A program made the position numbers and the translations under genes. Under the pieces are notes generated by a model. That model was not told the DNA's origin. It saw nothing but the letters and a program-made list of their open reading frames with translations, and made no database searches. From contig NZ_JAHMIN010000030.1 of assembly GCF_018986435.1 (NCBI RefSeq), positions 1 through 51,761 on the forward strand: 51,761 nt of DNA, written 5' to 3'. Source of the stretch: Hahella sp. HN01. GTDB lineage: Bacteria > Pseudomonadota > Gammaproteobacteria > Pseudomonadales > Oleiphilaceae. Shown in pieces: positions 1 through 51,761 of this stretch. The first letter of the stretch is position 1. The number at the start of each line of letters is the position of its first letter.

Positions 1-193
1 ATGCAGTGAACGCGAAGCATGGCGGATAACGGATACGGCGGCCGGCCATTCTCGCCCTTGGGATAATGACGGGCGACCTTCTTCTCCAACCGTTCCCAGG
101 GAATCAGCTTATCCATCCGCTCCAGAAAGATTTCCCGGCGGGTCTTACGTTTTTATTCTGGTATTCGGCTTCGGAGAAAGTCATCTGTTCCAT
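1..193 (-). pseudogene. IS5-family transposase, N-terminus, frameshifted
   Basis: The minus strand from the ATG at 193 reads MEQMTFSEAEYQNK. It then needs a change of frame to continue as KRKTRREIFLERMDKL and on to a typical IS5 DUF772-like N-terminus ending GRPPYPLSAMLRVHC at the window edge. The break is at a run of five A on the minus strand (150-154), where six would keep one frame; the downstream frame has a stop directly before the run. Either this copy is dead, or there is an error in a homopolymer, or, less likely, frameshifting is programmed. The catalytic DDE part lies outside the window. Confidence 0.7.
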
Positions 194-260
194 GAAAAGT
201 GTTCCTGCTGAGTTGGGCTGCCGTATTATGACTGATTCTTGGGGTTATTCAGAGGTTCCC
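1..260 (-). mobile_element. IS5-family insertion sequence, one end only
   Basis: This is the end of an insertion sequence that continues beyond the left edge. It contains the N-terminal part of an IS5-type transposase on the minus strand. The terminal sequence, read inward on the minus strand from 260, is GGGAACCTCTGAATAACC. The flanking bases are TAG, consistent with the CTAG-like targets preferred by part of the IS5 family. The same terminal GGGAACCTCTGAA recurs at the ends of the small element at 2550-2692. The family call rests on recognising the protein start; the other end is not visible, so the element length is unknown. Confidence 0.75.
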
Positions 261-289
261 TAGCTATTTTTTATTTCCACCTTGGGTAG

Positions 290-353
290 TGTTCAGAAAT
301 CTGTGTCATTTCAGTATCCTATGCAAAACAGGAATGACACAGATTTCTGAACA
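290..353. repeat. 64-bp palindromic element with perfect 21-bp inverted repeats
   Basis: The arms at 290-310 and 333-353 are perfect reverse complements, beginning TGTTCAGAAATCTGTGTCA, around a 22-base spacer. The arm resembles from memory the terminal repeats of IS256/Mutator-type elements, so this may be a tiny non-autonomous element or two abutted ends left after deletion. It lies just past the stop of the lipoprotein gene at 369 and could also terminate transcription, but it has no T-tract. Confidence 0.6.
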
Positions 354-368
354 GCACCCGCAAACTAC

Positions 369-1004
369 TTATAATTTGACCAACACATACCCACTACTCA
401 TCCGACCACTGGCAAGCATAACGGCCAGGCCTTGCGCTTCCGTATCGCTGGCGCTGGTCAGGAGGAATTTTTTACCCAGTTCTGTTTGCACCAAGGCTTT
501 ATGAAGTATTTCATCATCCAGCATGGTGTAGGCGTAGCGTCCGATGCTTTGTTTAATTCTTGGTGAGGCTTTCTCGTAGGATTCATCCGAGAACACCACT
601 TCAACGGCAAGTCTGTCGCCAGCGGTAACGGCAGCAGACTCCACGACGTCTTGATCGCTATACCAGATATCATCCGGCTCCGTTCCCCTGAATACGAGTT
701 CGCCGGGATGCCCGCTTAGAAATGCGACCAGTTCAGCGTCAGGGGCGCCCCGTGAAAATTCAATCACGCCCTTGCCTTCCACGTCTTTGAACTGGACCGA
801 TGACAGTTTACTCGGGAGAACGGCGTTCAGGCGTTTCAACAGAATGTCCATATCCTCTTTCGAACCTTTGTCAGCCTGGTAATCCTGCACTTGGTAGGTG
901 ACTTTCTCAGCTCTCAGATACTCCAGTTCCTTGCAGCCCGTCACGGTAAACAGGGACAGCATGAGCAGGGCCAAGGTCAGGCTGTGCGTATGGTTTTTTG
1001 TCAA
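369..1004 (-). CDS. Lipoprotein with SecD P1-head-like domain
   Basis: The frame is open back to a TTG at 1097, but a TTG at 1004 gives a compact lipoprotein signal (MTKNHTHS, then a hydrophobic stretch) ending in the lipobox VTGC, so I prefer it. Neither start has a clear ribosome binding site. The mature part of about 190 residues has the pattern of the periplasmic P1 head of SecD: a FRGTEPDDIWYSDQD segment like the G-x-D-L region, a central beta-rich part, and a C-terminal stretch where SecD has its ALA-x-x-L-x-x-G motif. There are no membrane segments beyond the anchor, so this is not a translocase subunit. Such stand-alone domains occur in proteobacterial lipoproteins of unknown role. 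The cognate function cannot be named from the sequence. Confidence 0.65.
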   Translation of the reverse strand: MTKNHTHSLTLALLMLSLFTVTGCKELEYLRAEKVTYQVQDYQADKGSKEDMDILLKRLNAVLPSKLSSVQFKDVEGKGVIEFSRGAPDAELVAFLSGHPGELVFRGTEPDDIWYSDQDVVESAAVTAGDRLAVEVVFSDESYEKASPRIKQSIGRYAYTMLDDEILHKALVQTELGKKFLLTSASDTEAQGLAVMLASGRMSSGYVLVKL

Positions 1005-1086
1005 AATGGATTTGGAGCTATTCAATGAATGTCCCTGCGAATGTATGGATGTTCTTCTCGTATCGCGCGTTCTATAAATGATTGTA

Positions 1087-1527
1087 TTAAAACTCAAAGT
1101 AGTGTTTCAGAATGCGTTCGCCGCTTTCGATCTGCTTAAACAGTTCTGCAACCGTAGCGTCGCCAGCGATGTGCTCTTCCATTGTTTTTACACTGGCGGT
1201 GTCCGTGACGTACTGTTCCGCCTTTTGTTGATAGTACCCTGGCAACAAGTCATGCAAAGCAATCATCGCATAAAGCTGGGCCGGCTTGCTGCCTTCCGTT
1301 TGCAACCTGATGAGCTGCTCCTGAGCATCCGCCCGGCTGAGCAGGCACCGATACGCATTAATATGGTCCGGAACATCCCCAGCATAACCAATACGCGCAC
1401 TGGTGAATTCCTCCGCGTTCTTCAACACTTCATAATCATTTTCGGAGCACTGCCATTCCGCCAGAGACTGACTGGAAAACAGGCAAAACAATATCGAGGC
1501 GGCAATTCTTGAACGGGATGTCTTCAT
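1087..1527 (-). CDS. Small secreted protein, tandem paralogue 1
   Basis: This 146-residue protein starts with a clear Sec signal peptide (MKTSRSRIAASILFCLFSSQ, then SLA before the cleavage site). The mature part is about 123 residues with two cysteines (WQCSENDYE and AYRCLL), probably one disulfide, and mostly helical composition. It is nearly identical to the product of 1735-2169, and the roughly 80 bases upstream of both starts are conserved too, so the pair arose by recent tandem duplication. I do not recognise the family. The stop overlaps the extreme upstream end of the lipoprotein reading frame, so the two could be co-transcribed. Confidence 0.75.
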   Translation of the reverse strand: MKTSRSRIAASILFCLFSSQSLAEWQCSENDYEVLKNAEEFTSARIGYAGDVPDHINAYRCLLSRADAQEQLIRLQTEGSKPAQLYAMIALHDLLPGYYQQKAEQYVTDTASVKTMEEHIAGDATVAELFKQIESGERILKHYFEF

Positions 1528-1734
1528 GAGTGGAAACTTCTGTAAATCCTTTAAAAAAGCGCCTGAGTCAGCGCGCGGCTATTTAACCACAGAGCCGGTG
1601 CGCGGGGAATCAAGTACGGGAGATATATGAGATAAATTAATGGATTTGGCCATACTAGCCATACAAAGAAGAGGCTTAACCGACATTTGCTTAGCAATTT
1701 CTTAGCGCACGTCCTGTAGCGCGCCCGCAAAATG

Positions 1735-2169
1735 CTATAGGTAATGCTTTAGGACGCTCCCGCCATCATTAATCTGTCTGAAGAGCGTAGCCACCTCAGT
1801 GCTACCGCCTTTACACCCGTTCATGGTCTTTACTACAGAAACATCTGTTACATACTGCTCAGCTTTTTGCTGAAAATATCCGGGCAGCAATTCATGCAAA
1901 GCAATCATTGCATAGAGCTGAGCAGGCTTGCTCCCTTCCGTTTGCAACTTGATAAGCTGTTGCTGTGCGTCCGCCTGACTTAACAGACATCGATAGGCGT
2001 TAATATGATCCGGAACGGAGGCGCCTCTATCGGTCCGCGCACTGGTGAACGTCTCCACATTCTTCAACACTTCATAGTCATTTTCAGAGCACTGCCAGTC
2101 CGCCAGAGACTGGTCGGAAAACAAGCAAAATAATATCGAGGCGGCAATTCTTGAACGGGGTGTCTCCAT
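1735..2169 (-). CDS. Small secreted protein, tandem paralogue 2
   Basis: This 144-residue paralogue of the neighbouring gene begins METPRSRIAASILFCLFSD, with cleavage after SLA. The open frame extends 39 codons further upstream to 2286. That extension is the conserved non-coding leader of the duplicated unit, whose frame is broken in copy 1, so the ATG at 2169 is the start. Both mature-part cysteines are kept (WQCSENDYEV and AYRCLLSQ). The copies differ mainly near the C-terminus, where copy 2 has VVKTMNGCKGGSTE and so gains a third cysteine. The function is unknown. Confidence 0.7.
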   Translation of the reverse strand: METPRSRIAASILFCLFSDQSLADWQCSENDYEVLKNVETFTSARTDRGASVPDHINAYRCLLSQADAQQQLIKLQTEGSKPAQLYAMIALHELLPGYFQQKAEQYVTDVSVVKTMNGCKGGSTEVATLFRQINDGGSVLKHYL

Positions 2170-2286
2170 GGTTGGAAACTTCTGTAAATCCCTTAAAAAC
2201 AGCGTCTGAGCCAGCGCGCGGCTATTTAACCACAGAGCCGGTGCGCGGGGAATAACAGACCGTTGAGGACTGATAACTTTAGACAT

Positions 2287-2549
2287 TCAGAGACTTAGCC
2301 AGATTGGGTGCGACAAACTGCCGCATTGCCCCCTGCCCGTCCCTCCGCATATAAAAATAAGCGGTGTTGGACCTTACAAAAAACATTAGAAATTAACGGC
2401 ATGGATCGCGCTTTAGCTGTTGTTCGTCACGCATCAATGTCGGCGACCGCTTTGAGGGAAATTCGTTTTCTCTCCGCCTTCCTTCCGTCGATGACGGTCC
2501 TCGCAGCCTGATCCGGCTGCATCCGGTGATATAACCAAACTAATAAACA
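2287..2549. other. Non-coding stretch upstream of the metallophore operon
   Basis: I see no convincing gene here. A 67-codon open frame at 2308-2511 has no ribosome binding site and no recognisable composition. The promoter of the operon beginning at 2723 should lie here or inside the MITE that follows. I found no good Fur box, nor a consensus -35/-10 pair. Confidence 0.4.
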
Positions 2550-2692
2550 GGGAGCCTCTGAAAACGTTGGCGAGGCCGCCAGTGCAAGGAAAAAGTCGGC
2601 GAAAAAAGCGCAGTTTATCGTGAATAAATGAGCATTTTGAGCCGACTTTTGACGCCGTAATGGCGGCCGCAGGTAGTTTTTCAGAGGTTCCC
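2550..2692. mobile_element. 143-bp MITE related to the IS5 element
   Basis: The terminal inverted repeats are GGGAGCCTCTGAAAAC on the left and GTTTTTCAGAGGTTCCC on the right, matching the end of the IS5 copy at 260. Inside them is a second long inverted repeat (GGCCGCCA and AAAAGTCGGC on the left; GCCGACTTTT and TGGCGGCC on the right), so the whole element can fold into one hairpin. It has no coding capacity. The right flank is TAG, as at the IS, but the left flank is ACAG, so no clean target duplication is visible. It ends 30 bases before the start codon of the first metallophore gene. Confidence 0.75.
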
Positions 2693-2722
2693 TAGAAATC
2701 GCATCAATCGATAGAGGGACAT

Positions 2723-3901
2723 ATGTCGATGAAGCTCCCCCCCCTCGTAGAACCCGCTGCGGAGTTGTCCGCGGAGGAAATCGCCCGCTATAGCCGTCAT
2801 CTGCTGCTGCCGGATGTCGGACTGGATGGGCAGAAACGCCTGAAGAACGCCAAAGTGCTGGCGGTTGGCGCCGGCGGTCTGGGCTCTCCGGTCTTACTCT
2901 ATTTAGCCGCCGCCGGGGTCGGAACCCTTGGAGTTGTGGAGTTTGATCTGGTTGACGAATCCAACCTGCAACGGCAAATCATCCACGGCGTGTCCGATAT
3001 CGGACGTCCCAAAGGCGAAAGCGCCAGAGACGCTATTCACGAGATCAACCCGCACATCGCGGTGCGGCTGCATAGCGAGCGCCTGGACTCAGCCAACGCC
3101 CTTGAAATCATCGCCCAATACGATCTTATTGTGGATGGAACCGACAATTTCGCAACTCGCTATCTGGTCAATGACGCCTGCGTGCTGGCAGGAAAACCTT
3201 ACGTCTGGGGTTCTATCTATCGCTTTGAAGGACAAGCGTCGGTCTTTTGGGAAAACGCTCCCGAAGGCGCAGGCCTGAATTATCGCGATCTTTATCCGGA
3301 ACCGCCCCCGCCCCATCTGGCGCCATCCTGCTCGGAAGGCGGAGTGTTGGGCGTCCTGTGCGCGTCCATCGGCTCCATCATGGCCACGGAAGCGATCAAG
3401 TTGATTACCGGATTAGGCGAATCCTTGTTGGGCAGATTGGCCGTGTACGACGCACTGGAAATGAGCTTCCGTTTTATCAAACTGCGCCGCGACCCGCAAA
3501 GACGCGCCATCACCGAACTGGTGGATTATCAGGCCTTCTGCGGGCTGGCGACTGCCGTTCAAGACGATAACGACAGCGTCCCCAGCATTGACGCTCATGA
3601 ACTAAAGCGGTGGCGGGACAGCGCCAGAGACTTCCAACTGATCGATGTTCGCGACGCGTTGGAGCGGGACATCGTGCGCATTCCGGGATCGCAACATATT
3701 CCTGCCCACAGGCTGCTGGACCGCGACATGCTGGACTCTCTCAGCAGCAACGCGCCCATCGTGCTGCACTGCAAATCCGGCGTGCGTTCGCAACGGGCGT
3801 TGCAGTCTCTGCGCGAATGCGGTTTCGATAACGTCCATCATCTCGACGGCGGCATTCTCGCCTGGATTCGAGATGTCGACCCTTCATTGCCCAGCTACTG
3901 A
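2723..3901 (+). CDS. Sulfur-carrier adenylyltransferase/sulfurtransferase (MoeZ/PdtF/QbsC type)
   Basis: This 392-residue protein joins an E1-like ThiF/MoeB domain (about 15-275) to a C-terminal rhodanese domain (about 285-392). The nucleotide-binding loop GAGGLGS is at 49-55, and a conserved cysteine is at 203 in PSCSEGGVLG. The rhodanese active loop is CKSGVRS at 350-356. It lacks the CxxC zinc pairs of E. coli MoeB (NYRDLYPEPPPP replaces CYRCLFPEPP), as in the MoeZ group. It should adenylate the C-terminal glycine of the carrier protein at 4374-4664 and convert it to a thiocarboxylate with sulfur delivered through Cys350. AGAGGGA sits properly before the ATG. It is the first gene of the operon and is homologous in architecture to PdtF of P. 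stutzeri and QbsC of P. fluorescens. Confidence 0.9.
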   Translation: MSMKLPPLVEPAAELSAEEIARYSRHLLLPDVGLDGQKRLKNAKVLAVGAGGLGSPVLLYLAAAGVGTLGVVEFDLVDESNLQRQIIHGVSDIGRPKGESARDAIHEINPHIAVRLHSERLDSANALEIIAQYDLIVDGTDNFATRYLVNDACVLAGKPYVWGSIYRFEGQASVFWENAPEGAGLNYRDLYPEPPPPHLAPSCSEGGVLGVLCASIGSIMATEAIKLITGLGESLLGRLAVYDALEMSFRFIKLRRDPQRRAITELVDYQAFCGLATAVQDDNDSVPSIDAHELKRWRDSARDFQLIDVRDALERDIVRIPGSQHIPAHRLLDRDMLDSLSSNAPIVLHCKSGVRSQRALQSLRECGFDNVHHLDGGILAWIRDVDPSLPSY

Positions 3902-3919
3902 TCCGGGAGGAAACCCAAC

Positions 3920-4438
3920 ATGCTGACGATTCTTTCCGAACTCGTAGACGCCATGATCCAACAGGCGCAAACAGATCACCCCATGGAAACCTGTGGCGTT
4001 ATCGCCGGCCGGGAGGGCGCCGAGCGTCCCATGCGCCTCATTCCCATGCGCAATGTAGCGGCGTCAGAAGATATGTTCATGTTCGACGCCCGTGAACAAC
4101 TGCAAGTCTGGCGAGAAATGGAGGCAAACGGCGAAGAGCCCGTAGTCATCTATCACTCACACACCCACTCGCGCGCCTATCCCAGCAAAGATGACATTCT
4201 TTGCGCCGCGGAGCCGCACGCCCATTACGTCATTATCCCCACGGATCCCGCGTACGGCGGCGGCATTCGCAGCTTCCGCATCGTCAACGGAGCCGTGGTG
4301 GAAGAAACCATTCGCGTCGTCGAGCAATACGCCGGCGAAAAATCCTTACCCCTTGCTGAAAACAGGAGTTCTCATGTCAATCACCATCCATATTCCCACC
4401 GTTCTGCGTCCACTGACCAACGATCAGAAGCGCATTGA
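3920..4438 (+). CDS. JAMM-family carrier-processing peptidase (PdtG/QbsD type)
   Basis: This 172-residue JAB/MPN metallopeptidase has an intact zinc site: Glu23 in METCG, the pair His79 and His81 in YHSHTH, Ser89 and Asp92, fitting H-x-H-x7-S-x2-D. In the quinolobactin pathway the equivalent enzyme, QbsD, trims extra residues from the C-terminus of the sulfur carrier to expose Gly-Gly. The carrier encoded next door has just such an extension. The last 65 bases overlap the carrier gene in another frame, giving a low-complexity His/Ser-rich tail (about 152-172) that is unlikely to be part of the fold. An overlap this long is unusual in the operon. Confidence 0.88.
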   Translation: MLTILSELVDAMIQQAQTDHPMETCGVIAGREGAERPMRLIPMRNVAASEDMFMFDAREQLQVWREMEANGEEPVVIYHSHTHSRAYPSKDDILCAAEPHAHYVIIPTDPAYGGGIRSFRIVNGAVVEETIRVVEQYAGEKSLPLAENRSSHVNHHPYSHRSASTDQRSEAH

Positions 4439-4664
4439 CGGCGATGGCGCGAATGTGCGGGAAGTGATCGAGAACATGGAGATACAGTTCCCAGGCGTCA
4501 AAGAGCGACTGATGGCGGACGGCAAGGTGCACCGCTTTTTGAATATTTACGTGAATGACGACGATATTCGCTTCGCCGAAAACCTGGACACGTCCGTACA
4601 AGCCGGCGACGCCATCACCATCCTGCCGGCGGTGGCGGGCGGGTGCGGCGACAGGTTGAGATAA
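4374..4664 (+). CDS. ThiS/MoaD-like sulfur carrier with masked GG (PdtH/QbsE type)
   Basis: This 96-residue beta-grasp protein was assigned its start at the ATG preceded by ACAGGAGTT; the frame is open further upstream but only as a shadow of the peptidase gene. It ends AVAGGCGDRLR, so the Gly-Gly (89-90) needed for adenylation is buried under six residues, Cys-Gly-Asp-Arg-Leu-Arg. ThiS and MoaD end directly in GG; QbsE ends in GG plus a dipeptide removed by QbsD. By analogy the JAMM peptidase next door cuts after Gly90, the MoeZ-like enzyme makes the thiocarboxylate, and the carrier donates sulfur to the acyl group activated by the ligase at 6583-8232. Confidence 0.88.
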   Translation: MSITIHIPTVLRPLTNDQKRIDGDGANVREVIENMEIQFPGVKERLMADGKVHRFLNIYVNDDDIRFAENLDTSVQAGDAITILPAVAGGCGDRLR

Positions 4665-4669
4665 CCGCC

Positions 4670-6586
4670 ATGACCGTGTTACTGGAAAACTGCTATCTCA
4701 GCGGATCGTTACGCAACCCAACGCCGGCCCTGGCGCCGCTGTATGCGTCGTTGCGATATCAGGCCAATGCTCTCGGCGTCGCCTGGGAGAACGTCGATAC
4801 GGAATCCGGCGCCGCTTTCGCGTTGCACGTGGCTGAAAATGTATATGTCGACTGTGTATTGGAAGGCTGGTCGGATGCAGTGGAGCGTCCCATATCAGAA
4901 ACGTTGGCCCAGGCGACGACAGGGTTGATGTCCGTACATGGCCGCGCCAGCGGCGGCGCGCAGCCCTTGGGAGTGGATTATGTCTCCACCCTCACCGCCG
5001 TGCTTTCCCTGCAAGGCGTAATGGCCGCCGCGATTGGTCGTCTCCGGGGCGCCTCGACGCGCGCAACTACGACCAGCCTGACCTCCAGCGCCTTGCTCAG
5101 CGTCGCGCAATATCTGGCTGGAGCCACCGCCCCGGAAATGCCGGAGCGACTGCTGCCCGGCGCAGCCAGTGTGCAGGAACGCCCGCCCTTTACGTCCGCC
5201 GATGGCGTAGCGTTTGAACTGGAAACCCTGGACGCCGTCCCCTGGCGCGATTTCTGGACCCAGGTCGGCGTCGACGCCGCCAGCGCCGGCAAAGGCTGGA
5301 ACGGTTTCCTGCTGCGCTACGCCAAAGCCATCGCCCCGGTTCCCGCCACACTCTGTGAAGCGCTCGCAGTGCTGCCATTCGCACAGATCGAACGTCTCGC
5401 CCAGCAAACCGGCGTCGCCATTTGCCGAGTGCGCTCGCTACAGGACCGCGCTCAGGACAAGGACGCAATGGCTATGTGGCGCGAAGGCCCCTGGCGTTTT
5501 CATTGTGATGGCGACATCGCCCAGGCCAGGCCGCTGAAGCCCTGCGATCCGTCCTCGCCCCTGCCTCTGGCCGGATTAACTGTGGTTGAGTCCTGCCGCC
5601 GCATTCAGGGTCCATTGGCGGGACGCTTACTGTCCCTGCTCGGCGCAGAGGTGATTCGCATCGAACCGCCCGGGGGCGACCCTTTGCGCGGTATGCCGCC
5701 TATGGCGGAAGACGTTTCCGCCCGTTTTGACGCCCTGAATCGAGACAAAAACGTACGAGAGATCGACATCAAATCCGCCGCCGGCAAGGCGGAAGTGATG
5801 GCGTTGATCCAGCAGGCGGATGTGTTTCTGCACAACTGGGCGCCCGGCAAAGCGGCGGAAATGGGACTGGATTATGACGACATGACACAGGTAAACCCTG
5901 ACCTCATTTACGCCTATGCGGGAGGCTGGGGAGAGAATGCGGAGCACGATCTGCCCGGCACCGATTTCATGGCTCAGGCTTACTCCGGCGTCGCTGCAAA
6001 AATCGCCGCTGCTTCGGGACTGCCGGGCGGCGCACTGTTTACTGTGTTAGACGTATTAGGCGGCGCCGTCGCTGCTCAAGGCGTCACCGCCGCACTACTG
6101 GCCCGAGGACTGGGTCGCGCCCGCTCCATCAGAGTGGATACCTCCCTGCTGGGCGCCGCCACCTTGTTGTGCGCAGACGAACTTGGCGCGCTGTTGCAAC
6201 AGCCGGGGTATCAAAATCATGCCCTGGACGGTGAACCGCCCCCACCTGCATGGACTTCATTGAATGGCGTTTACGCCACCGCGCAGGGGCTGCTTGCTCT
6301 GGATTGTCTGGATGAACGCGCCTTTTCCAGGCTCACCCATGCCGTTGTTGACGCCGCGTCTGAACTTCAGATAGACCTTAACGACGACACCCCGGATCGA
6401 GAGCATCTACAGCGCGCTCTTCTTCATCGCAAGGCCCAGGAGTGGGCGGCGTTGTTCGAAATGAGCGGCGTTCCCGCCGCCGTAGTAGTCGAAGATTTGA
6501 CTGAGCTTAGCCGCGACCCGCGTCTGGCGCCTGCTCTCAACAAAGACATCTATGTTCGAGTGAATTCACCATGGAGGTTTCAATGA
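4670..6586 (+). CDS. Double-length CaiB-like acyl-CoA transferase family protein (PdtI/QbsK type)
   Basis: The protein has 638 residues from the ATG at 4670, five bases after the carrier stop; the frame also opens at a GTG inside the carrier gene. The C-terminal half (about 300-638) is a standard family III CoA-transferase: GLTVVESCRRIQGPLAGRLL, then GAEVIRIEPPGGDPLRG, and PGTDFMAQAYSG, where Asp432 takes the place of the acyl-accepting aspartate (Asp169 of formyl-CoA transferase). The N-terminal half (about 1-260) looks like a diverged second copy without clear catalytic residues. Class III enzymes usually have about 400 residues. In pdt and qbs clusters this protein accompanies the acyl ligase, but its exact step is not settled. 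The stop overlaps the next start as ATGA. Confidence 0.8.
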   Translation: MTVLLENCYLSGSLRNPTPALAPLYASLRYQANALGVAWENVDTESGAAFALHVAENVYVDCVLEGWSDAVERPISETLAQATTGLMSVHGRASGGAQPLGVDYVSTLTAVLSLQGVMAAAIGRLRGASTRATTTSLTSSALLSVAQYLAGATAPEMPERLLPGAASVQERPPFTSADGVAFELETLDAVPWRDFWTQVGVDAASAGKGWNGFLLRYAKAIAPVPATLCEALAVLPFAQIERLAQQTGVAICRVRSLQDRAQDKDAMAMWREGPWRFHCDGDIAQARPLKPCDPSSPLPLAGLTVVESCRRIQGPLAGRLLSLLGAEVIRIEPPGGDPLRGMPPMAEDVSARFDALNRDKNVREIDIKSAAGKAEVMALIQQADVFLHNWAPGKAAEMGLDYDDMTQVNPDLIYAYAGGWGENAEHDLPGTDFMAQAYSGVAAKIAAASGLPGGALFTVLDVLGGAVAAQGVTAALLARGLGRARSIRVDTSLLGAATLLCADELGALLQQPGYQNHALDGEPPPPAWTSLNGVYATAQGLLALDCLDERAFSRLTHAVVDAASELQIDLNDDTPDREHLQRALLHRKAQEWAALFEMSGVPAAVVVEDLTELSRDPRLAPALNKDIYVRVNSPWRFQ

Positions 6587-8232
6587 ACCACTCAGGCATC
6601 ATCGATCTGGTTCCAGCGGCGCTGCGCAAGCAGTGGGCGACACAAGGCCTGTACCCTAACCGTACCGTGTTCCAGATGTTTCAGATGTACGCGGAACAGT
6701 CCCCGGCCAAAACCGCGGTGCTCTCGCCAGATTCCAGCATGACTTACGGCGACCTGCTGGATAAGGCGCTGCGGTTGGCGACGGCCTTTCAGGAGATGGG
6801 CATCGTCGCCGGCGACGTGATCGCCTATCAATTGCCCAACAGTTGGCGTTGCTGCGCCGTCGATCTCGCCGCAGCCGCCATCGGCGCGGTGGTGGCGCCG
6901 TTTCCACCGGGCCGCGGACGTCTGGATATTCAGTCATTACTGAAGCGCTGTGACGCCCGCGCCATCGTGGCGACGCCGGAATACGGCGGTGTGGACATGT
7001 GCGAGCTGATTGAGTCCTTGCGCCCCACCACCCTGTCATTGCGCTGGCTGATTGCGGACAGCGATCAGGCGCCGGAAGGCTGGATCAGCCTGGAGCAGTG
7101 TTTTCAGGCGGAGCCGATAGCGCTGCAGCGCCTGCCTCATGTTGACCCGGACTCGCCAGTGCGCCTGCTGGTGTCTTCCGGCACCGAGTCCGAGCCCAAA
7201 CTGGTGGCCTACTCTCATAATGCGCTGCTGGGTGGACGCGGACGTTTTCTACAACGTTTACACCCCTATGGCGCGAGCTTTCGCGGCATGTATCTGGTGC
7301 CTCTGGGGTCATCCTTCGGCTCCACCGCCACCTTTGGCGTGCTGTCCTGGCTGGGGGGCTCCCTGGCGGTGCTGCCGCGATTCGATGCGGAAGACGCCAT
7401 TCGCGCCATCGAATCTCTGCGTCCCACCCACCTGCTCGGCGTGCCCACTATGATTCAGCGCATGGCCGCCGAGCCTCTCTTGGCGGATATCGACAAATCC
7501 AGTCTGGTCGCCATTGTCAGCGGCGGCTCGGTCATTGACTCCGCCAGCATCCAACGTTGCGTGGACGCCTTTGGCTGCGGCTTTATCAGTCTGTACGGCT
7601 CAGCGGATGGGGTGAACTGTCATAACACGCTGGATGAAGCGCTGGACGTGGTGTTCCGCAGCGTTGGCCGCCCCAACCCGGATGTTTGTGAGATTCGCAT
7701 CGTCGACGACGCGGGCAAGGAAGTCCGGCGCGGCGAAGTCGGCGAAATTCTCGCCCGGGGCCCGATCAGCCCCATGCAATACGTCAACGCTCCAGAGCTG
7801 GACGCCCGTTATCGCGATCCTGAAGGCTGGGTGTACACCGGCGATCTGGGTTTGCTGGACCAGGACGGCTATTTGCGCCTTTCCGGCCGCAAGAAAGACG
7901 TGATCGTGCGCGGCGGCGCCAACATCAGCACGGTGCAGATCGAGAATCTGGTCACCTGTTTTCCAGACGTGATCAGCGCCGCCTGCGTGCCGGTTCCAGA
8001 CCCGGACCTGGGCCAGCGCGTATGCCTGTGCCTGAGCATGCGCAGCGGCGCGGAGCGTCCCTCTCTGGCGGAAATCGCCAGCTTTCTGCGCGATCAGGGG
8101 CTGGAAGTGAACAAACTGCCAGAGTACCTGCGCTTCATCCGTCATTTTCCACTCACGCCGGCGGGCAAGGTCGACAAGAAGCGGCTCACGGCTGAAGTCG
8201 CTTTTCTGGAGCGCAGTGCATGCGCAGTCTAG
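6583..8232 (+). CDS. AMP-forming acyl ligase (ANL family, PdtJ/QbsL type)
   Basis: This 549-residue adenylating enzyme starts at 6583, in an ATGA overlap with the upstream gene and with GGAGG six bases before; the frame opens four codons earlier. Core motifs in order are the phosphate loop VSSGTESEPK (about 205-214), YTGDLG in the hinge region, GRKKDVIVRGGANIS, and PAGKVDKK near the C-terminus with the catalytic lysine. It should activate a carboxylic acid with ATP. In thiocarboxylate siderophore pathways the acyl-adenylate is attacked by the carrier thiocarboxylate to form the thioacid. The acid is unknown because no scaffold-building enzyme is adjacent. It is one of six core genes shared with pdt. 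Confidence 0.88.
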   Translation: MNHSGIIDLVPAALRKQWATQGLYPNRTVFQMFQMYAEQSPAKTAVLSPDSSMTYGDLLDKALRLATAFQEMGIVAGDVIAYQLPNSWRCCAVDLAAAAIGAVVAPFPPGRGRLDIQSLLKRCDARAIVATPEYGGVDMCELIESLRPTTLSLRWLIADSDQAPEGWISLEQCFQAEPIALQRLPHVDPDSPVRLLVSSGTESEPKLVAYSHNALLGGRGRFLQRLHPYGASFRGMYLVPLGSSFGSTATFGVLSWLGGSLAVLPRFDAEDAIRAIESLRPTHLLGVPTMIQRMAAEPLLADIDKSSLVAIVSGGSVIDSASIQRCVDAFGCGFISLYGSADGVNCHNTLDEALDVVFRSVGRPNPDVCEIRIVDDAGKEVRRGEVGEILARGPISPMQYVNAPELDARYRDPEGWVYTGDLGLLDQDGYLRLSGRKKDVIVRGGANISTVQIENLVTCFPDVISAACVPVPDPDLGQRVCLCLSMRSGAERPSLAEIASFLRDQGLEVNKLPEYLRFIRHFPLTPAGKVDKKRLTAEVAFLERSACAV

Positions 8233-8252
8233 ACACAGGAAAGGTCGCAAAT

Positions 8253-9491
8253 ATGCCCATGGATAACAGCGTCTCCAGCGTCGCCAACAAGACATCCAGC
8301 GAGCTGGCGCAGCGCATACGCGCCTTCGTCAATGAGCGGGTGATGCCCAACGAGCCCTTGCTCGCCAAAGACGACGACGCGGCTCTGACGCTGCAGTCCG
8401 CCCTGGCCGCCGAGGCACGCGCCCAGGGCCTGTGGGGTCTGTACTATCCCGCCGCCCTGGGAGGCGAAGTCGCCACATTAAGCGACTACCTTCCCCTGGC
8501 GGAACAGGAGGGACGCTCCGAGTTTGGCCCTGAAATCTTCGGCGGGCGCGCCGCTCTGGATGTGCGCATGCTGTCTCTGCATGGTAGCGAGACCATCGCA
8601 GGAGGCTTCCTGCAACCGCTGGCGGCGGGAAATGCCGTGTCCGCCTATGGCATGTCGGAACCGGACAGTATCGGCTCCATTCCCGCCACCATCCAGCTGC
8701 GGGCGCAGCGCGAGGGAGACGGCTGGCGCCTTGACGGCCGCAAGTGGTTTATTTCCCGCGCCCGTCGTGCGGACTTTATCACCGTGGTGGCGCGCACTCA
8801 GGCGGAGGCGCCGCCGCAACACGCCCTGTCCATGCTGGTGGTTCCCACCGACGCGCCCGGATTCAGCATCCTGCAGGATCTGGATATCCTGGGCCGCCGT
8901 AATGGCCAGCATGAGCTGCTGTTCGACAATGTCCGCATTCCTCAAGACTATCTATTGGGCGAGCTGCACGGGGGCATGGCGTTGATGAAACAGCGGCTAT
9001 GCCTGGGACGCACCATCAACGCCGCCCACTGGGTAGGACTGGCGCAACGCTGCCTGGACCTGCTTGGCGAGCGCGTGTGCAGTGAACGCGGTCAGTTGGC
9101 GCGACTGCCGGACAAACAACTGATCCGCCGTCTGGCGTTCCTTAGCCAACAAAGCATCGTCAGCGCGCGGGCGCAGTTACAACTGGCCGCCGCCAAGCTG
9201 GATGCGGGCGAGGATAGCGATATTGAAGTGAATATGGCGAAGATCGCCGCCTCTCACGCGCTCAATCAAGCCGCCGACAGCGCCATTCAGGTCTTCGGCG
9301 CCGAGGGGCTGTGCGACGCGACGCCGCTCTCCAATATTTTTCGCTACGCTCGCGCCACGCGCATTCTGGACGGCGCTGATGAAGTACTGATCAATACCGT
9401 GGGGCGGCGGATTCTGGAGGGTTATCTTCCCCGGGAAGAACAAAACAGCTCACCTGTCGCCCAGGCGGAGCGGGAGACGGCGCAAGTATGA
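8253..9491 (+). CDS. Acyl-CoA dehydrogenase-like flavoprotein (PdtL-like)
   Basis: The protein has 412 residues from the ATG at 8253, which has AGGAAAGG eight bases upstream; the frame also opens at 8220 inside the ligase gene. It follows the acyl-CoA dehydrogenase plan: a helical N-terminal domain, a middle beta domain (AYGMSEPDSIGS; GRKWFISRARRADF) and a C-terminal helical bundle (FGAEGLCDATPLSNIFRYAR). Where medium-chain enzymes carry the catalytic glutamate (YEGT), this one has ILDGADEV, with Asp373 in its place. In the PDTC cluster a related gene is thought to oxidise the ring precursor or activated acid; the same is inferred here. It overlaps the transporter by ATGA. Confidence 0.82.
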   Translation: MPMDNSVSSVANKTSSELAQRIRAFVNERVMPNEPLLAKDDDAALTLQSALAAEARAQGLWGLYYPAALGGEVATLSDYLPLAEQEGRSEFGPEIFGGRAALDVRMLSLHGSETIAGGFLQPLAAGNAVSAYGMSEPDSIGSIPATIQLRAQREGDGWRLDGRKWFISRARRADFITVVARTQAEAPPQHALSMLVVPTDAPGFSILQDLDILGRRNGQHELLFDNVRIPQDYLLGELHGGMALMKQRLCLGRTINAAHWVGLAQRCLDLLGERVCSERGQLARLPDKQLIRRLAFLSQQSIVSARAQLQLAAAKLDAGEDSDIEVNMAKIAASHALNQAADSAIQVFGAEGLCDATPLSNIFRYARATRILDGADEVLINTVGRRILEGYLPREEQNSSPVAQAERETAQV

Positions 9492-10684
9492 ACGCCATCG
9501 CGCCGCCGCTGCGCCAATCGCCTTTGCGCGCCATCAGCCTGCATGTCGTGCTGCTGTTATCCATGACCTTACCGATGCTGATCCTGTACACCATCGGCGC
9601 GCTGGGCCCCTTGCTGATCGCCGATCTGGGCATTGAACCCGGCTGGCTCGGTTACGTCACCATGAGCGCTTTCGGCGTGGCGGCGGTGCTGTCCCTCGCC
9701 GCAGGCCCGCTGGTTGAGCGGCTGGGATCGCGACGCGGCCTGTGGATGCTGTTTCTCAGCGTGGCGCTGGCCTATGGCCTGATGATCACTCTCCCCGGTT
9801 TTGCGGGAATTATCGCCGCTGTGGCGGTATGCGGCGTGGCGCAGGCGTTGTCGAACCCGGTCACGAATCTGTTGATCGCGCAGCGGATTCCCCCTTCGCG
9901 CAAGGCGTTCGCCGTGGGACTGAAACAATCCGGCGTACAGCTTGGCGCACTGATTGCCGGCGGATTGCTGCCGCTGATCGCGGTTCCGTTCGGGTGGCGC
10001 GCCGCCATGGCGACAGTCATCCCAGCCGCGCTGTTATTGGCCTGTTTTGCTCCATCCCTGGCTCCCCCGCCATCGTCCGAAGGTCCGCGTCGCTCCTGGC
10101 TGCCCGCGCGCCCAGGCAAACTGCTGCTCAACCTGATGGCGGTGCAAGGCTGCGCTGGCGTCACCCTGTCCGCCTTCGTGACCTTTCTGCCGGTCTTCGC
10201 CACCCAGCAAGGCGTCAGTCAGCATGACGCCGGTTTGATGGTGGCCGTCTTCGGCGTCATGGGCTTCACCTCGCGCCTTACGCTGACGTCCCTTTCCAGC
10301 AAACTCAAGGATGAATCCTGGCTGCTGCTGGGATTAATGGCGCTCACCGCGCTGGCGCTTTGGATCACCCAACAGGCATCGCCGGAAAGCCATTGGCCTT
10401 TGTGGGTTGGCGTGCTGATAGTAGGTCTCACCGCCGTGGCCACCAATGCGGTGGCGATGGGCATGCTGCTGAGAGACAGCGTTTTCGGCGCGCCGGCGAC
10501 GGCGTCCGGCTTACTGTCCGCGGCATTTTTTGGCGGCTTCGCAATGGGCGCGCCGCTCTTTGGCGCACTCTCCGGTTCCGCGTCAGGTTTCAGCAGCGCC
10601 TGGAGCGCGCTCGCTGTCGTTTCCCTGGTGGGGGCCGCTGCCGCCTTGAGCCTGGCTCTGTTACGACGCAGGAGCGCGTCATGA
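9488..10684 (+). CDS. MFS transporter, probable metallophore exporter (PdtE-like)
   Basis: This 398-residue protein of the major facilitator superfamily has about twelve hydrophobic segments, split by a central loop near 185-210 (LAPPPSSEGPRRSWL). The signature GPLVERLGSRRG lies between helices 2 and 3, and a typical SRKAFAVGLKQSGVQLG follows helix 4. It is translationally coupled on both sides by ATGA overlaps. Its place between biosynthesis and uptake genes suggests export of the finished small molecule across the inner membrane, as proposed for PdtE, although import of the loaded compound is possible. Confidence 0.85.
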   Translation: MNAIAPPLRQSPLRAISLHVVLLLSMTLPMLILYTIGALGPLLIADLGIEPGWLGYVTMSAFGVAAVLSLAAGPLVERLGSRRGLWMLFLSVALAYGLMITLPGFAGIIAAVAVCGVAQALSNPVTNLLIAQRIPPSRKAFAVGLKQSGVQLGALIAGGLLPLIAVPFGWRAAMATVIPAALLLACFAPSLAPPPSSEGPRRSWLPARPGKLLLNLMAVQGCAGVTLSAFVTFLPVFATQQGVSQHDAGLMVAVFGVMGFTSRLTLTSLSSKLKDESWLLLGLMALTALALWITQQASPESHWPLWVGVLIVGLTAVATNAVAMGMLLRDSVFGAPATASGLLSAAFFGGFAMGAPLFGALSGSASGFSSAWSALAVVSLVGAAAALSLALLRRRSAS

Positions 10685-11844
10685 ATAACCTGCGTGTACC
10701 GCCCTGGGACGCCACAGCGCTGTCGCCATGGGAAATCAGTCAGGCCATGACGCTGCTGTTACGCCGCCTCGACACCATAGAAGCTCATTGCGACGGAAGC
10801 TTTCCCCTGTTCTCCCGCGACGGCCAACACTGGAAGACCTCCGCCGGCGGTTCCTGGATGGGAGGCTTTTGGGCAGGATGCTGGGGGTTGCGGGCGTTGA
10901 TTTCAAGGTCCACGGCAGACCGTGACAAAGCGCTCGCCCTTTGCGCCGCGCTGACGGACAAACTGCACATAGACACGCTCAATCGCAGCCTGATCTTCTG
11001 GTATGGCCCCGCGCTTTGCGGCCGTTGGCTCGTAGATAATTCAGCTCTGGATCTGGCCGATCAGGCCGCCGCCGCCATCGCCTCCGGTTTTGACCATCGC
11101 CTCGGATATCTCCCTCTGGGTTGCGCCATGGGCGGCGGCGCGGACGGGGGCCAACGTCTGTCTGTAGACTCGCTGGCGGCCACGGTGCAACTCCTCGGCG
11201 GCGTCAGCCATGCGTCTCATCAGGACGCCGCCCGCGCGCACACGGACGCCCTGATCGCCGCCTGCTTCACCGCTAATGGCGCATGCAGTGCGGAAGCCTG
11301 GTCGACCCAACAGCAAAACTCACAACAGGTTATTTTACAGGCGCTGGACCGCCCCGGCGGCTGGTCCCGTGGTCAGGCCTGGGCGATGCTGGGGTTGCGC
11401 CATGCGGCCAGACGCTGGGGCTCGCCCTATCTCGATTACGCCAGAGCCGCCTGCGTGTACTGGCGTCGCTCTCGTCGCACGCCCTATCCCGCCGACAGGC
11501 CGGAACGCAGCGACAGTTTGTCCGACCCGTCCGCCACGCTGATCGCCGCTATCGCCATGCTGTCGCTCTCTGAGTTACTGGACGACGGCGACAATTGGCG
11601 CACCTATGCGGCGCAGCAAATCGCCGCGCTCGTACGCAGCTCATACTTCGTGCGTCGTGATGGCGCCGCGCACGCCGGCGCTTTCATCGGCGCCTGTTAC
11701 CGCACCAGCGCCGCCGGTTGCGAACTGGTGGAGTCGCCCTGGAGCAGCTTTTTCCTGCTGGAAGCATTGTGCATGCTCGCCGGCCTGATTGATGGAGAAG
11801 AACAAGGAACTCAGTCTCACTCGATGAACCCAGCAGATGACTAG
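10681..11844 (+). CDS. GH88/UGL-like protein of the metallophore operon
   Basis: This 387-residue cytoplasmic protein has the alpha/alpha-barrel signatures of unsaturated glucuronyl hydrolases: SWMGGFWAGCWGL (58-70), GWSRGQAWAMLGL (227-239) and SDPSATLIAAIAML (281-294). Family members open unsaturated uronic acids with two aspartates. By eye, the first catalytic aspartate (usually HD-x-GF) falls on Asn101 in LNRSLIFWYGP, while the second corresponds to Asp163 in LSVDSLAATV. If correct, the enzyme may be inactive on classical substrates or do other chemistry. The start at 10681 overlaps the MFS stop as ATGA; the open frame extends earlier only as a shadow. I know of no such gene in pdt or qbs. 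It ends the tightly coupled operon. Confidence 0.72.
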   Translation: MNNLRVPPWDATALSPWEISQAMTLLLRRLDTIEAHCDGSFPLFSRDGQHWKTSAGGSWMGGFWAGCWGLRALISRSTADRDKALALCAALTDKLHIDTLNRSLIFWYGPALCGRWLVDNSALDLADQAAAAIASGFDHRLGYLPLGCAMGGGADGGQRLSVDSLAATVQLLGGVSHASHQDAARAHTDALIAACFTANGACSAEAWSTQQQNSQQVILQALDRPGGWSRGQAWAMLGLRHAARRWGSPYLDYARAACVYWRRSRRTPYPADRPERSDSLSDPSATLIAAIAMLSLSELLDDGDNWRTYAAQQIAALVRSSYFVRRDGAAHAGAFIGACYRTSAAGCELVESPWSSFFLLEALCMLAGLIDGEEQGTQSHSMNPADD

Positions 11845-11866
11845 CCACGTTCTCTTTGTCTGCAAC

Positions 11867-11899
11867 GACAGAGCCGGCCCATGTCTGGCCCTGTCTTTT
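11867..11899 (+). terminator. Probable Rho-independent terminator of the operon
   Basis: GACAG-A-GCC on the left pairs with GGC-C-CTGTC on the right and is followed by TTTT. It sits about 20 bases past the GH88-like stop and before the next gene, which has its own leader. Confidence 0.55.
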
Positions 11900-11982
11900 C
11901 GCGGCTTAACTCCGCGCAGGCGCGTCCACGCGTCTGATTATTTACTTGTATAAAACACCGCCAAACTCTTCTGAGGAATAAC

Positions 11983-12477
11983 ATGAAAAATCGTCATAAC
12001 AACAGGATGTCTTCACCGCCTCTCCCTTTCCGCAGCCTGCTGGCCGCCCTCACGTTAAGTTCAGCGCTGGTTGCGCCAGCGTTCGCCAACGACGGCCTGA
12101 CCCAAGAACAGCAGCAAGTGGTCAAGCTGATCTCCGCCACCTACGACCAGCCCCACCACAAGGTGGAGACGGCGCCGGTCATCGTGGTGAACGACTACGC
12201 CATCGCAGACTGGATTCAGGGCGAACGAGGCGGACGCGCGCTACTGCGCCGGGACGGCGACAAGTGGATGGTGCTGGCTTGCGGCGGCGACGAGTTCAAG
12301 AAAGTCGACCTGCTGCACAAAGCTGGCATCCCTCAGGACACCGCCTCCCAGCTGATTTCTGAACTGACTGAAGCGGAACAGTCGATCGCTCCGCAAAAGC
12401 TGGCTCAGTTCGGGCTGTTTGGCACGCCGAATAATCCGGGCATGTCCGCGCATCATCAAAATCATCCACAAAACTGA
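11983..12477 (+). CDS. Secreted copper-uptake-system-associated family protein
   Basis: This 164-residue protein starts after GAGGAATAAC and has a signal peptide ending near APAFA (about residue 35). The mature part matches a small periplasmic family that I remember annotated as copper uptake system-associated: VVKLISATYDQPHHKV, then VIVVNDYAIADWIQGERGGRALLRR, DKWMVLACGGDE, and a helical SELTEAEQSIAPQKLAQF segment. The tail HHQNHPQN is rich in His/Asn and could bind metal. A possible -10 (TATAAA at 11949) precedes it without a good -35, which suggests activator control. It lies between the biosynthetic operon and the receptor gene, so it probably belongs to the uptake side. Confidence 0.72.
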   Translation: MKNRHNNRMSSPPLPFRSLLAALTLSSALVAPAFANDGLTQEQQQVVKLISATYDQPHHKVETAPVIVVNDYAIADWIQGERGGRALLRRDGDKWMVLACGGDEFKKVDLLHKAGIPQDTASQLISELTEAEQSIAPQKLAQFGLFGTPNNPGMSAHHQNHPQN

Positions 12478-12516
12478 TCCTTTCAGGCCGATTAAGCAGT
12501 CAATCAAGTCAGTATT

Positions 12517-14430
12517 ATGAAATTTTCACCCAAGAAACTTACCGTGGCGGTCGCTCTGACCGCTGCGGGCGGCGCACATGCGCAAACCACCGTTCTGGAG
12601 CCAATGATAGTGACCGCCAAGCCGGTCATTGAAGAAGTGGAGGTGGATATGTTCTCCAGCACATCCGCCGTGGTCACAGAGGAACAGATTCGCGATCAAA
12701 ACGCGGTGGATCTCACCGCCGCCCTGCGCCGGACGCCCGGCGTACAGATTTCCCGTTACAACCCGGTCGGCGCTTTTGGCGGCGATCAGGGCGGCGCGGT
12801 GTTTATCCGCGGCATGGGCGTCACCCGTCCCGGCAGTGAGATAAAGACCTACATCGACGGCCTGCCCCTGTACATGGGCTTATGGGGACACCCACTGTTG
12901 GATCTGCTGCCCGTCAACGCCATGCAATCCATGACCGTGTATAAAAGCCCGCAACCGCAGATCAACGGCAACAACTTCGCCTCCATCGATCTGCACACCA
13001 AGCGGGCGACTGAAGACGGAACTCACGGCGCCGCGCGCATCTCCGCCGGTTCCTACCATACCCTGGTGCAGCAGGCGGAACTGACCAGCCGCAATGGCGA
13101 TCTGGATTTTACTCTCGCGCAAGGATACGCCACCTCCGATGGCCATCGGGACAACGCCGACGGCGAATTGAAAAACCTCTTCGGCCGGGTTGGCGCGCAA
13201 TTGAATGAACACTGGGCGGCCTCTTTTAGCGGGCTGTACGTGGACAACGAAAGCACGGATCCAGGCCAAGAAGGAGACCCAAAGCCGGATGTCGCGCCGG
13301 AGTACAACACCCAGGCCTTCATGCTGGCGACCACATTGTCCCATGAACATGGCGACTGGACCGGCGAGTTCAGCCTGCACCACAGCTCCGGCGAGGGTAA
13401 CTGGTATCACCAGAGCGCCGGCGATGGCGACACGCTATCGGATTTCACCATGAGCGGCCTGCGCTGGCGCGAGCAGTTCTCCCCCTGGATGGATGGAACC
13501 CTGGTCGCCGGTCTGGATTACGATCGCGTGTCCGGCGAAGCGCACTTTAATCGTGATGATCCCGCCAGACGGGCCTACCTGGACGCGCCGACGTTCAAGT
13601 TGTGGTCGCCCTATGTCGGTCTCAGTCACTTGTTGATGCTCAACGACGACTGGATGCTATCGCCGTCCATCGGCGTGCGTTATTACGATCACAGTGAGTT
13701 TGACGCCCAGACCGCGCCTTACGCTGGTCTGTCGCTGATGTCAGACGCCCTGACCCTGTTCGTCAACGCCTCCCAAGGCGTCAACTATCCCGGTCTGGAA
13801 GCGCCAACCCTGGCGACGGCGATACCGCCCCTGGCCGACACTTGGAAGCAGTTGGAGGCGGAGGAGCTGAATCATCTGGAAGTCGGCGCCAAGTTCGCAT
13901 TAACGACCACCACCCAGATCGATCTCAGCGTGTTCAAGGACAAGGTGAAAAACCGCTACATCTTCTTCACTCCCATGCAAGTATCCAATCCATACTTTGC
14001 TAACCTTGGCAGCTACAGCATGCGTGGCGTTGAACTGTCGGTCAGTCAGGCGTTGCCGGCGGGATGGTCCCTGTTTGGCGGGCTGACGCTGCTCGATCCG
14101 GATATCGACAACCTTCCCTACACTCCAGAACGGGCGGTTACCGCAGGTCTGAACGGCCAGCTTGGTCCCTTCCGCCTCGCCCTGGACGCCCAGCATCAGT
14201 CCGAAGTCTGGGCGCTAACGCGCAAGCGGGCGTCAGGCGATGTTAATGGAGAGAAAGTCAGTGGATTCACCGTGGCCAATATGCGCCTTTCCTATCCTCT
14301 GGCGCCATTGGGTCAGGATGGTGAAGTCTTTGTCGCCGTGGAGAATCTATTCGACCGTGAATACGCCTATCGCCCAGGCTATCCCATGCCGGGCCGCTGG
14401 GCGCAAATCGGATTGTCCGCGAGCTTTTAG
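12517..14430 (+). CDS. TonB-dependent outer-membrane receptor (PdtK-like role)
   Basis: This 637-residue protein has a signal peptide (MKFSPKKLTVAVALTAAGG, cleaved after AHA), a TonB box-like EPMIVTA just after, and a plug domain with VVTEEQIRDQNAVDLTAALRRTPGVQ and GGAVFIRGMG (about 50-160). A 22-strand barrel follows, ending in the usual terminal Phe (LSASF). It should import a metal-loaded chelator with TonB energy. It lies 39 bases after the copper-associated gene and is probably co-transcribed, though the ribosome binding site is weak. The context makes a metal-thiocarboxylate complex the likely ligand. Confidence 0.88.
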   Translation: MKFSPKKLTVAVALTAAGGAHAQTTVLEPMIVTAKPVIEEVEVDMFSSTSAVVTEEQIRDQNAVDLTAALRRTPGVQISRYNPVGAFGGDQGGAVFIRGMGVTRPGSEIKTYIDGLPLYMGLWGHPLLDLLPVNAMQSMTVYKSPQPQINGNNFASIDLHTKRATEDGTHGAARISAGSYHTLVQQAELTSRNGDLDFTLAQGYATSDGHRDNADGELKNLFGRVGAQLNEHWAASFSGLYVDNESTDPGQEGDPKPDVAPEYNTQAFMLATTLSHEHGDWTGEFSLHHSSGEGNWYHQSAGDGDTLSDFTMSGLRWREQFSPWMDGTLVAGLDYDRVSGEAHFNRDDPARRAYLDAPTFKLWSPYVGLSHLLMLNDDWMLSPSIGVRYYDHSEFDAQTAPYAGLSLMSDALTLFVNASQGVNYPGLEAPTLATAIPPLADTWKQLEAEELNHLEVGAKFALTTTTQIDLSVFKDKVKNRYIFFTPMQVSNPYFANLGSYSMRGVELSVSQALPAGWSLFGGLTLLDPDIDNLPYTPERAVTAGLNGQLGPFRLALDAQHQSEVWALTRKRASGDVNGEKVSGFTVANMRLSYPLAPLGQDGEVFVAVENLFDREYAYRPGYPMPGRWAQIGLSASF

Positions 14431-14492
14431 AATGGGAAACAGGGACAGGGATGTCCCGCAAGGTGAATACAGACAAATACCGAAATACGCTT

Positions 14493-14966
14493 TTACTCTT
14501 GCGCCGCCTGCATGCAGGCTGCTTCCGACTTGGCGAAAACCAAATACTGGTATCTCAGCCCGGAATAGGAAGCGTCCTCGCAATCGCTATACCCCTGTTT
14601 TTTCAAGTACGCAGACAAGGGGAAGTAAATCAGCACCGGCAGCAGAAAAATCGCCACCACCCCTCCAAACAGGACAGGCTGCAGTATTTTGAAAATGCGG
14701 TTTTCGGTGTTTTTCCGTAAAGGCTTTTTTAGTCTCGCCAACAGCTCCAGCAATCCCATTACACACAAAGAAAGCAGGCCCAGGCCAATCCCCAGCATGC
14801 CGTATAACGCCGGCTCAAGATACAGACTGGGCGGAAGCGCCATCACCTGACTAATCGTTGACGCCACCGCAAAGCCAAACCACAACAAAGCCCCCAAAGA
14901 AAGCGAAGTGAGTACGATCAAAATAGCGACTTGCTTTGCAACAGGCGGAAGGTCTTTTTGAGACAA
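14493..14966 (-). CDS. Small membrane protein, unknown
   Basis: The protein has 157 residues from a TTG start with AAGGA eight bases upstream. Three hydrophobic segments are visible (about 12-36, 47-73 and 95-120), with a basic cytoplasmic loop KKPLRKNTENRIFK between the second and third. The C-terminal 40 residues are soluble and contain two cysteines (YSDCEDAS, EAACMQ). It is convergent with the receptor gene. I do not recognise the family; its position at the edge of an array of orphan genes suggests accessory DNA. Confidence 0.6.
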   Translation of the reverse strand: MSQKDLPPVAKQVAILIVLTSLSLGALLWFGFAVASTISQVMALPPSLYLEPALYGMLGIGLGLLSLCVMGLLELLARLKKPLRKNTENRIFKILQPVLFGGVVAIFLLPVLIYFPLSAYLKKQGYSDCEDASYSGLRYQYLVFAKSEAACMQAAQE

Positions 14967-15137
14967 AACAGAGTTCCTTGTGAGTTTCGAATTGATGTGA
15001 GCGTGCAGGTTACCAAGTGGGTATCTAATCAGACTGTGGGGTAAAAACGAACGCCTGTTCGCTTTGAGTCCAATGCCCGGAACGGGCCGCGTGCTATAGT
15101 TTGCTAAACAGCTGTCGCCCCCCTTAACAATTAACTA

Positions 15138-15563
15138 TTAGGCGTCCCAGGCGTTATCTTCGTAGTAAGACTTGATAGAAGATAGCGTCATTTCCCTCAA
15201 AGGTTCTCCAGTATCGTACTCACGCGCGAAGAATAAGAACTCACGTGAAGGCGATTCAAACTGGAGAATAGCGCAACCTAAATCCATGAAGTAGAGCGAT
15301 CCGCCCTGGGCTTGCCCATAATCAGCGCTCAGGTTAGCCAGATGAAGTGCGGCCGAGAGCTTATCCATTTTCTGAACATCTTCGCCAACGATAATTAAGT
15401 GTTCTACATCGGCTGGATAGGTCGAAAATGCGCTAAGTTTGCCGTCTTGATAATCGCAATCTCCAAAGCCACAAACCTCTGCCTGCAGAGATTCTACCTC
15501 CGACTTTGACATACCAAATTTTAGTGGTCCCAAGCCAACGAAGGGCTCAAAAATGAGATCCAT
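15138..15563 (-). CDS. Orphan protein, possible immunity-type
   Basis: This 141-residue cytoplasmic acidic protein has a good ribosome binding site (AGAGGAAC). It begins MDLIFEPFVGLGPLKFGMSKSEVESL, a pattern common to small proteins of toxin-immunity and SUFU/SMI1-like collections, where G-x-L-x-FGM-S-x-x-E-V recurs. I cannot assign a family with certainty. No toxin gene is adjacent. Confidence 0.6.
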   Translation of the reverse strand: MDLIFEPFVGLGPLKFGMSKSEVESLQAEVCGFGDCDYQDGKLSAFSTYPADVEHLIIVGEDVQKMDKLSAALHLANLSADYGQAQGGSLYFMDLGCAILQFESPSREFLFFAREYDTGEPLREMTLSSIKSYYEDNAWDA

Positions 15564-15716
15564 ATTGCAGTTCCTCTTAGTTCTTCGATTTATCTGCTCA
15601 GGCTAACGCCGCTCTAACTGAACTGAACATTGCGTAGTAAAGTGAGCGAAACGATCCACGCAATTAGCTGATGCGCACCTTCTTTGCGTCACCAGCCTAA
15701 AATTTTTAACTGCGAA

Positions 15717-15968
15717 TTACGCGTCTTTGTCATTTAAGACATCAATGATGGAATCGTGAAAGTTCCTAAAATTCTCTTGCTGATCATCCCAAACTGGATG
15801 TAGAGCAACTAATTTTTTTGCATCATCAAGAGAAATTGATTTAGTTTCTTTCACAAGCTTAATTGACTCAATTATACTCGCCCCTTCCGCACGTAGTAAT
15901 TGCAATGCACCATCAATATCATCGATCTCTATGAGCTTCTTAGCTTTCACTTGCAGTTCTGTATTCAT
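15717..15968 (-). CDS. Small protein with ribosomal L7/L12 C-terminal-like motif
   Basis: This 83-residue protein has a centre, SIIESIKLVKETKSISLDDA, that matches the helical core of the L7/L12 C-terminal domain (IKVIRE-x-T-x-L-x-L-x-x-A-K-x-LV). It lacks the rest of the ribosomal protein. Such stand-alone domains occur in accessory gene arrays. Base composition is clearly more A+T-rich than the metallophore genes. The ribosome binding site is weak. Confidence 0.6.
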   Translation of the reverse strand: MNTELQVKAKKLIEIDDIDGALQLLRAEGASIIESIKLVKETKSISLDDAKKLVALHPVWDDQQENFRNFHDSIIDVLNDKDA

Positions 15969-16044
15969 TACCCGCCTCGACTGTGGTTAACGCCGCAACT
16001 TACGCATGAGCGGAGCGAGTCCGCAAGATTGCTTTTTTATAACT

Positions 16045-16560
16045 CTACTTCTCAGTGCGGTGCTCATGGATTAACTCTGAGACATCTATGTTTTTTGATT
16101 TACCACCTAACTCAATTATTGACTTAGAAACAAATGGATTTTTCGTTTTTCTCCATATATCAATGAGCGTTGCAACACAATAATAATGAGCTTCAGTGTC
16201 CTCAGGATTTTTTAGCATACTGTTAATCTCCGGAACTATATCAATCGAATTGATTTCCATCGCCCACTGGGACGCCCAGTAGCGCATCCCATAGTGCTTA
16301 CTTGCCAGAGCGTTTTTTAAGTGAGGTAAAACCACCTCTGATTTAAATGGCCTAAATATATCATCGCAGACCTGATAGACGCCAAAACCACTTCCATCAC
16401 CGAATGCATTGAGAACAAGTGGAATAGCACGTTCATCGGGGTTTGAAATCAGGAACGTCCTAACTTGATTGAACATATCAATATCGGCTTCCGATACATC
16501 CTCATCCGCTGGCAACGGCTGATTCTTTCTAAGAAACTCTAGTGATTTATCAATATTCAT
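16045..16560 (-). CDS. HEAT-like repeat protein, possible immunity-type
   Basis: This 171-residue protein starts at the ATG at 16560; a TTG two codons earlier is also in frame. Helix pairs such as VVLPHLKNALASKHYGMRYW and SIDIVPEINSMLKNPEDTEA look like HEAT/armadillo repeats. Many immunity proteins of polymorphic toxins are short HEAT-repeat proteins of this size. The gene is A+T-rich and stands alone, without a toxin partner. Family assignment is by general pattern only. Confidence 0.6.
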   Translation of the reverse strand: MNIDKSLEFLRKNQPLPADEDVSEADIDMFNQVRTFLISNPDERAIPLVLNAFGDGSGFGVYQVCDDIFRPFKSEVVLPHLKNALASKHYGMRYWASQWAMEINSIDIVPEINSMLKNPEDTEAHYYCVATLIDIWRKTKNPFVSKSIIELGGKSKNIDVSELIHEHRTEK

Positions 16561-16642
16561 TATCAATTATTAATCTTCTAAAATAGACAAAATGAAACGC
16601 TACCCTTCCCACGTTTTTTGTCGACCATTCGTAATGGCTTTG

Positions 16643-17107
16643 TCAAGCATTTTCTTGCACCCAAGTTAGACCAACTTCTTCATCTTCAGTAGAGCAACAA
16701 AATAGAAGGGAACTTCCGTGCGTGCTTTTCTGTAGAATAAGGTCTTCCTTATTTTGTATGGCTTTCACCATATCGAGATAGAAGCTATTATCGGGAATTA
16801 TACCCGCTACTTCTTTTTCAGAGATGTTTATCGCTGCAAAATTACCTAATGATAGATTACGCCCAATATTTGCTTGCCAGAACATGGCCTCTTCAATACT
16901 ACCTTCCTCAATAATTCGGCGGAAATGCTTCATACTGTATTTGTTCGATTCAAGTAACTGATTTTCTGAGTTTTGTTTTGTATCTATACAGACGCTAACA
17001 AATCCCGACTCATGGTCATGATATATAGCAAAGGTGAAAATATCTAAATCCTTAGCCTTTGCTAAAGCTTCATCTATTAGGTTTTCAAATATTCCAATCA
17101 TATTCAT
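16643..17107 (-). CDS. Orphan protein, DUF4303-like pattern
   Basis: This 154-residue acidic, A+T-rich gene product begins with a helix (IFENLIDEALAKAKDLDIFT) followed by FAIYHDHESGFVSVCIDTKQ. The layout of a strand, then an acid-rich loop and an NTE/KQNSE stretch recalls DUF4303 and related immunity families. The evidence is only a pattern; no toxin is nearby. It runs in the same direction as its neighbours, with 82-bp and 224-bp gaps. Confidence 0.55.
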   Translation of the reverse strand: MNMIGIFENLIDEALAKAKDLDIFTFAIYHDHESGFVSVCIDTKQNSENQLLESNKYSMKHFRRIIEEGSIEEAMFWQANIGRNLSLGNFAAINISEKEVAGIIPDNSFYLDMVKAIQNKEDLILQKSTHGSSLLFCCSTEDEEVGLTWVQENA

Positions 17108-17331
17108 AGATGCTTAACTTTTGCATACGCACATGCGCGTTTTTTTTAAATTTCCAAGCTTCGAAGATATCCCCTCTAGCCCACCGATTCCAGTGTAAAA
17201 CACCCGAAAATCCAAGCTACCCCCTTTACGAAAAACCATGCATGCGCATATACGCTTTCTTCGGGGGCCTGTTATCGCCACAGGCTAGTTCCCAAGTTAT
17301 TGAATCGCATAATTTTTCAGGAAAAATCACT

Positions 17332-17871
17332 CTAATCTTCCCAATAAAACAACGCGTCGTACAACTTAAAAGCGCCTTCATTCAACACGGTAGGAACCTT
17401 GATCTGGCGAGGTAGCGCCTTATTCAGATCAGATTTATACAAGCGCAACAGCCCAAAGTCTTCCAATATGGGTTGAATCGTCTGAGCCAGCTGTATGACA
17501 TTCGGCGTGCGAAGCTGATCCAGGCCATTAAAAGAGGGTAGCGAACGAAAACCGGAGGTGGGAACGGGGGCTTCCATCAATACAAAATAAGGCGACAAGC
17601 GGCTGAACAGAACTTCCAGCCCCATTTGTTCAGGGGCGTCTTGTCCCTGCGCCGCCTTACCCTGGTAAAAACAGACGTCGACAAATGACGCGTAGCCGGA
17701 GCCGTAGTGTTCCCATTCGGCATGAAACTGGGCCATCGTCAATTGCGAAACCCTTGCGCAGACGTACTTATAGTAACTATCGACAGCTCGCTTGTCTCCG
17801 TCGCGCCAGGGCGGCGCGTCTGAAATCGGCTGCTGATTAAGTAACCGGGTAATGTGCTCGTCAGTGAACAA
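17332..17871 (-). CDS. Orphan protein of the accessory array
   Basis: The protein has 179 residues from a TTG start directly after GGAGG with a five-base spacer. It is a soluble mixed alpha/beta protein with aromatic-rich parts (VDSYYKYVCARVSQL; AEWEHYGSGYASFVDVCFYQ). G+C content is back to the level of the chromosome here. I do not recognise a family. It is separated by 29 bases from the next minus-strand gene upstream, so the two probably form a small operon. Confidence 0.55.
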   Translation of the reverse strand: MFTDEHITRLLNQQPISDAPPWRDGDKRAVDSYYKYVCARVSQLTMAQFHAEWEHYGSGYASFVDVCFYQGKAAQGQDAPEQMGLEVLFSRLSPYFVLMEAPVPTSGFRSLPSFNGLDQLRTPNVIQLAQTIQPILEDFGLLRLYKSDLNKALPRQIKVPTVLNEGAFKLYDALFYWED

Positions 17872-17900
17872 AGAATCCTCCCTGGCGACTACGAATTACC

Positions 17901-18266
17901 TTAACAAGCCAGCGCACCGATGGTTATGGCGTCGCCGGAGAACAGTTGAAAGTTCATGTTCTGACCGGGACACACTTGCTCGCCGGAGTGGCGGTGAATA
18001 TGAATATCGACGATAGCTTCGCCGTGCACGGAGTTTTTGTCCAGATAATAAAAGTACTTGGACTCCCCTTCTGGCAGCGGAATATTGTCATCGCCGTAAT
18101 AGGGCCGGATGCTGGCGCTGAAAGCGTTGGCGTATTGCGTCAAGGCCTCGCCCAAGGTGGCGGCGGGGGTTTCAAATGGGGCGTTCTCAACCAGGACGTA
18201 TTTATCCTGAACGGGACATTTTTCAAAACGATATCTGGGACTTGCCGGACCAATAATTCTGACCAT
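17901..18266 (-). CDS. Orphan protein, probably paired with the preceding gene
   Basis: The protein has 121 residues starting at the ATG at 18266 (MVRIIGPASPRYRF); the frame is open 32 codons further upstream but that part looks non-coding. It is a beta-rich small protein with a histidine cluster, VDIHIHRHSGEQVCPGQN, that could bind metal, and three cysteines in all. No family is recognised. It is transcribed towards 17332-17871. Confidence 0.55.
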   Translation of the reverse strand: MVRIIGPASPRYRFEKCPVQDKYVLVENAPFETPAATLGEALTQYANAFSASIRPYYGDDNIPLPEGESKYFYYLDKNSVHGEAIVDIHIHRHSGEQVCPGQNMNFQLFSGDAITIGALAC

Positions 18267-18478
18267 GAATACTTCTGTCTGATTATGAGGAATTGGCGTC
18301 GCCACGGGGCTTGGCCGGGTTGCCGAGGCTACTGGATACACCCTAATGCGACAGTCCGCCACGAAACCCGGAGCTGGTTAGCGTTAACGGCCGTATTAAG
18401 GTATAACACCCGTGGAGCACAGGGTGAATCGGCCATTTGTCCGTGAATTTACAGAGAGATCCAAGAGGATATTCAGTC

Positions 18479-19219
18479 GTGAAAGAATTGGAGCAACTTT
18501 TAACCGCTTCCGCCATTCAAGACGCCAACTGGGCGTCGGATTTGCTCGCTCACATGTCAACCAATGACGACGACGCTGTCGAAGCCGCGAATGAGGCCTG
18601 CAGCGCCATACTCGCCCATCCAGACGCCGTCGCTCACCCACGCTGGCCGGAACTGGTGGAGGCGGCGATCAACGCCTCTCGCGACTTCGAGGACGTAGCG
18701 GAGGAAGTCTACGGCGAACGCATTTCTTTCGAAGATGACGAAGGAGGGTTATGTCAGGGGTTCGATGGATACAGCACTACCTACAGCGTCGCTCTGCTGC
18801 TTGGCGAGAAAACCACCCGCGCCCACCCACAATGGTTTGATTTGGTCCTCGCGCTGATGGACTTTAGCGACTGTTCCGAGCACCAGGCGCCAGTCGTTGA
18901 AGAAACCATATTGCCGGCCATTCTGGATAACTATCCGCAATGGGATCAGTTAATCCCTCATGTACTAGAGTTTGATCCGCACACATTTATTGGGGACCTG
19001 TTGCCCCTGCCCCAAGTCCTGTCGCATCCGGATTTAATACAGTGGGTGGAGCCGCTCACAAGCTACCGAATGATGGTGGATGCCGTTGCTCACCCAGACG
19101 TGGCGGCCCATGATCGCTGGCGGGAGCTGGCCTTATTAGTTAAAGACGATCCCAGTATTCGCCGCTACAGCGAATACCCCGCATTGCAAAAACTCTTGCG
19201 GGAAAGGGGCTTGGAGTAG
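18479..19219 (+). CDS. Leucine-rich-repeat-variant-like protein
   Basis: The protein has 246 residues from a GTG start with AAGAGGA nine bases upstream; the frame also opens at a TTG at 18437. Short units of the form HPDAVAHPRWPELV recur (also RAHPQWFDLVLAL, NYPQWDQLIPHVL, HPDVAAHDRWRELALLV), spaced by helical stretches, as in leucine-rich-repeat-variant proteins. The function is unknown; a binding scaffold or immunity role is possible. It is divergent from the preceding orphan pair. Confidence 0.6.
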   Translation: MKELEQLLTASAIQDANWASDLLAHMSTNDDDAVEAANEACSAILAHPDAVAHPRWPELVEAAINASRDFEDVAEEVYGERISFEDDEGGLCQGFDGYSTTYSVALLLGEKTTRAHPQWFDLVLALMDFSDCSEHQAPVVEETILPAILDNYPQWDQLIPHVLEFDPHTFIGDLLPLPQVLSHPDLIQWVEPLTSYRMMVDAVAHPDVAAHDRWRELALLVKDDPSIRRYSEYPALQKLLRERGLE

Positions 19220-19311
19220 GTTTGGCATAGTCTGTAAAAGACTCTACTTTGTCATCAAAGCGCAATACAACAGACTTAGCATTTCGCACTTTTTGATTCA
19301 CAAACGCCGCT

Positions 19312-20523
19312 ATGAACGACCTCTCTGACGCTCCTGCTCAAACCTCCACGACCGGCGATATCTTTCGCGCGTTTTTAAAGCTGGGACTGACGTCTTTTGG
19401 CGGGCCGGTGGCGCATCTGGGGTATTTTCGGGATGAGTTCGTCACCCGGCGACGCTGGTTGAGCGAAGAGAGTTACGCCGATCTGGTGGCGTTGTGTCAG
19501 TTCCTGCCGGGGCCGGCAAGCAGTCAGGTGGGGTTTGCGTTGGGGATGCGTCGTGGCGGCCTGCAAGGCGCGCTGGCGGCCTGGACCGCTTTTACCTTGC
19601 CTTCCGCGTTGTTTCTATTGCTCTTCGCGCTTAGCGCCGACGCATTTGCCGGAGGCATCGGGCAAAGTCTGATCCACGGATTGAAGCTGGTTGCAGTCGC
19701 AGTGGTCGCTCAGGCGGTGTGGGGAATGGCGCGCAATCTGTGTCCAGATAGACAGCGCGCCGGTATCGCCCTCGTCGCGGTGATTCTGACCGCCGCCCTG
19801 CCCTCGGCCTTCGGACAAATAGGCGTCATTGCGCTTGGCGCCGGAGCGGGCTTGCTTCTTTGCGGTCATGCGCAACGCAAAGTGGAGGAGCATCGGCCGG
19901 TGGAGTTTCCTCACGGCAAATCCTACGTGGCGCTGGCGACCTTTTTTCTTTTATTGCTGATTCTGCCTGCGCTTACTCTATCCACCGGTTCCAATGCCCT
20001 GGCGCTGTTCGAAGCCTTTTATCGGGCCGGAGCGCTGGTGTTTGGCGGCGGTCATGTGGTGCTGCCTTTGTTGGAGGCCAGCGTGGTCGACACGGGCTGG
20101 GTCAGCGCCAACAGTTTCATCGCGGGATATGGCGCTGCGCAGGCGGTTCCCGGGCCGTTGTTTACGTTCGCCGCCTACTTGGGCGCCTCCGTGTCGCTGA
20201 CGCCAAACGCCCTGCTCGGCGCCGCCATCAGTCTTGTCGCCATTTTCCTGCCTGGTATGCTGCTGGTCGTCGCCGTACTGCCGCACTGGGACCGTTTCCG
20301 CCAGCAAACCCGCGCCCAGGCCGCCATGGCGGGCGCCAACGCAGCCGTGGTCGGGTTGCTGGGTTCTGCGCTTTACCATCCTGTATGGACCAGTTCCGTA
20401 CTGTCGCCAAGTGACTTCGCCATCGCCCTGACCGCGTTCTGCTTATTAACCATCTGGAAACTGGCGCCGTGGAAGGTCGTTATCGCCACCACCGTCGCTG
20501 GCGCATGGATTTATTACCTGTAA
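19312..20523 (+). CDS. chrA: Chromate transporter ChrA
   Basis: This 403-residue inner-membrane protein is built from two homologous halves, typical of long-chain CHR proteins. The first half has LKLGLTSFGGPVAHLGYFRD (28-47) and CQFLPGPASSQVGF; the second has the matching FGGGHVVLPLLEA and GAAQAVPGPLFTFAAY. Known members expel chromate by antiport and share these GG and PGP motifs. No ribosome binding site of strength is visible before the ATG at 19312. It stands alone, without chrB or other chromate genes. Confidence 0.92.
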   Translation: MNDLSDAPAQTSTTGDIFRAFLKLGLTSFGGPVAHLGYFRDEFVTRRRWLSEESYADLVALCQFLPGPASSQVGFALGMRRGGLQGALAAWTAFTLPSALFLLLFALSADAFAGGIGQSLIHGLKLVAVAVVAQAVWGMARNLCPDRQRAGIALVAVILTAALPSAFGQIGVIALGAGAGLLLCGHAQRKVEEHRPVEFPHGKSYVALATFFLLLLILPALTLSTGSNALALFEAFYRAGALVFGGGHVVLPLLEASVVDTGWVSANSFIAGYGAAQAVPGPLFTFAAYLGASVSLTPNALLGAAISLVAIFLPGMLLVVAVLPHWDRFRQQTRAQAAMAGANAAVVGLLGSALYHPVWTSSVLSPSDFAIALTAFCLLTIWKLAPWKVVIATTVAGAWIYYL

Positions 20524-20619
20524 ACCTGATTCTTTCCCGCTTCGTACTAGACTGAGTAGTGTCGCCGGCCAACCCAGCGCCGGCGCGCCTCACAATAAAA
20601 ACTAATACGGAGACCGGTT

Positions 20620-21357
20620 ATGAGAAAGCCACTACTCACCCTGCTAAGCCTTGTCGTTTCCTGCAGCGCCCTCGCCGCAGGCAAAACCGTCACCTATAAG
20701 GTCGACGGCGACGCCTACGAAGGTTATTACGTCAGCCCCGGCAAAGACGCGCCTCTGGTGCTGCTGGTGCACGACTGGGATGGGCTGACCGACTACGAAG
20801 TCAAACGTGCGGAAATGTTATCGGACATGGGCTACTCGGTATTCGCCGTCGATCTGTTCGGCGCAGGCGTACGCCCCACCAAAGACGAAGACAAACGCCA
20901 GCATACCGGCGAACTTTATAAAGACCGCAATAAAATGCGCAAGCTGTTGCAGGCGTCGCTGGATACCGCGAAATCTGAAGGCGGAAACGTCAACAACGCC
21001 GTGGCCATTGGGTACTGTTTCGGCGGCGCGGCGGTATTGGAGATGGCGCGTTCCGGCGCAGATCTGAAAGGTTTCGCCACCTTTCATGGCGGACTGCAAA
21101 CACCGGACGGTCAGGACTACAGCAAAACCCACGGCCAGCTCCTGATCATGCACGGCAGCGCCGATTCCGCCATTACCATGGACCAGTTCGCAGCCTTGGC
21201 CAATGAGCTTGAAAAAAGCGGCGTACGCCACGAAATGATTACTTATAGCGGCGCGCCTCACGCTTTCACGGTATTTGGATCGGATCGATACAGGGAAGAT
21301 GCGGATAAGAAATCCTGGCGCCGTTTCGGTGAATTTCTCACCAGCGTGACGCAGTAA
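20620..21357 (+). CDS. Secreted dienelactone hydrolase family protein
   Basis: This 245-residue alpha/beta hydrolase has a signal peptide (cleavage near SALAAG). The nucleophile is Cys133 in GYCFGG, as in true dienelactone hydrolases, with an acid in MHGSADSAI and a histidine in GAPHAFT. The N-terminal YVSPGKDAPLVLLVHDWDGL is the usual first strand and oxyanion region. The substrate is unknown; periplasmic members often have no link to chloroaromatic breakdown. A G+C-rich inverted repeat (CGCCGG and CCGGCG) lies in the gap before it. Confidence 0.88.
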   Translation: MRKPLLTLLSLVVSCSALAAGKTVTYKVDGDAYEGYYVSPGKDAPLVLLVHDWDGLTDYEVKRAEMLSDMGYSVFAVDLFGAGVRPTKDEDKRQHTGELYKDRNKMRKLLQASLDTAKSEGGNVNNAVAIGYCFGGAAVLEMARSGADLKGFATFHGGLQTPDGQDYSKTHGQLLIMHGSADSAITMDQFAALANELEKSGVRHEMITYSGAPHAFTVFGSDRYREDADKKSWRRFGEFLTSVTQ

Positions 21358-21397
21358 ATCCGTTCAATCAGGAACAGGCTTTTTAGGGAGAGGATTC

Positions 21398-21877
21398 ATG
21401 GGATTTGCTTTATCCAACATGCAGCTTACCAGCGCGGTGTTCAGCAATGACGGCCGCATCCCAAGCAAACATACTGGCGAAGGCGAAGATGTCTCGCCGG
21501 CGCTATCCTGGTCGGGAGAACCGGCGGGAACGCAGAGCTTCGCCGTGGTCTGTCACGATCCGGATGCGCCCTTGATCGGCGCGAAGGGAACCTACGGCTT
21601 TGTGCATTGGGCGTTGTATAACATTCCTTCCAACGTGCACAGTCTTCCGGAAGGCGTCGACGCCTACGCCAGCGGCAGAACGGACTTTGGTAAAACCGGT
21701 TATGGCGGCCCCATGCCGCCGCCAGGGCACGGGACTCATCGCTACTACTTCTGGATTCTGGCGCTCAACGCCCAGCTGGATCTGCCGGAAGGACTCACTC
21801 TCTGGCAACTGCTGGAGAAAGTGGAGCCCCATGTCATCGGCATGAATCGACTGGTTGGCGTATATAGCCGCGGCTAG
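21398..21877 (+). CDS. YbhB/PEBP-family protein
   Basis: This 159-residue cytoplasmic protein has the phosphatidylethanolamine-binding fold motifs: VSPALSWSGEP, the DPDAP signature in VCHDPDAPL, and PPPGHGTHRYYFWILAL with the conserved GxHRY. It has about the normal length for E. coli YbhB/YbcL. Its biochemical role is unknown. It lies 40 bases after the hydrolase gene, likely in one operon, and its end overlaps the convergent methyltransferase by four bases. Confidence 0.9.
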   Translation: MGFALSNMQLTSAVFSNDGRIPSKHTGEGEDVSPALSWSGEPAGTQSFAVVCHDPDAPLIGAKGTYGFVHWALYNIPSNVHSLPEGVDAYASGRTDFGKTGYGGPMPPPGHGTHRYYFWILALNAQLDLPEGLTLWQLLEKVEPHVIGMNRLVGVYSRG

Positions 21878-22620
21878 CCCCCGTGGCGGCCGGCGAGGAT
21901 AAATACATCCATCGTCACCGGGCGGGTCTCCACCCCGCCCCAGGCTTCCTTCATTCGGGCGTAACTATCCGCGAAGAAGCTGTCGCCGCGATCTTCCATA
22001 CAGCGCCGGGTCGCCGACCAGCTATGCAGGTAGGAGAAAAATTCGTCCAGTGTCCAGGGCATGATCAGTTCAAACCGTGGCGTACGAATGGGTTCAAACG
22101 GAAAAGGAACCTCTTTGTATTCATTCCACAATAACAGGTTTTGCGGCGCCCAATAGGGTTCGATCACCTGCAACAGACTCTGTTCCAGAACGCCATCCAA
22201 TTCCATACCAAGATGCGGCCAGCTATAACCCCAGGCCGCAAACAACCCGCCCGGACGCAGCACCCGCTTCACCTCCGGCCAAAACTTCTCATAATCGAAC
22301 CAGTGCAAGGCCAAAGCGACGCAGACAGCGTCGAAATAATCATCGGGATAACCGGTCTTTTCACAGGGTTGCACGGCGTAGTGAACGCTATGATAGGTCG
22401 GCGCGTTTTCAATCTGCGCCGCACTGACGTCACTGGCTTCCACGACGGAAAAATACTCCCGCAAATCAGCCGCCGCCTGCCCATTCCCACAAGCCGCATC
22501 CCACACCCGCTCATGCCCGTCGCACGCATCCGCCAACCACTGATACAACGCCTTGGGATAATGCGGCCGCGCCTTCGCGTATATCTCCGCCTTATCATCG
22601 AACAGCTTCTGAATATCCAT
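21874..22620 (-). CDS. SAM-dependent class I methyltransferase
   Basis: This 248-residue protein has a Rossmann methyltransferase core: motif I VWDAACGNGQAAADL (about 40-54), an acidic end of strand 2 in VVEASDVSAAQI, YPDDYFDAVCVALALHWFDY at strand 4, and RVLRPGGLFAAWGYS at strand 5. This set is typical of the UbiE/TAM-like family, including trans-aconitate-type enzymes. The substrate is unknown. It is a single gene on the minus strand. Confidence 0.85.
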   Translation of the reverse strand: MDIQKLFDDKAEIYAKARPHYPKALYQWLADACDGHERVWDAACGNGQAAADLREYFSVVEASDVSAAQIENAPTYHSVHYAVQPCEKTGYPDDYFDAVCVALALHWFDYEKFWPEVKRVLRPGGLFAAWGYSWPHLGMELDGVLEQSLLQVIEPYWAPQNLLLWNEYKEVPFPFEPIRTPRFELIMPWTLDEFFSYLHSWSATRRCMEDRGDSFFADSYARMKEAWGGVETRPVTMDVFILAGRHGG

Positions 22621-22967
22621 GTCCCCTCATCCTTAACAGTTTGAAAAGCATCAAAGATTCATTAGTGACTATTACTTGTTTGAAGGGAAATCGCAAATGC
22701 GCGAGGCAGGATAGTGGTTGGCTAAAGCAGCTTTAAATAACGCTAGAGCTTGTAGTCTTCCGCACAGTAAATATGGCTACCGGATAAGGATATTTTTTCA
22801 ATGAACGACCGCCGACTGGAATAAAAGGTCGGGTATTTTATGAGGTGAAGCCGTGCATGCCTGGCACAATAATGGGCAGTGTTTTCGGTTGTCGGTCGGA
22901 TCGCTTACAACCAAGAAGCGGCGCAGGTATCCGCATCAATGCATTGACTACTCAGAAATGAGGCAGA
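22621..22967. other. Intergenic region, no gene seen
   Basis: This contains the promoter side of the methyltransferase gene and the downstream side of the next minus-strand gene. Only a 34-codon frame without support is present. No repeat or RNA structure stood out. Confidence 0.4.
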
Positions 22968-23408
22968 TTAGCCACCCAGCACAACTTTCCGCCCCTGAGT
23001 CATAACGAAGGTTTTATCCCAGCCGCTCAATAACACATGCGCCTTTCGCAACTGCGCTCCGAGGGTCCGAGGAACCTCTTTGAAAGGCTTACGCGAGAAC
23101 AGCACGAAGGTTTTAAAATACCGATGCCCATAGGGAGTTCCATCTGCAATCTCGACGTTAGCGCCAGCGGAAAGCTCGTAAGGAATGTCTTCGAAGAAGC
23201 GCTCGTAACGATCGCCTTTTTCATCAAGCTCCATCCACAACTCAATCCAACGACAGATCTCCCCTGGCCGCTGAATCCTGATCCGCGGATAGCGTCCCAA
23301 CGCGCGGCGATTGACATACTCATACCCGGCAACTTCACAGAACCGGTCCACACAAGGCATCACCCGCTGCAGATGTTCATTCAGCTCCTCAAACTGACGC
23401 TCGTTCAT
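22968..23408 (-). CDS. Conserved-looking orphan protein
   Basis: This 146-residue basic protein begins MNERQFEELNEHLQRVMPCV. A beta-rich middle follows (YPRIRIQRPGEICRWIELWME; YGHRYFKTFVLFSRK). Coding composition is convincing, but I do not recognise the family. It lies downstream of the carbamoyltransferase gene on the same strand, with a hairpin between them. Confidence 0.6.
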   Translation of the reverse strand: MNERQFEELNEHLQRVMPCVDRFCEVAGYEYVNRRALGRYPRIRIQRPGEICRWIELWMELDEKGDRYERFFEDIPYELSAGANVEIADGTPYGHRYFKTFVLFSRKPFKEVPRTLGAQLRKAHVLLSGWDKTFVMTQGRKVVLGG

Positions 23409-23476
23409 TTTTCACTCAAATCAATAAATTACATCCAGATTAACAGCTTAATTCAAGCGCATCCGCAGGAGTAGCC

Positions 23477-23501
23477 ATCCCCCGCTCGCACGGGGGATTT
23501 T
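23477..23501 (+). terminator. Hairpin between carbamoyltransferase and orphan gene
   Basis: ATCCCCCG pairs with CGGGGGAT around a six-base loop. The T-stretch follows on the plus strand, opposite to the genes, so on the minus strand it may only weaken read-through. Confidence 0.35.
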
Positions 23502-23529
23502 GGTTGTGGATCACAAGCGGATTATTGGA

Positions 23530-25314
23530 TCAAATCCCCACGTTTTCCGGGTAAAGGCTGCCCAGGCTTTTTTCCCACTCTTTTTTCTCATCCACTTTGC
23601 TGGGTTCCTGGGCGACGGCGGCTTTTTCTATCAGGCAACCGTCGATGACCAGGGCGTCCAGGGCGCATTCCATGAAGAAGTCGAGGGCTTCTTTGGGGGT
23701 TTCTACGATGGGCATGCCTTTCTTGTTGAACGAGGTGTTGAGCAGTACGGAAACGCCAGTGAGTTCGCCAAATTTGTTTAGCAGCCGATAGTAGTTGGGC
23801 GACACGGACTCGGTCACCGTCTGCACTCTGGCGGAGCCGTCGGCGTGGACGACGGCGGGGATTTCTTGTTTCCACTCTTGCCGGGTTGGCGCCACCAGAA
23901 TCATGTAGGGGCTGGGATAGTCGCAGTCAAAATAGACGCCGGCTTTTTCCAGCGGCACGGAGGGTGCGAATGGCCGGAAGTCTTCGCGGAATTTAACGTT
24001 GCGGTTGATATGCTCGCGTACGTCCGGGTTACGTGGGTCCGCCAGAATACTGCGGTGTCCCAGGGCGCGCGGCCCAAATTCGGAGCCTTTTTCAAACCAG
24101 GCGACCACTTTGCCGGCGGCCAGCAATTCCGCGGTACGATTGATCGCTTCGTCTTCCGGCAGGCGTCGGTAACTGATTTTTCCGGCGTACGTCTGCATGG
24201 CGGGATACAGTTCCTCCGCTTCGTAGGACTTGCCGAAATAAGGCGACGCGTCGTGCTTGATCCGCTCCTGCCCCAGCACTTCCAGCCAGCCGTAATAGGC
24301 GCAGCCGATAGCCAGACCGTTATCCGCCGCGGCAGGTTGAAAATAGAAATCCTCGAAGCCGGTCTGCTTCAACAGCTTGGCGTTGGCCACCGCATTGAGC
24401 GCCACGCCGCCGGCGTATCCCAGGTTTTTGTGGGGTTGATGCTCGAAGCGATGGTTCACCAGATACAACAACGCGCGCTCAATCTCCCGCTGCATCCAAT
24501 AGGCGATATCCGCGTAGTAGTCGAAATTCTCCGCCAGATCTTCATAGCGAACCCGCGGCCGATCGAAGTGCTTCATCCAGTCATAATTGACGAACACGCG
24601 TCCGTCGCGACATTCGAAGGCCTGAAAATCATAAACGCCAGGACGTCCATAAGGCGCCAGCCCCATCAGTTTGCCCGGGTCTTCCATGCCCTGAAACACA
24701 TACTGGCTCACGCCGGAATACAGCCCACCGATGGAGTGTTTGGTGGTCGGCGGGCACATGGAGTATCCCTTGAGAAAATAGCCGAAAGGAGAGAAATCTT
24801 TGTAAACCGGACGCAGCTTTCCTTTCTCGTACAGGTAATAACTGTCCTTTTCGAAGAACAGATGATTATTGTCAGAATCCGGTTGCGGCTCCGGCAGATG
24901 AGCGCCGTCGAGATCCAGACAGTCGTCCCAACTGCTGCCGCAGCCATCGATCACCAGCACCGCCATTTCATCAAAGGGACTGGTTCCCACTACGCTGTAG
25001 GCATGCGCCAGATGGTGAGAAATGGTGACGGTTTTAACGTGATCCGGAATGATCCGCGGTTGCCCATGAAAGATCTTGTTGCCGCGATCAAAGTTGCTGA
25101 AGTTCGCGTTCTGCACCACCACCGCCACATCGTCAAAGCTGATGCCCTCGGCGTCCAGACAATATTGCATCGCCTCGCTGTCGCAAAAACCGTCATGCTT
25201 GATGCGGGTGATCCGCTCTTTCTCGATGGCCACGCACACCTCGCCATCTTTTAACAGGCACGCTGAACCGTCATGGGACAGTCCGGTTCCCAGCACATAA
25301 ATTGGTTTAGACAT
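23530..25314 (-). CDS. NodU/TobZ-family O-carbamoyltransferase
   Basis: The protein has 594 residues from the second ATG (25314); the first ATG at 25320 touches the ribosome binding site. The N-terminal Kae1-like domain starts YVLGTGLSHDGSACL and has the metal-binding H-x-x-x-H at 100-104 (SHHLAHAY). The C-terminal YrdC-like domain includes FEKGSEFGPRALGHRSILAD and KFREDFRPFAPS. Family members transfer carbamoyl from carbamoyl phosphate, through carbamoyl-AMP, to hydroxyls of sugars or natural products (NodU on Nod factor, TobZ on tobramycin). The acceptor here is unknown. The gene follows the cupin-like gene by 11 bases, so they are co-transcribed. Confidence 0.9.
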   Translation of the reverse strand: MSKPIYVLGTGLSHDGSACLLKDGEVCVAIEKERITRIKHDGFCDSEAMQYCLDAEGISFDDVAVVVQNANFSNFDRGNKIFHGQPRIIPDHVKTVTISHHLAHAYSVVGTSPFDEMAVLVIDGCGSSWDDCLDLDGAHLPEPQPDSDNNHLFFEKDSYYLYEKGKLRPVYKDFSPFGYFLKGYSMCPPTTKHSIGGLYSGVSQYVFQGMEDPGKLMGLAPYGRPGVYDFQAFECRDGRVFVNYDWMKHFDRPRVRYEDLAENFDYYADIAYWMQREIERALLYLVNHRFEHQPHKNLGYAGGVALNAVANAKLLKQTGFEDFYFQPAAADNGLAIGCAYYGWLEVLGQERIKHDASPYFGKSYEAEELYPAMQTYAGKISYRRLPEDEAINRTAELLAAGKVVAWFEKGSEFGPRALGHRSILADPRNPDVREHINRNVKFREDFRPFAPSVPLEKAGVYFDCDYPSPYMILVAPTRQEWKQEIPAVVHADGSARVQTVTESVSPNYYRLLNKFGELTGVSVLLNTSFNKKGMPIVETPKEALDFFMECALDALVIDGCLIEKAAVAQEPSKVDEKKEWEKSLGSLYPENVGI

Positions 25315-25325
25315 AAACATTCCTT

Positions 25326-26240
25326 TTATTCGGTTTTTGTCAGTCGTTTGGGTGCGAACAGCAAGTCATAAAGCAGCTTGCCGGTAGGAGGCGTACTAAA
25401 TAATCGCTGGTTGTAAGCGCGGCCTAACACACCGTGCCAGAGGAAGTCGCGGAGGATGCGAAACCATAAATGCCGCCCCGCCAGATTCACCCCGCGCGCC
25501 TGCTCGGCGATGGTGAGCGGCGCGCCATACCAACAGGACAGCGAGATCGACGGCCCGGGGGACGAAAAGTGATGCCACCAGCCACGGGGGAAAAATAAAA
25601 TGTCGCCGGGTTGCAGGCGGGCAATCAGGGTTTGCGCCTTGGCGAAGCGGGGATAATGCATCAGATCAGGACGTTCCGGGTCTACCCGACTCTTGGAGAT
25701 GCAGTCGCCAAAGGGATATAAATTACGCGCTTCCTGCGGAGCCAGCAGGATCGCTTTTTTCTCTCCGTAAACCTGCACGAACAGGTTGTCCATATTGTCG
25801 TAATGCAGTCCCGAGCGGGTCTTGGAGCCGATCCAGAGACTGGTGAAGTTCAGCCCTGGAGGAATAAACTGCTGGTAGCAATAATCCTCCTCCAGACCGC
25901 TAAAAGAGTGCACGTCGGTCTGGTCGACATAACAGGCGTCGCCCGTCTCCAGAATGTCGATAAACTCGCTCAGGTACATCTCTCTGCGGTGATGTTTTTC
26001 GGTGCTGAAATAGGGAGCGCCATAGGCGGGCAACTGCAAGGACGGGCGCACTTGTTGCGAGGCGAAACGTCGTCGAAAGTAATCCGGCGTCCATTTCTCC
26101 AGCGCCGGCCACGCCAGCGCGCCTCCGCTCAGAATCACCGGTCGCGATGACTCCTGACATAACGCGGCGAACCTTTCACTGTCCTCTGCATCCAGACGTT
26201 CCACCTCGGACTGCAAGCCGTAACTCTTTTCCTTGTTCAT
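25326..26240 (-). CDS. JmjC/cupin-8-like protein 1
   Basis: The protein has 304 residues from the ATG at 26240, nine bases after AAGGAG; the ATG at 26249 abuts that site. It is a cupin-like JmjC fold with the Fe(II) triad pattern: LHYDNMDN supplies H-x-D and GWWHHFSSPG the distal His. Related bacterial proteins are Fe(II)/2-oxoglutarate hydroxylases of proteins, peptides or small molecules. GLHYDNMDNLFVQVYGEKKA and LQPGDILFFPRGWWHH are the usual spacing. Downstream is the carbamoyltransferase and upstream a second cupin-like gene. Confidence 0.82.
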   Translation of the reverse strand: MNKEKSYGLQSEVERLDAEDSERFAALCQESSRPVILSGGALAWPALEKWTPDYFRRRFASQQVRPSLQLPAYGAPYFSTEKHHRREMYLSEFIDILETGDACYVDQTDVHSFSGLEEDYCYQQFIPPGLNFTSLWIGSKTRSGLHYDNMDNLFVQVYGEKKAILLAPQEARNLYPFGDCISKSRVDPERPDLMHYPRFAKAQTLIARLQPGDILFFPRGWWHHFSSPGPSISLSCWYGAPLTIAEQARGVNLAGRHLWFRILRDFLWHGVLGRAYNQRLFSTPPTGKLLYDLLFAPKRLTKTE

Positions 26241-26350
26241 GACAGGCATCTCCTTGGGAAGAGATTTTATTGGGGGCGTGGCGGAAGATACGACAGAGCG
26301 ACGACGGAGCCTCAGGCGATCATCCTGATAACCCCGTCGCGTTCTAACCC

Positions 26351-27250
26351 CTAAACCACATCAGCCGGTCTGCGCAAACCGTCGATAACGCCATTAACGG
26401 TCATCAGACCCAGTTGGGACAGGTACAGCGCCAGTCCCAGTTTATTGCTGGTCAAACGGGAGAACGGCTTGACCCGCCAGAAGCGATTGACCGAGCAGGT
26501 GTAGAAATCCTTGCCGATGCTGGACAGTTCATGCCACCAGTACACGGGGATGAACAGCACCTCGCCTTTACGCAGCACCAGCTCGATTTTGTGTTTCATG
26601 GCTTCCCGCAGTTTCGGGTAGGCGTCGTAATCCGGCTTCGCCACGTAGACCTTGCTGAACCAGGGCGCAGCGGGGCTGCCGTATAGTGAGAAGGGATACA
26701 GGTTTTCACTTTGTTCCGGCGGAAACAGCACCACTTTCTTGGCGCCGTGCAGCATCAGCACCGTGCCCTCCCCGCAATCCCAATGCAACGGTTCGGTGTG
26801 GCCGCTGGGCCCCAGCCAGAGGAACATGTCCGTGGCTTTCTGCATATCGCAACGCTCGGAAATATTACCCAGCGCGCCTCGCAGCACATTGGCCAGCGGC
26901 GTATCGCCGATGGCGACCTGTCCCATGTAATGATTGTTCTTGCGCGCGTAATCGCTGGTCAGCTGCAATGCATAATCAGCGAGTTTCATCTCCTGATAAT
27001 CGCAGTATTTGCTCCATTCCGATTTGGGCTTGTTGAAGTGTCCAGGGCCGTAGCAGCGCACGGGAAATTTACGATCGCCAACCTCGCGACACATAAATTC
27101 AAGGGACCAGTTTTTGGCGTCGTTCAGAGCGCCGGTGATGATCAGGGGGCGACTTTTGCGCCGGTATTCCGAGTGAAACAATTGGGGGGTGATTTGAGAG
27201 ATATCCAGACGATCAACGGGACACGCCTCGACGTCAGCAAGTTTTTCCAT
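26351..27250 (-). CDS. JmjC/cupin-8-like protein 2
   Basis: The protein has 299 residues from the ATG at 27250; a TTG four codons earlier is also in frame. The putative Fe(II) ligands are His and Asp in PLHWDCGEG and His in YWWHELSS. The fold and length parallel the neighbouring cupin-like protein, but sequence similarity between the two is low, so they are not recent duplicates. It is the first gene of a minus-strand operon with that protein and the carbamoyltransferase. A role as a second hydroxylase on the same product is an inference. Confidence 0.8.
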   Translation of the reverse strand: MEKLADVEACPVDRLDISQITPQLFHSEYRRKSRPLIITGALNDAKNWSLEFMCREVGDRKFPVRCYGPGHFNKPKSEWSKYCDYQEMKLADYALQLTSDYARKNNHYMGQVAIGDTPLANVLRGALGNISERCDMQKATDMFLWLGPSGHTEPLHWDCGEGTVLMLHGAKKVVLFPPEQSENLYPFSLYGSPAAPWFSKVYVAKPDYDAYPKLREAMKHKIELVLRKGEVLFIPVYWWHELSSIGKDFYTCSVNRFWRVKPFSRLTSNKLGLALYLSQLGLMTVNGVIDGLRRPADVV

Positions 27251-27726
27251 GTCGCTTATCAACTTTTATCTTGTTGTTATATGAGGTTACCTCCGCACGT
27301 TTTTGGCGCCCATACGTGCGGCTGCGACAGCCCTTGTTGAACTCCCTGACGGGCTGCGCCCTGCTCTGGAGGGGCTTCCCGGAAAAATTAATTTTTCCTT
27401 CTAAATCAGTCCTTTCTATAAATTTTGGACCAGACGGGACGCCCCCTGCGCGAGCAAGGTAGCGATAAGTATAGTTAAGCGAGAAAAAATCGGTAGCGGA
27501 TTCTCAGAAAATATTTTTCCGCGCGCGCAAGTGCAGGAAATATTAGAAATATCGGCGCAAAGCTCCTAGAATGATTTCGCACACTATGGAAGGGTGATCG
27601 AAAAACAGGAAAATGCTGTATTTACAGGGCTTTGTCCGCTCTCTATCTATTCTTCCCCCAGCACCCGTCTGACAGAAATACAAAAAGAATCCCTTATCAC
27701 CCGGACATGGGCGGTCGCTGCGTTAT
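27251..27726. other. Divergent intergenic region with 18-bp palindrome
   Basis: This 476-bp gap separates the minus-strand cupin operon from the plus-strand exporter. It contains a perfect palindrome GGAAAAATTAATTTTTCC (27381-27398) that could be an operator. A hairpin CGCACGT / ACGTGCG (27295-27320) lies about 50 bases before the cupin start. I searched both strands for a precursor-peptide gene and found none convincing; a 63-codon plus-strand frame has no ribosome binding site. Confidence 0.5.
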
Positions 27727-29403
27727 ATGGAATTTCTGAACTTTATTAAACGGGAACACGCGGACTTCAATTATTACGCGCTGGCGATGGTGGTGGTCAG
27801 CGGTATGCTCAACGGCGTCATCGCCGTCATCGTTATTCACGCCGCGCAACACGCCGCCCCCCATGAACTGAACTTCCGCTACCTGCTGATGTTCGCCGTC
27901 GCCCTCGCCGCATTCTGGCTCAGCAAACGCTATACCCTCAATTACAACACCACCCAGGTGGAGCATGTCCTTGAGCGCATCCGCACCCGCATCGCCGATA
28001 AGATCCGCAAAACGGATCTGCGCGCGTTTGAGAAAGTGGGCCGCGGTCGTATGTATTCAGTGTTGAACACGGAAACCCTGACGCTGTCGCAATATACGCC
28101 CTTCATTATCAACGCCATCGGCTCTTTTGTGATGGTGATATTCGCGCTGATGTTCATTGCTTATGTGTCCACCACCGCCCTGCTCCTCACCGTGCTGACC
28201 ACTGCGCTCTGTCTGCTTTATTTTTTCGCTCGTCAGCGCGTATTGCACCGTAAGCTGCACATGGCGTCGGAGAAGCAGAATGAGTATTTCGACGCTCTTG
28301 GCGAACTGTTGGACGGCTTCAAGGAGCTGAAGATCAACCCGTCGAAAAGCAACTGTTTCTACCAGGAGCGTTTGCTGCCGCTCTCCAACAGTATGGAGAC
28401 GCTGAAAATAGAAACCGGTCTGGCGTACAACAACCTCAACGTCTTCACCCAGAGTTTCACCTTTATTCTGATGGCGTCCATCATCTTCCTGATTCCGATG
28501 ATCAGCGCCTCTTCCACAGAGAGCATTCCCAAGCTGGCGGCCATCATGCTGTTCGTCATCGGCCCCTTGAGCGAAATCGTCGGCGTGGCGCCATTGATCG
28601 CCAAAAGCAACGTGGCCATCGTCAATATTCAGCGTCTGGAGACAGAGCTGGACGGTTTGCGCAGCATGGAATCGGACCAACTGACGCACTTCTCCGATGA
28701 GGACGCCCTCGCACAGAATCAGGAAGCGCCGTTCCAGGAAATTCGCTGCGATCACCTCAAATTCAGCTACAACGAAAACGGACAGCCAGGCCCGGGACAA
28801 GCCAAAGGCTTTACCGTCGGGCCTATCGATCTGACGATCAAACGGGGCGAGATCATCTTCATGATCGGCGGCAACGGCAGCGGCAAGTCCACCTTTCTCA
28901 AGCTGCTGACGGCGCTATACCAACCCGATACCGGCAGTATTTTGCTGGACGGAAGCCCCCTGCACGCCAACAACATGCTGCAATACCGCAGCCTGTATTC
29001 CGTCATCTTTTCCGACTTCCATTTGTTCAAGCATCTGTATGGCGTGGACGTCAAAGATCGCAGCAAAGTGAAGCGCCTGCTGGAGCTGATGAAACTGTCA
29101 GAGCGTTGCCAGATCAAGGACAACGAAATCAGCGACATCAAGCTGTCCACCGGCCAGAAGAAACGTATGGCGCTGATTGTGTCCTTGCTGGAGGACAAAC
29201 AGATCTATGTTTTCGATGAATGGGCGGCGGATCAGGACCCGGATTTCCGGCGCTATTTCTATGAGACCATCCTTCCCGAAATGAAGGCGCAGGGTAAAAC
29301 CATTATCGCGGCCACCCACGACGATCATTATTTCGATATCGCTGACCGGGTGATCAAACTCGACGCTGGCAAAATAATCACAAATCCTAGTCTGCACATT
29401 TAA
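27727..29403 (+). CDS. Cyclic-peptide-type ABC exporter (PvdE/SyrD/YojI group)
   Basis: This 558-residue half-transporter has an N-terminal membrane domain with six hydrophobic segments (to about 300) and a C-terminal ATPase. Walker A is GGNGSGKST, the signature is LSTGQKKR, and Walker B is IYVFDEWAADQD, followed by HDDHYFDIADR. The LSTGQKKRMALI variant is typical of the group that exports cyclic or modified peptides such as PvdE and MccJ25-exporting YojI. No peptide synthetase or precursor is visible here. It is divergent from the carbamoyltransferase operon. Confidence 0.85.
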   Translation: MEFLNFIKREHADFNYYALAMVVVSGMLNGVIAVIVIHAAQHAAPHELNFRYLLMFAVALAAFWLSKRYTLNYNTTQVEHVLERIRTRIADKIRKTDLRAFEKVGRGRMYSVLNTETLTLSQYTPFIINAIGSFVMVIFALMFIAYVSTTALLLTVLTTALCLLYFFARQRVLHRKLHMASEKQNEYFDALGELLDGFKELKINPSKSNCFYQERLLPLSNSMETLKIETGLAYNNLNVFTQSFTFILMASIIFLIPMISASSTESIPKLAAIMLFVIGPLSEIVGVAPLIAKSNVAIVNIQRLETELDGLRSMESDQLTHFSDEDALAQNQEAPFQEIRCDHLKFSYNENGQPGPGQAKGFTVGPIDLTIKRGEIIFMIGGNGSGKSTFLKLLTALYQPDTGSILLDGSPLHANNMLQYRSLYSVIFSDFHLFKHLYGVDVKDRSKVKRLLELMKLSERCQIKDNEISDIKLSTGQKKRMALIVSLLEDKQIYVFDEWAADQDPDFRRYFYETILPEMKAQGKTIIAATHDDHYFDIADRVIKLDAGKIITNPSLHI

Positions 29404-29423
29404 CTCTCCAGCGTCAGGAGAGT
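29403..29423 (+). terminator. Intercistronic hairpin after the exporter gene
   Basis: ACTCTCC pairs with GGAGAGT around AGCGTCA, directly after the stop codon. There is no T-tract, so it more likely stabilises mRNA or weakens read-through than terminates fully. Confidence 0.3.
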
Positions 29424-29456
29424 GCGGACGTTTGGTTCAAGAAGGGACTTTTGGGT

Positions 29457-30614
29457 ATGAATGCGACGGCATCCATGAGAAGTAAGGGAAATAAACGCTG
29501 GAGAGAGAGATTCATGACGCGTTGGCGGCCATTCTGGCGCCGCGCCAAGGTCCCTCTCATCGTGTTGTTTTTTATCTTCCTGTTTCTTGTCGCCTACTTA
29601 TTTCACCGCATCTTCATCAATATTTACCCCGGGGAAGCCGGCGTGCTCTGGAAACGCTTCGACGACGGCGTGGAGCAGCGGGTCTACGGCGGCGGGCTGC
29701 ACATCATCAACCCGTTCAACATCATGTACAAATACGAAGTGCGGGTGCAGCAGCGGGAAACCATCTTCACCGTGCTCAGTAAAAACGGCCTGCTGATTCG
29801 GGTGCGCGCGTCCGTGCGTTTCTCCCCCAATCGCAAGACGCTGTATCTGTTACATGAGTATGTAGGACCGGAGTACATCGACCGGGTGGTGATACCGGAA
29901 ACCCAAGCTATTATTCGTCGGGTGCTGGGCGAGTATGAACCGGACGACATTTACGCCACCCAGGGCAACATCATTCAGAACATCGTGCTGATGGCGCTGA
30001 CCGAACTGCAACAACGGCATATCGTGCTGGACGATCTGCTGATCAAGGAAATTCATCTGCCGGACACTGTCGCCTCCGCCATAGAAACCAAACTGGAAGA
30101 GGAACAAAAGGCTCTGGCGTACACCTATATTCTGGAGCGGGAGCAGTTGGAGATTCAGCGCAAGCAGTATGAGTCGCAAGGGATTCAGCAGTTCCAGAAA
30201 AACGTCAACGAAGGGCTAACGCCGGAATATCTGCGCTATCAGGGTATTCGCGCCACACTGGAGCTGGCGAAATCCAACAACGCCAAGTTAGTGGTGATTG
30301 GCGGCAGCGGCACCGACGGTCTGCCGTTGATTCTGAATACCGCCGGCGATACAACCACTGCGGCGGCGCCCAGTTCTCCCGTGGGCATTTCAGACCTGTC
30401 GTCCGTATTCGCCTCCAGCCTGAAGTCCACCAACATCGCTCAGACGGACGACGCCCTGACCTCCTCCGCAACGCCAACAGCACAGCCGAGAGCAAGCGAC
30501 CCGTCCGCGCCCTCCAACGTCATCATCCCTTCAACGCCAACCGCCAAACCCAGCACCAAGAATCTGGGGGAAGGCATTGAACAACGTCAGGATGTGGGGG
30601 TGACCGTCGATTGA
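29457..30614 (+). CDS. SPFH/prohibitin-family membrane protein
   Basis: The protein has 385 residues from the ATG at 29457; an in-frame ATG at 29514 with GGAGAGAGAGA before it is a good alternative. A basic N-terminus is followed by one membrane helix (about 34-55) and an SPFH domain: YPGEAGVLWKRFDDGVEQ, GLHIINPFNIMYKYEVRVQQ, and a helical coil ending REQLEIQRKQYESQGIQQFQ. The C-terminal 100 residues are Thr/Ser/Pro/Ala-rich and probably disordered. Prohibitin-like proteins organise membrane complexes. Its position 53 bases after the exporter suggests an operon. Confidence 0.85.
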   Translation: MNATASMRSKGNKRWRERFMTRWRPFWRRAKVPLIVLFFIFLFLVAYLFHRIFINIYPGEAGVLWKRFDDGVEQRVYGGGLHIINPFNIMYKYEVRVQQRETIFTVLSKNGLLIRVRASVRFSPNRKTLYLLHEYVGPEYIDRVVIPETQAIIRRVLGEYEPDDIYATQGNIIQNIVLMALTELQQRHIVLDDLLIKEIHLPDTVASAIETKLEEEQKALAYTYILEREQLEIQRKQYESQGIQQFQKNVNEGLTPEYLRYQGIRATLELAKSNNAKLVVIGGSGTDGLPLILNTAGDTTTAAAPSSPVGISDLSSVFASSLKSTNIAQTDDALTSSATPTAQPRASDPSAPSNVIIPSTPTAKPSTKNLGEGIEQRQDVGVTVD

Positions 30615-30622
30615 CGGTCGCC

Positions 30623-31873
30623 TCAGAACTTCCAGAGCTGGTGCTGGCTGCGTTCGGTTTTGTAGTAGTTCTGCTTGCGTAGATGTTCGAAGTAAAAGCG
30701 CATGACGTCGCGCCATACGGTGTCGTAGATCTTCTCGTCATCCCCCAGGTACTGGCGGATAAACACAGGACCGGTGGTAGTGGGCAGGAAGTAGGCCGGG
30801 CCATTCACGATCTCGGTCTTCACATAAGGCTCCGCCTGTTGATTGACGGTGGCGAAGTAAGAGTAGTTGGTGACGTCCGCCGACATAAAGGGATCAAGCA
30901 AGCAGTTGATGTATTCCAGCGCCAGTTCCTGCTTGGTGGAGGTTTTGGGAATCGCCAGCGCGTCGAAATACACCAGAGCGCCCTCATCAGGTAGAGAGAA
31001 ACGCACGATTTTCGCCGCCAGGCTGTTAATGCCGCTGACGTCCGGATCTTCATTGAGCGCTTCCGCAATTTCACCGCTCCAGGCCATGGTCAGCAACAAG
31101 TCCTGACTGGCCAGCATGTCGCCCATGCCGGAGTTCATCATGCGTATATCGTATTTGGCGATAGCCGTTTTCAGATATTCCCCCGCCTTTTGTACTTCGT
31201 CCTCATCTGTGGAATTGGGCGACTTGCCCATGGCGAGCAGCGCAATGCCAAGACTGATGCGGGCGTCCGGCGAAATCGCTATCAACCCTTTCAGAGAAGT
31301 GTTCGACTGCGGTTCGAACAACATCTTCCAATTAAAAACGATATTGCCGATTTCCCAGTAGTTATAACCAATGCCCAGGCTGCCGTAGATATAAGGCACC
31401 GAGTAGTCGAACAGGCTTCTGGCGAAATCCTGACGCCGCAGGTTCATCGCGATATTGCGGTAGTTGGGAATCTTGTCGTAGTTGATTTTCTCGATCAGCC
31501 CTTTCTCCGCCAGACTCAACACCATGTAGTCCGTGGGCATGATGATATCGAAGGGAATTTCTGGATCGTTGGGATTCTTGTCGTCGTTGCCGTGAAGATT
31601 CAGATGTTTTTTGAACTCCGCATCGGAATCGAAGGTGGTGACCTCTATGTTGATATTCAGATCCTGCTGAATTTTCTTGTGCACGGAGTCGGGAATATAG
31701 CCCTTCCACAGCAGCACCTTCAGGGTTTCCCTGTATTTCATCTTGGTGCCGCCCAGGGCGAGCGTATCTTTGGCGTCGACGCTGCGTTCGATTTCCTGCC
31801 AGTACACGCCGACCAGCAAGGCCATCAGGGCGGTAAAGACGACTAAGAAAAAAAGCGTTCCATGTTTTTTCAT
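30623..31873 (-). CDS. PotD-like polyamine-type solute-binding protein
   Basis: This 416-residue protein has an N-terminal signal or anchor (KKHGTLFFLVVFTALMALLV) and a periplasmic type II binding fold. LKVLLWKGYIPDSVHKKIQQ and PFDIIMPTDYMVLSLAEKGL resemble spermidine/putrescine-binding PotD, as does the GSLGIGYN segment. No permease or ATPase genes of an import system are adjacent, which is unusual. It converges with the SPFH gene across eight bases; a stem GACCGTC/GACGGTC at the junction spans the SPFH stop. Because it stands alone, it may sense rather than import. Confidence 0.8.
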   Translation of the reverse strand: MKKHGTLFFLVVFTALMALLVGVYWQEIERSVDAKDTLALGGTKMKYRETLKVLLWKGYIPDSVHKKIQQDLNINIEVTTFDSDAEFKKHLNLHGNDDKNPNDPEIPFDIIMPTDYMVLSLAEKGLIEKINYDKIPNYRNIAMNLRRQDFARSLFDYSVPYIYGSLGIGYNYWEIGNIVFNWKMLFEPQSNTSLKGLIAISPDARISLGIALLAMGKSPNSTDEDEVQKAGEYLKTAIAKYDIRMMNSGMGDMLASQDLLLTMAWSGEIAEALNEDPDVSGINSLAAKIVRFSLPDEGALVYFDALAIPKTSTKQELALEYINCLLDPFMSADVTNYSYFATVNQQAEPYVKTEIVNGPAYFLPTTTGPVFIRQYLGDDEKIYDTVWRDVMRFYFEHLRKQNYYKTERSQHQLWKF

Positions 31874-32215
31874 ATTTCCTGTCCGGGATATCCTTTTTTG
31901 TCCGCCATAATGGCGCGGATGACGAGAAAATTATAGCGGATTTTATGCTCTCCCGACCTCCTGTTCTGGAACAATTAATCCCGCGAATTACTGGCTTCCT
32001 TTAGATGTCTGAAACGACAGCGCCGGCGCAATTCAAAATGCCGGAAATATACAATATTTCGTCACAATAACTGTGTTAAAAATACATCCGCACGCTCCCC
32101 TCTGGATGTCACCTGGAGTGGAGCGCCGCAAAGCGCAGAAGGCGTCAGGATACGTCTCTGCGCGGTCGTTTTAAGCCAATCAATAGGACTAGGCGAACAT
32201 AATAAAGGAGAAAAA
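31874..32215. other. Divergent promoter region, no gene seen
   Basis: This 342-bp gap lies between the binding-protein gene and the small secreted protein gene. It contains an A+T-rich core with the near-palindrome AAATATACAATATTT and probably both promoters. No open frame with support was seen. Confidence 0.4.
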
Positions 32216-32620
32216 ATGACTTATTTCAAACAAGGCATGATGCTGACGAGCGCGCTGTTGTTAAGCGCAGCGATACAGGCTCAGGAATTCGCCACAATAG
32301 AGGGAATTCAGGTGGTCGACGAGCAATATAACGCCGCTGTGATGGCGGGAGAGGAAATCAAGTGCGCGGGCTTATGGACTTTGTCCTGTATCTGGCCTGA
32401 GGACTGCCGCTATGTGAAAACCTCTACGGGGTTTGTCGACAACGGCGGCTGTGATGTGCACTGGAACCTGAACGAGCCCAACCCCGATCGGGGCTGCGGC
32501 TACACGAAGACGACGGATGGTTCATTGCATGCAAAATGGTATGACTTTGACGCTAAAGGATGTCCCGGTCGGGCCTTCGTGTTCGAAACCGGTCAGGAGT
32601 TTGAGGTGCTGACTCCTTGA
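32216..32620 (+). CDS. Small secreted cysteine-rich protein
   Basis: This 134-residue protein has a strong AAAGGAG ribosome binding site and a signal peptide ending at about IQAQ (23). The mature part has six cysteines (KCAG, LSCIW, EDCRY, GGCDVHW, RGCGY, KGCPG), allowing three disulfides, and many aromatic residues. This suggests a compact stable extracellular fold. I do not recognise the family. The gene is monocistronic and followed by a perfect hairpin. Confidence 0.7.
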   Translation: MTYFKQGMMLTSALLLSAAIQAQEFATIEGIQVVDEQYNAAVMAGEEIKCAGLWTLSCIWPEDCRYVKTSTGFVDNGGCDVHWNLNEPNPDRGCGYTKTTDGSLHAKWYDFDAKGCPGRAFVFETGQEFEVLTP

Positions 32621-32667
32621 TCTGACTAACGTCAGACATTTTCTCAGGTTTTATGCCTGAAACGACA

Positions 32668-32691
32668 GACTCCGCGCATCTGCGCGGAGTC
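32668..32691. terminator. Perfect 10-bp hairpin between convergent genes
   Basis: GACTCCGCGC-ATCT-GCGCGGAGTC lies between the secreted protein gene and the convergent solute-binding gene. The stem is strong but has no clear T-run on either side, so bidirectional termination is probable rather than certain. Confidence 0.55.
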
Positions 32692-32715
32692 GCCGCAATC
32701 TCATCTCAGTTCCGC

Positions 32716-33582
32716 TCAGTTCTGTTCCGCCTTTTCCAGCTGATCCAGATAAAAGTCGTGCAGGACTTTATCCGAGCCAGGGCGGGTATAGGGCTCCAGT
32801 CCATAACGGCTGAGAATATATTTATATTCATCCGACTTAACAAACGTCTGAATAGCGCTGTTCAGCACCTCCCGGTCCTGCGGCGTCGTGGACTTCTTGC
32901 TTAACAGGAAATGCACGAAATCCTGATTCAACAGGTGTTCATGAATGGCCACCTTCTCCGCAATGCCCAGCGTTCGCGCCATGACGCTCAAACTGACCCG
33001 ATCGCCTGCGATAGCGTCCAGGCGGTTCAACACCAGTAAATCCAGCAGTCGTTCGTTGTCTTTCATCAGGATCAGGCGGTTGTCTTTCGCCAGCGAGGCG
33101 TGATCCAACAGCTCGTACTCCGCCCCATAATAGGCGCCGATGACAGCGCCGAAGATCAGCTGATAGTTATTCAACAGCTCATTCAGGCTTGAGGCGGGGT
33201 AATAGTTCTGCTGTTCCTTGCGGATGAAAATCACCATGGTTTCATCCCGATAACTGACGGTGAAGCGCCCGTACACTTCCCTTTCCGGCGTAATGGAGGC
33301 GCCCGCCACCATGTCCACGCGCCCTTTCTCCAGTTCCAATAACGCCCGCTTGGAGGGAATCCGCACGAACGTATACTCGCAGCCGGCGAGATCCAATATG
33401 GCTTTGACCAGTTCATAGTCCAAACCGGCAAATTCTCCGTTTTCCTTCACGTACATATAAGGCTTCCAATTCGCCTGATTGATGACCAGGGATTTGGAGC
33501 AAGCGGAATAAGCAGGCGCAGCCAAAAACAACAGGCTAAACATGAGCGCCACGGTGAGCTTGGAAACTTTCACAGGGGACAT
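32716..33582 (-). CDS. Periplasmic amino-acid-type binding protein (SBP family 3)
   Basis: The protein has 288 residues from the ATG at 33582, which has GGAG upstream and leads straight into a signal peptide (KLTVALMFSLLFLAAPAYSA); the frame is open 52 codons earlier without support. The mature part follows the family 3 pattern: NWKPYMYVKENGEFAGLDYEL, PSKRALLELEKGRVDMVAG and a hinge near residue 120. Such proteins without transporter genes, common in marine gammaproteobacteria, may feed a sensor or distant permease. The ligand is unknown. Confidence 0.82.
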   Translation of the reverse strand: MSPVKVSKLTVALMFSLLFLAAPAYSACSKSLVINQANWKPYMYVKENGEFAGLDYELVKAILDLAGCEYTFVRIPSKRALLELEKGRVDMVAGASITPEREVYGRFTVSYRDETMVIFIRKEQQNYYPASSLNELLNNYQLIFGAVIGAYYGAEYELLDHASLAKDNRLILMKDNERLLDLLVLNRLDAIAGDRVSLSVMARTLGIAEKVAIHEHLLNQDFVHFLLSKKSTTPQDREVLNSAIQTFVKSDEYKYILSRYGLEPYTRPGSDKVLHDFYLDQLEKAEQN

Positions 33583-33731
33583 TGTTGAAGCTCCGAGGTA
33601 GCCAAGGAGAGATGGTGGGCTGAATTGCAGAAGAGGCATTCCTCTCATAACGCCAGTTCTGTTGTTAATTATAAAACACCCGAACAAATTTTGACCGATA
33701 TTCTTGTTTCCCTTTGTGAGTTTTAACTTTG

Positions 33732-33769
33732 TTGACAAAATAGTCTTTTTGTTATGTTATAACATTTAC
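33732..33769 (+). promoter_or_regulatory. Promoter with overlapping Zur box
   Basis: TTGACA at 33732 and TGTTAT at 33755 are spaced 17 bases. The second element lies within GTTATGTTATAACATTTAC (33751-33769), whose core ATGTTATAACAT is a perfect palindrome matching the proteobacterial Zur operator. Zinc-loaded Zur would thus block RNA polymerase. The gene served is a COG0523 GTPase, a typical Zur target. Confidence 0.75.
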
Positions 33770-33803
33770 AAAACACACTATTTATCTCCCCAGGAGTCAT
33801 ACC

Positions 33804-35021
33804 ATGCGTAAATTACCTGTGACCGTGCTGTCGGGATTTCTCGGCGCAGGAAAAACCACCCTGCTCAACCATATTCTGCAAAACCGGGACGGCCTCAAAG
33901 TCGCGGTCATCGTTAACGACATGAGCGAAATCAACATTGACGCCAACCAGATCAATCGCGAGGTGAATCTGAATCGCGCGGAAGAGAAGCTGGTGGAAAT
34001 GAGCAATGGCTGTATCTGCTGCACCTTGCGTGAGGATCTACTACAGGAGGTGTCCCGTCTGGCGCGGGAGGATCGTTTCGATTATCTGGTCATTGAATCC
34101 ACCGGCGTCTCCGAACCCCTGCCGGTAGCCGAGACATTTACGTTCAGGGATGAACATGGCGAGAGCCTGGCGGATATCGCCCGTCTGGATACCTTGGTCA
34201 CGGTGGTGGATGGCGTCAATTTCATGCGCGATTATGAAAACGCCGCTACGTTGCAGGAGGTCGGCGAGTCGTTAGGGGCTGAAGACGAGCGCAATGTCGC
34301 CGAACTGCTGGTGGAGCAGATCGAGTTCAGCGACGTACTGGTAGTGAGCAAGCTTGACCTGATCAGTCAGGCGGAACGGGAAGAGTTGTTTTCCGTACTG
34401 CGCAAACTTAACCCGGACGCCGATATCGTGGCGGCCTTGATGGGACAGGCGCCGCTGTCTAAAGTGTTAAACACGGGAAGATTCGATTTTGAGAAAGCCT
34501 CCCGCGCGCCGGGTTGGCTGCAGGAGTTACGTGGCGAGCACAAGCCGGAGACCGAGGAGTATGGCATCGGCAGCATCAGTTTCCGCGCCCGTCGCCCTTT
34601 CCATCCTGAGCGCTTCCAGCAATTTCTGGAAAGAGACTGGAATAATGGCCGTTTGCTGCGCTCCAAAGGGTATATCTGGCTGGCCAGCCGCCCGTATGAA
34701 GCCGGAAGCTGGTCCCAGGCCGGCGGCGTGATGCGTTACAGTTACGCAGGCCTGTTCTGGGCTGGTGCGCCACAGGAATACTGGCCTCAGGATGAAGACT
34801 CCCTGCGTCTGATTCGCGGTAACTGGCTGGAGCCTTACGGTGATCGGCGACAGGAGCTGGTGTTTATCGGACAGGGAATCGATTGGGACCGATTACGAAC
34901 CGAACTCGACGCCTGTTTATTGACGGATGCGGAACTGGCTCAGGGCGAAAAAGTCTGGGTGACCTACCCTGACCCGCTGCCGGCCTGGCGTTCGTTTCAA
35001 GATGAAAGGGAATCGGCGTAG
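33804..35021 (+). CDS. zigA: COG0523 metal-chaperone GTPase (ZigA/YeiR type)
   Basis: This 405-residue G3E-family GTPase has Walker [10 protein letters not shown] (11-19), the metal-binding CxCC motif at 70-73 ([11 protein letters not shown]), [12 protein letters not shown] for magnesium and base contacts, and SKLD as guanine specificity loop. The C-terminal CobW_C domain is complete ([17 protein letters not shown]). Under zinc starvation such proteins are thought to deliver zinc to key enzymes. AGGAG precedes the ATG. A Zur box overlaps the promoter, and a strong terminator follows, so the gene is an independent unit. Confidence 0.85.
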
Positions 35022-35075
35022 TTGCAGGATCAGCCTGTTGGCGTCCGCAACTGCGCCTGACCGGCAGGATGCCTT

Positions 35076-35110
35076 AAAGCCCCGCGCGCCCATCCGCGCG
35101 GGGCTTTTTT
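35076..35110 (+). terminator. Strong Rho-independent terminator
   Basis: AAAGCCCCGCGCG pairs with CGCGCGGGGCTTT, giving a very stable stem followed by six T. It ends the GTPase transcript, and the A-run at its other side lets it serve the convergent aminotransferase gene too. Confidence 0.9.
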
Positions 35111-35134
35111 ATGAGGTGACGCCAGGTTGGTCTT

Positions 35135-36319
35135 TCAAGCGCCGACTGCGATAAAGGCCTTCACCACCGCGTCGATGTCGCTTTCTCTCAGGCCCGCTAC
35201 ATTCAAGCGGCCGCCGCCGACCAGATACACGCCATGTTCCTGGCGCAGCATAGCGATTTTCTCATCGCTCAGGCTGGTGACGGAGAACATGCCTTTGTGG
35301 CGTTTGAAATAGTCAAAACGATCACTGCCGGTCGCAGCCTGGAACGCCATCGCCAGTTGTTCACGCAGACGTTTGATGCGGGCGTTCATGTCCTGCAGTT
35401 CGGTCAACCAGGTTTCTTTCAACTGCGGATTATTCAAAATCATGGCCACAATCGCCGCGCCGTGATCTGGCGGCATGGTGTAAGTGGAGCGCGCCATTTC
35501 CAGGATGCGTCCCCGCGCCTTCATGGTCTCTTCCATGGTTTTGCCGATAACGATGGCCGCGCCGGTGCGCTCGCGATAGAGGCCAAAGTTCTTCGAGCAG
35601 GAAGTGGCGATGATCATTTCTTCCACGCTGTCAGCCAGGATGCGCAAACCAGCCGCGTCTTCCATCAGGCCATCGCCGAAGCCCTGATAGGCGATATCGA
35701 CAAACGGTAGAAACCCTTTCGAGTTGGTCAGTTCCGCAATGCGTTTCCAGGCGTCCAGGGAAATATCCGCGCCGGTGGGGTTGTGGCAGCAGCCGTGCAG
35801 CAACAGCACATCGCTTTCGCCCAACTGCTCAACCTGAGCCAGCATGGCGGCTTCGTCCACCGCTTTGGTTTCGGCGATAAAGTAGGGGTACTCTTTCACG
35901 GTCAGACCCGCCGCTTCCATCACCGGGCGGTGATTCACGTAACTGGGCGAGCTGATCCAGACGGTGGCGTCCGGGCGCGCTTGTTTCAGCAGATCCGCCA
36001 GCATACGCAACGCGCCGCTGGCGCCAGGCGTCTGCACGCCTGCAGCGCGACTGTGCAATTTGGTTCCCTGCAACAACAGATCAACCATCGCTTTGTTGAA
36101 GATTTCGTCACCGGCCAGACCGACATAGCTCTTCGATTGTTGCGTGTTCGCCAGCACCAGTTGCGCCTCGCGCACAGCGGCCATGATCGGCGTTTGCCCC
36201 TCGCTGTTGCGGTATACGCCGATGCCCAGATCGATTTTATTGGGTCGGGGGTCTTCCTTGAATGCAACGCTGATGGACAGGATCGGGTCCTGCTTGGGGG
36301 CGCTTAAACGCTCGAACAT
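35135..36319 (-). CDS. tyrB: Aromatic/aspartate aminotransferase
   Basis: This 394-residue class I PLP transaminase starts MFERLSAPKQDPILSISVAF, characteristic of the AspC/TyrB group of gammaproteobacteria. HGCCHNPTGADI holds the conserved Asn contacting PLP, and SCSKNFGLYRERTGA has the Schiff-base lysine. Length equals that of E. coli TyrB (397). AspC and TyrB cannot be separated by eye with certainty. It lies 73 bases downstream of the EamA exporter on the same strand, possibly as an operon. Confidence 0.85.
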   Translation of the reverse strand: MFERLSAPKQDPILSISVAFKEDPRPNKIDLGIGVYRNSEGQTPIMAAVREAQLVLANTQQSKSYVGLAGDEIFNKAMVDLLLQGTKLHSRAAGVQTPGASGALRMLADLLKQARPDATVWISSPSYVNHRPVMEAAGLTVKEYPYFIAETKAVDEAAMLAQVEQLGESDVLLLHGCCHNPTGADISLDAWKRIAELTNSKGFLPFVDIAYQGFGDGLMEDAAGLRILADSVEEMIIATSCSKNFGLYRERTGAAIVIGKTMEETMKARGRILEMARSTYTMPPDHGAAIVAMILNNPQLKETWLTELQDMNARIKRLREQLAMAFQAATGSDRFDYFKRHKGMFSVTSLSDEKIAMLRQEHGVYLVGGGRLNVAGLRESDIDAVVKAFIAVGA

Positions 36320-36392
36320 GTTTTTTTACTCCATCTGATAGAGTGATTGACGTTGGAAATTCAGTGATTTTAGGCGCCGCCGCTTAACCTGC

Positions 36393-37352
36393 TCAGGCTT
36401 TCTCCCGGTTCAGCAGGCCGCTGGCGCAAATGACGCCTGAGGTTACCAAGCCCAGTCCCAACAGGGAAGCAAATTCGACGCTTTCCTGTAACATAACCGC
36501 CGCCAGCAAAGTGGCGCAAACTGGCGTCATGGAGCCAATGGCGGAGGTAATTTCGGCGCCCAGTCGCGAGATCGCAAAACTGTACAGAAAGCCCGCTCCC
36601 AGCCCTACTCCAATGCCTTGCACCAGCATCTGCGCCGTTAACTCCATCATAGGCATGTCGCTCCAGGCTAATTCGGGCTGGCTCCATAGCGCCCAGATCA
36701 ATAGCAGCGCCGCATTCGGCGTCGTCACTACCGCTGCGGCCTCCAAGGGCTTCAAACCGCTTTGTCGAACGGAAATCGTAAACACCGCCCACATGGCGCT
36801 GCAGAATAAGAACAGCACATGACCGCGCCACAGGTCGCCGGAAGGGTTGGACAAAGAGGAATAGAGGAAACAGGAGGCGCCCACCGCCACCGCCAGCAAT
36901 CCATATCGACGCCATACTGACAGCGGTTCCTTGAAGATCAGCACCGCCATTCCCGTGACGAACAAAGGCGCAGCTCCGGGAATCAATGTGCTGCCGTCCG
37001 CCACCGGGGCCCAGCCCATGGCGGCGGCGCTCAACAGAAAGAACGGCAGCCCCGCCCCCAACATGACGCCCAGCAGGTACAGTTTGGGGGCCGCGAGAAT
37101 GCGATGCCGGCGTTTGATCAGCAAAGGCATCAGGATAAGACCGGGAATACAGAAGCGAAACAAGGCGAGATCGAAAATACCCAGGGGCGACAGCGCGCCA
37201 AACTTAAGGGAGAGAAAATAGCTGGACCAGATCAACACAGTGAGACAAGCAGCGCCATAACCCAGCAATTTTTGCTTCGAGTCAGACAGGATGGGAGTGA
37301 CTCGGGTCAGGGACGCCTCAGAGTGAGCGTTAATGGACGCACTGGCGGACAT
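36393..37352 (-). CDS. EamA/DMT-family permease
   Basis: This 319-residue inner-membrane protein has about ten hydrophobic segments in two EamA repeats. Segments such as LLGYGAACLTVLIWSSYFLS begin the first repeat, and LWRGHVLFLFCSAMWAVFTI the second. DMT family members of this type export amino acids or metabolites. It is divergent from an Lrp/AsnC regulator across 137 bases, the common arrangement for regulated amino-acid exporters. Confidence 0.85.
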   Translation of the reverse strand: MSASASINAHSEASLTRVTPILSDSKQKLLGYGAACLTVLIWSSYFLSLKFGALSPLGIFDLALFRFCIPGLILMPLLIKRRHRILAAPKLYLLGVMLGAGLPFFLLSAAAMGWAPVADGSTLIPGAAPLFVTGMAVLIFKEPLSVWRRYGLLAVAVGASCFLYSSLSNPSGDLWRGHVLFLFCSAMWAVFTISVRQSGLKPLEAAAVVTTPNAALLLIWALWSQPELAWSDMPMMELTAQMLVQGIGVGLGAGFLYSFAISRLGAEITSAIGSMTPVCATLLAAVMLQESVEFASLLGLGLVTSGVICASGLLNREKA

Positions 37353-37489
37353 AGGGATGCCTCGTTAGTTGTTTTTCCCATTATCATGGAAATTAAGAGG
37401 CGAAAACGGGCAACTTTCACGATCAAATAGCGCATAATTAGCTCATTAAGCCAATAAATTATCAATTTGTAGTGATTGGAGCTAATCGC

Positions 37490-37957
37490 ATGCAGAGAGC
37501 AAATCTTGACCGGATAGACCGACAGTTATTGGATCTGTTGCAACAGGACGCCCGACTCACTACGGCGCAACTGGCGGATAAAGTCGGCCTTTCCTCCTCG
37601 CCTTGCGCCCGACGCGTCAGACACCTGGAGGAAAGCGGACTGATTCAGACCTACCGGGCGCAATTGGACAGAACCAAACTGGGACTGGGGGTCACCATCT
37701 TCGTACATGTCCGTTTAAGCCGGCACACAGAGTCCGTGGTCGCCGACTTCGAAGAAAAGGTGCGTAATATGGACGAGGTCGTGAATTGCCACACCGTATC
37801 AGGTCCGTTCGACTACCTGTTGCAAGTGGTCAGCGCGGATCTGCCGGGATACGAACGCTGGGTGCGCCGCCTGCAAAGCCTGCCCGCCGTCAATAACATC
37901 GACAGCAGCTTCGCCATCCGCTCCGTGAAAGAGCATGGCCCTCTTCCCATCTACTGA
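37490..37957 (+). CDS. Lrp/AsnC-family transcriptional regulator
   Basis: The protein has 155 residues from the ATG at 37490 with GGAG eight bases upstream; a GTG at 37472 is also in frame. The N-terminal helix-turn-helix includes DRQLLDLLQQDARLTTAQLA and VGLSSSPCARRV. The C-terminal RAM domain includes VVNCHTVSGPFDYLLQVVSA. Its A+T-rich upstream region should bind the regulator itself. It probably controls the divergent EamA exporter and perhaps the aminotransferase in response to an amino acid. Confidence 0.88.
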   Translation: MQRANLDRIDRQLLDLLQQDARLTTAQLADKVGLSSSPCARRVRHLEESGLIQTYRAQLDRTKLGLGVTIFVHVRLSRHTESVVADFEEKVRNMDEVVNCHTVSGPFDYLLQVVSADLPGYERWVRRLQSLPAVNNIDSSFAIRSVKEHGPLPIY

Positions 37958-38271
37958 GCGCGGGTCAACGCCGTCCCGCCAACTTGCATTTGGGAACACT
38001 TTGGGAGATGACAATGACTCTCCCAACCTTGCCAATTAACTTTAAAAATAATCAATAACCAACTGTTTTTAAATTAATTAGACAAACAATTACGGCTTAT
38101 TCCAAACGAAATATCACCTACTCCTTAGGCCATCCAGGGTATTGGAGCAGCCGTCATCTTTTTACACTCTTGTTGTTTCGCTGCAGTGCGCCATGATTTT
38201 CATTGTTGGCGGAACTCATCCGTACTGCCGCCCAAACCGCCCGGATATAAGAACAGCAGGAAGGAACTACT
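37958..38271. other. A+T-rich intergenic region upstream of the lyase gene
   Basis: There is no gene here. An A+T-rich block at about 38030-38095 likely contains promoter or regulator sites for the secreted lyase gene. AGGAAGGAACTACT precedes its start. Confidence 0.4.
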
Positions 38272-39984
38272 ATGAACACCTCAACCGTCCCCCCTATCCC
38301 GACGCCGCCCTGCGCCGTCGTTCGTAAACCGTGGCGCTCATCCGCCTCCGCTCTGGCGGCTTCCTTCGCTCTGACCACTCTGGCCAGCGCCACCGCCCAG
38401 GCGGCGGTCACCGTTTCCGCCGATGGTCCGGGCAACACTTATGAGCTCTTCGTCGAAAAGCTCGGCGCTGATCCTGAAACGCCGGACTGTCGCCATACCG
38501 GCAGACATATTGCGGAAGAATGGAATGCTGAGCTGAACACGCATGTATTCGCCTTTCTTGCCCATGTGGACGAAGACGACGACCGTTGCATCAACAGCGA
38601 CCGTCAGCGCACAGAGGTGAAAACGGCATCCTCTTCGCCTGACGAATTAAAAGGAACCCTAGACGAAACACATACTTACAGATGGAAGTTCAAGCTGGAC
38701 TCAGGCTTCCAGCCGTCCAATAGCTTCACTCACGTTCACCAAATCAAAGGGGACGGCGGCGGTATGCCGTTGATAACCTTGACGCCTCGCGCCGGCAGCC
38801 CCAACAAAATGGAGCTCATTCATAATTCAGACAGCGTCAATCTCGGCAAGGTCAAAATCGTGGATCTGGAGCCCTTTATGGGCGAATGGGTGGAGGTCAT
38901 CGAAACCTCCCGCTTTGACGACCACGGAACCTACAGCCTAAGCATCAAACGTCTGCGCGATGGCCAGGAGTTGATGTCCTGGAGTTCCAATGACATTGAT
39001 ATGTGGCTCAACGACAAGCCTTTCGTCCGCCCCAAATGGGGCATCTATCGCAGTCTCAACAACAAATCCTCTCTACGGGACGAAAAGGTGCTGTTTAACG
39101 ATTTCTGCATCGCCGAGGGCGACGACCAATGCTCTGGAGACGGACCCGGCGACGGCGAGCCCGACGTCACAACCATAGAAGCGGAGACTGCCGGGTTGCA
39201 CGCTCAGGCCAAAATCCTGTCGAAATCCTTTATGTCCGGCGGAAAAGGCCTGGGCTACATCGGTAATGGCGATAACTGGGCGGAGTTCAGAGTCAACGCC
39301 AAAAGCGCCGATTACTATCCCATGACACTGCACTTCACTTCGGGCAAAACCCGCACCCTGTACTGGAGCGTCAATGGCGCAGGAGAGGACTCCGCCGCGA
39401 TGAACTCAGGCGGCTGGAGTCAGGTTAAGGCGTACGAGGACAGCTTGTTCCTCGACGCCGGAGACAACGTCATACGCTTCTACAACACCAGCGCCTGGGC
39501 GCCGGACCTGGATAAAATCGAATTCGGCGCGCCCCCCGGAGGCGAGCCTCCCAGCGACGGCGGCTCAACCACAGTGACCAATCTCGCCCAGGGCAAACCG
39601 GTTTCCTGCACCGATGAAGAGGACGGCAACGGCTGTAGTCGCGCCGTGGACGGCGATGTGGAGACGCGCTGGTCGGCGAAATATTTTCCCCAAGCGCTGA
39701 CCGTGGATCTGGGCTCAAAGGCCCAAATCCGCGCGGTTGAGTCAGTCGCCTACAAAGATCGCGCTTATCACTATGTGGTGGAAATCAGCGACGCCGCCGC
39801 AGGCCCCTGGACGCAGATCGTGGATCGCAATGACAACGCCACTCCGGGAACCATCGACGCGCCTAACCACGATGAGGTCGATGCCGCGGGGCGCTACGTG
39901 CGCATCCGCGTCAACGACGCCAATGTCTATGACGGCGACTGGACCAGCTTGCTGGAATTCCGCGTATTAGGCGTCTCTCTGTAG
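38272..39984 (+). CDS. Secreted polysaccharide-lyase-like protein with CBM6/35 and F5/8C modules
   Basis: This 570-residue protein has a signal peptide ending at about AQAA (46). Domain 1 (about 47-285) is a beta-jelly-roll with SDRQRTEVKTASSSPDELKG, HVHQIKGDGGG and MPLITLTPR, like a group of secreted alginate/glucuronan-lyase-type proteins. Domain 2 (about 298-420) is a CBM6/35-type module beginning TTIEAETAGLHAQAKIL. Domain 3 (about 430-570) is F5/8 type C (CBM32): NLAQGKPVSCTDEEDGNGCS, WSAKYFPQALTVDLG, YVRIRVND. Gly/Pro-rich linkers separate the modules. It probably degrades an acidic polysaccharide outside the cell; the exact family and substrate are not certain. Confidence 0.75.
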   Translation: MNTSTVPPIPTPPCAVVRKPWRSSASALAASFALTTLASATAQAAVTVSADGPGNTYELFVEKLGADPETPDCRHTGRHIAEEWNAELNTHVFAFLAHVDEDDDRCINSDRQRTEVKTASSSPDELKGTLDETHTYRWKFKLDSGFQPSNSFTHVHQIKGDGGGMPLITLTPRAGSPNKMELIHNSDSVNLGKVKIVDLEPFMGEWVEVIETSRFDDHGTYSLSIKRLRDGQELMSWSSNDIDMWLNDKPFVRPKWGIYRSLNNKSSLRDEKVLFNDFCIAEGDDQCSGDGPGDGEPDVTTIEAETAGLHAQAKILSKSFMSGGKGLGYIGNGDNWAEFRVNAKSADYYPMTLHFTSGKTRTLYWSVNGAGEDSAAMNSGGWSQVKAYEDSLFLDAGDNVIRFYNTSAWAPDLDKIEFGAPPGGEPPSDGGSTTVTNLAQGKPVSCTDEEDGNGCSRAVDGDVETRWSAKYFPQALTVDLGSKAQIRAVESVAYKDRAYHYVVEISDAAAGPWTQIVDRNDNATPGTIDAPNHDEVDAAGRYVRIRVNDANVYDGDWTSLLEFRVLGVSL

Positions 39985-40018
39985 CCAGTAGCCAGTAGCC
40001 AGGACGTCATAGTAATGG

Positions 40019-40041
40019 GACGGCGTGAGCCGTCTCATTTT
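40019..40041 (+). terminator. Hairpin downstream of the lyase gene
   Basis: GACGGC-GTGA-GCCGTC is followed by TCATTTT. It lies after a triple direct repeat of TAGCCAG at the gene end and serves the convergent pair. Confidence 0.5.
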
Positions 40042-40075
40042 CCCGTTACTCTGCAAGCCGCTACTCTGCCAGCCA

Positions 40076-41323
40076 TTAGTCTGCCAGCGCCGTCTCATGA
40101 GCAGATTCGCGCCCAACAGCATCCACTGAGTTGGCGACCGCCAGCGCTTCCCTCACGATCGCAACGATATCTTCCCGCGACGCCAGCGCCTGCTCACCGC
40201 CACGTCGACGCACTACGATGGAGTTGTCCGCCATTTCCTGCGCGCCGGCGATCAAGACAACGGGCGTTCTGCTCCGCCTCAGCAGCTTCATTTTTTTCGC
40301 CAGGGAAACATCGTCCAGGTCCATTTCAACGGGGACGCCGTGACGCCTCAACAAATCGCCAACGCTTTCACAATAGGCGACTGAGTCTTGCCCCACTGAC
40401 GCCAGCACCACCGGTTGCGGATGCACCCAGGCCGGCAGCGCCGCCTGATAAGACTCAAGCAGCACGCCGATCCAACGCTCAATGGAGCCATACACTGCCT
40501 GATGCAAAATCACCGGCCGGCGCCGTTCGCCGGCGGCGTCGATATAATGCAGGTCAAAGCGCTCCGGCATGTTGAAGTCCAGCTGGATAGTGCCCATCTG
40601 CCATTGACGCCCCTGCCCGTCCTTGAGCGCCAGTTCAATCTTGGGACCGTAAAATGCGCCCTCGCCTTCCTGCCGGACAAACTCCGCGCCAGCCGCTTCA
40701 CAGGCCGCCGCCAGCATGAGTTCGGCGCGCTCCCAATCTTCCGGCGCGCCAAAGTAGTCCCGCTGCGGGCGAGTGGATATGAATACCTGTGGGCGTCCGT
40801 ATCCGTAATCCGCATACACGCGCTCGGCCCGGCGCAAAAACGCCTGAATCTCGTCGCTGACCTGATCCCAGCGACAGAAAACGTGTGCGTCGTCCTGAGT
40901 GAACTGGCGCAGACGCATCAACCCGTTCAAGGCCCCGGAGCGTTCATTGCGGTGCACCGAGCCAAACTCGAACAAACGCAATGGCAGAGACTTGTAACTG
41001 CGCACGCCTCGCTTATACAGCAGAATATGCGCTGGACAGGACATGGGCTTCAGCGCATATTCCGGCTCGTCACCAAACCCGGCGCCGACAAACATGTCAT
41101 CGGCGTATTTTTCCCAATGTCCGGAAGTCTCCCACAGCTCCCGCTTCAAAAGCTGCGGCGTGGCCACTTCCTGGAAGCCTTCGGCTTCATAGGCGGCGCG
41201 AATATGGTTTTTAACAGTCCGGAACATCCGCCAGCCGCGCGGATGCCAGAACGCCATACCGGGCCCCTGTGGTTCTGAATGGAATAGATCGAGTTCTTCT
41301 GCGATATCGCGATGATTTTTCAT
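40076..41323 (-). CDS. Short threonyl-tRNA synthetase (no editing domain)
   Basis: This 415-residue class II synthetase comprises the catalytic domain (about 20-310) and the C-terminal anticodon-binding domain (about 315-405). Zinc ligands are present: Cys in KPMSCPAH, His in FTQDDAHVF, His in VILHQAVYG. Motif 2 is HRNERSG and motif 3 GSIERWIGVLLE. Normal bacterial ThrRS has about 640 residues with N-terminal TGS and editing domains, both missing here, so it is a second, specialised enzyme that cannot proofread Ser-tRNA in cis. TAGGAGG precedes the ATG. Expression is predicted to be controlled by the attenuator just upstream. Confidence 0.9.
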   Translation of the reverse strand: MKNHRDIAEELDLFHSEPQGPGMAFWHPRGWRMFRTVKNHIRAAYEAEGFQEVATPQLLKRELWETSGHWEKYADDMFVGAGFGDEPEYALKPMSCPAHILLYKRGVRSYKSLPLRLFEFGSVHRNERSGALNGLMRLRQFTQDDAHVFCRWDQVSDEIQAFLRRAERVYADYGYGRPQVFISTRPQRDYFGAPEDWERAELMLAAACEAAGAEFVRQEGEGAFYGPKIELALKDGQGRQWQMGTIQLDFNMPERFDLHYIDAAGERRRPVILHQAVYGSIERWIGVLLESYQAALPAWVHPQPVVLASVGQDSVAYCESVGDLLRRHGVPVEMDLDDVSLAKKMKLLRRSRTPVVLIAGAQEMADNSIVVRRRGGEQALASREDIVAIVREALAVANSVDAVGRESAHETALAD

Positions 41324-41387
41324 GGTTCGCCTCCTACGGCTTCGTTTTCAGTACAAGTTCAGGACCCGAAACGAAAACAAGAAGGCG

Positions 41388-41448
41388 AAAAAAAACCCTC
41401 CGGCTCTCGCTCGGAGGGTCCTTTTTCTTCAGACGCGCACTACCCTCC
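41388..41448 (-). promoter_or_regulatory. Threonine attenuator: terminator and antiterminator
   Basis: On the minus strand, ACCCTCCG (41419-41412) pairs with CGGAGGGT (41402-41395) around a nine-base loop and is followed by eight T, forming the terminator. The segment GGAGGGT at 41448-41442, within the last codons of the leader peptide gene, can instead pair with the first terminator arm. Ribosome stalling at the leader Thr codons would favour that pairing and read-through into the synthetase gene. Confidence 0.85.
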
Positions 41449-41499
41449 AAGCCATTTGGTGGTGGTGCGGGTGGTCGAAAAAAGATTGATGAGTTTCAT
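41440..41499 (-). CDS. Threonine-codon leader peptide of the attenuator
   Basis: The reading frame encodes MKLINLFSTTRTTTKWLGG and stops at TAG (41442-41440). Five of its codons 9-14 are ACC (Thr), interrupted by one CGC. An in-frame ATG four codons earlier (41511) would add MFAH. Its last codons overlap the antiterminator strand, as expected of an amino-acid-sensing leader. The ribosome binding site is not strong. It is too short for ordinary gene callers. Confidence 0.82.
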   Translation of the reverse strand: MKLINLFSTTRTTTKWLGG

Positions 41500-41626
41500 G
41501 TGGGCAAACATAGCATCGAAATCAATGCAGCGGCAATCCTAATGAGGAATAATTTTAACGCCCAATGGACGCCCTGCGGCGAAAAACTAAACTTTACTAT
41601 GCAGTCGTTAGAAATGGAGGTCCGAT

Positions 41627-43147
41627 ATGTCACGCACATTTGAGCGTCAAGACGCCCCTTTCCCTTCCGATCGTTCTACTTCCGACCATTCCGATATACC
41701 TGCTCCCCCCTTACACACGCCGTTTATGCGCCGTCACATTCGCGCAGCGGCGGATCACCTGCGCAATGACTCCGAGCAATTGCGACAATGTTCTCCCGAA
41801 CAGCAGCTGTATCATCACTATATCGACGCCGGCGAGCCTCATGGCCCGCCGCTGTATGCAGTAAAAGGCGAACACTGGAACGGGGTCTGCCCGGGATTTC
41901 TGGATTTTATCAATCAGTTCACCTTTCGCCCTGAAGATATGGGGTACGCGGAGTGTGGTTACGGCATTCAGCGTCATCGCGACTTCCTGCATCGCCTGAT
42001 TCTCGCCGAGCATGATCTGCATTCGCTGCTGCAAGGCTTCGCCGGCCGTATTGACGTTGGCTGTCTGGCGATGACGACGCGCATGGCCATGTACGATCTG
42101 GCGAAAGTCGCATATCGGCAATTTAAGGCTCGCTGGCCTGAAGCCGCGCCAGTAGCGCTGGTTCCCACACCCAGCTGGGACTATCGAGGGATTTTCAAAG
42201 ATGTGGGCTTTGAAGTGGTCTATCTGCCCATCCGGCCGCAACATGGCTGGCGGCCCAATTTATCGGAATGGAAAGACATTATCGGCGACCTGCGCGGACT
42301 GCAAAGCCGACGCATTGCGCTCGCCGTCAGCAACCCGCAGCATAATCCCACCGGCATGCAGTGGCCGACGGAAGTGACGGAGCACCTGTTACAGGTTTGC
42401 GCCGAGGAGTCCGCTTATTTGCTCCTGGATGACGCCTACTTCAATGTGCACGACCCCAGAACGCCAATAGTGAACCACCTGAAGGCGCTCTTGCAGGCTT
42501 TTGATCAACATGGCGGAGACAACGCGCTGGTTCGCTCCGGCATGTTTGAACGCTGGGTCTCCACGCGCCCCTTCGGCAAGCAATTCAGTTGCAACACCAT
42601 GGGCGTGGCGGCGATCACGACATCTCCCCTGCTGTTGCGTCAGCTAGCGCGAGAATCCTGGATCAACCGCTATCACTGCAATACCCACAACGCGGAAGTC
42701 ATGTGCGCCTGGCTGGCCACCCAAGACGCCGCGGACTGGACGGTAGAAACCGGGCTGCAGTACGCACGACAGAAAGAACATGTGAAACAGTTTCTGGTGA
42801 CGCACCTGGGTTGGCCGCAAGACGAAGTCTGCATCGGCCCCTCCACGTCTTACATGATTTTCGCCGTGCCCGAGGTCTACCAGAAAGAACCCGCCGGCAT
42901 TGATCACTTCCGCGACGACCTGTTCTACGCTACCGGCACGATGTTATGCGCGTCGCTGTTCAATCAACAGGCCCCGGCCCCCTATGTGCGGCTTCACCTG
43001 GGAAGTCATCCCGATATCATTGATGAGATTTTGAGGCGCTGGAGCACAGGCGGATTGCACTATCGACAGAAAGGCCCATTTGCAGGCCAGGAAGCGTTAA
43101 AGGCACCGCTGCCTCAGCAGCGGTTTCGAACGCAGGCTGAAAGCTGA
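41627..43147 (+). CDS. PLP-dependent class I/II aminotransferase-like enzyme
   Basis: This 506-residue fold-type I PLP enzyme has SNPQHNPTGMQ for cofactor contacts, LLLDDAYFNVHD with the pyridine-binding Asp, and STRPFGKQFSCNTMG with the Schiff-base lysine. An additional N-terminal region of about 90 residues and a C-terminal tail make it longer than typical transaminases. GGAGG lies six bases before the ATG. It is divergent from the short ThrRS gene and its attenuator, so control by threonine is possible but unproven. The substrate is unknown; amino-acid-tailoring PLP enzymes of antibiotic pathways are distant relatives. Confidence 0.78.
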   Translation: MSRTFERQDAPFPSDRSTSDHSDIPAPPLHTPFMRRHIRAAADHLRNDSEQLRQCSPEQQLYHHYIDAGEPHGPPLYAVKGEHWNGVCPGFLDFINQFTFRPEDMGYAECGYGIQRHRDFLHRLILAEHDLHSLLQGFAGRIDVGCLAMTTRMAMYDLAKVAYRQFKARWPEAAPVALVPTPSWDYRGIFKDVGFEVVYLPIRPQHGWRPNLSEWKDIIGDLRGLQSRRIALAVSNPQHNPTGMQWPTEVTEHLLQVCAEESAYLLLDDAYFNVHDPRTPIVNHLKALLQAFDQHGGDNALVRSGMFERWVSTRPFGKQFSCNTMGVAAITTSPLLLRQLARESWINRYHCNTHNAEVMCAWLATQDAADWTVETGLQYARQKEHVKQFLVTHLGWPQDEVCIGPSTSYMIFAVPEVYQKEPAGIDHFRDDLFYATGTMLCASLFNQQAPAPYVRLHLGSHPDIIDEILRRWSTGGLHYRQKGPFAGQEALKAPLPQQRFRTQAES

Positions 43148-43150
43148 GCG

Positions 43151-44146
43151 TTAATCTTCCCGTTGCGGCAGGCCTTTAAGCACCGCGGCGGGAAGAAATC
43201 GCCGCGGCGCCGGAATAGCCTGATCCACCGGGATACCGGCGCCGCGGCATTCAAAGTCCGGCGCGTAGGCGTAATAGTGGGTGGTCAAATGCAAACGGCT
43301 GCCATCGTTCAGCATGAATTCCTGCTGGGACCAGCATTTGCCGTAGGAAGGCGCCCCCGCAATGGGAACGTCCATATGCGTCTTCAGCGCGCCCGCCATC
43401 ACTTCGCATGCGCTGGCGGTGAGTTCGCTTTGCAGAATGACGCCTGGAGCCGCCGGGTGGTTTGCGGTTTTCTGGCTGTAATACTCATACTTTTCCCCGC
43501 TGGCGGCGATCAACTCCGCGATTTTCTTGTCTTCGGGCAGCCAATCGGAAAGTATGTCGATGGTTTCGTATAAGTCGCCGCCCTGACAGTAACGCAGATC
43601 CAGGGTATACCCTTCTTTCAACCTTACGCTGAGACGATTGAGGGTGGCGCGGGTTGAGCGGGCGTCAATACGGAATAAGGTCAGCGTTTGTTGCTTCGCG
43701 TCGACGATCATATCCGGCGCATTGAAGGGCTCTAAACGCACCTGATGGGACCAGCTTTCTGACTGGTCAGGCCAACGGCCTTCGACAAGAACGATTTCAC
43801 TGTCAGGACTGATTTTACTGGGATTTAGCCAAATGAAAGGACGGTTGACTCCCGCTTGCTCCAATCCGCAGTCCGGCAGCGGGTATATCAAGCGCTGACG
43901 ACCTAGCGCGAATTCCACTCCGCCCAGTCCGCGCCGCGCGCGCTCGGGGGGAATCACCAGACCATAGGGGTCCAGCAATGGCAGCAGTCGCGCCAAATCC
44001 TTGCGCTCCTGCAATAGCAGCGCCTTGGCGGCATCGCTCGCATACCAGTTTTCATTGACGATAGTGTCGAGAGAAGCGGCCGCCGCAGAAGCGCAGGCGG
44101 CCGCCAATAACAGGCATGGAAGCGCAGAGCGTCTTCCCGGGATCAT
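43151..44146 (-). CDS. Periplasmic S41 (C-terminal-processing-like) peptidase
   Basis: This 331-residue protein has a signal peptide (cleaved near AAAASL) and a PDZ-like segment (about 73-145, with PDCGLEQAGV). A TSPc domain follows: LDLRYCQGG, then SELTASACEVMAGALK with the nucleophile Ser245, and PSYGKCWSQQ with Lys270 and Gln274. The spacing Ser+25 and Lys+4 matches the Ser-Lys-Gln triad of CtpB, so the site appears intact. The substrate is unknown. It overlaps the lipoprotein gene upstream by four bases and probably belongs to the kinase-linked operon. Confidence 0.78.
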   Translation of the reverse strand: MIPGRRSALPCLLLAAACASAAAASLDTIVNENWYASDAAKALLLQERKDLARLLPLLDPYGLVIPPERARRGLGGVEFALGRQRLIYPLPDCGLEQAGVNRPFIWLNPSKISPDSEIVLVEGRWPDQSESWSHQVRLEPFNAPDMIVDAKQQTLTLFRIDARSTRATLNRLSVRLKEGYTLDLRYCQGGDLYETIDILSDWLPEDKKIAELIAASGEKYEYYSQKTANHPAAPGVILQSELTASACEVMAGALKTHMDVPIAGAPSYGKCWSQQEFMLNDGSRLHLTTHYYAYAPDFECRGAGIPVDQAIPAPRRFLPAAVLKGLPQRED

Positions 44147-44694
44147 TGCAATTGAAGGTCCGCGCGTTCCTGCAGCAACTGATATTCATCCAGCAGACTG
44201 TCGCGCTGATTTTCCAGCGAGGCCATGTCGGCCGCCGACATGACTTCACTGCCGACTTCGGCGCGCCCGAGCTTAACCTTCAGGTTATTCATGGCGTACT
44301 CCAGTTCGGCGACTTTATCCTGCAGTTCCTGCTTGCTGGATTCCTGCGCGCCCACTTTTTGCTTGAGCGCGGACAGGTTATTGGAAGCCTTGTCCAATTG
44401 CTTTCTCAGCTTGTTCAACTCTGCGCGCTGAATCTTGAGCGCCGCCGTGCGCTCGGCTTTGGTCATTTCCAGCTCGCGGTTGCCGGCTTCGACTTCCGCA
44501 GTCTCTGCGTTAACCTCGCCCAGCTCACGCTCTTTGCCGACCTTACGCGCTTCGTAATCGCCGCCGTACACCCCATACAGGCCTTCAAAAAAGCCGCCTT
44601 TGCGGGGGTTGTTGTCCGTATTCGGCTGATGCGCGCATCCTCCCAGCAGGAAGGATGCGGCGATCAGGCCGGCAGACAGAGTTCGCAGAGTCAT
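44143..44694 (-). CDS. Coiled-coil lipoprotein
   Basis: This 183-residue protein has a lipoprotein signal ending in LLGGC (residue 20) and a long heptad-rich helix (about 52-180) with stretches such as LNKLRKQLDKASNNLSALKQ. It probably projects from a membrane as a coiled coil. No family is recognised. Its stop overlaps the start of the S41 peptidase gene as ATGA, indicating co-translation, and it follows another lipoprotein gene by 27 bases. Confidence 0.72.
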   Translation of the reverse strand: MTLRTLSAGLIAASFLLGGCAHQPNTDNNPRKGGFFEGLYGVYGGDYEARKVGKERELGEVNAETAEVEAGNRELEMTKAERTAALKIQRAELNKLRKQLDKASNNLSALKQKVGAQESSKQELQDKVAELEYAMNNLKVKLGRAEVGSEVMSAADMASLENQRDSLLDEYQLLQERADLQLQ

Positions 44695-44721
44695 AGGCGC
44701 TTCTCCTTGTCCGGCCTGAGA

Positions 44722-45426
44722 TTAGATCAGGTTCTGCTGGATAGCCGCCAGCTGCTCTTCCTGCACGCGCATGGAGCGGATAGCGTCAGTCAGTGCGACG
44801 ATTTCTTTCTGCAGCGCGTCTTTTTCAGGCGTCGGCGCAGGGTTTTCAGCCAGCATGGCGTCGAACTTGGTCACCAGGTGCTGATGGTAGTCTTCCAACA
44901 CTTCGATCTGGCCGGCGTTTTCTGCGGAGACTTTTTGCAGACGCTCATTCTGCTTGGCGTACACCAGCTTTTTGTTCTGGTTGGACACTTTGGTCTTTTT
45001 GACTTGAGCGATTTCTTTTTCGATGGACTCGATTTCTTTCTGCAGATTGTTTCTGGTGTCCAGTGCGTACTCGCGCTGTGCGGTGGACTTGGCGATCATC
45101 ACGTCCAGAGTATCTTCCTGGGAGATGGCTTCTTCACGCTGATCCTGCACGTGGCTGCCCAGCAGACCGCCCAATAGACCACCCGCCGCTGCGCCGACCA
45201 GTGCGCCGCGTCCGCGTTTGTCCTTATCCACCAGAGCGCCAGTCACTGCGCCCAAAGCCGCGCCGGTCACCGCGCCTTCAGTCACGGTTTGGGTGCGCTG
45301 GTCGCTGGTGGATTGAGCGGTTTGCTGATCTGCTTTCTGGTCCGCATTCTGCGGCTTGGCGTTTTGTTGCTGGCAACCGGTAGTAGCCAGTGCGCCTGCG
45401 AGGATAAGGAGGCTTAATTTCTTCAT
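44722..45426 (-). CDS. Glycine-zipper lipoprotein
   Basis: This 234-residue protein has a lipobox ATTGC (residue 18), a Gln/Asn/Thr-rich linker, then a glycine-zipper segment (AVTGAALGAVTGALV; ALVGAAAGGLLGGLLG; about 52-90), likely membrane-inserting, and a coiled-coil rest. Such OmpA-related or SlyB-like glycine-zipper proteins sit in the outer membrane. It is between the kinase gene (26 bases upstream) and the coiled-coil lipoprotein gene, on the same strand. Confidence 0.75.
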   Translation of the reverse strand: MKKLSLLILAGALATTGCQQQNAKPQNADQKADQQTAQSTSDQRTQTVTEGAVTGAALGAVTGALVDKDKRGRGALVGAAAGGLLGGLLGSHVQDQREEAISQEDTLDVMIAKSTAQREYALDTRNNLQKEIESIEKEIAQVKKTKVSNQNKKLVYAKQNERLQKVSAENAGQIEVLEDYHQHLVTKFDAMLAENPAPTPEKDALQKEIVALTDAIRSMRVQEEQLAAIQQNLI

Positions 45427-45452
45427 CGTTACTAATCCTTATAGCTAGTCGT

Positions 45453-48398
45453 TTAATTCAAGATTGCGTTCAATTGATCTTTCAATTCGTCGTCTCCAGC
45501 CTCAGCAGTGGAAATGCATTGGCCGAGATGATCCAGCAGCAGGCGGGTAACAGGCTGATCGGATAGATTTGCGGTTGTCACTCCGTTGTCCTTTAAATGA
45601 CGGGTAAACTTCTCTGCGCTCAGATTCTGATCGCATGCGTTCGCCAAAGCTGTTTTGTATTCCCCTAAACTCTGCGCCGCCTGATCCTGCGCAACATTGA
45701 GCTGCGCACGCGTCTTCTGAACATCCTGCTCGTAACGGCTACCAAAACGCTCTCGTAAATCTTCGTTCACTTTGAGGCGTTTTTGCAGAGTAAATGTATT
45801 GCTTTCGGCCTTCACCCAACTACTGTAATGCTGATAGAGGAACAGACTGAGGCTGGGACTGAGGTCCTGCGTCACTGTTCCATTGGCGGGCGCCGGGCCG
45901 CCAAGGCCGGTTATTGTAGCGATTGGAGAAGGAATTAGCACTATTACGGCTAAAATTCCCCCAGCCGAGCCTAACCCGGCCACTCTCGCCAGACGTTGTC
46001 CGAAACGTCCGTCCGGCGCTTTGGCGAACACCTGCCGAATGCCGATGCCCGCCACGAAGCCGCCCAACGCCAGGGTAATAAGATACTGCATGGGTCCGGC
46101 AAGATTTGTCCCCAGCCGTTTGATGGAGGACAACATATCTCCCACCGAAGAGAGATCCACGGGAGATCCTTCCACCAGGGCCAGCCCGCACACCAATGCG
46201 CTCAAACTCAGCCCGTGCAGCAACAGATATTTCGGGCGGAACGGAATGCAGCCCAGCAGTACGCTGAACATCAGGCCGAACACCAGCCCTTTTTCCGCCT
46301 GCAGGTAGGAGGCGTGATTGCGTAAGGTGAACAGGATGAAGCCGGTGGACATGGCGGCCCACAGCGAGCCGAAAATAACACGTTCAATCAATGCGCGCTT
46401 GTAGCGACGCTTCTCTTCCCGCTCGTCCGCCAGTTGCGCTTCCGCCATCGGCAGCAGATCAAGGATGAATCTGGCCTCGGCGATACTGGTCGGCTCCGCC
46501 CGATAGATACGTCCGAACCACTTGACCTGAGAGGCCTCCCGGAAACGCTCAATGGAAACCTGCGCCATAATCTCGGCGGGAGACTGGTGCTTGAGTATCG
46601 CCTCCAGCACATGGGCCATGAAGGCCATGCCGGGCATTTTTTCGAACGCGCCAGGCTGGGTGAAAGACCCCATTTCGGCGAACTTCAGCGGGATATTCAA
46701 CAGCGGATTGGCTTCCACTCTCGGCATCAGCGTCTCGGTTCCGCTCTGCTGCCGCAGTCCCTTCAGAGACGTCAGATAAGCGATAACTTCCCGCTGCCAA
46801 TTGTGGGCGTACTGGCGCAGGGTGACGTCTCGTTGCGTCTTGCCCGCCTGCTCCAATAAATTGTGACGATAGGCCCCGGTCAGGGTTTCCAGGTTGCTGC
46901 GGGTCAGGTTCTTGGCGCCTTGCCCGAGAAACGCCTGCAGTCCTTCCCGGGTCAGCTCCAGTTCTTTAAATTTGGCCTTGAGACTGGGATTCAGATAACT
47001 GATGAACTTGAACAGACGCAGGTTGGGATCGCTGCTTTCCTGGGCGAAGTGACGCACCCGTTGCGCCGCCTCCAGGTTATCCTGTGAGGAAAACCAGTTT
47101 TCCAACTGCTTGGCCAACACCTTGTCCACCAGAGGGTTAACGTCCCACTCCGATTGTAGCGCCTTGCCGACTTCCTCCAACGTCATGCAATCATGCAGAC
47201 CAATTCGGAAAGCCCCTTCCGGCACCTTGCCGCGTGCGGACACACGCCGCGCCTTTACCGGCTCCAGGTCCCGATACACAGGAATGTCGTTGTCGCCAGC
47301 CAGCCAGCGGCCAATTTGCTCCGTTCCCCAACGCAGCTCATTGTTACGAGTCAGCAGGCCTGCGCATAACAGACGCCAGCGCACGTCGGCGACGCCGCTC
47401 ACATCGATGTCATGCAGGATCTTATAGTCCACCACCGTTTCGTGGTCGATTTGCTCGAAAACGCCCTTGCCGCGCAAACACTCCATGATGATCATGCCCA
47501 CCGACCACCAGTCCAGAGCGGCGGATTTGAGACCCGTGCTGGCCTCCGGCGCCGCATAGCGCTCGGTGCGGGAGATCGTGGTGCGGTTGCTTTCGGTATT
47601 CATCATGGAGGAAATACCAAAGTCCACCAGACAGATATCCAAAGGCGAGGTGGTGCGCAGCAGGATGTTGTCAGGTTTTAAATCCCGGTGGACGATGGAG
47701 TGTTCATGCAGACGGGTCAGTGCGTCATGCAATTGCGCCAGCAACTTGTGCACCATGGTCAGCGACATGGGGCCGCTGAGAGATTTCAGGTAGGTTTTTA
47801 AGGTTCCGGCCTGTACAAATTCCATCACTTCGAAGAAGCGATGGGTGCTCATACAAAACTGAGCTTCTATCAGGTTAACAATATGGTGCTTGCCCTGATT
47901 CCCCAACAGATAACGCACCACTTCGTCCTTGGGGCGCATATTCGGGTTGTACAATTTAAGAATGCAGTCTTCGCCGTTGTCGTGACGGGTGACTATGCCG
48001 ACGGTGGCTTCCGCGCCGATGGTGGTCAGCCATTCCACCAGATCATAATTCTGCAGAATCGCCGGAGGGATCACCCCCCAGGTGGAAGCTTTACCGGTGG
48101 CGGTATTGTCTGTGCGTCGCGAGGTGTTTGACGACACCGCCGTCGCGGGCTGCGGCACCACTTTGGTTTCCGGGGCCGCTTCAGGCTGCGGTTCGGTCCG
48201 CTCCTGGGGCTCCGTGCGCAATTGCGGCTCGGTGGGCTCATCCTCCTGCGCAGCGTCTTCCTCGGCGGATCGCGCCTGCGCCAGTTGAGTCGGCTCCATC
48301 CCCGGCGCTACTACCGTCGGTTCACAGTCCTGTTGCGGTTGAGTGGGATCCACCACTTCGTCCAAGCTATCCTGTGAAGGGCGAGAATCCTCAGTCAC
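45453..48398 (-). CDS. Membrane Ser/Thr protein kinase
   Basis: This 981-residue protein starts at a GTG with GGAG upstream. An acidic Pro/Gln/Glu-rich N-terminus (1-100) carries TEPQ-type repeats. The kinase domain (about 120-380) has Lys148 in CILKLY, Asp239 in HRDLKPDN, DFG at 259-261 and APE at 283-285, so all catalytic residues are present. A helical middle region follows, then about five membrane helices (673-692, 703-720, 724-743, 770-788, 806-824) and a C-terminal soluble helical domain. It is probably paired with the PP2C phosphatase upstream and with the MoxR system divergent from that. Confidence 0.88.
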   Translation of the reverse strand: MTEDSRPSQDSLDEVVDPTQPQQDCEPTVVAPGMEPTQLAQARSAEEDAAQEDEPTEPQLRTEPQERTEPQPEAAPETKVVPQPATAVSSNTSRRTDNTATGKASTWGVIPPAILQNYDLVEWLTTIGAEATVGIVTRHDNGEDCILKLYNPNMRPKDEVVRYLLGNQGKHHIVNLIEAQFCMSTHRFFEVMEFVQAGTLKTYLKSLSGPMSLTMVHKLLAQLHDALTRLHEHSIVHRDLKPDNILLRTTSPLDICLVDFGISSMMNTESNRTTISRTERYAAPEASTGLKSAALDWWSVGMIIMECLRGKGVFEQIDHETVVDYKILHDIDVSGVADVRWRLLCAGLLTRNNELRWGTEQIGRWLAGDNDIPVYRDLEPVKARRVSARGKVPEGAFRIGLHDCMTLEEVGKALQSEWDVNPLVDKVLAKQLENWFSSQDNLEAAQRVRHFAQESSDPNLRLFKFISYLNPSLKAKFKELELTREGLQAFLGQGAKNLTRSNLETLTGAYRHNLLEQAGKTQRDVTLRQYAHNWQREVIAYLTSLKGLRQQSGTETLMPRVEANPLLNIPLKFAEMGSFTQPGAFEKMPGMAFMAHVLEAILKHQSPAEIMAQVSIERFREASQVKWFGRIYRAEPTSIAEARFILDLLPMAEAQLADEREEKRRYKRALIERVIFGSLWAAMSTGFILFTLRNHASYLQAEKGLVFGLMFSVLLGCIPFRPKYLLLHGLSLSALVCGLALVEGSPVDLSSVGDMLSSIKRLGTNLAGPMQYLITLALGGFVAGIGIRQVFAKAPDGRFGQRLARVAGLGSAGGILAVIVLIPSPIATITGLGGPAPANGTVTQDLSPSLSLFLYQHYSSWVKAESNTFTLQKRLKVNEDLRERFGSRYEQDVQKTRAQLNVAQDQAAQSLGEYKTALANACDQNLSAEKFTRHLKDNGVTTANLSDQPVTRLLLDHLGQCISTAEAGDDELKDQLNAILN

Positions 48399-48532
48399 TG
48401 CACCACTCCGTCAGACCTCTGAGTAAAACGTACGTCAACGGCCGCTGTTTAAGCGCAAGCCGCATGAACACCAAAACACAATCCCGGGCATGACGACATG
48501 GCGTCTCCCGGGACAGGTCGCACACACCGGAT

Positions 48533-49282
48533 TCAATCATCCAGTCTTTCTATAAGAATAAACGAAAAATTGTCATGCGCTCCGCCAGCTTTGATACGAG
48601 CGCTCAGCCAGTCGCCAACCTGCTCTGTGTCGCCGGACATCATGTTGGCCTCAAATTCAGAGGCGGAGATGATATCCGTCACCCCGTCGGTGCAGATCAG
48701 TAATCTGTCAGTGACGCCGAATCGAATCGGGCGGTAGTGGGCGAAGGGAGCATTGTTAACCGGCTCTACTCCCAGGGCGGCGATCAGTTTGTGACCGTCC
48801 AGCCCGGTTAATTCAGGTGGGTCATCATCGTCGTATCCGAACACATCGTCAATACTGACCTGACGTAAGTACCCGAATTGCCAATGATAAATGCGCGAAT
48901 CTCCAATATTGAACGCATGCAGCGCGCCCTCTTGCTCGTAGACGCCCGCCAGAGTGGCGCCCAGTCCGTGGGTCTCGGGACGATTATGCATCAGCTCCGC
49001 CAGACGGGACTGACATCGGTCCAGTACGCTTTGTAAATCCGGCGCAGCGCTGAGATTGCACGCCGCCAGAGTGGAGCACAGCGTATAGCTGGCTAACGCG
49101 CCGCAGGCATGACCGCCAAGACCGTCCGACACGGCCCAGCTTTCCGCTCCTGCGGTTTCAAAATACCGGGTGACGGGCTCCGGCATAGATTGATTAATAA
49201 CCTGACCGCAGATCAGCACAGTGTCTTCATTGTGCTCTCGTTGCAGTCCGGTATTGGTTTGAAACGTTACCTTTAATTTCAC
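48533..49282 (-). CDS. PP2C-type protein phosphatase
   Basis: The protein has 249 residues from a GTG start. All metal-binding motifs are present: REHNEDTVL, AVSDGLGGHACG, FNIGDSRIYHW, ICTDGVTDI and HDNFSFILI at the end. This is a soluble single-domain Stp-like phosphatase that should reverse the action of the neighbouring kinase. The two genes lie head to tail with 134 bases between. It is divergent from the MoxR operon. Confidence 0.9.
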   Translation of the reverse strand: MKLKVTFQTNTGLQREHNEDTVLICGQVINQSMPEPVTRYFETAGAESWAVSDGLGGHACGALASYTLCSTLAACNLSAAPDLQSVLDRCQSRLAELMHNRPETHGLGATLAGVYEQEGALHAFNIGDSRIYHWQFGYLRQVSIDDVFGYDDDDPPELTGLDGHKLIAALGVEPVNNAPFAHYRPIRFGVTDRLLICTDGVTDIISASEFEANMMSGDTEQVGDWLSARIKAGGAHDNFSFILIERLDD

Positions 49283-49482
49283 TCTTTGCGATCCCTGACT
49301 TTACTATCGAACCCTTATGCGCCCTGTCGTATTATCGTTTGACTTCACCGACGCGCCGGCTATCATTTTGTGGCGGGCCGCTGCGCGCCCTATTTGTTAC
49401 AAACTCTCGTTTTCACAACGAGTTGCGCGGCCACCCCGTTATTCTTCAGAAGCCCCTCCACATTGGCAAGCAACTTATTACT

Positions 49483-50616
49483 ATGGAAGTATCAAACACC
49501 CTCTCGGCAGTGCGCCAAGCCGTAAAAGAAGCCACCCAAGGGCTGGTTGAGCGCGAAACGATCGTTGACCTCATTCTTCTTTCCGCCGTGGCGCGGGAGC
49601 ACCTGCTGATAATCGGTCCTCCCGGCACCGCCAAGAGCGCCGCCGTACGCCGGATTTCCCAGGCGCTGGGAGGAAAATACTTTGAATATCTGCTGGGACG
49701 CTTCACCGAACCCAGTGAAATTTTCGGGCCTGTAGATATTCGTAAACTGTCCGAAGGCGTCGTGGAAACCGCCACTGACGGCATGTTGCCGGAAGCGGAA
49801 ATTGCGTTCCTGGATGAGGTCTTCCTCGGATCGACGGCAATTCTAAACACCTTGCTTGGGGTTCTCAACGAGAGACGCTTCAAGCGTGGGCATACGCAAA
49901 TAGATTGTCCGCTGCGTATCTGCGTGGCCGCCTCTAACCACTTACCGGAAGATGAAACGCTCGCTGCTTTCGCCGACCGTTTCCTGGTGCATTGTTTTGT
50001 GGAGCCCGTGGCGGATGCGCAGCTGGAAGAGTTGCTACGCCAGGGCTGGTGGGCGGCGACCCATCCTCCGGTCAAGAGTTGCGAAATAAAGCTACTGGAT
50101 ACTCTGGCCGAACAGGCGCGGCAGGCGGACATGTCCCTGGTTCAACCTTTGTTGGCGAAGTGCGTGCGCCTGTTGCGCAAGGAAGGCATTCAATTGTCTG
50201 ACCGCAGAGTGGTCAAAGCCCAAGGTCTGATCAGCGCCGCCGCCACGCTGGCGGGTCGAAGCCAGCCCACTGAAGCAGACCTGTGGCCGTTGCTGTACGC
50301 CGTCCCGACCCGGGAGAATCAGGAAAGCGCCCGCGAAATTCTTAGCGACGCCTTGCGCCATTGTGAAAATGACGCTCTGTCCGCCGCCGCGGAGGCCGCC
50401 GCCAACAGCCCAGCCGCTCGCGCCGCGCGATTGGCGGAGAAAGCGGAGGCATTGTTACAGGAAGAAGCCTCTCATGAACGCCGTAGTCGCTTCGAAGCAC
50501 TGGGGCGGGAAATCGACGCAGGCTTTGCGCCGGACGCCCTGCCCGAGCGCCTCTCCAATCTGCGCCAACGTCTGCAGGAAGCGTTGACTCAGCATGAGGC
50601 GCCGCAGGGAGAATGA
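49483..50616 (+). CDS. MoxR-type AAA+ ATPase of a ternary system
   Basis: The protein has 377 residues from the ATG at 49483; the frame is open 48 codons upstream but that part is not MoxR-like. Walker A is GPPGTAKS (45-52), Walker B AFLDE (108-112), and sensor 1 lies in ICVAASNHLPE. RFTEPSEIFGP is a typical MoxR/RavA pre-Walker-B loop. The last 90 residues form a charged helix. The ATPase likely remodels or activates the vWA protein encoded two genes on. The stop overlaps the next start as ATGA. Confidence 0.88.
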   Translation: MEVSNTLSAVRQAVKEATQGLVERETIVDLILLSAVAREHLLIIGPPGTAKSAAVRRISQALGGKYFEYLLGRFTEPSEIFGPVDIRKLSEGVVETATDGMLPEAEIAFLDEVFLGSTAILNTLLGVLNERRFKRGHTQIDCPLRICVAASNHLPEDETLAAFADRFLVHCFVEPVADAQLEELLRQGWWAATHPPVKSCEIKLLDTLAEQARQADMSLVQPLLAKCVRLLRKEGIQLSDRRVVKAQGLISAAATLAGRSQPTEADLWPLLYAVPTRENQESAREILSDALRHCENDALSAAAEAAANSPAARAARLAEKAEALLQEEASHERRSRFEALGREIDAGFAPDALPERLSNLRQRLQEALTQHEAPQGE

Positions 50617-51032
50617 TTGAGATCGAGTGGAGGCGAAGCGAGCAGCCAATGCAACCTGGCGGGTTGCTTGCGCGCGAAGAACACAGAGCCGACTGTCTGC
50701 GCGCACTCCTGCAACTGGAGCCGGCGCGCCAGGCGGCGCTAATGGGTGTCGCCGCCGCGTCCTGCCTCGTTATTCTTGGCGAAGAGTCAGACCTACCCTG
50801 GATTCCAGGCGTTATTTATCTTGGTCGCGCCCCATCCAGCCCTAACCTGTGGTGGCCGACTTACTTACAGCCGATGACGCCCCCGGATCTTTTACAACAA
50901 GCCGTGCGTCGTCACGCCGGTTCTGGCGATTTCGCCATTGATCCAGAGCACAAGACGTTGATTCCCCTGCGGGAAGCCTTGCCACTGGACGCGCACACTA
51001 TTCAGGACGTATTGAAACGCCATGCGACTTAA
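50613..51032 (+). CDS. bpX5-domain protein of a MoxR-vWA-beta-propeller ternary system
   Basis: This 139-residue protein matches from memory the bpX5 domain, found only with MoxR and vWA genes: WRRSEQP at the start, CLVILGEESDLPWIPGVIYL in the centre (LPW-x-x-G-x-x-YLGR) and LWWPTYLQPMTPPDLLQQAV. Its function is unknown, but context places it as an adaptor of the ATPase/vWA pair. It is translationally coupled on both sides (ATGA before, 11-base overlap after). Confidence 0.8.
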   Translation: MIEIEWRRSEQPMQPGGLLAREEHRADCLRALLQLEPARQAALMGVAAASCLVILGEESDLPWIPGVIYLGRAPSSPNLWWPTYLQPMTPPDLLQQAVRRHAGSGDFAIDPEHKTLIPLREALPLDAHTIQDVLKRHAT

Positions 51033-51761
51033 TAAAGGCGCCGAAAAATGGTCTGTTCTGCTGCAGTTGTTTCAGGATGATCTCGGAGACTACCTGAACA
51101 CGACACAGCAAAAGCTGGCCACACTGTTTGGCCCCGCGCGACTGAGCGCACTGTCGGGCGAGCACGAGCCGGACGGCTACGCAGGCGTGTCCAGAGAGGC
51201 GGATTACCAACGCCTGCTGCTTAGTGAATGGACGGTCGCCAAGCGCTACCCCATGAGTTCATGCGCAGAGCGGCGATGGGCGAGCATTTGTTTTTGGCGC
51301 AAGCGCAAAAGACATCCCGTAACGACCAAAGCACCATCCTGCTTTTTGACGCCGGCCCCATGCAATTGGGCGCGCCGCGACTTGCGCATCTGGCCCTGTT
51401 TATCCTTTTTCTGCGCCGAACGGCCCAGCAAAAACGCACTCTGCGCTGGGGGATGCTGCAGGACGACAAACTGCAATTGAGCGAACAGGCGGACGAAAAC
51501 GCGGTCATGAAACTGCTGCGTTCGCGCTACCCGCAGCCAGTAACGACGGAACACATCTCCGCCTGGAAGCAGCGCTTGCAAGAACTGGAGTATTCAGAAT
51601 TGTGGCTCGTTGGCGGCCAGACGCCAGCCTCCCTGCCCCATTCCCGATCTATCCTGATTGAGGAAAACGTCGCAATTGGCGCCCCGGCGTCGCTTCAGGT
51701 CAGCCTGCCATCAGCATCCGCCAGTTCCAGTAAACCACCCGGCGACCCACTTGCCTCCGCC
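51022..51761 (+). CDS. vWA-domain protein of the ternary system, frameshifted, runs off the window
   Basis: The first 77 residues (MRLNKGAEKWSVLLQLFQDD to LLLSEWTVAKRYP) are in one frame. The protein then continues in another frame as HEFMRRAAMGEHLFLAQAQK, with ILLFDAGPMQLGAPRLAHLA as a degenerate MIDAS-like strand, and stays open to the window end (about 245 residues in all). The break is at four C at 51249-51252, where five would restore the frame. It could be a sequencing error or an inactivating mutation. The remainder of the gene is outside. Confidence 0.75.

What the first reader, a model, noticed from the sequence alone, without database searches (positions are those of the whole stretch)
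41388..41499. Complete threonine attenuator before a second ThrRS gene
A 19-residue leader MKLINLFSTTRTTTKWLGG has five ACC codons in six positions. Its end overlaps GGAGGGT, which competes for the first arm of an 8-bp terminator followed by eight T, 65 bases before a strong ribosome binding site. All elements of ribosome-mediated attenuation are in place. Gammaproteobacterial thrS is classically controlled at translation, so a Thr leader on a synthetase gene is unusual.
Basis: partly seen in the sequence, partly recalled or inferred. Interest (0 to 1): 0.8.

Follow-up and report, generated by a model that had tools for sequence, protein, structure and literature searches.

The report
Threonine attenuator on backup threonyl-tRNA synthetase
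A spare enzyme that loads threonine onto its tRNA, one that lacks the usual proofreading part, sits behind an RNA switch that should turn it on only when loaded threonine tRNA runs short, and the same enzyme-plus-switch pairing recurs in distant bacteria.

Summary
On the minus strand a 19-codon leader (41499-41440) holds five ACC codons in six. It is followed by a terminator (41421-41388) and a short ThrRS gene (41323-40076). The leader's last codons pair over 11 bp with the terminator's first arm. In ribosome-position folding this antiterminator forms only when a ribosome stalls at the Thr codons.

The main addition is comparative. This ThrRS lacks the editing domain and is a second copy. Editing-less ThrRS from five family codes of Pseudomonadota and from Burkholderia, Caballeronia and Acaryochloris plasmids form one clade (SH-aLRT 99). 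All 18 counted have a Thr-rich leader; at least 5 Thr in 8 codons in 14 of 18, against 1 of 120 full-length thrS genes. All 8 genomes checked also keep a full-length thrS.

Ribosome-mediated attenuation of synthetase genes is known, and a weak Thr leader before Streptomyces thrS is in print, so this is a new variant. No expression data exist. Unforeseen: the thrS2 ribosome-binding site is sealed in a hairpin in 4 of 4 genus members. The natural trigger (ThrRS inhibitors, zinc or threonine shortage) is open.

The parts
41507..41536 (-). putative sigma-70 promoter: -35 TTGCCG (41536-41531), 18-nt spacer, -10 TATGTT (41512-41507); would put the transcript start at or within a few nt of the leader ATG
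   Evidence: 8 of 12 matches, 26 of 500 shuffles as good (weak alone); a pair 6-7 nt before the leader ATG was found for 11 of 16 leaders scored, none by the rule for the other 5
41440..41499 (-). leader peptide ORF MKLINLFSTTRTTTKWLGG-stop, five ACC Thr codons (41475-41470 and 41466-41458)
41432..41475 (-). protector hairpin (1:2) formed by the Thr-codon block and the leader end when no ribosome is present
   Evidence: MFE folds; limits approximate
41442..41452 (-). antiterminator 5' arm (region 2) GCTTGGAGGGT, inside the leader's last codons
   Evidence: invariant in 4 of 4
41409..41419 (-). antiterminator 3' arm (region 3) ACCCTCCGAGC, overlaps the terminator's first arm
41388..41421 (-). 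intrinsic terminator: 8-bp core ACCCTCCG (41419-41412) with CGGAGGGT (41402-41395), two further G-U pairs possible; T8 at 41395-41388
41326..41389 (-). hairpin that sequesters the thrS2 Shine-Dalgarno sequence: TTCGCCTTCT (41389-41380) with AGGAGGCGAA (41335-41326) and an inner extension
   Evidence: -25.4 to -26.5 kcal/mol, SD unpaired 0.00 against 0.16-0.18 for shuffled linkers; 4 of 4 genus members
40076..41323 (-). thrS2: 415-aa threonyl-tRNA synthetase with catalytic and anticodon-binding domains, no editing domain
   Evidence: (TIGR00418 427.8 bits, profile positions 171-551)

Best explanation
It is a classical ribosome-mediated transcription attenuator that reads charged tRNA-Thr and controls an auxiliary, editing-less threonyl-tRNA synthetase. 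Transcription starts at or next to the leader ATG (inferred). With enough Thr-tRNA the ribosome runs to the leader stop and covers region 2, so the terminator forms (inferred from folds). When Thr-tRNA is scarce the ribosome stalls on the ACC codons, region 2 pairs with region 3, and RNA polymerase reads on into thrS2 (inferred). The gene makes a second ThrRS only when the housekeeping ThrRS fails to keep tRNA-Thr charged, whether because it is inhibited, has lost zinc, or lacks threonine. Tight shut-off would make sense for an enzyme that cannot remove mischarged serine. Shown here by sequence: the anatomy, the lack of the editing domain, its status as a second copy, and recurrence of the gene-plus-leader pair across distant bacteria. 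Not shown: regulation and enzyme activity.
For: Anatomy. Folding of the window transcript through region 3: antiterminator probability 0.98, 0.99, 0.99, 0.79, 0.53 with the A site on Thr codons 1-5, and 0.00 both without a ribosome and at the stop codon. Rfam Thr_leader RF00506 is the best sub-threshold match in the right place and strand, model positions 1-118 of 118, 24.2 bits, E 0.019. Editing-less ThrRS form one clade, and 18 of 18 counted carry a Thr-rich leader; at least 5 Thr in 8: 14 of 18 versus 1 of 120 full-length genes, Fisher 8e-15 (the 18 are about 8 lineages, not independent). Terminator within 130 nt: 13 of 16 versus 17 of 109. Both plasmids of an Acaryochloris strain have two such attenuators in series. 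A full-length thrS is also present in 8 of 8 genomes checked and in the window's genome. Zinc-ligand residues (their identity recalled) are kept.
Against: On the completed window transcript the terminator wins at equilibrium at every ribosome position, so the switch must be kinetic. In B. arboris the modelled 6-bp part of the antiterminator stays free with the ribosome at the stop codon (0.90), and in Acaryochloris attenuator 2 it forms without any ribosome (0.95-0.99), so the simple model does not fit those two. Three of 16 leaders (Caballeronia, G603, G651) fail the terminator rule. In the aligned register the 2:3 stem is 3 of 6 pairs in G430 and 5 of 6 in G600, G603, G619 and G690 (G430 has a 9-bp pairing in another register). 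The 3:4 stem hardly varies, so there is little covariation to judge by. The sealed Shine-Dalgarno in the window genus means read-through alone may not give protein. Fifteen of 120 full-length genes pass the looser threshold of 4 Thr in 8. No transcript or protein data.
Confidence: 0.85

Rival explanations
1. thrS2 is a zinc-starvation paralogue repressed by Zur, like the Zur-linked thrS copies of other proteobacteria; the leader is secondary or relic.
For: Zur-regulated ThrRS paralogues are described (PMC2770081, section 10 read). A ZigA gene lies 5 kb from thrS2, with a Zur-like box (33749-33765; motif recalled) before it. The Acaryochloris short thrS genes sit near cysS and folE (pREC1) or a Fur-family gene (pREC2).
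Against: No Zur-like box between 41324 and 41626. The exact pattern GTTATANNATAAC has no match in the short-thrS loci from outside the genus held; in the genus loci L082-L084 its one match is about 6.3 kb from thrS2. The same pattern matches 5 (L095, L098-L101) of the 8 loci that I judge to be zinc clusters with thrS; L097, L139 and L141 have none, and only the L095 box is directly before thrS. None of these 8 showed a Thr leader. Cyanobacterial Zur boxes differ and were not tested.
Confidence: 0.06
2. Translational rather than transcriptional control: the hairpin on the Shine-Dalgarno sequence is the real switch, and the Thr leader works through it.
For: SD sealed in 4 of 4 genus members, and also in G600 (0.00, 0 of 100 shuffles as low); in B. 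arboris and G725 freeing the terminator's second arm raises SD accessibility from 0.34 to 0.81 and 0.86.
Against: In the window genus freeing region 4 does not open the SD (0.00). In 10 of the 15 leaders folded, SD accessibility is not clearly lower than with shuffled linkers (29-87 of 100 as low). Most leaders have a terminator with a U-tract (13 of 16).
Confidence: 0.12
3. The short protein is not a protein-synthesis ThrRS but an amino-acid-activating or regulatory paralogue.
For: It is divergent (43% to the cell's own ThrRS) on a long branch, and lacks the N-terminal domains.
Against: Residues 1-380 of 415 align with solved ThrRS, with Cys in KPMSC, His in DDAH and His in ILHQ kept (their role as zinc ligands recalled). 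No biosynthetic partner gene was seen among the neighbours scanned.
Confidence: 0.07

Closest known systems
Ribosome-mediated attenuation of the auxiliary, antibiotic-resistant TrpRS gene of Streptomyces (Vecchione and Sello 2010; seen only as a reference in PMC4787780; content recalled)
   Same: A second synthetase gene behind a leader peptide rich in the cognate codon; induced when charging fails
   Different: Other amino acid, enzyme family and phyla; here the spare enzyme lacks editing; resistance to any inhibitor is untested
Bacillus subtilis thrZ (Putzer 1992; seen only as a reference in PMC4787780; content recalled)
   Same: Second ThrRS gene induced by poor tRNA-Thr charging through antitermination
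   Different: thrZ uses a T-box that binds tRNA; no Rfam T-box match here, and the sensor is a translated leader
thrL leader before thrS of Streptomyces lividans (PMC8079986, passages read)
   Same: Thr-containing leader peptide proposed before a thrS gene
   Different: That leader has two Thr and no clear terminator; here a full 1:2/2:3/3:4 set precedes an editing-less second copy
Enterobacterial thr operon leader (Rfam RF00506)
   Same: Thr-codon-rich leader with competing hairpins and a U-tract terminator; best sub-threshold Rfam match, 24.2 bits
   Different: Below the curated score (55 bits) and controls a synthetase instead of biosynthesis genes
Anabaena T2 ThrRS (PMC4787780, passages read)
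   Same: Editing-impaired second ThrRS made only under stress; T2 lacking its N1 and N2 subdomains has null editing activity
   Different: T2 itself keeps the editing domain and is Zur-controlled

Membership tests
Ribosome-mediated transcription attenuator | Short leader ORF rich in codons of the regulated amino acid | tested here: met
Ribosome-mediated transcription attenuator | Mutually exclusive antiterminator and intrinsic terminator, the first exposed only by a stalled ribosome | tested here: met
   for the window (kinetic switch; equilibrium always favours the terminator). Not cleanly met for B. arboris or Acaryochloris attenuator 2
Ribosome-mediated transcription attenuator | Read-through depends on charged tRNA of that amino acid | not testable with these tools
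   needs expression data
Rfam RF00506 Thr_leader | Score at or above the curated gathering score | tested here: not met
   24.2 against 55 bits; nothing at gathering
T-box | Match to the T-box covariance model | tested here: not met
   no T-box match at gathering in the window or 16 loci, nor at E up to 5 in 41280-41660
Zur-regulated ThrRS paralogue | Zur box in the promoter | tested here: not met
   gammaproteobacterial-type box only, motif recalled
Threonyl-tRNA synthetase (TIGR00418) | Score above the curated cut-off | tested here: met
   427.8 against 383.65 bits
Threonyl-tRNA synthetase (TIGR00418) | N-terminal TGS and editing domains of bacterial ThrRS | tested here: not met
   profile positions 171-551 only; Pfam shows catalytic and anticodon domains only
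ObaO-type self-resistant ThrRS | Ser in place of Gly463 (E. coli numbering) | tested here: not met
   AFYGPK keeps Gly (marker from passages of PMC11252418); Met at 489 is shared with the cell's own main ThrRS

The most novel reading that the evidence does not exclude
There is a distinct, horizontally spread family of 'emergency' threonyl-tRNA synthetases that lack proofreading and travel with their own Thr-tRNA sensor, in gamma- and betaproteobacteria, another (probably alphaproteobacterial) class of the phylum, and a cyanobacterium. When the housekeeping ThrRS is knocked out (by a natural ThrRS inhibitor or zinc loss), the attenuator opens and a synthetase that may mischarge serine takes over. 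That would be either inducible resistance to ThrRS-targeting antibiotics or programmed, stress-gated mistranslation.
Probability: 0.35. Interest if true: 0.8.

Novelty: new variant of a known kind. Interest (0 to 1): 0.6.

Why it matters
It ties a defined, recurrent sensor (Thr-tRNA charging) to a defined, recurrent effector (a ThrRS without proofreading), which makes the purpose of spare synthetases testable. If inhibitors are the trigger, the leader is a ready reporter for ThrRS-targeting natural products and the gene a cryptic tolerance determinant. If zinc or stress is the trigger, it is a case of regulated mistranslation. The KPMSC signature together with short length and the leader gives a way to look for the family in other genomes.

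Tried and rejected
Zur control of thrS2: looked for and not found. ObaO-type resistance residue: Gly463 conserved. A conserved gene neighbourhood that would name a function: 9 neighbours at two loci and 10 at six more show no shared family; a 710-aa ORF stands upstream at both L104 (phospholipase C) and L159 (same length, not scanned). In the genus, two genomes without thrS2 (G004, G006) keep the divergent aminotransferase-like gene with no leader beside it, so that gene is not tied to thrS2. Phage carriers: the 36 phage records hit were all under 60% identity and were not followed; viral contigs gave none. A Cys-rich leader on the neighbouring Acaryochloris cysS: sequence viewed, not analysed further. 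An anticodon-like loop in the SD hairpin was considered and not tested. An alignment made with wrong orientations and one with a reversed row were discarded. A first Fisher figure with 7 of 120 for the 4-Thr threshold was wrong because 8 of 9 new controls also passed it; the corrected count is 15 of 120.

Rows dropped before the 18-versus-120 count: duplicate loci of the same genes (L076-L079, L082-L084; L096, near-identical to L104; L164, same place as L148), L003 (weak match, not taken as a ThrRS), rows cut by contig ends or with broken or doubtful frames and therefore not classed (L058, L067, L132, L141), and full-length genes with under 250 nt of upstream sequence. L058 and L141 were not examined further. 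Starts of full-length genes were taken as the first ATG, GTG or TTG of the open frame.

Full report
What is there. The window is contig C57 of an unnamed 7.1-Mb genome. I think it is Hahella, from recall only. On the minus strand lies a leader ORF, 41499-41440, MKLINLFSTTRTTTKWLGG, with five ACC codons in six positions; then a terminator with eight T, 41421-41388; then a 415-aa ThrRS gene, 41323-40076. The ThrRS matches TIGR00418 above its cut-off but only over profile positions 171-551, and Pfam shows the catalytic and anticodon-binding domains alone, so the TGS and editing domains are absent. The genome has a normal full-length thrS elsewhere, 43% identical. The gene seems to stand alone: it is convergent with the gene on its left and divergent from an aminotransferase-like gene on its right.

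How the switch is built. The end of the leader, GCTTGGAGGGT, pairs over 11 bp with ACCCTCCGAGC, which overlaps the terminator's first arm. Without a ribosome the Thr-codon block itself pairs with the leader end. On the transcript as far as region 3, the antiterminator forms with probability 0.98, 0.99, 0.99, 0.79 and 0.53 when the A site is on Thr codons 1 to 5, and 0.00 without a ribosome or with the ribosome at the stop. On the complete transcript the terminator wins in every case, so the switch would be kinetic. A promoter-like pair, TTGCCG-18-TATGTT, ends 7 nt before the leader ATG; it is weak by itself (26 of 500 shuffles as good). Such a pair 6-7 nt before the ATG is found for 11 of 16 leaders scored (none by the rule for the other 5; Acaryochloris not scored), with exact TTGACA-17-TAGATT six nt before ATG in four of them. 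The leader is therefore probably transcribed with its start codon at or near +1.

Chance. Dinucleotide shuffles of the intergenic region gave 10 of 2000 with 4 Thr in 8, 1 with 5, and 0 with terminator and antiterminator too. The bare Thr-codon pattern occurs 25 times in the genome, so the combination is what counts.

Relatives in the genus. Four of seven genus members (own genome included) have thrS2, at 91-93% identity to the window's. Leader, Thr block, GGAGGGTAG and terminator are kept in all four; the first residues of the leader vary. Two members without thrS2 (G004, G006) keep the divergent neighbour gene with no leader beside it; the third, G003, has neither gene.

Relatives outside. 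A plasmid search led to short ThrRS in Burkholderia arboris, two Caballeronia strains and two plasmids of one Acaryochloris strain. Each has a Thr-rich leader, and both Acaryochloris copies have two attenuators in series. The short enzymes share Ser in KPMSC (1 of 87 full-length genes) and Phe at position 50 (0 of 87). A DNA pattern for KPMSCP.H hit 11 of 398 phylum genomes; besides the window's own, 8 of the 10 others are short ThrRS and 2 full length. All 8 short ones have a Thr leader. They lie in family codes f210, f228, f235 and f238, which with the window's f1 makes five; f228, f235 and f238 belong to another class of the phylum. This pattern selects for the signature and is no measure of total prevalence. 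In one genus, of the Burkholderia type by 88-90% identity to the B. arboris enzyme, 3 of 13 genomes have it, so it is patchy. All 8 genomes also hold a full-length thrS.

Statistics. After dropping duplicates and broken rows (listed under Tried and rejected), 18 of 18 short genes have an ORF with at least 4 Thr in 8 within 350 nt, against 15 of 120 full-length genes, of which 8 are one conserved ORF of a single genus. At least 5 in 8: 14 of 18 against 1 of 120. The exception is a full-length second thrS on a Qipengyuania plasmid (L102), itself a candidate for the same control. Terminators by one fixed rule: 13 of 16 against 17 of 109. The short genes are about eight lineages, not 18 independent cases.

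Tree. In quick IQ-TREE trees the short enzymes are one clade: SH-aLRT 87 (95 rows, 8 short); 93 after thinning the full-length rows and 95-98 with one short lineage left out; 99 with 19 short rows of 87. The two full-length KPMSC enzymes L147 and L151 fall outside. Hahella-type and Acaryochloris-type branches are long and join each other, which the tool flags as possibly false; dropping either leaves the rest together. One origin with horizontal spread of gene and leader is the simplest reading, not proven.

What weakens it. In B. arboris part of the antiterminator remains free with the ribosome at the stop (0.90), and in Acaryochloris attenuator 2 it forms without a ribosome (0.95-0.99). Caballeronia, G603 and G651 fail the terminator rule. 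The aligned 2:3 stem is incomplete in five of ten leaders of the B. arboris type, though G430 has a 9-bp pairing in another register. In the window genus the thrS2 Shine-Dalgarno is locked in a hairpin of about -26 kcal/mol that freeing the terminator arm does not open; I cannot explain this.

Rivals and context. A Zur-like box (motif recalled) stands before ZigA at 33749-33765 but none stands before thrS2. The exact pattern matches 5 of 8 loci that I judge to be zinc clusters with thrS (L095, L098-L101; not L097, L139, L141) and none of the short-thrS loci from outside the genus held. Acaryochloris short thrS does sit among zinc-linked genes, so zinc loss by the main ThrRS remains a possible trigger upstream of the same sensor. 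ObaO's resistance residue is absent.

Known or new. Passages of PMC8079986 report Thr, Trp, Leu and Ala leaders before synthetase genes of S. lividans, the Thr one with two Thr and no clear terminator. Section 10 of PMC2770081 describes Zur-linked ThrRS paralogues. Passages of PMC4787780 describe an editing-impaired stress ThrRS and its reference list cites thrZ and the TrpRS attenuator. The listings of my searches of the held library showed no paper on a Thr attenuator before an editing-less ThrRS; most subscription papers are not held. Rfam has only a sub-threshold Thr_leader match. I therefore file it as a new variant of a known kind.

Noticed in passing
window 41326-41389 (minus strand): The thrS2 Shine-Dalgarno sequence is fully paired in a long hairpin in 4 of 4 genus members; its role is unexplained.
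   Followed up: partly
L094 2665-2970, L103: Two Thr leaders, each with a terminator, in series before the Acaryochloris short thrS.
   Followed up: partly
L102 about 2039-2112: Thr-rich leader MTPMRITTTTTTTPGNRGWSVAA before a full-length second thrS on a Qipengyuania citrea plasmid.
   Followed up: partly
L151: Short ORF MIMQLNRTTTTS upstream of a full-length thrS that carries the KPMSC signature.
   Followed up: no
L166, L167, L169-L174: Conserved small ORF of the form MTPRTLTET..(S)ERR/DRR 103-156 nt before the main thrS in 8 of 9 genomes of one genus; meaning unknown.
   Followed up: no
L093, L142, L148, L149: Downstream of the terminator, CTCCGT-type segments can pair with the Shine-Dalgarno ACGGAG and, in L093, L142 and L148, with the terminator's second arm, suggesting a possible second switching layer.
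   Followed up: partly
window 33749-33765: Zur-like box upstream of a ZigA zinc-chaperone gene at 33804-35021.
   Followed up: partly
window 21874-29403: Methyltransferase, NodU-like carbamoyltransferase, two cupin_8 proteins and a cyclic-peptide-type ABC exporter lie together; possibly a small biosynthetic cluster.
   Followed up: no
L103 910-1052: Cobalamin riboswitch near a gene annotated as cobalamin-independent methionine synthase on the same Acaryochloris plasmid.
   Followed up: no
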